From contig JANXAC010000006.1 of NCBI GenBank assembly GCA_025061835.1, positions 1-33,180 of the forward strand: a stretch of 33,180 bases of DNA, in the 5' to 3' direction. Below are positions 1 to 33,180 of this stretch, piece after piece. Origin of the DNA: Spirochaetota bacterium (GTDB lineage Bacteria > Spirochaetota > Brevinematia > DTOW01). How positions within the stretch are numbered: the stretch's first letter is position 1; each line of letters opens with the position of its first letter. A program made the translations under genes and the position numbers. Under the pieces are notes generated by a model. The model saw only the letters and a list, made by a program, of their open reading frames with translations. It made no database searches and had not been told where the DNA came from.

Positions 1-669
1 TAACTCACTATACCCTATCATACTATTAAATCCACTATCCCATCCTCCTATCAACCTTATGTTATTATTCGTTATCACCACCCCACTATCACTACCACTA
101 GAATTCAATCCACTACCCGGTGTGTATAAACCCGTTGTTATATATATCTCATTAACATTATAACCCCTAGCCTTGCTCAAACCTACCTGAATGCTCCTTA
201 CAGGTATAGTCTTTAATATACCATCATTAGCATCATTACCACCAGTTGATACATATACTCTAAGCACAACTATGAAACTCACAGATTGTGTTGAACTCGT
301 ATTACCAGCATTATCCACTGCATACACATACACTGTGTTAGTCCCTTCACTCAACCCACTCAAATTACTACTCCAACTACTAGTCCCACTAGCCTTTCCA
401 AATACTCCACTATTACCCAGCCTCATCCACACTTCCTTAATACTCCTCACACTACTAACCCTACCCCTAACCTCTATATCATTACTATTGTAAAACTTCC
501 CCTCCTCCGGATGTTCTATCAAAACCCTAAAATCCTTTAACTCATCATCCCTCATCATCTTCATCATGTCATCATACTCCCCAGGTAAAAAAAACAAATA
601 ACATCCCCCAACCATCAAAACAATAACTACTACCACCAAAACCACTAAAAACAATACTAACAACCTCAT
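1..669 (-). CDS. Partial lipoprotein with Ig-like and beta-helix domains
   Basis: This is an open reading frame of 223 codons that is still open at the left window edge, so the C-terminus is missing. It begins at ATG 669-667 behind a GGAGGAGG ribosome site (about 676-683). The first 22 residues are hydrophobic and end in MVGGC, a plausible lipobox with Cys23 as the lipidated residue. Residues about 49-137 look like an Ig-like fold, with the pattern GTSSWSSNLSGLSEGTNTVY followed by AVDNAGN. From about 141 the pattern VYVSTGGNDANDG and later LIGGWDSGFN resembles the start of a parallel beta-helix (DUF1565-like) surface protein. The start lies 27 nt after the stop of the barrel gene at 697-1404, so the two probably share a transcript. 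The coding strand has very few C residues. The lipoprotein call is fairly sure. The beta-helix call is family resemblance, and function is unknown. Confidence 0.75.
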   Translation of the reverse strand, partial: MRLLVLFLVVLVVVVIVLMVGGCYLFFLPGEYDDMMKMMRDDELKDFRVLIEHPEEGKFYNSNDIEVRGRVSSVRSIKEVWMRLGNSGVFGKASGTSSWSSNLSGLSEGTNTVYVYAVDNAGNTSSTQSVSFIVVLRVYVSTGGNDANDGILKTIPVRSIQVGLSKARGYNVNEIYITTGLYTPGSGLNSSGSDSGVVITNNNIRLIGGWDSGFNSMIGYSEL

Positions 670-696
670 ACTAAACCTCCTCCAAAATAACACTCA

Positions 697-1404
697 TCAA
701 AACTTCACACCAACCCCCCAATACATACCATAAGAAAAATTACTAAAACCAATCATCCCAACACCCATCCCTATATCCAAACTAACCATCCAAACACTAT
801 AATTCAAACCCAATCCCAAACCAACATTCCTAATACCACCACCATAATAACTACCATACAACTTGTTAAACAAGCCTAACTCACCCCAATCACCATCCAA
901 AAAAACATATCTCCCACCAAAACCTACCGAAACCTTGTTGTAAATCTTACCCGTAGCATCATTCACTAAAAAACTATCCCCCACCCCAAAATCTACACTC
1001 AACTCCCTACTCAACATATACCTAACACCAACTGCCAATAACCCCAAACTACCACCCCACACCTCAAACCTTAACCTCCTATCACCAAACTCAGCACCTA
1101 CTATCCTTACCTCATACTTATCCCCCACCAACTTGCCCTCTATCACCAAATCCTTCCTCTTACCCTTATCAACTAAAATGTTACCACTCGCCAGCAATCT
1201 CCTATCAGCACTATCTACCACCTCCACCGTATACTGAATACCACTTATCACATTCAATGTAGACTTAAATCCCTCCTTCACCTTACTATATACCACTTGC
1301 TTGTTCGCAACTATATCCACCTCCTTACTTATACCACCTACCACCTCAAAACTCAAACTCCCTATCCCAGATGCCTTATCATTCAATACAAAAATACTAT
1401 CCAA
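697..1404 (-). CDS. Outer-membrane beta-barrel-like protein, probably 5'-truncated
   Basis: The 235-residue reading frame has two parts. Residues about 15-105 form a beta-rich region with PEGA- or Ig-like alternation. Residues about 105-235 are Gly/Tyr/Phe-rich amphipathic strands ending in GVGVKF, the C-terminal aromatic typical of outer-membrane barrels. The start is odd. The only in-frame initiation codon near the domain start is TTG at 1404, directly after a run of six T, with at best a weak GATAGG ribosome site. A TAG closes the frame four codons upstream, and no signal peptide is visible. An outer-membrane protein should have one, so the 5' end may have been lost or a frameshift may separate it. 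Changing the T run by one base joins another frame but does not reveal a signal peptide. Coding-strand composition is strongly C-poor. It is probably co-transcribed with the lipoprotein gene downstream. Specific function unknown. Confidence 0.65.
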   Translation of the reverse strand: MDSIFVLNDKASGIGSLSFEVVGGISKEVDIVANKQVVYSKVKEGFKSTLNVISGIQYTVEVVDSADRRLLASGNILVDKGKRKDLVIEGKLVGDKYEVRIVGAEFGDRRLRFEVWGGSLGLLAVGVRYMLSRELSVDFGVGDSFLVNDATGKIYNKVSVGFGGRYVFLDGDWGELGLFNKLYGSYYGGGIRNVGLGLGLNYSVWMVSLDIGMGVGMIGFSNFSYGMYWGVGVKF

Positions 1405-1470
1405 AAAACCTATCTACTACCAAACTATACTTTGCCACTTTAATAGTAGTTCTATATAGATGTAGTATAA

Positions 1471-1860
1471 TTATTCCTCATTAAACTTTCAAGATCTAAA
1501 AGAGGGTGTTTGACGGGGGCGGCATACTCTAATGAGAGGAGGATGGTTCTGGACAGTAGGGATTTTGTTGAGAAGGTGTTGAAGGGGAGTGGGTGTAGGT
1601 GTATGAGGATAGTCTGTATGGTAGGAGTGTTGAGTTTTTAGAGTTTGTGAGAAGGTTTGGAAGGTGAAGCATCCTTTGAGGAAGGGGTGTGAGAGGGATT
1701 GTAGAGATTACAGGTATCAATACGATAGGAATAGATACAAGGTTTAGGAGGTGACAGGTCATTTCAAGATGAGTTAGGTGGTTGGAAGTGAAGGATATGA
1801 AGATGGGTAGGAGTTTGGTAGCGATAGGTGTATAATGTTTGATGGGGTAGGGGTAAAAAT
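1471..1860 (+). pseudogene. Decayed, probable IS5-like transposase C-terminal remnant
   Basis: No intact frame exists, but fragments in different forward frames resemble the end of a DDE (IS4/IS5-type) transposase. The 1471-1635 frame carries LDSRDFVEKVLKGSGC, reminiscent of the DSxxFVxxLxxxGC stretch. The next frame, from about 1635, carries CERDCRDYRYQYDRNRYKV, like the YDxxRYKxRNxVE stretch. After in-frame stops comes VVGSEGYED, which sits where RRxxTRYEK is expected. At least one frameshift and several stops separate these pieces. The strand is strongly G+T biased like the neighbouring genes. There is no clear terminal inverted repeat or target duplication. Assignment rests on motif resemblance only, and a decayed gene of another family is possible. 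Confidence 0.35.
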
Positions 1861-1962
1861 TTTTTGTTTTTGGTGTTTTTACAACACTTGCAAAGAGATA
1901 TCCTTCAGAATCACAAGTATTCACAAGCATTACATACATTTTTTGAACACACTCTTCGCCTC

Positions 1963-1991
1963 TTGATAGTTGAAATGAAAATTTTTAGAAT
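1963..1991 (+). promoter_or_regulatory. Sigma-70-type promoter of fadD
   Basis: TTGATA (1963-1968), a 17-nt spacer, then TAGAAT (1986-1991). The predicted start near 1998 gives a short leader containing the AAGGAGGT ribosome site just before ATG 2016. Confidence 0.6.
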
Positions 1992-2015
1992 ATCCTCCGA
2001 ATAAGGAGGTAAGTT

Positions 2016-3764
2016 ATGAGCATAGCAAGTGTTGAACCCGATATAAAATTCCTTAACGCCAGAGAATTCGTTGATTACATAGCAGAAAAATACCAAGACA
2101 AAAGAGCCCTTGGTATGCCTGTTTCGGAAGACAACCTTGAAGAATACATCTGGTATACTTACTCGGATATAAAGAAATACGCTCAGTGCATATCGTATTA
2201 TCTTTCAAATGTTCTCAAACTCAAGAAAGGTGATAAAGTCGCTTTAATCTCTGAAAACAGAGCGGAGTGGGGATTATGTGCGTTAGGAACCGTCTATAAT
2301 GGTTTTGTTTTAGTTCCTATGGACGTCAGAATGTCGCCGAATGAGATAAAGATGATACTTGAACATTCAGAAAGTAAGGTAGTATTCGTGTCTCAAAAGA
2401 TGTATTCAACCCTAGAGGACGAGATAAACTTTGATAACTACTATGTTATAATGATTGATGAGAAACCAAAGAAAAAGAATCAAACATCTCTTAGGAAGAT
2501 AATTGAAGAGTATTCTGACAAGGTAATAAAAAAATACAACGAAGTATCCCCGGATGACCTTTTTGAGATTGTATATACCTCTGGAACTACTGGTTTGTCA
2601 AAGGGTGTAATGTTAACTCATAGGAATATAATGTTTGAACTAACAGTATTACCACCTCTCGCTAGAATAAAGCCTACTGACAGATTGCTTTCAATACTTC
2701 CTCTTAACCATACTTATGAATCAACAGCAGGACTTTACACAGCACTACATGGAGGTACTTCAATACTATACTCACCTGCCCTCAACCCAAAGGTTGTTCT
2801 GGAATTGATCTCAAGAAACAAGATAAATAAGATGCTAGTCGTTCCACTCTTCCTAGAGAAGATAGCTGATGGTATAATAAGGAAGATAGAACGATCCGGA
2901 GTATTTTTAAAAGCTTTTGTCAAAACACTATTTGCTCTAGCCACAATATCACGAAGTATAACAAAGAACAACAAACTCAGTGGGAGATTTTTATCTCTGG
3001 TAAGGAAGAAAGCAGGTCTCTCAACTATAGAACTATTCATATCTGGTGCAGCACCACTGCCCGAAAGAGTTGCAAATCTTATGGAACTAATGGGTTTCAC
3101 TATACTTCAAGGTTATGGACTTACAGAGTGTGCTCCAGTTGCTACACTCAATCCTTATGATAAACCGAAGAACAAGTCCGTAGGAAAGCCAATCCCGGGT
3201 GTTGAAATTACCATAGACGCTCCTAACAAAGATGGTATAGGTGAAATCCTAATAAAAGGACCCAATGTTATGGTAGGATATTATAAGAACCCAACAGCTA
3301 CACAAGAAACACTTGTTAATGGATACCTCAAAACAGGAGACCTAGGATACATTGACGAAGAAGGATATGTTTATATAACTGGTAGGATAAAGAATGTTAT
3401 AGTGACTCACGGCGGGAAAAATGTTTATCCTGAAGAGATAGAAGAAAAACTTAACGAATCTCCATATATCCTTGAGAGTCTAGTAATAGGTAAAAAGATA
3501 AGCAAGGACGAAGCAATAGGTGAAGAAGTATTCGCATATATAGTTCCTGACTTCAATTACATAGAGTTTGAGAAGGAAACTCCTGCTCACAAGATTTCTT
3601 ACGAAGACATAGAAAAGATAATAGATGGCGTTGTGAAAGAACTCAATACGAAATTGCCAGATTACAAAAAGATAAAATCCTATAAGATACTAACAGAAGA
3701 ACTTCCGAAAACCTCAACCAGAAAAATAAAGAGATATTTATTCCAACAGCAAGATAGTTTATAA
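2016..3764 (+). CDS. fadD: Long-chain acyl-CoA synthetase (AMP-forming)
   Basis: This gene encodes a 582-residue ANL-superfamily adenylating enzyme. It activates a carboxylic acid, most likely a fatty acid, with ATP and joins it to CoA. The AMP-binding P-loop YTSGTTGLSKG starts at Tyr187. Further along are GYGLTECAPVATLNP (adenine-binding A5 region), YLKTGDLGYIDEEGYVYITG with the ribose-binding Asp, the hinge GRIKNVIVTHGGKNVYPEEIEE, and the C-terminal PKTSTRKIKR with the catalytic Lys. Length is usual for bacterial long-chain ligases of the FadD15/FAA1 type. Start ATG 2016 follows AAGGAGGT at ideal spacing. The next gene, an exported esterase, begins 11 nt after its stop, so the pair is probably an operon. 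Chain-length preference cannot be read from sequence. Confidence 0.9.
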   Translation: MSIASVEPDIKFLNAREFVDYIAEKYQDKRALGMPVSEDNLEEYIWYTYSDIKKYAQCISYYLSNVLKLKKGDKVALISENRAEWGLCALGTVYNGFVLVPMDVRMSPNEIKMILEHSESKVVFVSQKMYSTLEDEINFDNYYVIMIDEKPKKKNQTSLRKIIEEYSDKVIKKYNEVSPDDLFEIVYTSGTTGLSKGVMLTHRNIMFELTVLPPLARIKPTDRLLSILPLNHTYESTAGLYTALHGGTSILYSPALNPKVVLELISRNKINKMLVVPLFLEKIADGIIRKIERSGVFLKAFVKTLFALATISRSITKNNKLSGRFLSLVRKKAGLSTIELFISGAAPLPERVANLMELMGFTILQGYGLTECAPVATLNPYDKPKNKSVGKPIPGVEITIDAPNKDGIGEILIKGPNVMVGYYKNPTATQETLVNGYLKTGDLGYIDEEGYVYITGRIKNVIVTHGGKNVYPEEIEEKLNESPYILESLVIGKKISKDEAIGEEVFAYIVPDFNYIEFEKETPAHKISYEDIEKIIDGVVKELNTKLPDYKKIKSYKILTEELPKTSTRKIKRYLFQQQDSL

Positions 3765-3775
3765 GTGGTTGTACT

Positions 3776-5059
3776 ATGAAAACAAAACTAACAATACTAT
3801 TTCTTGTAGTCTGGATGAACCATATCTTTGCTAATGTGGATGAGTTTATAAGGAATTTAAGCAATATCCAAGATAGGATAGGTGCCAACACTCTTGTGAG
3901 TAATTTTCTATCAAACATTAGCCTACCAATTGTGAAAGGTGATGATATAACATTCCTTTACTTTCAATCAAGAGGTAAATCACCAGAAGGAGTTGAGATA
4001 ATACTGTTTTTGGATGGGAAGTTTTCAACTAATACTATGAGCAGAGTCGGTGCAAGTGATTTATTCATGTTTAAGACTAACTTTGGTAGCATCAAGTCCT
4101 TTGAATATGTGTTTAGAGTAATATTTTCAGAGACTTCAAGAAGGATTTTTAACGATCCTTACAATAGAGTTATATCATTCAGAAGGGATCTTGTTATGAA
4201 TAAGGTAAGTAAAGACACCAATGACAGTATGATAATAACTTACGACATAGAACCTAAAACACAGATATCTAAACTTGAAAAGAGGAAGTTATGGATATAT
4301 CTACCACCTAACTATCACTCTTCAAAGCAGTCCTATCCAGTTTTGTATATGCAGGATGGTCAGAATGTATGGGATGGTAATTCACTACCGTTTGGGGGAT
4401 GGAAGGTTAATACAATCATTGAAAAACTGGTAAATGAAGGTAAGATTGAACCAGTGATAGTGGTAGGAATAGCCAACTCTGGTGAAAGACCAAAAGAGTA
4501 TGTAGGGTTCTCAACCTTGTATGGTATGCAAGTTAGTGAAACACAAAAACAACTTGTCATTGAAAATCAGAACAAATCACTTGCTTATATGGATTTCGTT
4601 GTGAATGAGGTCATGCCTTTCGTTGAGACAAACTTTAGAGTGAAGAAAGGAAGAGATAATACTGCAGTTGCAGGTTCAAGTTTTGGTGCTGGTGTCTCTC
4701 TTTACATTGCGTTCAACCATCCCGACAAATTCGGTCTTGTAGGTTCTCTATCTGGAGGACACTATCCAACAAACTCACCACAGTTCCAGCAAAAGCCATA
4801 CAAGGTTTTTGACTACCTCATAGAACAAAAACTACCACAGAAACCTAACCTTAAGATATTCCTATCCTGTGGGACAACGGACATAGACGCTATGTTTGTA
4901 AAAGAAACAGAGAAGATGCATAACGCTTTAGTAAGTAGAGGTTGGAAGGAGAAGGAAAATCTTTACTATCTAATATCAACCAACAAGGGACATAACGAGG
5001 CAACCTGGGCTGAACAACTACCTGAAATGCTTACCTTCTTCTTCGGAAAGAAGAGATAA
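3776..5059 (+). CDS. Exported Fes/esterase-D-type alpha/beta hydrolase
   Basis: The 427-residue protein begins with a signal peptide (about residues 1-19, basic MKTK then a hydrophobic stretch ending near IFA). Residues about 20-150 form an N-terminal beta-rich region like the Ig/CBM48-type domain found in front of enterochelin-esterase-like enzymes. The hydrolase domain starts near KLWIYLPPNYH and contains YPVLYMQDGQNVWDG. The nucleophile elbow is GSSFG with Ser302. A late GTTDIDA may supply the acidic residue, and GHNEATW supplies His406. Family members cleave ester bonds in siderophores, acetylated polysaccharides or feruloyl esters, and the substrate here is unknown. Only a weak ribosome site is present, so coupling to the upstream synthetase is likely. 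It may release acids that the synthetase activates, which is inference. Confidence 0.8.
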   Translation: MKTKLTILFLVVWMNHIFANVDEFIRNLSNIQDRIGANTLVSNFLSNISLPIVKGDDITFLYFQSRGKSPEGVEIILFLDGKFSTNTMSRVGASDLFMFKTNFGSIKSFEYVFRVIFSETSRRIFNDPYNRVISFRRDLVMNKVSKDTNDSMIITYDIEPKTQISKLEKRKLWIYLPPNYHSSKQSYPVLYMQDGQNVWDGNSLPFGGWKVNTIIEKLVNEGKIEPVIVVGIANSGERPKEYVGFSTLYGMQVSETQKQLVIENQNKSLAYMDFVVNEVMPFVETNFRVKKGRDNTAVAGSSFGAGVSLYIAFNHPDKFGLVGSLSGGHYPTNSPQFQQKPYKVFDYLIEQKLPQKPNLKIFLSCGTTDIDAMFVKETEKMHNALVSRGWKEKENLYYLISTNKGHNEATWAEQLPEMLTFFFGKKR

Positions 5060-5113
5060 GGACTATCAGAAGACTTGACATAAATTATTCTATACGACGG
5101 GAATCTCTAATTT

Positions 5114-6037
5114 TTAGAATAGAGATAGTATTTCAATCAAAGCATATAGAGTAAGGAAGCCAGCTACTGTTGAAAAGAACACAGACACACCTACTGTTCT
5201 AGGTATTAGTTTGAAAAACGATGCTATTATACTAGAGTATAGTGCAGAAGGCATAGCGTACTGAAGTATAATTACTTTCAATTCCGTTCCACTTACCCCT
5301 AGTATGTATGCGATACCGAAAGCAACTATAGGAGAAACTATCAGTTTCATTAAACCCGTAATAATAACAAAATTAATAGGGATAAGTCTTATCCTAACTC
5401 TACCCAAAACAACACCTAACTGTATAAGACCTAGTATCAAAGCAGAAAAACCAACACCATAGATAGGGTCTTTCAGAAAAAAAGGTAGTTTGATATTAGC
5501 AACGGATAGTGCAATACCAACTAGGAAAACATAGATAAGCGGCAGTGAAAGAATGTTTTTTACGGATGTAAGAACATCCTTAAGGGAATTACCCCTACTA
5601 TGAACACCTCTTGAAGCAAGATAAACACAGTAGGTCTGTGTCATTATTGAAGTTATCACAAGTATGAGAGTAGCATAACTACTCGCTTTAGTGCCAAGGT
5701 AGAGTTCAATAACAGGTATTCCTATATTACCCGTGTTAGGCAAGAATGACATGATTATAAACGCATACTTTGACCTTCTAGATAGTCTCATCATTCTAGA
5801 AACCAAAGAAGACAAAAGATACATAACAATTGCTTGAATAACTAGATGAATAGTTGTTATAGCAATATTACCTAGAAGCAAATCTCCATACATATCAAAA
5901 GATCTCAATATTAGGGCGGGTGTGAGTATGTATATCGCAAGCACACTCAATTCATAAGCACCTATCTTCTTGTACCTGGATACTATGTAGGATATAACTA
6001 TAACTGCAAGGACTGGGAATAGAACCTTTAGAAACAT
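5114..6037 (-). CDS. AEC-family (auxin efflux carrier-like) transporter
   Basis: The 307-residue protein is hydrophobic throughout, with about ten membrane segments in the two five-helix halves typical of the AEC family. The conserved PNTGNIGIPVIELYLG motif lies near one third of the length, and helix-breaking YAMPSALYSSIIASFF lies near the end. Bacterial AEC proteins move organic acids such as malate, malonate or lactate, and the substrate here cannot be predicted. It starts 12 nt after the stop of the ABC ATPase gene (6050-6940) with no clear ribosome site, so it is probably translated from the same message. No ABC permease gene adjoins that ATPase. The 3' end is convergent with the esterase gene and overlaps a short imperfect inverted repeat (5103-5126). 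Confidence 0.85.
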   Translation of the reverse strand: MFLKVLFPVLAVIVISYIVSRYKKIGAYELSVLAIYILTPALILRSFDMYGDLLLGNIAITTIHLVIQAIVMYLLSSLVSRMMRLSRRSKYAFIIMSFLPNTGNIGIPVIELYLGTKASSYATLILVITSIMTQTYCVYLASRGVHSRGNSLKDVLTSVKNILSLPLIYVFLVGIALSVANIKLPFFLKDPIYGVGFSALILGLIQLGVVLGRVRIRLIPINFVIITGLMKLIVSPIVAFGIAYILGVSGTELKVIILQYAMPSALYSSIIASFFKLIPRTVGVSVFFSTVAGFLTLYALIEILSLF

Positions 6038-6049
6038 CTACGACAAAGA

Positions 6050-6940
6050 TTAAGAATACACTGACTCAACGAATATCTTCTCTATCTCTGTAGTCAGTGG
6101 TGTTATCTCAATAGGTATCATATTTTGAGATACTAGTTGTCTAACGATAGTTTCTAACTCATCCTCATTACTTACACAAACTCTTATCCCATTCGGCAGA
6201 ATAGAGATGTCTTGAAAGTCTATTTCAACTCTCTCAATCGGAGACTTTAGTTTTATAATATAATATCTTTTATCTGATGGTCTTATAGGAATATCATTAA
6301 CTATCCTACCACGATTTATTATTATTGCTCTCTGACATACATAATTAACTTCCTGTAAGATGTGTGTTGAGAGTATTATCGTTCTCTTTTCCAACTGTGA
6401 TAACGACTTTATGAGTTCTCTCACTTCAATAATCTGTATAGGGTCAAGACCGATGGTTGGTTCGTCAAGTATGAGTAGTTTAGGATTATGTATTATTGCT
6501 TGTGCTATCCCTACTCTTTGTCTATACCCCTTTGATAGATGTGATATGAGAAAATTTCTCTTCTCTTTAAGTCCAACAAGTTCTACAACCTCATCTACTC
6601 GCTTTTTTATCCTATCTTTTGGCACGTCTTTTATCTCCGCTACAAAGTAAAGGTATTCTTCAACTGAAAGTTCTGGATACAACGGTGGTTGCTCAGGAAG
6701 GTAGCCGATTATTTTCTTTATCTCATCTTTTTGTGCGATGTTGTCAAGTCCATAAACACTCACCTTTCCAGAAGTTTGCTCCATAAAGCAGGTTATGATC
6801 CTCATAGTAGTTGTTTTACCCGCACCATTCGGCCCAAGAAATCCTATTATTTCACCTTCCTCTATCTCAAACGAAACCCCATCAAGCGCTTTAAAATCAC
6901 CAAAATATTTATCAACTCCCTCAAGTTTTACCGCTACCAT
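6050..6940 (-). CDS. ABC transporter ATP-binding protein
   Basis: This 296-residue nucleotide-binding subunit has Walker A GPNGAGKT (residues 36-43), Q-loop region YLPEQPPLYPELSV, ABC signature LSKGYRQR, Walker B LLILDEP with catalytic Glu, D-loop GLDP and switch His in STH. The last roughly 80 residues form a small regulatory domain ending in a TTEIEKIFVE motif common in export-type ATPases of the DrrA/GldA/NatA class. These normally pair with a six-helix ABC-2 permease. None is adjacent here, and the next gene encodes an AEC carrier. Start ATG 6940 has an AGAGGA ribosome site. A TTTAGA-N18-TATAAT promoter (6962-6991) lies just upstream, divergent from that of glyS. Confidence 0.9.
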   Translation of the reverse strand: MVAVKLEGVDKYFGDFKALDGVSFEIEEGEIIGFLGPNGAGKTTTMRIITCFMEQTSGKVSVYGLDNIAQKDEIKKIIGYLPEQPPLYPELSVEEYLYFVAEIKDVPKDRIKKRVDEVVELVGLKEKRNFLISHLSKGYRQRVGIAQAIIHNPKLLILDEPTIGLDPIQIIEVRELIKSLSQLEKRTIILSTHILQEVNYVCQRAIIINRGRIVNDIPIRPSDKRYYIIKLKSPIERVEIDFQDISILPNGIRVCVSNEDELETIVRQLVSQNMIPIEITPLTTEIEKIFVESVYS

Positions 6941-6961
6941 CTTGTCCTCTACACCGTAAGG

Positions 6962-6991
6962 ATTATAAATAAGTTAAACTATGTTTCTAAA
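6962..6991 (-). promoter_or_regulatory. Promoter of ABC ATPase/AEC operon
   Basis: On the minus strand there is TTTAGA (6991-6986), an 18-nt spacer and a consensus TATAAT (6967-6962), about 20 nt before ATG 6940. The -10 box is perfect and the -35 box is weak. Confidence 0.5.
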
Positions 6992-7004
6992 CTTATCAAA
7001 CACT

Positions 7005-7034
7005 TTGAAAGGATGTAAAAGAGACTTTGATAAT
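7005..7034 (+). promoter_or_regulatory. Promoter of glyS
   Basis: TTGAAA (7005-7010), an 18-nt spacer and GATAAT (7029-7034). The expected transcription start near 7041 leaves a leader of about 17 nt before ATG 7058. Confidence 0.55.
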
Positions 7035-7057
7035 TAAGGTCTAGTTTGGAGTTTGAG

Positions 7058-9124
7058 ATGGCAAGAGATTTTTTACTTGAAGTAGGCGTTGAAGAAATAC
7101 CCCATACTTACCTAGCATCAACCCACAAGCAATTTGAAGCATTTTTCAAGCAAATGCTATCCAATTACAACCTAAACTATTCAAGTTTAAAAACATTCTC
7201 AACACCAAGAAGGCTTGGAGTTCTGATAGAAGAACTTGATGAAAAGCAGAGTGATAGGAAGGTTATCAAAAAGGGTCCTTCAAAAAATCTGGCATACACT
7301 AATGACGGACAGCCGACTCAAGCACTCAAAGGCTTCTTATCTTCTGTCTCGTCAATGGAAGGTGAATTGAAAGTTTTGAAGGAAGGAGATAAGGAGTTTA
7401 TATTCTTTGAAGGAATACAGAAAGGTATTGATACAAAGGAAATCCTGAAAAACGAGATACCGAAAGCACTGAAAACTCTTGAATTCCCAAAAACTATGCG
7501 TTGGTCAGATATAGATTATCAATTCGTAAGACCGATAAGATGGATCGTTTGTGTTTTCGGAAGTGAGGTCATTGATATTGAGATAGCGAGAGTGAAATCT
7601 TCCAATCTATCCTATGGACACAGGTTTATAGGAGAGAATGTTGCAATCAATGATCCAAAAGACTATGAAAAACTCCTAGAAACGAAGGGTAAAGTTATAC
7701 CATCACCAGAGAAGAGGAAAAGAATAATACTTGAGAAAGTTGAAGAATTCAAGTCAAGACTAAAACTTGATGCCGTTTTATCTAAAGAACTACTTGAGGA
7801 GATTACAAACCTCGTTGAGTATCCTGAATGTGCAGTTGGTTCGTTCAGTGAGGATTTTTTGAGCGTTCCTAGCGAGATACTCATATCCGAGATGGTAGAA
7901 AAACAAAAGTTTATACCACTTCTCAAAGAAGGTAAACTAACAAACAAGTTTCTAATAATTACAAATACAATTCCGAATGATAACATCATAAAAGGTAATG
8001 AAAAGGTAATATCTGCAAGGCTCAACGACGGAAAGTTTCTATATGAAGAGGATACAAAGAAGTCAATTGACTTTTTCGTTAACAAGACTAAAGAACTCAT
8101 TTTCTTTGAAGGACTTGGGACAGTATATGATAAACTTGGTAGAATGAGAAAATTATCAGAGATAGTCTTGGACAAACTTGGTGTAAGTGATGTTAGGGAT
8201 GAGATAGTGAGAGCATCAAGTATATGTAAGTTTGATTTGACAACTGGTGTCGTCTATGAATTTCCAGAACTTCAAGGTATCATAGGCTATCATTACTCGC
8301 TTATCTTCAAAGAAAGCGATAATGTCGCAAACTACATAAAGGAACATTATAAGCCAGTCTCTGCAGATGACGAACTTCCATCAACATTTGGAGGAACGGT
8401 TGTTTCAATTGTTGATAAGCTTGATAATCTGTTTTCTCTCTACTCTGCTGGCAAGAAGGTAACAGGTTCAAGCGATCCTTACGGATTAAGAAGACAAGTG
8501 TTAGGCATTTCAAGAATGCTTATAAATAAATCACTAGACTTTGATATAGTAGAGGTGTTTGAGAGTGCAAAGAGTATCTACCAAGAGTTCTTCAATAGAG
8601 AGTATGAGATAATAGAAGATGACATAAGAACATTTGTGAGCACGAGGCTAAAGAGTTTTCTCAAGGAGATGGGCTTTAAGACTGATGAAGTTGAAGCAAC
8701 CATTAAAACTACAACTAACCCTTACGATGCGTATTTAAGAGTAAAAACGGTTAGCCTGTTTAGAGATAGGGGCGAGTTCGTAAATGTAGCAGTACTGTTC
8801 AAGCGTATAAGGAACATTCTATCCGAGGCAAAATTCACATCACCTCAACCTGTGGATACATCTATACTCACAGACGAAGAGAAATTGCTTTACTCTCTTA
8901 TTACTTCAAAGGAAACCATAGTAACTGGGATGATGAGAGAAAAGAACTATGAGGATGTTCTAAACACTCTTCTTGAGTTTAGAGAACCAGTCCACAGGTT
9001 TTTTGAAAAGGTTTTTGTGATGGATGAGAATACAAAGATTAGGGATAACAGGCTATCAATACTACATAGGCTATACACGATGTTTGAGCAGTTTATTGAC
9101 TTCAATGCTGTTGAGTTTGCATAA
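7058..9124 (+). CDS. glyS: Glycyl-tRNA synthetase beta subunit
   Basis: This gene encodes the beta chain of the alpha2/beta2 glycyl-tRNA synthetase, which charges tRNA-Gly in the cytoplasm. The N-terminus MARDFLLEVGVEEIPHTYL is the family signature. FSTPRRLGVLIEEL, FPKTMRWSDIDYQFVRPIRW and DKLDNLFSLYSAGKKVTGSSDPYGLRRQ follow in the usual order. An anticodon-binding (DALR-like) region occupies the last roughly 100 residues. The reading frame is open from a TTG at 7046, but ATG 7058 is chosen. It gives the canonical N-terminus and has GGAG at 7048-7051 at correct spacing, for 688 residues, the normal length. The alpha subunit gene (glyQ) is not adjacent and must lie elsewhere. A weak hairpin with a T-rich tail follows at about 9172-9203. 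Confidence 0.95.
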   Translation: MARDFLLEVGVEEIPHTYLASTHKQFEAFFKQMLSNYNLNYSSLKTFSTPRRLGVLIEELDEKQSDRKVIKKGPSKNLAYTNDGQPTQALKGFLSSVSSMEGELKVLKEGDKEFIFFEGIQKGIDTKEILKNEIPKALKTLEFPKTMRWSDIDYQFVRPIRWIVCVFGSEVIDIEIARVKSSNLSYGHRFIGENVAINDPKDYEKLLETKGKVIPSPEKRKRIILEKVEEFKSRLKLDAVLSKELLEEITNLVEYPECAVGSFSEDFLSVPSEILISEMVEKQKFIPLLKEGKLTNKFLIITNTIPNDNIIKGNEKVISARLNDGKFLYEEDTKKSIDFFVNKTKELIFFEGLGTVYDKLGRMRKLSEIVLDKLGVSDVRDEIVRASSICKFDLTTGVVYEFPELQGIIGYHYSLIFKESDNVANYIKEHYKPVSADDELPSTFGGTVVSIVDKLDNLFSLYSAGKKVTGSSDPYGLRRQVLGISRMLINKSLDFDIVEVFESAKSIYQEFFNREYEIIEDDIRTFVSTRLKSFLKEMGFKTDEVEATIKTTTNPYDAYLRVKTVSLFRDRGEFVNVAVLFKRIRNILSEAKFTSPQPVDTSILTDEEKLLYSLITSKETIVTGMMREKNYEDVLNTLLEFREPVHRFFEKVFVMDENTKIRDNRLSILHRLYTMFEQFIDFNAVEFA

Positions 9125-9171
9125 AACAATCTCTTCAATCTTGTTTCAATGCCATCTGGAATAGAATTTTG

Positions 9172-9203
9172 ATCAAATGATTTGGTGTTTTTGTTTCTGC
9201 TTT
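9172..9203 (+). terminator. Possible terminator of glyS
   Basis: ATCAAA (9172-9177) can pair with TTTGGT (9181-9186) around a TGA loop, followed by GTTTTTGTTTCTGCTTT. The stem is short and AT-rich with one G-U pair, so this is a weak candidate. Confidence 0.3.
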
Positions 9204-9309
9204 AAATCTCACACTCGTACTTAATCTAACAGGAATAACCACCTTCATTAAACCCAACAAATCGCTGACAAAAATACTAAACTCTTAACCAAACTTTAAT
9301 CAAATCGTT

Positions 9310-9339
9310 TTGAAAGAGTTATTATAAATTTTTTAGAAT
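9310..9339 (+). promoter_or_regulatory. Promoter of ackA implying a near-leaderless mRNA
   Basis: TTGAAA (9310-9315), an 18-nt spacer and TAGAAT (9334-9339). The start codon is at 9350, only 10 nt after the -10 box, so transcription should begin within about four bases of the ATG. No Shine-Dalgarno sequence precedes the gene. Confidence 0.6.
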
Positions 9340-9349
9340 TAGTATCAGT

Positions 9350-10543
9350 ATGAAAATACTTGTTATAAACTCGGGTAGTTCTTCACTGAAGTATCAACTT
9401 ATTGACACTAATAGTCAAGATGTTCTTTTGAAAGGACTCGTTGATAGGGTTGGCAACATAGGGGCTACCAATACCTATACTCTTGGCGGAGAGAAGTTTA
9501 AGGAGGATGTCCTTGCAAGAGATCATAAGGAAGCAATAGGTATTGTTGTTAAAATAATAACAACTAATAACCTATTAGTTGAAGCAATTGGACACAGAGT
9601 TGTTCACGGAGGACACAAGTTCTTTGAAAGTGTTTTGATAGACGAAGAAGTTATTGAATATATCAGGGAGTTTGGAAAACTCGCTCCTTTACATAATCCT
9701 CCAAATCTAATAGGTATTCTAGCATGTCAGGAGATACTTAAGGACATACCACAGGTAGCAGTTTTTGATACTGCATTCCATCAGACTATACCACCAGATA
9801 ATTACTTCTACGCTATACCATACAAATACTATGAGAACTACAGAATAAGAAAATACGGTTTTCACGGAACATCTCATAGATATGTAACACAAAAAACTGC
9901 AGAACTTTTAGGAATAAACATTGATAATATCAACCTCATAACTTGTCATCTTGGTAATGGTGCTAGTATAACTGCTGTAAGGAATGGTAAATCTTACGAC
10001 ACATCAATGGGTTTTACTCCTCTAGAAGGTCTTATAATGGGAACTAGAAGTGGTGATATTGATCCTAGTATTCCACTGTTCATAATGGATAAAGAAAACA
10101 TCTCAACATCTGAGATGGATAGAATCCTGAATAAAGAAAGCGGGATCTTGGGTATAACTGGTCTATCAAACGATATGCGGATTATAGAAGAGGAGTATGA
10201 GAAAGGCAACGAAAGAGCAGTTCTAGCGTTTAATATGTATTGTAATAGGATAAGGAAATACATAGGAGCTTATTTCTTCATGCTTGGCAGAGTAGATGGA
10301 ATAGTATTTACTGCTGGTGTTGGTGAGAACTCTCCTCTTACTAGAAAAAAGGTTTTGAGTGGTCTTGAAAACATTGGGATAGAGATAGACGATGAAGCGA
10401 ACAATAGAACCATCAGGGGTCAAAGTGGTATAATATCTACCTCTAGTTCAAAAATCAAGGTCGTAGTTATGCCAACAAACGAGGAACTTGCTATAGCTTT
10501 GGATACAGAGAGAGTAGTATTAAACACAAAATCAATAGCTTAA
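9350..10543 (+). CDS. ackA: Acetate kinase
   Basis: The 397-residue protein interconverts acetyl phosphate + ADP and acetate + ATP, the last substrate-level phosphorylation step of acetate fermentation. All family blocks are present in order: MKILVINSGSSSLKYQL, GHRVVHGGHKF, VFDTAFHQTIPP, YGFHGTSHRYV, CHLGNGASI, TPLEGLIMGTRSGDIDP and the late FTAGVGENSPLTR. The length is typical. The start is fixed by the canonical N-terminus, which makes the missing ribosome site and the very close promoter meaningful. No phosphotransacetylase gene adjoins it. The 3' end faces ilvC, with only 7 nt between the two stop codons. A small AT-rich hairpin (ATAGC/GCTAT) spans this junction and runs into TTTTCTTTT on the plus strand. 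Confidence 0.97.
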   Translation: MKILVINSGSSSLKYQLIDTNSQDVLLKGLVDRVGNIGATNTYTLGGEKFKEDVLARDHKEAIGIVVKIITTNNLLVEAIGHRVVHGGHKFFESVLIDEEVIEYIREFGKLAPLHNPPNLIGILACQEILKDIPQVAVFDTAFHQTIPPDNYFYAIPYKYYENYRIRKYGFHGTSHRYVTQKTAELLGINIDNINLITCHLGNGASITAVRNGKSYDTSMGFTPLEGLIMGTRSGDIDPSIPLFIMDKENISTSEMDRILNKESGILGITGLSNDMRIIEEEYEKGNERAVLAFNMYCNRIRKYIGAYFFMLGRVDGIVFTAGVGENSPLTRKKVLSGLENIGIEIDDEANNRTIRGQSGIISTSSSKIKVVVMPTNEELAIALDTERVVLNTKSIA

Positions 10544-10550
10544 GTTAATG

Positions 10551-11576
<1,026 letters not shown>

Positions 11577-11782
11577 TCAATTTTACTTAACCTCACCTTT
11601 ACCTTTCTACTTACGCAACTACAAAAGCAGAACCTCTGATCTGTTCATTATTTTGACATCTTTTGTTGATATAGTCATAAATTTGGTATTGAAGTAAGTG
11701 TAGTGTTTTTCTCTACGTTGCTTAAGGGAAAGAAGAAACTTCAACCTAGTTGTAAATCTCAGATTTTATTTTAGTTGTGTTC

Positions 11783-11811
11783 TTGAAATTTCTAAATTAC
11801 TTGCATATCTT
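11783..11811 (+). promoter_or_regulatory. Probable promoter of leuC
   Basis: TTGAAA (11783-11788), a 17-nt spacer and TATCTT (11806-11811). This precedes a short leader ending in GGAGGTAAGGT before ATG 11845. An alternative -10, TATATT (11826-11831), has a poorer -35. No T-box or peptide attenuator was recognised in the 286-bp intergenic region. Confidence 0.45.
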
Positions 11812-11844
11812 TTATCATATACAAGTATATTTTGGAGGTAAGGT

Positions 11845-13155
11845 ATGGGAATGACAATAGCCCAGAAAATATTAGCAGATCATGCTATAAACAAAGATGG
11901 AAGCGTTGGAAGAGAGTATGTTGAACCTGGTGAGATAATAACAGCGAAAGTTGACTTTTGTTTCAGCAATGACATTACAGGACCTCTATCAATAGAGGAG
12001 TTTGAAAAATCTGGTGCTGAAGATGTGTTTGACAAAGAAAGAGTAGCTTTAATACCAGACCACTTCTCACCTGCTAAGGACATAAAAAGTGCAGATCAGA
12101 TAAACATATTAAGACAATTTGCTAGAAGGCTCAAACTACCCTACTTCTACGAGATTGGTAAGGTAGGCATAGAACACACACTACTTGTTGAAGAAGGACT
12201 AGTCTTACCAGGTGACGTTATAGTTGGAGCAGACTCTCATACCTGCACGCTAGGCGCATTAGGTGCATTCGCAACAGGCATGGGTTCAACTGATATTGCA
12301 TACGCTATGATAACGGGTGAAACATGGTTTAGAGTTCCAGGAAGCATGAAGTTTATATACTATGGTAAAATGGGAAGATGGACATCATCAAAAGACCTAA
12401 TTCTCTACACCATAGCAGACATAGGAGTAGATGGAGCACTGTATATGGCTATGGAATTTACGGGCGAAACAGTAAAAGAGATGTCATTTGAATCTCGTAT
12501 GACAATGACGAACATGGCAATAGAAGCAGGTGCTACTACCGGAATAATAGAACCTGATGACAAGACAATAGACTATATAAAGAATCAGGCTAAGAGAGAA
12601 TATAAGATCTACAAATCAGACCCTGACGCTGATTACGCAGATATAAGAGAATACGATGTTTCAAAGATAGAACCACAGGTTGCTTTTCCTCACCTACCCT
12701 CAAATTGTAGGAATGTTTCTGATGCTACTCATGTCAAGATAGATCAGGTATTCATTGGGTCCTGCACAAACGCAAAGATAGAGGATTTAAGAATAGTAGC
12801 AGAGATACTGAAGGGACGAAAGGTTCACCCTGAGATAAGGTGTATAATCACTCCTGCTACACAAGTAGTCTATTACAAGGCTTTGAAAGAAGGTTTGATT
12901 GACATATTTATGGAAGCGGGTGCTGTTGTAACAATGGCTACTTGTGGTCCTTGTCTTGGCGGACACATGGGAATACTTGGAAAAGGTGAAAAAGCAGTCT
13001 CAACAACAAATAGAAACTTCGTAGGTAGAATGGGAGATCCAACTAGTGAAGTGTATCTTGCAAGCCCCGCAGTAGCAGCAGCCTCAGCAATAATGGGTAG
13101 AATAGCACATCCTGACGAAGTTTTAGGAACACAGAAAACAGTCGTAAAAGTTTAA
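11845..13155 (+). CDS. leuC: 3-isopropylmalate dehydratase large subunit (LeuC type)
   Basis: This 436-residue aconitase-superfamily protein isomerises 2- and 3-isopropylmalate in leucine synthesis, together with a small subunit (LeuD) not encoded here. The 4Fe-4S ligands are visible as Cys307 in FIGSCTNA and Cys367 and Cys370 in TCGPCLGGH. GADSHTCTLGALGAFATGMG, ISTTNRNFVGRMG-like (here STTNRNFVGRMG) and YLASPAVAAASA complete the signature. Length matches the shorter LeuC2/HacA subgroup, so activity as homoaconitase or a related methylmalate dehydratase cannot be excluded. The leuB-type gene and ilvC in the same window favour leucine synthesis. The ribosome site GGAGGT is strong. The coding density drops after it, with 441 bases free of genes. 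Confidence 0.9.
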   Translation: MGMTIAQKILADHAINKDGSVGREYVEPGEIITAKVDFCFSNDITGPLSIEEFEKSGAEDVFDKERVALIPDHFSPAKDIKSADQINILRQFARRLKLPYFYEIGKVGIEHTLLVEEGLVLPGDVIVGADSHTCTLGALGAFATGMGSTDIAYAMITGETWFRVPGSMKFIYYGKMGRWTSSKDLILYTIADIGVDGALYMAMEFTGETVKEMSFESRMTMTNMAIEAGATTGIIEPDDKTIDYIKNQAKREYKIYKSDPDADYADIREYDVSKIEPQVAFPHLPSNCRNVSDATHVKIDQVFIGSCTNAKIEDLRIVAEILKGRKVHPEIRCIITPATQVVYYKALKEGLIDIFMEAGAVVTMATCGPCLGGHMGILGKGEKAVSTTNRNFVGRMGDPTSEVYLASPAVAAASAIMGRIAHPDEVLGTQKTVVKV

Positions 13156-13596
13156 AGTTAAATAACTTATTAACACTCTCATAACAACATAAAGACTTTA
13201 GTATCAAAAAAACAAAACAGTCAAGGAATCTATTTGATAAATTCTAACTTCTGTTAGATAAACAGTAAGCATTCTTACTCTAACTACTCACTAACTTTGA
13301 ATCCATATATCATTTCTTTGCCTCCAAATTTAACCTTATACTTATCTCAAGTGCCTTTTAAGAATTTGCCTATTCCTGAACGGAACTATAAACAAAAGAC
13401 AAACTACGACTAAATTATGAACTTTAGACCTTGCTGATAACCGACGAACTTACATAACCGCATCGTATCTATATTTTATTGTAGATTATATAACACACAT
13501 AGCTAGTAAAACAGAAACCCTTCTAGGACCTTCTCTATAAAAATCACATTCACAAAGATTAAAACGTAGTTAAGGAGATAACAAACCTAACAGACT
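13156..13596. other. 441-bp spacer after leuC, nothing recognised
   Basis: This AT-rich stretch lies between the convergent leuC and CCA-adding enzyme genes. Frames on both strands are short and without recognisable motifs. No tRNA, strong hairpin with T-tract or repeat was found. A leuD gene would be expected near leuC but no remnant of one is visible. Confidence 0.5.
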
Positions 13597-15045
13597 TTAA
13601 CTATTCGATTGGTATATTTCTTTCGCTATTTCTAGGAGTATTTCTTTTTTGTTTTTAGATGGGTCCTCAATAACAACTTGTAGAAGAGCATTTAGTATCT
13701 TACCTACAAGTGGTCCCTGGGGTATGTTCAATGTTCTCATTATGTCATATCCATCTACCTCTAAATCCTTGAGACTCAATGCATTGTCTTCTTCTATTAT
13801 CTTGAGTATTCTATCTTTAAGTTTCTGTATAGACGCACTACCTGGTTTTCGCTTACCGCTCGCAATCCTATCTGCTTCCCTAAGTATGAAAAGGTCTTCC
13901 ATTATATCAAATCCAACATTCCTTATGAACCTTCTAACTGCACTGTCTGTCCATTCATCTGTATAGTAGAACATGTGATTCCTTATAAGACGAGTTATAT
14001 AGTCAATGTCATCATTGCTAAACCTTAACCTTCTAAGTATCCTTTTAGCGATACCTGAACCTACAACCTCGTGATTGTAGAATGTTGAGACTTCAATACC
14101 ATTTTCAAAAACTTCTTGCTTTGTAACAGGTTTAGCAATGTCGTGAAGAAGACCTGCCAACTTGAGACGATATATTCTTTTCTCATCTTTCACATCCTTA
14201 AGAAAACTTGATAATGTATCGCAAGTGATAAGAGAGTGATAGTATACATCATACTTATGGTAAATATTCTGACTAACACCATAACATTCTTGAAGTTCGG
14301 GGAGCACATACTTAAGCAGTCCTGTCTCTCTCATGTATTCAATACCTATTGAAGGTTTATCAGATATCATCATCTTCACAATCTCATCTTTGATCCTTTC
14401 TGGAGAGATTTTTGTTATATTCTCTGCTTTTCTCCGTATGGAAGAAAGCGTGTTTTCTTCTATCCTAAACTCAAGTTTTGAAGCAAATCTACAAGCTCTG
14501 AGCATTCTTAATGCATCTTCTTCAAACCTCTGGTCAGGATCTCCAACAGTCCTTATAACTCTGTTCTTAATATCTTCAACTCCACCAAACAAGTCAATAA
14601 ATTCTCCAGTTATGAGATTAAGAGCCATTGCGTTTATTGTGAAGTCTCTTCTGGATAAATCTTCCTTTATATCCCTCGTAAATTCAACTTCCGAAGGATG
14701 CCTAAAGTCAGTATATTCCTTATCCAACCTGTATGTTGTTATCTGATAATTTTTGCCTTCATTAATTACAGTAACAGTTCCATACTTAATACCTGTTGGA
14801 ATAACCTTAAACCTCTTACTATGTAATATTTTCATAACTTCTTCAGGTGTAGCAGAAGTAGCAAGATCCCAGTCAGCATTTTCTGATATAGTTCCTTTTA
14901 TTACCAGATCCCTGACTACACCACCAACCACATAGCACTCGTATCCTCTCTCCGAAAGTATCCTTGATATAGTATTAGGTGTGTCAAGTATAGATCCCTT
15001 TATTCTGTCTAGTTTAACATCAACTTTCATATCGGATACCATCAT
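13597..15045 (-). CDS. cca: CCA-adding tRNA nucleotidyltransferase with HD domain
   Basis: This 482-residue class II nucleotidyltransferase adds or repairs the 3' CCA of tRNAs. Active-site features are GGVVRDLV, catalytic acids in DWDLAT, SRRDFTINAMALN, and the nucleotide-selecting helix with EEDALRMLRACRFASKLEF. An HD metal-dependent phosphohydrolase domain follows (LAGLLHDIAKP, later IRNHM). The C-terminal tail is helical. A poly(A) polymerase role is possible because the two activities look alike in this family, but CCA addition is more likely as no other such gene is seen. The start is ATG 15045, just 7 nt downstream of a consensus promoter, so its mRNA appears leaderless. A second ATG follows immediately. 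Confidence 0.92.
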   Translation of the reverse strand: MMVSDMKVDVKLDRIKGSILDTPNTISRILSERGYECYVVGGVVRDLVIKGTISENADWDLATSATPEEVMKILHSKRFKVIPTGIKYGTVTVINEGKNYQITTYRLDKEYTDFRHPSEVEFTRDIKEDLSRRDFTINAMALNLITGEFIDLFGGVEDIKNRVIRTVGDPDQRFEEDALRMLRACRFASKLEFRIEENTLSSIRRKAENITKISPERIKDEIVKMMISDKPSIGIEYMRETGLLKYVLPELQECYGVSQNIYHKYDVYYHSLITCDTLSSFLKDVKDEKRIYRLKLAGLLHDIAKPVTKQEVFENGIEVSTFYNHEVVGSGIAKRILRRLRFSNDDIDYITRLIRNHMFYYTDEWTDSAVRRFIRNVGFDIMEDLFILREADRIASGKRKPGSASIQKLKDRILKIIEEDNALSLKDLEVDGYDIMRTLNIPQGPLVGKILNALLQVVIEDPSKNKKEILLEIAKEIYQSNS

Positions 15046-15052
15046 AAACCTA

Positions 15053-15082
15053 ATTATAAATGTAAAAACAAGTTCTTATCAA
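15053..15082 (-). promoter_or_regulatory. Promoter of cca implying a leaderless mRNA
   Basis: On the minus strand there is TTGATA (15082-15077), an 18-nt spacer and a perfect TATAAT (15058-15053). The start codon at 15045 is 7 nt further on, exactly where transcription should begin. No ribosome site stronger than TTAGG is present. Confidence 0.65.
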
Positions 15083-15229
15083 AAGAATAGAAGATATTAG
15101 GTAAGGCATAAAATTCACAACTTGGTTTAGATCATTATTTCTATCATGGTCTATTTTGGAATTATGAAAACAATGCTAATCTTAATAGTTACTCAAAATT
15201 CCTAAATGCGAAGGGTAATAGAATACCTA

Positions 15230-17692
15230 TCACTTCTTAACAAACCTTAACAGCGGTAGTGATACTAAAAACACACCTAACAACACAAATTGTATTACTG
15301 CAAATGGAGAGAAGGAATTGAACCTAAACTCAACCGTATGCTCACCAGGTGTATCTATATACACTGCTTGAACAAGATAATTTGCTTTCATAATTTCTTT
15401 CTTTTGACCATCCACATAACATTCCCATTTAGGATGGTAGTAGCTATTGAATACAAGAAAACCTTTGTCAGAGTTTGATATCCTTAATTTCGCATAGTCT
15501 GATGAAAACTCTTCAACTGTGATGTTATAAGCAAAGTTTTGCGATGGGGTAAAGTTTGTAATATCGTTGGTTATTAGAACACTACTTCTTAAAACATCAA
15601 TTGGCAACATCAAAACCATCTCTATCTGTCCGTTGTACTTTATGTAGTTTGGTGTCATATAAAAACGAGGTAGGGTGTTGGTTATCTTATAAACATAAAC
15701 TGAATGAGTTATGGACGGCTGTTCTTCAGAAAGATATGTTTTTGAGACAATATTCGTGTAGTAAGTAAGATTAGGAAGTTGAAGGAAAACCTGATGCGTT
15801 GGCGGTAATTCTGTTATAAAGTATCCAGTCCCATACTTGGCCATAATATCAAAGTTAAAGGATGATACTATAGGTAGAAACCTTGTGTATTCCTCTGATA
15901 ACCTTGACTGTGGTATCGTTTGTATTGACTCTAGGTTATGATAAGGAAACAAGAATGTAAGATAATGGTTTGCTAACCCTGAGTAAAACACAAACCTAGT
16001 CTGCTCATCCCGTGTTTTCTCCTTCATAAACTTAACTAATTCTGTTTCTGAATATAGTTTATAAGGGTCAACCTGTTTGAAAATCGGTCTAACTATGATA
16101 AACATATTTATGAAAACTATGATTATGAAACCTACAAATACCACATCGCTAACAAGAGACTTGACTGAAAATTTCTCTTCCAGTGCAAAACCTTTGGATG
16201 ATAGAACTTCTAGCAGATACAAAACCAATGTTCCAAGGAATATGAATATAAAAGCATTTCCAAAAGAATTTGCTATGTTTTCACTTATCCTCTGGGAAAT
16301 TGTATAGTCATATTGTTCCACAGTCGTGAAATACAGAGATATTTCGGATTTTAGTCCTGAAAGAATTAGATATATCAGGAATAATACACCAGAGTAGATT
16401 AAGAGAGAGTATATAACAAGCCTATTTTCTTTAGTTCTCTGTCCTAGATTTCTTATAAAAGAATCAAACGAAAAAGCGGATAGTATTATTATTGATATTG
16501 TGAAGACATCTATCCACTTACCAGGAACTCTGAACCTATCCATAAAGGGTATCTGAATTAGTAGCCAAAACAGTGTTGGGAAATAGCGTGCTATAGCAAG
16601 TAAAAATGCGATTATAGCAACAATACCCCAGAATATAAACTGTTTTTTTCTATCACCATCCCAGTATTTGAAAAATAGTAAAGATAATAGTATAAAAGGA
16701 ACTACGAACACTCCAACATACTGATCTATTCCTAGTCTGAAGTTTCTCATACCTTGTTTAGTTTTTTCGTAGTCAAAATCCTGTGCTGCTCGCCCCCAGT
16801 AAGGTAGATTAGCATCTCCAGAAAAGTATCCAAACATACCGGGAATTACAAAATTCAATATCTCCTCAGGGGGAGTTGAAAATTGAACTAAGAATCTCCA
16901 CTTTGACTCAGGGTCATCCTTCTTAACACCCAACTGCTCTGCCTGAACCAGCCCAAAGAAGCCAGTTATAGTATTCATTGAGAATATCAGAAAAACCAAA
17001 AATATAATAATAGGAACTCCTAATATTCTAAGCCACTCAACTTTCTCTAACCTCAAGAAATTTTTTAATTTACCAACTCTTACGAACGTCAGAAATATTA
17101 TGTATGCTCCAAGAACCATTCCAAAGTATATCGTCCTCTGAGTGTCAAAGAATGCTATACCTAGAGATATTCCCGATATTATCGTTAATAATAGTAGTTT
17201 GAAAAGAGGTAGTTGATTTGAATATATATACCTCACTATTCCGAGAGATAGTATTAGAAATGAGAGAGACCCATTTATATGACCACCTAGCACTGTAAGA
17301 ATACCAGCAGTAGTAAGAGATATAGATGTTCCTCCAAATATAGAAGCCCAAACTGTAAGTCCTGAACTTCTCAGAAATATATACATTCCTAAAAAGGAAA
17401 TAACTATGTAGAGAATAACATCAAAAACAGGAACTAACTCATAGCCTATAATCCCACCAATAAGATTACTCAACACAAGCGTTACTCCAAGAGGAAAACC
17501 AAGAAGGTAATTGTTATACCACCTTTCGTTCTGAAACTTCCACATACTCTCAGAACTGACTTTTATAATTCCTATATTCCCATCTATACCATAAAAAGTT
17601 TTACCTGAAATTATCACAGGAACTGCTACTAATCCTACAAATATTAATAATAGCAAAGAACATATAACAATTGTCTTTTTAGGGAAATTCAT
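15230..17692 (-). CDS. YfhO-family multi-spanning membrane glycosyltransferase-like protein
   Basis: The 820-residue protein has roughly a dozen membrane helices in the first 500 residues. An extracytoplasmic domain of about 270 residues follows, then one final helix (about 795-815). The C-terminal block with YYHPKWECYVDGQKKEI, then a GEHTVEFRF segment, is diagnostic of the YfhO family. YfhO proteins are GT-C-fold enzymes thought to transfer sugars from polyprenyl-phosphate carriers onto surface polymers. The early loop with FQNERWYNNYLLGFPLG and the acidic FYGIDG motif fit a lipid-sugar donor site. Start ATG 17692 has GGAGGAAGT. It stands alone between spacers. A polyprenol-phosphate sugar synthase at 32425-33150 could supply donors, but that link is inference. 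Confidence 0.8.
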   Translation of the reverse strand: MNFPKKTIVICSLLLLIFVGLVAVPVIISGKTFYGIDGNIGIIKVSSESMWKFQNERWYNNYLLGFPLGVTLVLSNLIGGIIGYELVPVFDVILYIVISFLGMYIFLRSSGLTVWASIFGGTSISLTTAGILTVLGGHINGSLSFLILSLGIVRYIYSNQLPLFKLLLLTIISGISLGIAFFDTQRTIYFGMVLGAYIIFLTFVRVGKLKNFLRLEKVEWLRILGVPIIIFLVFLIFSMNTITGFFGLVQAEQLGVKKDDPESKWRFLVQFSTPPEEILNFVIPGMFGYFSGDANLPYWGRAAQDFDYEKTKQGMRNFRLGIDQYVGVFVVPFILLSLLFFKYWDGDRKKQFIFWGIVAIIAFLLAIARYFPTLFWLLIQIPFMDRFRVPGKWIDVFTISIIILSAFSFDSFIRNLGQRTKENRLVIYSLLIYSGVLFLIYLILSGLKSEISLYFTTVEQYDYTISQRISENIANSFGNAFIFIFLGTLVLYLLEVLSSKGFALEEKFSVKSLVSDVVFVGFIIIVFINMFIIVRPIFKQVDPYKLYSETELVKFMKEKTRDEQTRFVFYSGLANHYLTFLFPYHNLESIQTIPQSRLSEEYTRFLPIVSSFNFDIMAKYGTGYFITELPPTHQVFLQLPNLTYYTNIVSKTYLSEEQPSITHSVYVYKITNTLPRFYMTPNYIKYNGQIEMVLMLPIDVLRSSVLITNDITNFTPSQNFAYNITVEEFSSDYAKLRISNSDKGFLVFNSYYHPKWECYVDGQKKEIMKANYLVQAVYIDTPGEHTVEFRFNSFSPFAVIQFVLLGVFLVSLPLLRFVKK

Positions 17693-18047
17693 ACTTCCTC
17701 CAATAACCTTGAGTTTAAAAAACTATCTATCTGTAATTCAATTTAAACCAAAAGACAATCTTACTTTAAGAAAACACTAACTTATATAAACAACACAAAC
17801 CAATTATTCATGGAATTCATACAACATATAACCTGATGAAAGAACAAAAACGAATACATATTTACAGATAATTGCTTGTATCAATAGTATAATCTACTTT
17901 CGTCGTTACATTAGCAAGCAGCAAATCCATATTCGGTTAATCTATTAGATAAAATTAGAACAAAGTCACCACTACAAATTCTGTTATTTTTGTAAGTTTT
18001 GATCAAACTAGTATTTTATCATGACTTAAAGATTGCTAGAATAGGTA
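17693..18047. other. 355-bp spacer between ppdK and the YfhO gene
   Basis: This AT-rich spacer lies between two minus-strand genes. It contains no plausible reading frame. A TTTGATCAAA palindrome lies near 17999-18008, downstream of ppdK. No terminator with a convincing stem and T-run was found. A promoter for the YfhO gene probably lies near the left end, but no clear -35/-10 pair was recognised. Confidence 0.45.
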
Positions 18048-20714
18048 CTAATCTGCTGTCAAACCTTTCTTATCTGCTACACTTGCTTGTGCTGCTGCAA
18101 GCCTTGCTATAGGAACTCTGTAAGGTGAAGCGCTAACATAATCCATACCTACTTCATAGCAGAAGTGTATAGACCTTGGGTCTCCTCCATGCTCACCACA
18201 TATACCTACCTTAAGATTTGGTTTAACTTTTCTACCTTTCTGTATACCTATCTTTATGAGTTCCCCAACACCTTTCACATCAAGTGTTTTGAATGGGTCA
18301 TCCTCAAGAATGTTAGTATTCTTGTATGCATCAATGAACTTACCTACATCATCTCTTGAGAATGCGAATGTCATCTGTGTTAAGTCGTTAGTTCCAAACG
18401 AGAAGAAATCAGCTTCCTTTGCTATCTCATCAGCAGTAAGCGCTGCTCTTGGTACTTCTATCATCGTTCCAAATGTGTATTCAACATTAACACCTTGCTT
18501 CTCCATAGTCTCCTTAGCAACCTTCTCAAGTCTCCTCTTAACCCATACAAACTCCTTAACCTCACTTATTATAGGTAGCATTATCTCAAGTATTATGTTC
18601 TTTCCTTTCTTCTTAAGATTTGAAGCGGCTTCAAATATCGCTCTTATCTGCATCTCATATATCTCTGGATACACAACTGCAAGCCTACTTCCTCTAAAGC
18701 CAAGCATTGGGTTAAATTCCTTGAGTTGTTCATACCTTGTTTTTATCTTCTCAACCGAGACACCTAACTCTTTCGCCACCTCTTTCATCTGTTCTTCCTC
18801 GTGCGGTAGAAACTCGTGGAGTGGTGGATCAAGTAGCCTTATCGTTACAGGTAGTCCCTCCATAATCTCAAGTAGTTCCTCAAAATCCCTTCTCTGGAAT
18901 TCCTTTAGTTTCTCAAGTGCTTTTACTCTATCCTCATAAGTATCAGATATTATCATGCTCCTAAAGTAGAGTATTCTTTCCTTTTCAGGTCCAAAGAACA
19001 TATGTTCAGTTCTAGCAAGTCCTATACCTTCTGCACCAAATTCTCTTGCTTTTCTGGCATCTTCAGGTGTTTCCGCATTTGCTCTCACCTTTATCTTCCT
19101 ATGCTTATCAACCCAGCTCATAAATTTAGCAAAGTATCCCGTTATCTCACCTTTTATAAGCTTTAGTTTCCCGAGTATCACCTCACCAGTCTTACCGTCA
19201 ATTGTAATCCAGTCTCCTTCCTTTATGGTATACTTTCCGTCCTTCGTTTTAGCGACCCTTTGTTTTTCATCAACTATTAGATCTTCGCATCCTACGATAC
19301 ATGGTTTACCCATACCTCTTGCCACAACTGCTGCGTGAGATGTAAGACCACCTCTCGCTGTAAGTATTCCTTTTGATGCATGCATTCCCCCAACATCTTC
19401 TGGTGAAGTCTCAGGTCTTAGAAGTATAACATCTTTACCTTCCTTACCTAGTTTTTCGGCATCCTTTGCGAAGAAAACAACCTGTCCTGTAGCAGCACCT
19501 GGCGAAGCGGGCAATCCTTTTACTATAACTTTATCACTATACTTCTCAGATGGGTCTATCATCGGATGTAAGAGTTGGTCAATATGGCTCGGCTGAACTC
19601 TACTTATTGCTTCTTCTTCAGTTATTATACCTTCTTCTACAAGATCAACCGCTATTCTAACAGCAGCAAGACCTGTTCTTTTAGCAGATCTTGTCTGTAG
19701 TAGGTATAACTTGCCTCTCTCAACAGTGAATTCAATGTCCTGAACATCCTTGTAGTGCTTCTCAAGAAGTTCCGCAACTTTTAGTAGTTGATCATACACT
19801 TCGGGTAGCCTTCTTTTTAACTCATCTATCTTCATAGGTGTCCTGATACCTGCTACAACATCCTCACCCTGAGCATTCGGTAGAAACTCGGCGTAGAATT
19901 CTTTATCACCATTATTTGGGTTTCTCGTAAATCCAACACCAGTTCCTGAGTCCTCTCCCATATTACCAAAGACCATCTCAACAACATTAACAGCAGTTCC
20001 AAGAAGCCCTCGTATCTCATTTATCTCCCTATACTTTATTGCTCTCTCATTCATCCAAGACTTGAAGACTGCTTCAATAGCCATATCAAGTTGCTTTCTA
20101 GGATCCTGTGGAAACTCTAGATTATGCTTTTTGTAGATTTCTTTGTACTCCTTAACAACTTCCTTAAGGTCATCAGCCGTCAGTTCGCTATCGTAATTAA
20201 CACCTCTCTGCTTCTTTTTATTCTCAAGCACGTGTTCAAACTCACTTTTACTTATTCCCATAACAACATCACCAAACATCTGGATAAACCTTCTATACGC
20301 ATCGTAAGCAAACCTTGGATTTTTTGTTAATTCAGAAAGTCCAACAACACTCTCATCGTTAAGCCCAAGGTTTAGTATCGTATCCATCATTCCAGGCATA
20401 GATACCGCAGCACCTGACCTTACCGACACAAGAAGCGGATTTTTTGTATCTCCAAACTTCTTACCAGTAACACTTTCAAGTCTCTTGAGATGTTCCTCTA
20501 TCTCTTCAACTAACCCCTCTGGATATTTCCTATCGTTCTTGTAATAGTAGTCACAAACCTCAGCAGATATAGTAAAACCAGCAGGAACTGGCAATCCTAT
20601 GTTAGTCATTTCAGCGAGACCAGCACCCTTACCTCCAAGAATATCTTTCATCTTACCAGTTCCTTCAGCCTTACCCTCACCAAAAAAATATACATACTTT
20701 TTATCTTTAGCCAT
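18048..20714 (-). CDS. ppdK: Pyruvate, phosphate dikinase
   Basis: This 888-residue enzyme interconverts pyruvate + ATP + Pi and phosphoenolpyruvate + AMP + PPi. In anaerobes it often works in the glycolytic direction to gain ATP from PPi. The N-terminal ATP-grasp domain opens with KDILGGKGAGLAEM. The central phosphohistidine domain has GGLTSHAAVVARGMGKPC with catalytic His460. The C-terminal TIM barrel has GIGLARTEHMFF, LGFRGSRLAV and the catalytic Cys in VGICGEHGGDP. Length is normal. Start ATG 20714 follows AAGGAGGGG. A TTGAAA-N18-TAGGAT promoter is present. With ackA it points to a PPi- and acetate-based energy metabolism. No partner gene adjoins it. Confidence 0.97.
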   Translation of the reverse strand: MAKDKKYVYFFGEGKAEGTGKMKDILGGKGAGLAEMTNIGLPVPAGFTISAEVCDYYYKNDRKYPEGLVEEIEEHLKRLESVTGKKFGDTKNPLLVSVRSGAAVSMPGMMDTILNLGLNDESVVGLSELTKNPRFAYDAYRRFIQMFGDVVMGISKSEFEHVLENKKKQRGVNYDSELTADDLKEVVKEYKEIYKKHNLEFPQDPRKQLDMAIEAVFKSWMNERAIKYREINEIRGLLGTAVNVVEMVFGNMGEDSGTGVGFTRNPNNGDKEFYAEFLPNAQGEDVVAGIRTPMKIDELKRRLPEVYDQLLKVAELLEKHYKDVQDIEFTVERGKLYLLQTRSAKRTGLAAVRIAVDLVEEGIITEEEAISRVQPSHIDQLLHPMIDPSEKYSDKVIVKGLPASPGAATGQVVFFAKDAEKLGKEGKDVILLRPETSPEDVGGMHASKGILTARGGLTSHAAVVARGMGKPCIVGCEDLIVDEKQRVAKTKDGKYTIKEGDWITIDGKTGEVILGKLKLIKGEITGYFAKFMSWVDKHRKIKVRANAETPEDARKAREFGAEGIGLARTEHMFFGPEKERILYFRSMIISDTYEDRVKALEKLKEFQRRDFEELLEIMEGLPVTIRLLDPPLHEFLPHEEEQMKEVAKELGVSVEKIKTRYEQLKEFNPMLGFRGSRLAVVYPEIYEMQIRAIFEAASNLKKKGKNIILEIMLPIISEVKEFVWVKRRLEKVAKETMEKQGVNVEYTFGTMIEVPRAALTADEIAKEADFFSFGTNDLTQMTFAFSRDDVGKFIDAYKNTNILEDDPFKTLDVKGVGELIKIGIQKGRKVKPNLKVGICGEHGGDPRSIHFCYEVGMDYVSASPYRVPIARLAAAQASVADKKGLTAD

Positions 20715-20749
20715 AAACCCCTCCTTTTAATCTAATAAACCTATTTTAA

Positions 20750-20779
20750 ATCCTAAAAATTAATCTCTAAAACTTTCAA
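20750..20779 (-). promoter_or_regulatory. Promoter of ppdK
   Basis: On the minus strand there is TTGAAA (20779-20774), an 18-nt spacer and TAGGAT (20755-20750). The leader would be about 30 nt and carries AAGGAGGGG before ATG 20714. Confidence 0.55.
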
Positions 20780-20910
20780 AATATCTTGACAACAAATTAC
20801 AATTTCCTCTAAACTAGCAAGTAAGGTTCCATACTTTTCATTTATTCGCCCTTTCAGTTTTAGATAGCATTTGTTAGCCGCAAGATTTGACCATATACCA
20901 GCTCTTTTAG

Positions 20911-20928
20911 GTTCTTCTCAAGAAGAAC
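20911..20928. repeat. Perfect palindrome, possible operator
   Basis: GTTCTTCT and AGAAGAAC are exact reverse complements separated by the two bases CA. The symmetry and size suit a dimeric repressor site. No T-tract follows, so it is not a terminator. Which regulator would bind is unknown. Confidence 0.45.
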
Positions 20929-21019
20929 ATTTATCCATTTCCAACATATGGACTACAATACAGATAGAAGAAACTACTCTTGACTGTGAATTTTAGGTTA
21001 ATTAATCTGGAGATTGTAT

Positions 21020-21063
21020 CTTGAAAGCATCTGACTTCCTACTTGAAAGCATTTGACTTCTTA
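21020..21063. repeat. 22-bp tandem direct repeat, two copies
   Basis: Two adjacent 22-bp units (21020-21041 and 21042-21063) differ at only two positions. Each contains CTTGAAAGCAT then TGACTTC. They lie about 110-160 bp upstream of the sigma-54 activator gene, where enhancer or activator sites could sit. Confidence 0.6.
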
Positions 21064-21144
21064 TATACTGCTAACCTACAATAACTACACTCTGAAAAAC
21101 TCGTTAATAACTATTAACACTTCATGAACTTTAAAATACAACTC

Positions 21145-21174
21145 TTGTAAGTGTAAGTATAGCATCTTTATATT
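21145..21174 (+). promoter_or_regulatory. Probable promoter of the sigma-54 activator gene
   Basis: TTGTAA (21145-21150), an 18-nt spacer and TATATT (21169-21174). Transcription would begin near 21181, after the ATG at 21176. This favours the next in-frame ATG (21200) as the start of translation. Confidence 0.4.
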
Positions 21175-21199
21175 TATGGTTATCGGAGTTGAACCTGCG

Positions 21200-22168
21200 A
21201 TGGTAATACATAGGAAGGATAACAAAGAAGATATTAAAAAAATTATGTTGTCTTTCGGTATAGTTGGTGAATCGGAAAAAATAATTGATATATTTAAAAA
21301 AACTACTAGCATTGCAAAAAGCGACTCTCTAGTTTTGATAACTGGCGAGACTGGTGTTGGTAAAGAACTATTCGCTGAAGTAATACACAAATTAAGCAAC
21401 CGAAAAGATAACCCTTTTATCCGTATAAACTGTGCTGCTATACCTGAAACATTATTAGAAAGTGAATTATTTGGATATGAAAAAGGGGCATTCACTGGTG
21501 CTAACAAGCGCAAATTGGGTCTCTTTGAGATTGCTGACGGTGGGACTCTGTTCCTTGATGAGATAGGAGAAATATCTATATCAGTTCAAACAAAACTACT
21601 AAGGGCTATTGAAGAGAAGAAAATAATAAGAGTAGGTGGACTAGACTATATTCCTATAAACGCAAGACTCATAGTAGCCACTAACAGAGAACTCCTTGAA
21701 GAAGTTAGAAAAAGAAACTTTAGAGAGGACCTATTCTTCAGGATAAATGTTGTATCAATACATATACCTCCCCTCAGGGAAAGAAAAGAGGATATTTTAC
21801 CTTTGTTTTACTATTTTTTAGATATGTTTTCAAAGAGAAATGGTAAAGTCATTAAAAGAGTAGATGAAGATTATCTAGAATTTTTAATGAACTACCCATT
21901 CCCGGGCAATGTGAGAGAACTGTCAAACTTTGTGGAACGTGCAGTCGTGCTATCAGAAGATGGAGTAATATCTCTTGACTTGATACACGATTACGTTATG
22001 AGTTACATTCCAAAGCAAGAAATACATAGAAGTGAAAGAGAAATAATAGTATCATCACTGATAAAATATGATTTCAATATCTCAAAAACTGCAAAGTTTC
22101 TAGGTATGCATCGTAATACACTCTCAAGAAAGATAAAAAAGTATGGCATAACATTAAAACACACATAG
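21200..22168 (+). CDS. Sigma-54-dependent activator, AAA+ plus Fis-type HTH, no receiver
   Basis: This enhancer-binding protein should remodel sigma-54 RNA polymerase. The AAA+ domain has Walker A GETGVGKE, the sigma-54 contact loop GAFTGA intact, Walker B TLFLDEIGE, and the arginine-finger region FREDLFFRINV. NYPFPGNVRELSNFVERAVV follows. The last roughly 45 residues form a Fis-like helix-turn-helix (FNISKTAKFLGMHRNTLSRK). Only about 25 residues precede the AAA+ core, so there is no receiver, GAF or PAS domain, as in PspF. The frame also has ATG 21176, but the promoter position and GGAG at 21185-21188 favour ATG 21200 (322 residues). nth follows 32 nt later. Target genes are unknown, and no clear -24/-12 sequence was noticed in this window. 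Confidence 0.85.
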   Translation: MVIHRKDNKEDIKKIMLSFGIVGESEKIIDIFKKTTSIAKSDSLVLITGETGVGKELFAEVIHKLSNRKDNPFIRINCAAIPETLLESELFGYEKGAFTGANKRKLGLFEIADGGTLFLDEIGEISISVQTKLLRAIEEKKIIRVGGLDYIPINARLIVATNRELLEEVRKRNFREDLFFRINVVSIHIPPLRERKEDILPLFYYFLDMFSKRNGKVIKRVDEDYLEFLMNYPFPGNVRELSNFVERAVVLSEDGVISLDLIHDYVMSYIPKQEIHRSEREIIVSSLIKYDFNISKTAKFLGMHRNTLSRKIKKYGITLKHT

Positions 22169-22200
22169 AATCTGGCTTTTCTAGATAGTAAGCGGAATAT

Positions 22201-22890
22201 ATGAATGAAAGTAAGAATGTTATCATATCTTCTAAATACAGTGTAGAAGACAAAGTTGGTAGAATATTAGCCTTCCTTGAGGAAGTTTGGGAGAAGGAGG
22301 ATGCGCCGTTAAAAAAGTATGTTAATTCAAAAGGAGAAACACCGTTTCAGGTTTTAATTTCAACAATACTGAGTTTGAGAACAAAAGATGATATAACCTA
22401 TCCAACTTCAAAGAAACTATTTGAAATCCTTAAGACACCAGAAGACTTTGTTAAAATAGACACCAAGAAACTTGAAAAGTTAATCTACCCCGTTGGTTTT
22501 TTCAGAAATAAAGCAAAAACAATCAAAGAAGTATCCAGAATTATTCTTGACAAATACAATGGAATAGTTCCTTCCGAATTGGAAGAATTACTCAAACTAC
22601 CAGGAGTAGGTAGAAAAACAGCAAATCTAGTGCTGTCTGTTGCATTCGGAAAGGATGCTATCTGTGTAGATACACATGTCCATAGGATATCTAATAGGAT
22701 TGGTCTTGTCAAAACTAAAAATCCAACGGAAACGGAATTTGAACTTATGAAAATCCTGCCAAAAGAGCATTGGGGAAAAATAAATCACCTTATGGTCGCT
22801 TTCGGACAAACCATCTGTAAGCCAGTAAAACCTAGATGCAAAGAATGTAAGTTAAAAGACGTTTGCAACTACTATTTCGGAAAAGTGTAA
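22201..22890 (+). CDS. nth: Endonuclease III (DNA glycosylase/AP lyase)
   Basis: This 229-residue base-excision repair enzyme removes oxidised pyrimidines and cleaves the abasic site. The helix-hairpin-helix LPGVGRKTANLV carries the catalytic Lys139, and VDTHVHR carries the catalytic Asp157. The 4Fe-4S loop has the exact family spacing Cys-X6-Cys-X2-Cys-X5-Cys near the C-terminus (CKPVKPRCKECKLKDVC). An N-terminal extension of about 20 residues is slightly longer than in E. coli. It follows the sigma-54 activator on the same strand with a 32-nt gap and a weak AGCGGA ribosome site, so co-transcription is likely although the functions seem unrelated. Confidence 0.95.
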   Translation: MNESKNVIISSKYSVEDKVGRILAFLEEVWEKEDAPLKKYVNSKGETPFQVLISTILSLRTKDDITYPTSKKLFEILKTPEDFVKIDTKKLEKLIYPVGFFRNKAKTIKEVSRIILDKYNGIVPSELEELLKLPGVGRKTANLVLSVAFGKDAICVDTHVHRISNRIGLVKTKNPTETEFELMKILPKEHWGKINHLMVAFGQTICKPVKPRCKECKLKDVCNYYFGKV

Positions 22891-23038
22891 AAGAATTGGA
22901 AAAGGAAGAGTTTAGAATTACAGAATTAGTTTTATAACAAGAATATCTGCTACAGTCTCCAAATAGATAAATTCTAGCATAAACACATTCAAAATATACA
23001 TTACTAGTCGTTTTATAATTTGCGCTAGGAGGTAGAAT

Positions 23039-24355
23039 GTGAAACTCTGGGAGAAAGATGAAAGTAGAATACTCAAGATTGTTGAGGAGTTTGAAGTAGG
23101 AAAGGACTATATATACGACAGAGAAATTGCAACTTATGATGTCATTGGAACAATAGCACATGTGAAGATGTTGAATAAAATAGGCATACTTTCGGATGAA
23201 GAGAGAGATAAAGTAGTGGTAGAGTTAGAAAAATTACTACAATCTTTCAGAGAAAACCTGCCATCTTTGAAAGTTGAGGATGAGGATATTCACACCTATA
23301 TTGAGAATCATATTGTATCAAAACTAGGAGATTTAGGGAAAAAGATACACACAGGAAGAAGTAGAAATGATCAAGTTCTGACAGCACTTAGGCTTTACGA
23401 GAAGGATAAGATAAATCAGATTATTCAAAAACTCACATCCCTTATTCAGAAATTGAAACATCTATCTGACACCTACTTGGATAAGCCCCTTATAGGATAC
23501 ACTCACTTAAAACAAGCAATGCCGACAACCGTAGATACATGGATTAATTCGTTTGCTGAAGCATTAGATGATGATAGAAAACTATTAGGTACGTTGCTTG
23601 AGTTTATAGACAGAAACCCTTTAGGAAGCTCCGCTGGTTATGGATTCCCAATCAAACTTGATAGAGATTTCACAACAAAGGCTCTCGGATTTTCAGACTT
23701 TATACGAAACCATATCTATGCTCAAAATACTCGTGGAAAGTATGAAAGTTTTGTCATATTCGCACTGACAACAACTGTCAGTGATATTTCAAGATTTGCG
23801 AATGATGTAATACTCTTTTCGTCAGATGAATTTGGTTTCATTAAATTAGGGAAAGAGATAACAACTGGTAGTAGTATAATGCCTCATAAGAAAAACCCTG
23901 ATGTCTTTGAACTTATGAGAGCCAAGTCAAAGAAACTCTTAGGATACTTGGTTTCAACGATTAGTATCACTTCATCGCTTCCTAGTGGCTACAGTAAGGA
24001 TTTACAGGAGACAAAAGAAACCATTATTGAAGCAATAAACGAAACAACTAAAATACTTGATGTGTTAGAAGAGATTGTTGAATATATTCATTTTGACGAA
24101 GATGCGGTATTTTCAAAGATGAAAAAGGATATATTCTCCGTTGACATAGCAGTTTCAGTAATGGAGAAGTTCAACATTCCGTTTAGAGACGCCTACCGTA
24201 AAGTTGGTTCTACGATTGAAAAATACCAAAAAACGAATGGCAAAGACATACAAGATTACGATGAAATTGAAAGAGAAATAGTAAGATACCTTGAGATGGA
24301 TGTAAAAGAACTATACAACACTATGATCAACAAGAGAAAACAAAGAGGTGTTTAA
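23039..24355 (+). CDS. argH: Argininosuccinate lyase
   Basis: This cytoplasmic tetrameric enzyme splits argininosuccinate into arginine and fumarate, the last step of arginine synthesis. The 438-residue protein has IHTGRSRNDQVLTALRLY, GYTHLKQAMPTT with the catalytic His, GSSAGYGFP and the superfamily signature GSSIMPHKKNPD (residues 278-289). It starts at GTG 23039, selected by AGGAGGT at ideal spacing. A TATAAT (23014-23019) lies just upstream with no good -35. argG is not in the window. It is slightly shorter than the 460-residue norm, mainly at both ends. Confidence 0.95.
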   Translation: MKLWEKDESRILKIVEEFEVGKDYIYDREIATYDVIGTIAHVKMLNKIGILSDEERDKVVVELEKLLQSFRENLPSLKVEDEDIHTYIENHIVSKLGDLGKKIHTGRSRNDQVLTALRLYEKDKINQIIQKLTSLIQKLKHLSDTYLDKPLIGYTHLKQAMPTTVDTWINSFAEALDDDRKLLGTLLEFIDRNPLGSSAGYGFPIKLDRDFTTKALGFSDFIRNHIYAQNTRGKYESFVIFALTTTVSDISRFANDVILFSSDEFGFIKLGKEITTGSSIMPHKKNPDVFELMRAKSKKLLGYLVSTISITSSLPSGYSKDLQETKETIIEAINETTKILDVLEEIVEYIHFDEDAVFSKMKKDIFSVDIAVSVMEKFNIPFRDAYRKVGSTIEKYQKTNGKDIQDYDEIEREIVRYLEMDVKELYNTMINKRKQRGV

Positions 24356-24572
24356 AAACTACTCTGTGAAAACCTATACATATTTTTTAGACAAGATTCC
24401 AGACCTTTTGCTCATCCTGGTTCTAGACAATATTCGCTAGTTATGAAACTTTGCTTCATACTAAACCTTCTAGACACTTGTTAAGAAGGGTATTTTAACG
24501 GTTCTAATTAAGATAGTGAGGTAAATATTAACATTACCAATCTAGAATTTGCTAACTACCATCTTAAAAAGT

Positions 24573-24602
24573 TTGATAGACTTCAATTTCGTTATTAACA
24601 AT
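24573..24602 (+). promoter_or_regulatory. Possible promoter of neuB-like gene
   Basis: TTGATA (24573-24578), an 18-nt spacer and a weak -10 AACAAT (24597-24602). The ATG at 24610 lies 7 nt further on, the same geometry as cca, and no ribosome site is present. The -10 match is poor. Confidence 0.35.
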
Positions 24603-24609
24603 ACTTGCT

Positions 24610-25620
24610 ATGTTTGAATTAGACGATCTTTTTAAACTAAACAAAGTAATGGTTGTTGCGGAAATTGGGATAAATCATAATGGTTCTATTGACAAACTTT
24701 ACAGGTTGGTAGATACGGCAAAAGATGTAGGAGCAGATGCTGTTAAATTTCAGATATTCTCCAAAGATGGGTTCTACATAAAAGGAGATTATCTACCTAA
24801 GGAAGTATCATCTAGACTCCCTGTTGAAATTTTTAAGAAGGTTTATATACCTTTTGGGGAGTATGATAAAATTTTCAAGTATGCTAAAAGTCTAGGTATC
24901 CTTCCATTTGCGACACCGCTTGACATTGAAAGTTTTGAGTTTCTTCAGAGTTTGAACGTTAGTGTATTCAAAGTTGCGAGTTCTGATATAAACTACATAC
25001 CTCTGCTTATGAAGATTTCAAAAACAAACAAACCAGTTATACTTTCAACAGGTTTCAGTGAAATAAGAGAAGTGAAAAGGTATGCTAAAATTCTTGCTAA
25101 CAATCCACTCGTTATAATGTTTTGTGTTTCAAGGTATCCTTCACAGCCCAGTGACTACTCTATCAAGGAGTTTATGCTATTTAGAAAAGAATTTGAAAAC
25201 AGCAGTAAACATAAACTTGTAGGTTTTTCAGACCATACCAAAACCCTATCTCTTCCAGTTGCTTTTGTTAGTCTAGGTGCTAGAGTAGTAGAAAAGCATC
25301 TCACACTCAGTGAAGACGATGACTCCTATGACAATCTCGTTTCTATCTCTTCAGAAAAGTTCAGAGTTATGGTTGAAATGATAAGAGAGGTTGAAGAGGC
25401 TATGAAAACCACTTCTAGAAACCTACCCAACGAGTTTGTAAGGAAGATGTCAATGAGGAGTTTCGTAGCGAGAAGAGAGTTAAAAATTGGTCAAAGAATA
25501 CTTGAAGATGATATAGAAGCACTGAGACCTTCTATCTTCACTCCTTCATCCCTTGAAAACTGGAAAAAATTTGTTAATAACTTTGCTACAAAAGACTATC
25601 ACCATAGAGAACCCCTGTAG
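24610..25620 (+). CDS. Sialic/nonulosonic acid synthase-like protein (NeuB/PseI family)
   Basis: The 336-residue protein has the NeuB TIM barrel followed by a short SAF domain. NeuB-family enzymes condense phosphoenolpyruvate with an N-acetyl-amino sugar to make nine-carbon acids used in surface glycans and, in motile bacteria, flagellin glycosylation. Visible motifs are VVAEIGINHNGSIDKLYRLV, AVKFQIF, VFKVASSDINYIPLL, KPVILSTGFS, GFSDHTKT and VVEKHLTL. The last two carry the two His metal ligands of the family. The usual GPD motif after EKHFTL is altered to SYD within an acidic DDDSYDN. The SAF domain begins at RSFVARRELKIGQ and ends early. Whether the product is neuraminic, legionaminic or pseudaminic acid cannot be told. 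It stands alone with no ribosome site. Confidence 0.8.
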   Translation: MFELDDLFKLNKVMVVAEIGINHNGSIDKLYRLVDTAKDVGADAVKFQIFSKDGFYIKGDYLPKEVSSRLPVEIFKKVYIPFGEYDKIFKYAKSLGILPFATPLDIESFEFLQSLNVSVFKVASSDINYIPLLMKISKTNKPVILSTGFSEIREVKRYAKILANNPLVIMFCVSRYPSQPSDYSIKEFMLFRKEFENSSKHKLVGFSDHTKTLSLPVAFVSLGARVVEKHLTLSEDDDSYDNLVSISSEKFRVMVEMIREVEEAMKTTSRNLPNEFVRKMSMRSFVARRELKIGQRILEDDIEALRPSIFTPSSLENWKKFVNNFATKDYHHREPL

Positions 25621-25829
25621 AGATAACACGAAATTACAAAGTCTAAAATAACTATGGTAAAGTTTTTCTCTACTCTCGTGTATCTTCATAACTAGGTAGG
25701 TATTCATCACAACAAACAATTAAAACTGGTATAAAGTTAAATTTTGAGACTAGCGAATACTGTCTCAAGGAAGTAACTTAAAAATCCAGAGTTTTGATGA
25801 AAAACAGAATTTATTGACACTTAAATAGT

Positions 25830-26471
25830 TTAGACTTCATTTTGCTGGTTACTAATATTCTGATCGGTTGATTTGTCTTTGATAGGCTTTATTCTGATCT
25901 TCTTTTTCAAATATATTGAGGTATCTCTTTTTACATCCTCAACACCAAGCAAGAAATTGAAATACCTAGCAAGTATGAATAAGTAATCTGACAACCTGTT
26001 TATGTATCTTATTGCATTTTCATCAAACTCTTGCCTACCAGCGAGACTTACTATCTTTCTTTCTACTCTTCTACACACACATCTTGCTACGTGTGTCAGT
26101 GAAGACAACTTACTCCCACCAGGAAGTACGAAACTTTTAATGTGAGGAAGATTTTCATCCATCCTATCTATCTCTTCCTCTAGGTCTTTTGTCCATTCTT
26201 CTAGTTCTTCAATCTTACCACCTATCACAAGTGTTCCTGTGTCAAAAAGTCTATTTTGTATCAGCCTTAAGTCTTGAATTATCTTCTCTTTCTCTTCTCC
26301 TTCCGGTAGTTCATCCATGTGAGATAGGATAATTCCTATCCAAGACATAAGTTCATCAATTTCTCCATAAACTTCTATCCTTAAGTCATCCTTGCTTACT
26401 CTCAGACCACCGAGAGTGTATGTCTGCCCTTTATCACCCGTCTTTGTGTAGATTTTGAACTTCTTGTCCAT
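25830..26471 (-). CDS. Cob(I)alamin adenosyltransferase, PduO type
   Basis: This 213-residue enzyme transfers adenosine from ATP to cob(I)alamin to make coenzyme B12. The PduO/MMAB fold is shown by IYTKTGDKGQTYTLGG (ATP binding), YGEIDELMSWIG, SFVLPGGSKLSSLTHVARCV, CRRVERKIV and YINRLSDYLFILAR. A polar C-terminal tail of about 25 residues is extra. It starts 5 nt after the stop of the leuB-type gene and should be co-transcribed with it. Its presence implies B12-dependent enzymes elsewhere in the genome, such as a mutase, dehydratase or ribonucleotide reductase, but none is in this window. Confidence 0.92.
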   Translation of the reverse strand: MDKKFKIYTKTGDKGQTYTLGGLRVSKDDLRIEVYGEIDELMSWIGIILSHMDELPEGEEKEKIIQDLRLIQNRLFDTGTLVIGGKIEELEEWTKDLEEEIDRMDENLPHIKSFVLPGGSKLSSLTHVARCVCRRVERKIVSLAGRQEFDENAIRYINRLSDYLFILARYFNFLLGVEDVKRDTSIYLKKKIRIKPIKDKSTDQNISNQQNEV

Positions 26472-26476
26472 ATCTA

Positions 26477-27538
26477 TTATTCCAGAATATGCTTCACTAC
26501 AAGGTCACCGACTTCAGTAGTTGAGTATCCCATCTGTCCTGCATTCATACTTTTCATCATCTTGACTGTTTTCTTTACTGCTTCTTGTATTGCCTTACCA
26601 GCTTCTTCCTCACCTAGAAATTGTAGCATAAGTCTTCCTGCTTCAATCGCAGCAATTGGGTTTATAACATTCTTTCCTGCATACTTTGGTGCTGATCCTC
26701 CCATAGGTTCAAACATAGAAACACCATTTGGATTTATGTTCCCACCAGCGGCAACACCAAGCCCACCTTGTATGATAGCAGCAAGGTCTGTAATTATATC
26801 ACCAAACATGTTATCAGTAACAATAATATCAAACCATTCAGGGTTCTTGACCATCCACATACAAGTAGCATCAACATGCGAATAATCTGTCTTGACGTCA
26901 GGATATTCTTTGGCTACCTCCTCAAACACCCTATTCCAAAGGTCATGAGCATAGGTCAATACATTCGTTTTACCAACCATTGTCAGTTTTTTCTCTCTAC
27001 CATATTTTCTAGTATATTCAAACGCAAATCTAATTATTCTCTCTGTTCCATACCTTGTGCATATCATTTCCTGTGTCGCAACTTCGTTTTTTGTTCCCTT
27101 GAATAAAAACCCTCCTGCGCCGGCGTAGAGACCTTCTGTGTTTTCTCTTATAACTGTAAATGATATGTGTTCTGGTCCTTTGTCTTTTAGGGGTGTCCAT
27201 ACTCCTTCATAGAGATGCGCTGGTCTAAGGTTTACATACAGGTCAAGATCAAATCTCAATTTTAGTAAAAGTCCTCTTTCAAGTATCCCCGGCTTTACTC
27301 TTGGATCTCCTATCGCACCCAGATATATAGCATCAAAATCCTTAAGCTCTTTTATTGCGCTATCTGGTAAGATTTCTCCCGTTTTGAGATAGTGGTCAGC
27401 ACCATAAGGATACTGGACAAAGTTGAAACCTATACCATATTTGCTTTGAATAGCTTTAAGAACCTTTATCCCCTCGTTTATAACTTCAGGTCCAGTCCCA
27501 TCTCCAGAAATTACTGCTATATCATAGACTCTAGACAT
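26477..27538 (-). CDS. leuB: 3-isopropylmalate dehydrogenase-type decarboxylating dehydrogenase
   Basis: This 353-residue beta-decarboxylating dehydrogenase of the IPMDH/IDH/tartrate family most likely oxidises 3-isopropylmalate in leucine synthesis. Motifs are ISGDGTGPEV, the substrate-site stretch ERGLLLKLRFDLDLYVNLRP, VIRENTEGLYAG, the catalytic Lys/Asp region (VGKTNVL and VDATCMW), and DNMFGDIITDLAAIIQGG before MFEPMGGSAPKYAG. The substrate loop resembles the actinobacterial-type IPMDH and tartrate dehydrogenases more than E. coli LeuB, so the substrate is not certain. The open frame extends to 27598, but ATG 27538 is chosen because GGAGGTTAAGTATT precedes it and MSRVYDIAVISGDGTG fits the family. 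A strong promoter lies upstream. The cobalamin adenosyltransferase gene follows after 5 nt. Confidence 0.88.
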   Translation of the reverse strand: MSRVYDIAVISGDGTGPEVINEGIKVLKAIQSKYGIGFNFVQYPYGADHYLKTGEILPDSAIKELKDFDAIYLGAIGDPRVKPGILERGLLLKLRFDLDLYVNLRPAHLYEGVWTPLKDKGPEHISFTVIRENTEGLYAGAGGFLFKGTKNEVATQEMICTRYGTERIIRFAFEYTRKYGREKKLTMVGKTNVLTYAHDLWNRVFEEVAKEYPDVKTDYSHVDATCMWMVKNPEWFDIIVTDNMFGDIITDLAAIIQGGLGVAAGGNINPNGVSMFEPMGGSAPKYAGKNVINPIAAIEAGRLMLQFLGEEEAGKAIQEAVKKTVKMMKSMNAGQMGYSTTEVGDLVVKHILE

Positions 27539-27568
27539 AATACTTAACCTCCAAACTGTTGGAAGAAT

Positions 27569-27598
27569 AGTATAACTGACACCAAAAAACAGTTTCAA
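27569..27598 (-). promoter_or_regulatory. Promoter of leuB-type gene
   Basis: On the minus strand there is TTGAAA (27598-27593), an 18-nt spacer and TATACT (27574-27569). The leader is about 24 nt with a good ribosome site. Finding the box here supports the internal ATG 27538 as the true start. Confidence 0.6.
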
Positions 27599-27657
27599 AA
27601 AGCCTCTCTATACTCATATCTTCTAACACAATTGGAGCTTTTTACGATAATCAAGTT

Positions 27658-28215
27658 ATGGAGAAAATGTTTGACAAAGATTATTACAAAATTCTAGGTG
27701 TGTCCAGAAATGCTACTACAAAGGATATAAAATCAATCTATAGAAAACTAGTTATGAAGTATCACCCTGATGTTTCAAGAACCAAAGATACTGAAGACAT
27801 GTTTAAACTAATAAACGAAGCATATACTGTTCTTTCAAATCCTACACTAAGAGAAAAGTATGACAAGAAGCTAGAGGAAACACAACTATTCAATTATGAC
27901 TTGTCGCCAGTTGTTAAGGCTGTAGATAACATAAAAAAAAGTATAAAGGTATTTGTAGACAGTATCCAAAGAGTTTTTGAGGAGATTTCAAAGGATAAAA
28001 ATCTAAATAAACTAACAAACGAGGAAATACTTCAAAGATTATTTTTCTCCGAAAATGAATATGTAAAGATGGCTGCTTTAAATATTATAAAGCAAAGGAA
28101 AAAGCGCTCTTTTATACCATACCTTCTTGAGATCAAGAACAAACCTGACATACCTAATAACATAAAAAAACAGATAATTCAAACTTTAAGAGACCTTGGA
28201 TATAAAATAAGTTAG
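27658..28215 (+). CDS. J-domain protein with HEAT-like C-terminus
   Basis: The 185-residue protein opens with a complete J domain (residues about 6-70): YYKILGVSRNATTKDIKSIY, the essential HPD in KYHPDVS, and INEAYTVLSNPTLREKYD. It should therefore recruit and stimulate an Hsp70 such as DnaK. No Gly/Phe-rich region or zinc-binding domain is present, so it is not a canonical DnaJ. Residues about 118-185 form two helix pairs of HEAT-repeat character (SENEYVKMAALNIIKQRKKR, then SFIPYLLEIKN), probably a client-binding part. No ribosome site precedes ATG 27658, and a GATAAT (27646-27651) lies only six bases upstream. It is convergent with the flagellin gene at 28245. The client is unknown. Confidence 0.8.
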   Translation: MEKMFDKDYYKILGVSRNATTKDIKSIYRKLVMKYHPDVSRTKDTEDMFKLINEAYTVLSNPTLREKYDKKLEETQLFNYDLSPVVKAVDNIKKSIKVFVDSIQRVFEEISKDKNLNKLTNEEILQRLFFSENEYVKMAALNIIKQRKKRSFIPYLLEIKNKPDIPNNIKKQIIQTLRDLGYKIS

Positions 28216-28224
28216 AAAAATACT

Positions 28225-28237
28225 TGCGGTAGGGGAG
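28225..28237. repeat. 3'-UTR half of a 13-bp inverted repeat flanking a flagellin gene
   Basis: TGCGGTAGGGGAG on the plus strand is the exact reverse complement of 29137-29149 in the flagellin leader. In the flagellin mRNA this copy lies just after the stop codon and can pair with the 5' leader. A run of five T follows on the minus strand (28220-28216), but no local hairpin does. Confidence 0.7.
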
Positions 28238-28244
28238 TGAAAGT

Positions 28245-29087
28245 CTAGACTAATAGTCTCAATATTGATTGAGGTCTTAGGTTTGCTTGAGCAATCATTG
28301 AGATGGACGCTTGAGCAAGTATCTGATTCTTAACGAAATCACTCATCTCATAAGCCATGTCTGTATCTCTAATCCTTGACTCTGCTGCTTGTAAGTTCTC
28401 ATATCCTATAAGCAAGGTTCTAGCAATCTTGTCAAGCCTATTCTGATAAGCGCCTAGATCTGCTCTCTGCTTGTTTAATGTCCTCAAAGCTGTATCTATG
28501 ACACCTATCGCTTGATTCGCCCCTTCTTGTGTAGTGAGATTGATCTTATTCGTTCCATCTTCTTGTATCAAGCCTAAACCTTTGGCTGTCATATCACCAA
28601 CATTTATCAGTATTCTCTGATCCATATTAGCGCCTATATGGAATGAAATGTTTGATACATTTGGAGCAAATCTACCTGTTAGCATATTCAATCCGTTAAA
28701 CTGCGCATGTGATGCGATTCTATTGACCTCGGCTACAAGTTGTGATACTTCAACTTGCATATATGTTCTATCCTCATCCGAGTATATACCATTTCCTGCC
28801 TGTATTGAGAGTTCCCTTAGTCTTTGTAAAACTTCTGTTGTCTGGTTTAAGTACCCTTCAGTAGTTTGAATGAAGGATATAGCATCCTCAGCGTTCATCT
28901 CAGCACGCCTAAGTCCTCTTATCTGGGCTCGCATTTTCTCTGATACTGCTAACCCTGACGCGTCATCACCTGCTTTGTTGATTTTAGTTCCAGATGATAG
29001 TTTTTCAAGGTTAGCGTCAAGAGCCCAGTTGTTTACCTTGAACTGCCTGTTGGCAAAGATTGAAGAGATATTGTGATTGATGATCAT
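28245..29087 (-). CDS. flaB: Flagellin, FlaB-type core filament protein (downstream copy)
   Basis: This 280-residue flagellin forms the core of the periplasmic flagellar filament of spirochaetes. The conserved N-terminal coiled coil covers residues about 1-140: [60 protein letters not shown]. The C-terminal coiled coil covers about 195-280: [34 protein letters not shown], ending [18 protein letters not shown]. Almost no variable middle domain exists, as usual for FlaB. A paralogue lies immediately upstream (29294-30154). It is about six residues longer and very similar. The leader of about 70 nt carries a hairpin with CAAGGA in its loop, an AGGAGG ribosome site and one half of a 13-nt inverted repeat. 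Export is through the flagellar type III system, so no signal peptide is expected. Confidence 0.95.
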
Positions 29088-29097
29088 AGGTATCGCA

Positions 29098-29134
29098 CCT
29101 CCTACTTTTTTAGGGATACTTCCTTGATATCCCT
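29098..29134 (-). promoter_or_regulatory. Flagellin leader hairpin with CAAGGA loop and ribosome site (CsrA-like)
   Basis: In the mRNA AGGGATA pairs perfectly with TATCCCT (29134-29112), leaving the nine-base loop TCAAGGAAG. The ribosome site AGGAGG (29103-29098) follows about ten bases later. A GGA in a hairpin loop plus a second GGA in the ribosome site is the layout of CsrA-repressed flagellin leaders such as B. subtilis hag. The RNA structure is read from sequence. CsrA binding is inference. Confidence 0.55.
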
Positions 29135-29136
29135 TT

Positions 29137-29149
29137 CTCCCCTACCGCA
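29137..29149. repeat. 5'-leader half of the 13-bp inverted repeat
   Basis: CTCCCCTACCGCA on the plus strand (TGCGGTAGGGGAG in the mRNA) lies near the predicted 5' end of the flagellin transcript. It is the exact reverse complement of 28225-28237. Confidence 0.7.
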
Positions 29150-29165
29150 CATAATGACATAAGAA

Positions 29166-29171
29166 ATTATA
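29166..29171 (-). promoter_or_regulatory. -10 box of downstream flagellin
   Basis: A perfect TATAAT on the minus strand lies between the terminator of the first flagellin and the leader of the second. The best -35 is a weak TTTGGT 16 nt upstream. Transcription would begin near 29159, giving a leader of about 72 nt. No sigma-28-type GCCGATAA sequence is seen here. Confidence 0.45.
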
Positions 29172-29214
29172 TTAATTAAAACTCTTCACCAAAGGCAGAA
29201 AAATATTTTTTAGA

Positions 29215-29246
29215 GCAAAAACCGAAAGGGAGGGCAACCCCTCCCT
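29215..29246 (-). terminator. Intrinsic terminator of the upstream flagellin gene
   Basis: On the minus strand GGGAGGG pairs with CCCTCCC (29245-29239 and 29234-29228) around a four-base loop, followed by TTTCGGTTTTTGC. It is a strong GC stem with a T-rich tail 48 nt after the stop codon, so the first flagellin is probably transcribed alone. Confidence 0.85.
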
Positions 29247-29293
29247 ATCATAATACATCAAGTAGGATATGTATTTTATTTAGAGCAAGGCTA

Positions 29294-30154
29294 CTATCTT
29301 AAAAGCGTTAGTATTGCCTGTGGTCTAAGGTTTGCCTGGGATATCATAGATATTGAAGATTGAGCAAGTATCTGGTTCTTCACGAAGTCACTTATCTCAT
29401 AAGCCATATCCGTATCTCTAATTCTTGACTCTGCTGCCTGTAGGTTCTCGTATCCAATTAACAGTGCCTTTGCAGTATACATAAACCTGTTCTGGTAAGC
29501 ACCTAGGTCTGCTCTCTGCTTATTGACTTTCTGTAGTGCCTGGTCAAGAACTCCGATAGCCCTATTAGCCTTTTCTGGTGAAGACAAGCTTAGTATCTCA
29601 CCGGTAGCACCATCCTTTATTCCAAGAGCAACCGCAGTCATAGCCTCAATATTTATGTTAAGCCTTTGATCCATGTTAGCACCAACATGTATCCACATAC
29701 TAGCAGTTGGAGTAACAGTTTCAGTCCTTTTAGCAAACCTACCTGTTAGCATCGTAAGTCCATTGAACTGTGCATGCGAAGCAATCCTATCAACCTCAGC
29801 AACTAACTGAGATACTTCAACTTGAATGTAGAGTCTATCCTCATCAGTGTAGATACCGTTTGAGGCTTGTACTGCTAGCTCTCTAAGTCTCTGTAGAACT
29901 TGAGTCGTCTGTTCCAGATATCCTTCAGTAGTTTGGATGAAGGATATACCATCCTCAACATTCTTCTCAGCTCTCCACAAGCCTCTTATCTGAGCTCGCA
30001 TCTTCTCAGAAACAGCCAAACCTGAAGCATCGTCACCAGCCTTGTTAATCTTGAGACCTGATGACAACTTTTCAAGGTTTGCGTCCATGTTCCAGTTGTT
30101 GATCTTATACTGCCTGTTGGCAAAAATTGAAGATATATTGTGATTGATTATCAT
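29294..30154 (-). CDS. flaB: Flagellin, FlaB-type core filament protein (upstream copy)
   Basis: This second 286-residue FlaB-type flagellin has the same N-terminus ([20 protein letters not shown]) and the same C-terminal coiled coil ([20 protein letters not shown], then [18 protein letters not shown]). It differs from the downstream copy mainly by a short insertion around residues 144-152 ([10 protein letters not shown]) and a changed stretch near 185-195. Such pairs usually mix in one filament and tune its stiffness. Translation control looks unusual. The ribosome site AAGGAGG is the loop of an 8-bp hairpin whose 3' arm contains the ATG. A second hairpin precedes it. A strong terminator follows, so it is monocistronic. 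The promoter was not firmly identified. A CCGATAT with poorly spaced TAAA lies about 140 bp upstream on the minus strand. Confidence 0.95.
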
Positions 30155-30174
30155 AAACCCCTCCTTGGTTTATA
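30152..30174 (-). promoter_or_regulatory. Hairpin displaying the ribosome site in its loop, start codon in its stem
   Basis: In the mRNA TATAAACC (30174-30167) pairs with GGTTTATG (30159-30152). This is seven Watson-Crick pairs plus one U-G. The loop is AAGGAGG. The ATG at 30154-30152 is part of the stem. The loop is both the ribosome site and a CAAGGA motif (with the closing C), fitting a CsrA-type repressor site or a self-contained translation switch. Confidence 0.6.
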
Positions 30175-30179
30175 GTTTT

Positions 30180-30196
30180 CCTCCCCTCATGGGAGG
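30180..30196 (-). promoter_or_regulatory. Second leader hairpin of the upstream flagellin
   Basis: In the mRNA CCTCCC (30196-30191) pairs with GGGAGG (30185-30180) around ATGAG. No T-tract follows, so it is not a terminator. Its CCTCC arm could instead pair with the GGAGG of the ribosome site downstream, offering an alternative fold. Confidence 0.5.
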
Positions 30197-30210
30197 ATTA
30201 TTTCATAACC

Positions 30211-30237
30211 TAAACCTCAGAGGGAGATAGCCGATAC
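30211..30237 (+). promoter_or_regulatory. Sigma-28 (FliA)-like promoter pointing right
   Basis: TAAA (30211-30214), exactly 15 bases, then GCCGATAC (30230-30237). This matches the enterobacterial flagellar consensus TAAA-N15-GCCGATAA at all but the last base. It points away from the flagellins toward the hairpin at 30262-30309 and the HEAT gene. Use in vivo is inference. Confidence 0.5.
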
Positions 30238-30244
30238 TTCTCTT

Positions 30245-30320
30245 GAAACCCTTTAAATCCGCACCAGCTATCCACCTCTGGCTTCAGGATTAATATCGGA
30301 TAGCTGGTGTCCTTTACTTT
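30245..30320 (+). ncRNA. Candidate sigma-28-driven small RNA with terminator-like 3' end
   Basis: If the sigma-28-like promoter is used, transcription starts near 30245. The RNA would end after the perfect 12-bp inverted repeat CACCAGCTATCC/GGATAGCTGGTG (30262-30273 and 30298-30309), whose 24-base loop can itself fold. The repeat is followed by TCCTTTACTTT, a moderate U-rich tail. Length would be about 75 nt. The hairpin could instead belong to the flagellin leader on the other strand or be a protein-binding palindrome, so confidence is low. Confidence 0.3.
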
Positions 30321-30409
30321 AGTCTAGATCTGTGTTATTTGGACCAATACACTACTCATCATATATCAAGACCTCCATAAAATTTTCACTAAACTCTAGG
30401 TAAAGATTC

Positions 30410-30438
30410 TTGACATTAAAGATCCAGTTATAAATAAT
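30410..30438 (+). promoter_or_regulatory. Sigma-70-type promoter of the HEAT-protein gene
   Basis: A perfect TTGACA (30410-30415), a 17-nt spacer and AATAAT (30433-30438). The predicted start near 30445 leaves a short leader with GAGAGGATAG before ATG 30460. Confidence 0.6.
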
Positions 30439-30459
30439 TTTATATATGAGAGGATAGTT

Positions 30460-31182
30460 ATGAAACAGATTGCTGGTTTAGTTATCAGATACTTTGTATT
30501 AGTCGGATTAGCTTTCTATTCAGACTACGCATATTCAGTTCATAATTACCCAGAAAAGAAGGATTTAGAAAAATATTTTAATAGCCTACCAATTAACGAA
30601 AGTTCAGTTGATGAACTATGTAATGCTGCTATGAACAGTGATGATGAGACTGTAAAGATTCTAGCAATAAGAAGACTAGGTGATATGTTTGAGAAAGGTG
30701 CAAAAAACTCGTTGTCTGAAAAAACTTATAAAAAGGCTGTTAATACACTAATAGCCGGTCTTGAGGAAGGAAACGACAGAATAGTTAGGATAGGAGGTAG
30801 GCAAGTTAATCCATTCTGGGAGGTTAGATCTGCCTCTGCTGATGCTATCGCTAAACTCAAAGACCCTTCAACAATTCCCAATATGATAAAAGCGCTGAGA
30901 TACGACACAGATCCTGTAGTCAGAAGAAGTGTTGCACTAGGGCTTGGAAAGATGAAGGCTAAGGAAGCAGTCCCGGCATTAATAGACGTATTGGAAACAA
31001 CTCCAGATCAGGGTTTGGCAGGTGATATAGTTAAGGCATTAGGAGAAATAGGCGATAGAAAAGCATTCGGAGCACTCATAAAGGTCATTCGTGGAAACTT
31101 TATGCCAAAGGTTAAAGAGATGGCCCAAGAGTCTCTAGAAAAGATCCAATGGGCTGAAGAACCTGAAGAAATCATAAGATAA
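30460..31182 (+). CDS. Exported HEAT-repeat protein
   Basis: The 240-residue protein starts with a probable signal peptide (about residues 1-26, hydrophobic IAGLVIRYFVLVGLAFY ending near YAYS). The rest is alpha-helical with HEAT repeats, clearest at about 120-230. Examples are VRSASADAIAKLKDPSTIPN, VRRSVALGLGKMKAKEAVPA and LAGDIVKALGEIGDRKAFGA. These are of the PBS-lyase/HEAT type that forms a protein-binding solenoid. No catalytic residues are recognised, so it is likely a periplasmic scaffold or binding protein. Its position next to flagellin genes and downstream of a sigma-28-like site raises the possibility of a motility role, but it also has its own sigma-70-type promoter. Function is not known. 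Confidence 0.8.
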   Translation: MKQIAGLVIRYFVLVGLAFYSDYAYSVHNYPEKKDLEKYFNSLPINESSVDELCNAAMNSDDETVKILAIRRLGDMFEKGAKNSLSEKTYKKAVNTLIAGLEEGNDRIVRIGGRQVNPFWEVRSASADAIAKLKDPSTIPNMIKALRYDTDPVVRRSVALGLGKMKAKEAVPALIDVLETTPDQGLAGDIVKALGEIGDRKAFGALIKVIRGNFMPKVKEMAQESLEKIQWAEEPEEIIR

Positions 31183-31258
31183 AACAATACATATTTCTAC
31201 AGTCAGCAAAAACTAAAGTCTTAGAACTATCTGATTCTTCGTTTTTGGATACAGACTT

Positions 31259-32422
31259 TTAAATACTAGGGTTGGTACTGTAAAACCCCCTGCTTTTTAT
31301 CTCATCGTATATCTTTCTTAGTTCTTCTATTTCATCCTCTTTAAGATCCTTTTTATTGTCCTTACAGTACGCTTTGAAGGTTTCTATGGGATCACCAATC
31401 ATATCCTCATATTGTTTAACATTAGTATGACTATGGATCGTATGAGTTTCTTTGACTAATACTAGGTTAGTTATCCTATTCTTGAGTTCCTCAACTAGAC
31501 TTGTACCTACTTCATTCTTAAGAACAATTTTTACAAAGTCTTGAGTTCCCTCTTTGTATTTTTCTAACAATTCCTCAACACAGTTTCTATCACAAGCATC
31601 AAACTTTCTAAACTCTCTCACCTGATCTATCTTAAGAAACTTAGTTTTCACACCTTCACTTTCCAAACTTACTATTACAACTCCTTTCTCTTGTCCTGCT
31701 TCACCGAAATCTATCTGAACTATACCACCAGAGTAGCATATTTTATCTTTAACTATCTCTTGATACTTGTGTATGTGTCCTAGCGCCCAGTATCTAACTT
31801 TGTTAAAGTAAGCCAGCTTTTGTATTGAGAATAGTTTCAAAACCTTATCATCGTATTTTATCTCCGTTTCAGAATATTTTACGCCTTCTAGTGTATCGTG
31901 TGAGAATAAAATCACTTCAGAACCTGTTCTCTCCAAAAGTTGTCCTAGTATATTTTCAAAAATCTCTTGGTATCTTTTTGAATACCTATACCTAGGCACA
32001 AAAGGTATCCCTATAAACGAAATTCCGTCAACATCACATACGAGGTTTGACAAACCATTCTCTATTTGAATACCTAAGTAGAAATGTTTGAACCTTTGAG
32101 AACCTCTGACACTAAAGAACCTTGAAAAGACACTTACTGTATCAACCTTCTCCATACTATCGTGATTCCCAGATATTACGAAAAGATACTTCCCTAAATC
32201 ACCACATATACTAGCGATAAAATTGTAGAATATCTTTTCAGCCTGATACGATGGTGTTGGATTATCAAATATATCTCCTGCTATTATGACAACATCTATA
32301 TTCTCTTTTTCAACTATTTCTATAATCTTCTTAACTACCTTATCCTGTTCTTCACTTCTATCAAGCCCTATATGCGGAACTCTTGTTCCTAAATGCCAAT
32401 CTGCAGTATGTAATATCCTCAC
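31259..32422 (-). CDS. sbcD: SbcD/Mre11-like metallophosphoesterase nuclease
   Basis: The 387-residue protein has the five phosphoesterase motifs of SbcD/Mre11 in order: HTADWHLG, IIAGDIFDN, ISGNHDSME, a late FSHDTLEG and LGHIHKYQ. Two metal ions bind these His/Asp residues, and SbcD-type enzymes cleave DNA ends and hairpins together with the SbcC/Rad50 ATPase. The C-terminal capping region (about 270-387) is divergent. Start GTG 32422 lies 2 nt after the stop of the upstream sugar-transferase gene, with GGGAGGATAT inside that gene's end, so translation is coupled. No sbcC follows, and the convergent HEAT gene ends only 76 nt beyond the stop. A non-SbcC-dependent family member is therefore possible. 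Confidence 0.85.
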   Translation of the reverse strand: MRILHTADWHLGTRVPHIGLDRSEEQDKVVKKIIEIVEKENIDVVIIAGDIFDNPTPSYQAEKIFYNFIASICGDLGKYLFVISGNHDSMEKVDTVSVFSRFFSVRGSQRFKHFYLGIQIENGLSNLVCDVDGISFIGIPFVPRYRYSKRYQEIFENILGQLLERTGSEVILFSHDTLEGVKYSETEIKYDDKVLKLFSIQKLAYFNKVRYWALGHIHKYQEIVKDKICYSGGIVQIDFGEAGQEKGVVIVSLESEGVKTKFLKIDQVREFRKFDACDRNCVEELLEKYKEGTQDFVKIVLKNEVGTSLVEELKNRITNLVLVKETHTIHSHTNVKQYEDMIGDPIETFKAYCKDNKKDLKEDEIEELRKIYDEIKSRGFYSTNPSI

Positions 32423-32424
32423 AG

Positions 32425-33150
32425 TTATATCCTCCCAAGCATCTTATCTATCCGCAGTTTGATGCACATAAATATTGCCTCAAAAATTATATTTTTGTTC
32501 ATTTTACTTACACCCTTCTCACGCTCTCTAAATATAATAGGTATCTCGGTTATTCTAAAACCTTTGACATAAGACCTAAACTTTAGTTCTATTTGGAATG
32601 CATATCCATTTGACTGAATTTTGTCTAGATCTATGGTTTTCAAAACTTCTGCTCTGTAGCCGTTGAAACCACCTGTCATATCCGTAAGTTTGAGGCCCGT
32701 TACTAACCTCGCATAGAGAGTGCCTATTTGACTTATTACAAGCCTTTTAAGATCCCAATTTAAAACTCTTATACCGTTCAAATACCTAGAACCTACTACT
32801 ACATCATATTCCTGTAAATATTTGTAGAAATTTGGTATCTCACTTGGATCGTGCGATAAATCCGCATCCATTTCAAGTAAGAAACCATATCCTCTATTTA
32901 ATCCCCACTTGAAACCCTCAACATAAGCACTACCTAACCCCTTTTTCCTCTCCCTAACAATTATATTAACACGGCCATTCTCCTTAAAATTCTCCTTCAC
33001 AACTTCAGCAGTCCTATCAGGTGAATTGTCATCAACTATCAGTATATCTGCTTTGTCAAAAGAGTCAAGTGTCAAGTTTATCAATTTTACAACGTTTTCT
33101 GCTTCGTTATAGGTAGGTGTAACAACAAGTATCCTGTCATGATTACTCAT
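32425..33150 (-). CDS. Polyprenol-phosphate mannose synthase-like glycosyltransferase (GT2)
   Basis: This 241-residue GT-A enzyme transfers a hexose, usually mannose, from a nucleotide sugar to a polyprenyl phosphate. Motifs are VVTPTYNEAENVVKLI, ILIVDDNSPDRTAEVV, ERKKGLGSAYVEGFKWGLNR and the metal-binding EMDADLSHDPSEIPNF. VVGSRYLNGI and DMTGGFNGYRAEVLKTID follow, and IPIIFREREKGVSKM near the C-terminus completes the Dpm1 signature. No membrane helices follow, so it is the soluble, single-domain form. Start ATG 33150 has GAAGGTCAGGGT. It is translationally coupled to the sbcD-like gene. The lipid-linked sugar may feed a GT-C enzyme such as the YfhO-type protein at 15230-17692, which is inference. 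Confidence 0.9.
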   Translation of the reverse strand: MSNHDRILVVTPTYNEAENVVKLINLTLDSFDKADILIVDDNSPDRTAEVVKENFKENGRVNIIVRERKKGLGSAYVEGFKWGLNRGYGFLLEMDADLSHDPSEIPNFYKYLQEYDVVVGSRYLNGIRVLNWDLKRLVISQIGTLYARLVTGLKLTDMTGGFNGYRAEVLKTIDLDKIQSNGYAFQIELKFRSYVKGFRITEIPIIFREREKGVSKMNKNIIFEAIFMCIKLRIDKMLGRI

Positions 33151-33180
33151 ACCCTGACCTTCGGTAAAGCCTTGTAGATG

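Follow-up and report, generated by a model that had tools for sequence, protein, structure and literature searches.

A candidate antisense sigma-28-type promoter converging on the flaB promoter inside a spirochaete flagellin leader

Introduction

Small RNAs that depend on the flagellar sigma factor sigma-28 have been described in E. coli (UhpU, MotR, FliX and FlgO; PMC10578931), where they are derived from UTRs, and in Campylobacter (CjNC1/CjNC4 and CJnc170/FlmR; PMC4626219, PMC11187230), and in both organisms they act in trans. The element described here is like them in that a noncoding RNA made under the flagellar sigma factor is proposed to tune flagellar output, but differs in that its promoter lies antisense inside a flagellin leader and converges on the flagellin promoter, with no conserved trans seed. 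Among spirochaetes, the accessible part of a report on Leptospira interrogans describes cis-antisense RNAs opposite 5'UTRs in general (PMC5243855), as in the arrangement proposed here, but that part describes no flagellin case and no conserved convergent sigma-28 pair. The flaB2 gene of Treponema denticola is likewise driven by a sigma-28 promoter and has a long leader of 124 nt, for which CsrA sites near the Shine-Dalgarno sequence have been proposed; the available portion of that report mentions no antisense promoter (PMC9481697). Control of flagellin by CsrA and FliW is established for B. subtilis hag and Campylobacter flaA (PMC6529632, PMC4894983). The present genome resembles these systems, with adjacent fliW and csrA, GGA-loop hairpins in related leaders and a GGA-bearing Shine-Dalgarno hairpin, but CsrA-FliW control acts on the sense leader and is thus a layer beside the antisense element rather than identical with it. 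In a literature search that reached few subscription papers, no flagellin leader was described as containing an antisense sigma-28 promoter.

Results

A sigma-28-type motif lies antisense within the flaB leader

The window, i.e., the whole 33,180-nucleotide stretch of DNA that was analyzed, comes from a 1.8-Mb genome in 55 contigs (G000), which was compared with three relatives of the same genus (G001-G003) and one of the same family (G004). The genome encodes FliA (G000:C2:132435-133124, above the TIGR02479 cut-off). The features of the locus are as follows.

29294-30154, minus strand: flaB flagellin gene (flaB1 type)
30155-30286, minus strand: flaB 5' leader, about 131 nt, strongly folded (z about -4.5)
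30293-30321, minus strand: flaB's own sigma-28-type promoter (TAAA 30321-30318, N17, TCCGATAT 30300-30293; predicted start about 30286)
30211-30237, plus strand: antisense sigma-28-type promoter (TAAA 30211-30214, N15, GCCGATAC 30230-30237)
30410-30438, plus strand: SigA-type promoter of the HEAT gene, 11 of 12 positions, independent of the element
30460-31182, plus strand: HEAT gene, downstream of the element

A sequence-only reading of this DNA had drawn attention to a near-perfect TAAA-N15 sigma-28-type motif on the plus strand, and this proved sound: the site matches 11 of the 12 consensus positions (TAAA and GCCGATAA, about 15 nt apart), and the N15 spacing recurs in 13/13 leaders of four families. 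Its predicted start is about 30244 on the plus strand. The same reading placed the site beside the flagellin genes and pointing away from them; the nearness and the direction are right, but the site in fact lies within the flaB 5' leader and points at flaB's own sigma-28-type promoter, so that the two promoters converge, with 55 bp between their –10 boxes as measured at the sequence level.

The motif is not rare. Three sites with at most two mismatches occur in the window against 2.67 expected, and a genome-wide search for the bare motif showed no enrichment, with one match against one in the reversed control. With no excess in either, the motif alone proves nothing, and it stands above chance because it is conserved. 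Within the window's flaB leader, the score of the antisense site was reached by 0 of 1000 shuffles.

The possibility that the element is the promoter of the HEAT gene was rejected, since that gene has its own SigA-type promoter, with similar sequence ahead of the gene in related genomes, and is not adjacent to flaB there. The proposed RNA of about 75 nt is supported in so far as it need not extend into the HEAT gene, which has this promoter of its own. On the other side of flaB, an intrinsic-terminator-like hairpin (29224-29246, minus strand) separates the two tandem flagellin genes. The second (28245-29087) is therefore probably transcribed from a separate promoter, although a search for a strong sigma-28-like site there found none.

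The antisense element is conserved with flaB1 across families of one class

The region upstream of orthologous flagellin genes aligns as a conserved block with sharp edges, bounded by TTAAAGT on one side and the start codon of flaB on the other. At its upstream end, the TAAAGT and CTATCCGAT of the flaB promoter are invariant in all five members of the window's family (f1), and families f2-f4 carry versions of this promoter with N16 spacing. In this class, the flaB1 genes' own promoters have spacings of 16-17; a spacing of 15 is seen in the antisense element and in most promoters of the flaB3 type.

An antisense match with exactly N15 is found at the same place in all 13 orthologous flaB1 leaders of families f1-f4, at 9-11 of the 12 positions and with boxes conserved as T[AC]AA / CGA[AT]A. 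In all 13 it is the best antisense match (tied with others in G015) and lies 55-62 nt before the ATG. Conservation is concentrated in the boxes, with a mean information of 1.60 bits in the motif box columns against 0.67 in the spacer and 0.85 and 0.62 in the flanks, and in G002 the sequence at the site is altered (CTCGATAA) while the N15 spacing is kept. Shuffling gave P <=0.017 for 12 of the 13 scores, which, because the sequences are related, are not 13 independent observations. In a fifth family (f5), two of four genomes carry the element (G010 and G016) and the other two lack it; individually, the scores of G015 and G016 are not significant.

Among the 15 genomes of the class that carry the element, the upstream neighbours of flaB are unrelated and are codirectional with it in seven. 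The element thus travels with flaB and is not the promoter of a neighbouring gene. When the block that contains the antisense boxes was folded as sense-strand RNA, no structure was shared across families (alifold 0.0), so that folding of the leader does not explain the boxes. Taken together, these comparisons speak for an antisense promoter that is functional.

Facing promoters recur at similar spacing in other spirochaete flagellin leaders

Convergent pairs were scored as the sum of sense and antisense matches, with at least 19 of 24 positions required. Such a pair is present in families f1-f4, in two f5 genomes (G010 and G016), and in family f13, which belongs to a different class and has a longer flaB leader; the score was reached by at most 1 of 300 shuffles for each leader. 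None of the flaB2 and flaB3 leaders tested carries the pair. The two –10 boxes usually lie some 60 bp apart, and mostly 46-68 bp in the relatives (46-65 bp in f1-f4, 38 and 68 in the two f5 genomes, 60-61 in two f13 genomes). The module holds this distance of some 60 bp from the sense –10 box despite varying leader length, at -60 to -140 from the ATG.

Outside the class, 116 distinct spirochaete flagellin leaders were collected, of which 47 have a sense promoter matching at least 10 of 12 positions. An antisense N15 site at a gap of 55-70 was found in six of these 47 (families f13, f32, f41 twice, f47 and f51), compared to 0.18 on average and never more than 2 in 200 shuffle trials, where the gap range had been picked after the class and f13 had been seen and its upper edge after the output of the outside-class scan. 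Without f13 there are five positives, and four, at gaps 61-65, remain if the single case at gap 70 is also dropped. Most other spirochaete flagellin leaders carry no convergent pair. We also observed that a sense flaB –35 box of TCAA often goes with TCAA in the antisense –35 box (L031-L033, L128, L214; family f2, G037, G188), and that the flaB3 promoter of f2 retains TAAA despite the TCAA in the flaB –35 box.

A covarying inverted repeat follows the antisense promoter in the window's family

Downstream of the antisense start, the following features were annotated.

30262-30273, plus strand: left arm of an inverted repeat, CACCAGCTATCC; also arm 2 of flaB leader hairpin I on the minus strand
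30298-30309, plus strand: right arm of the inverted repeat, GGATAGCTGGTG; overlaps the flaB promoter spacer and –10 box
30310-30322, plus strand: T-rich tail, TCCTTTACTTTAG; reverse complement of the flaB –35 region
30244-30320, plus strand: candidate antisense RNA, about 65-77 nt

The repeat is a perfect 12 bp, as had been claimed, and has a 24-nt loop; it begins about 18 nt past the expected start, not about 25 nt, and the tail is only moderately T-rich. A standard terminator scan limited to loops of <=8 misses the repeat, and a scan with loops up to 30 reports it. All four species of this genus have a terminator-like tail (5 T in 8), with 0/60 shuffles as good, and their arms are identical except for one outer pair. 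The 77-nt predicted RNA folds at -24.9 kcal/mol (z = -4.3).

Across f1, the plus-strand hairpin keeps 58 of 60 pair cells, which was matched by 4 of 500 column shuffles. Three of its 12 pairs are changed on both sides and one goes from G-C to G-U, a pair that is standard only on the plus strand; the covariation leans mainly on one divergent sequence, that of G004, in which two outer pairs are broken. G004 has a strong terminator further downstream instead. In families f2-f4, a scan of 140 nt showed no terminator-like site, and the hairpin with its terminator is confined to f1. Given this distribution, it is only for the genus that an RNA of short and defined length is well supported. Beyond the hairpin arms, the body of the RNA varies even between members of the genus; the segments proposed as trans seeds, CACCTCTGG and AAACCCTTTAAATCC, vary there and lose their standing as such. 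A search of Rfam returned no matching family. The hairpin region partly doubles as flaB promoter and sense leader.

The sense leader carries its own conserved structure

Two further elements of the flaB leader are located nearer the gene.

30179-30197, minus strand: sense leader hairpin II, three pairs with compensatory changes
30152-30174, minus strand: Shine-Dalgarno hairpin TATAAACC-AAGGAGG-GGTTTATG, GGA in the loop

Folding of the sense leader is strong in five species (z about -4 to -4.6). The Shine-Dalgarno hairpin is intact or partly so in four of the five family members and reduced in G004. In families f2-f4, the position homologous to hairpin II is occupied by a CsrA-type hairpin with GGA in the loop, which is present in all eight of their flaB1 leaders; its f1 homologue has no GGA, and the only GGA of the window's flaB is in the Shine-Dalgarno hairpin. 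Of 21 genomes, all have csrA and 20 have fliW, and the two genes are adjacent in this genome (G000:C10:40222-40766). The conserved sense-leader hairpins are probably part of CsrA-FliW control, with the CsrA sites putative.

The TAAACC used in the Shine-Dalgarno hairpin could also pair with a GGTTTA further upstream in the flaB leader (about 30211-30216), a possible alternative fold controlling flaB translation. The leader of the second flagellin gene contains a hairpin of its own (29112-29134, minus strand; AGGGATA-TCAAGGAAG-TATCCCT) with AAGGA in the loop, and in relatives its stems have changed and still pair, e.g., GGGGCGTA-AAGGAC-TACGTCCC in L029; it is a likely CsrA site. A hairpin of the form stem-AAGGAU-stem, close to the CsrA consensus, lies about 20-30 nt upstream of the Shine-Dalgarno sequence in many spirochaete flagellin leaders (L031-L040, L047-L054).

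Discussion

The analysis establishes the sequence, its conservation, the spacing and the hairpin covariation; promoter activity, the RNA, its termination and its effect are inferred. The reading we favour, and hold to be somewhat more probable than not, is that a sigma-28-driven antisense RNA and/or interference between face-to-face promoters brakes flaB in cis. Several observations count against it: the bare motif shows no genome-wide enrichment, flaB1's own promoters in the class are spaced at 16-17 and not 15, the hairpin and terminator are restricted to f1, two f5 genomes are without the element, and the pair is missing from most other spirochaete flagellin leaders. Active FliA would drive transcription of flaB from about 30286 on the minus strand together with an antisense transcript from about 30244 on the plus strand. 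Since the promoters face each other closely, with predicted starts about 32-51 bp apart, the antisense polymerase would need to travel only about 45-75 nt to pass the start and promoter of flaB. In this genus it would likely stop at the inverted repeat that lies on the flaB promoter. The position of the site inside the leader, converging on the flaB promoter, means that any product would be cis-antisense to the first ~45 nt of flaB mRNA, and the brake might thus be exerted by promoter interference and/or by a short antisense RNA pairing with the mRNA 5' end. FliA would then activate and limit flaB at once, as a self-limiting incoherent feed-forward loop in cis. The sequence-only observation thus holds, and its interpretation is supported in part and relocated: the site is most likely an antisense sigma-28 promoter, conserved and directed at flaB, which in the window's genus would yield a short antisense RNA.

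The same promoter, covarying hairpin and T-rich tail would also serve a discrete sigma-28-dependent small RNA of ~75 nt acting in trans on other flagellar mRNAs, the proposal of the sequence-only reading, for which E. coli (PMC10578931) and Campylobacter (PMC4626219, PMC11187230) offer precedents. We regard such an RNA as unlikely: outside the hairpin arms its body is unconserved even within the genus, other families have unrelated RNA sequence at this place and share no common terminator, and the obvious target is the complement of the RNA, i.e., flaB's own 5' end. It is also conceivable, with quite a low probability, that the plus-strand boxes are a by-product of a sense flaB leader conserved for folding or translational control. 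The block does sit in the strongly folded leader, the antisense –10 box shares sequence with arm 3 of leader hairpin I, and the compensatory changes of hairpin II are on the sense side. However, the block has no shared sense structure across families, its spacer is unconserved yet exactly 15 nt long, even in G002 where the sequence is altered, and the module stays some 60 bp from the sense –10 box while leader length varies. For the class-wide exact N15, the unconserved spacers and the lack of a shared sense structure, the view that the motif is the mere reverse complement of a structured leader was dropped as the main explanation.

The inverted repeat and paired boxes might instead be DNA sites for a regulator of flaB, as an operator dyad or a roadblock of stalled sigma-28 polymerase, with no meaningful antisense RNA. 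The overlap of the repeat with the flaB –10 box and the near identity of its arms in the four species of the genus would suit such sites, but no repeat of this kind extends beyond the genus except in the altered form of G004, whose pairing survives with a G-U, and the boxes fit sigma-28 and not another known site; we consider this highly improbable. The cis brake on flaB, from an antisense promoter facing its own, is the reading that we retain. Its extension to a phylum-wide and previously undescribed module, in which sense and antisense sigma-28 promoters about 60 bp apart face each other at one type of flaB and form an incoherent feed-forward brake, is put forward tentatively, at a little short of even chances.

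In this locus, a motif that is weak at a single site was made convincing by the conservation of its spacing across species. Spirochaete filaments contain several flagellins in set proportions. If real, a conserved antisense sigma-28 promoter that only one type of flagellin gene carries would offer a simple means, acting in cis, of holding down that one subunit.
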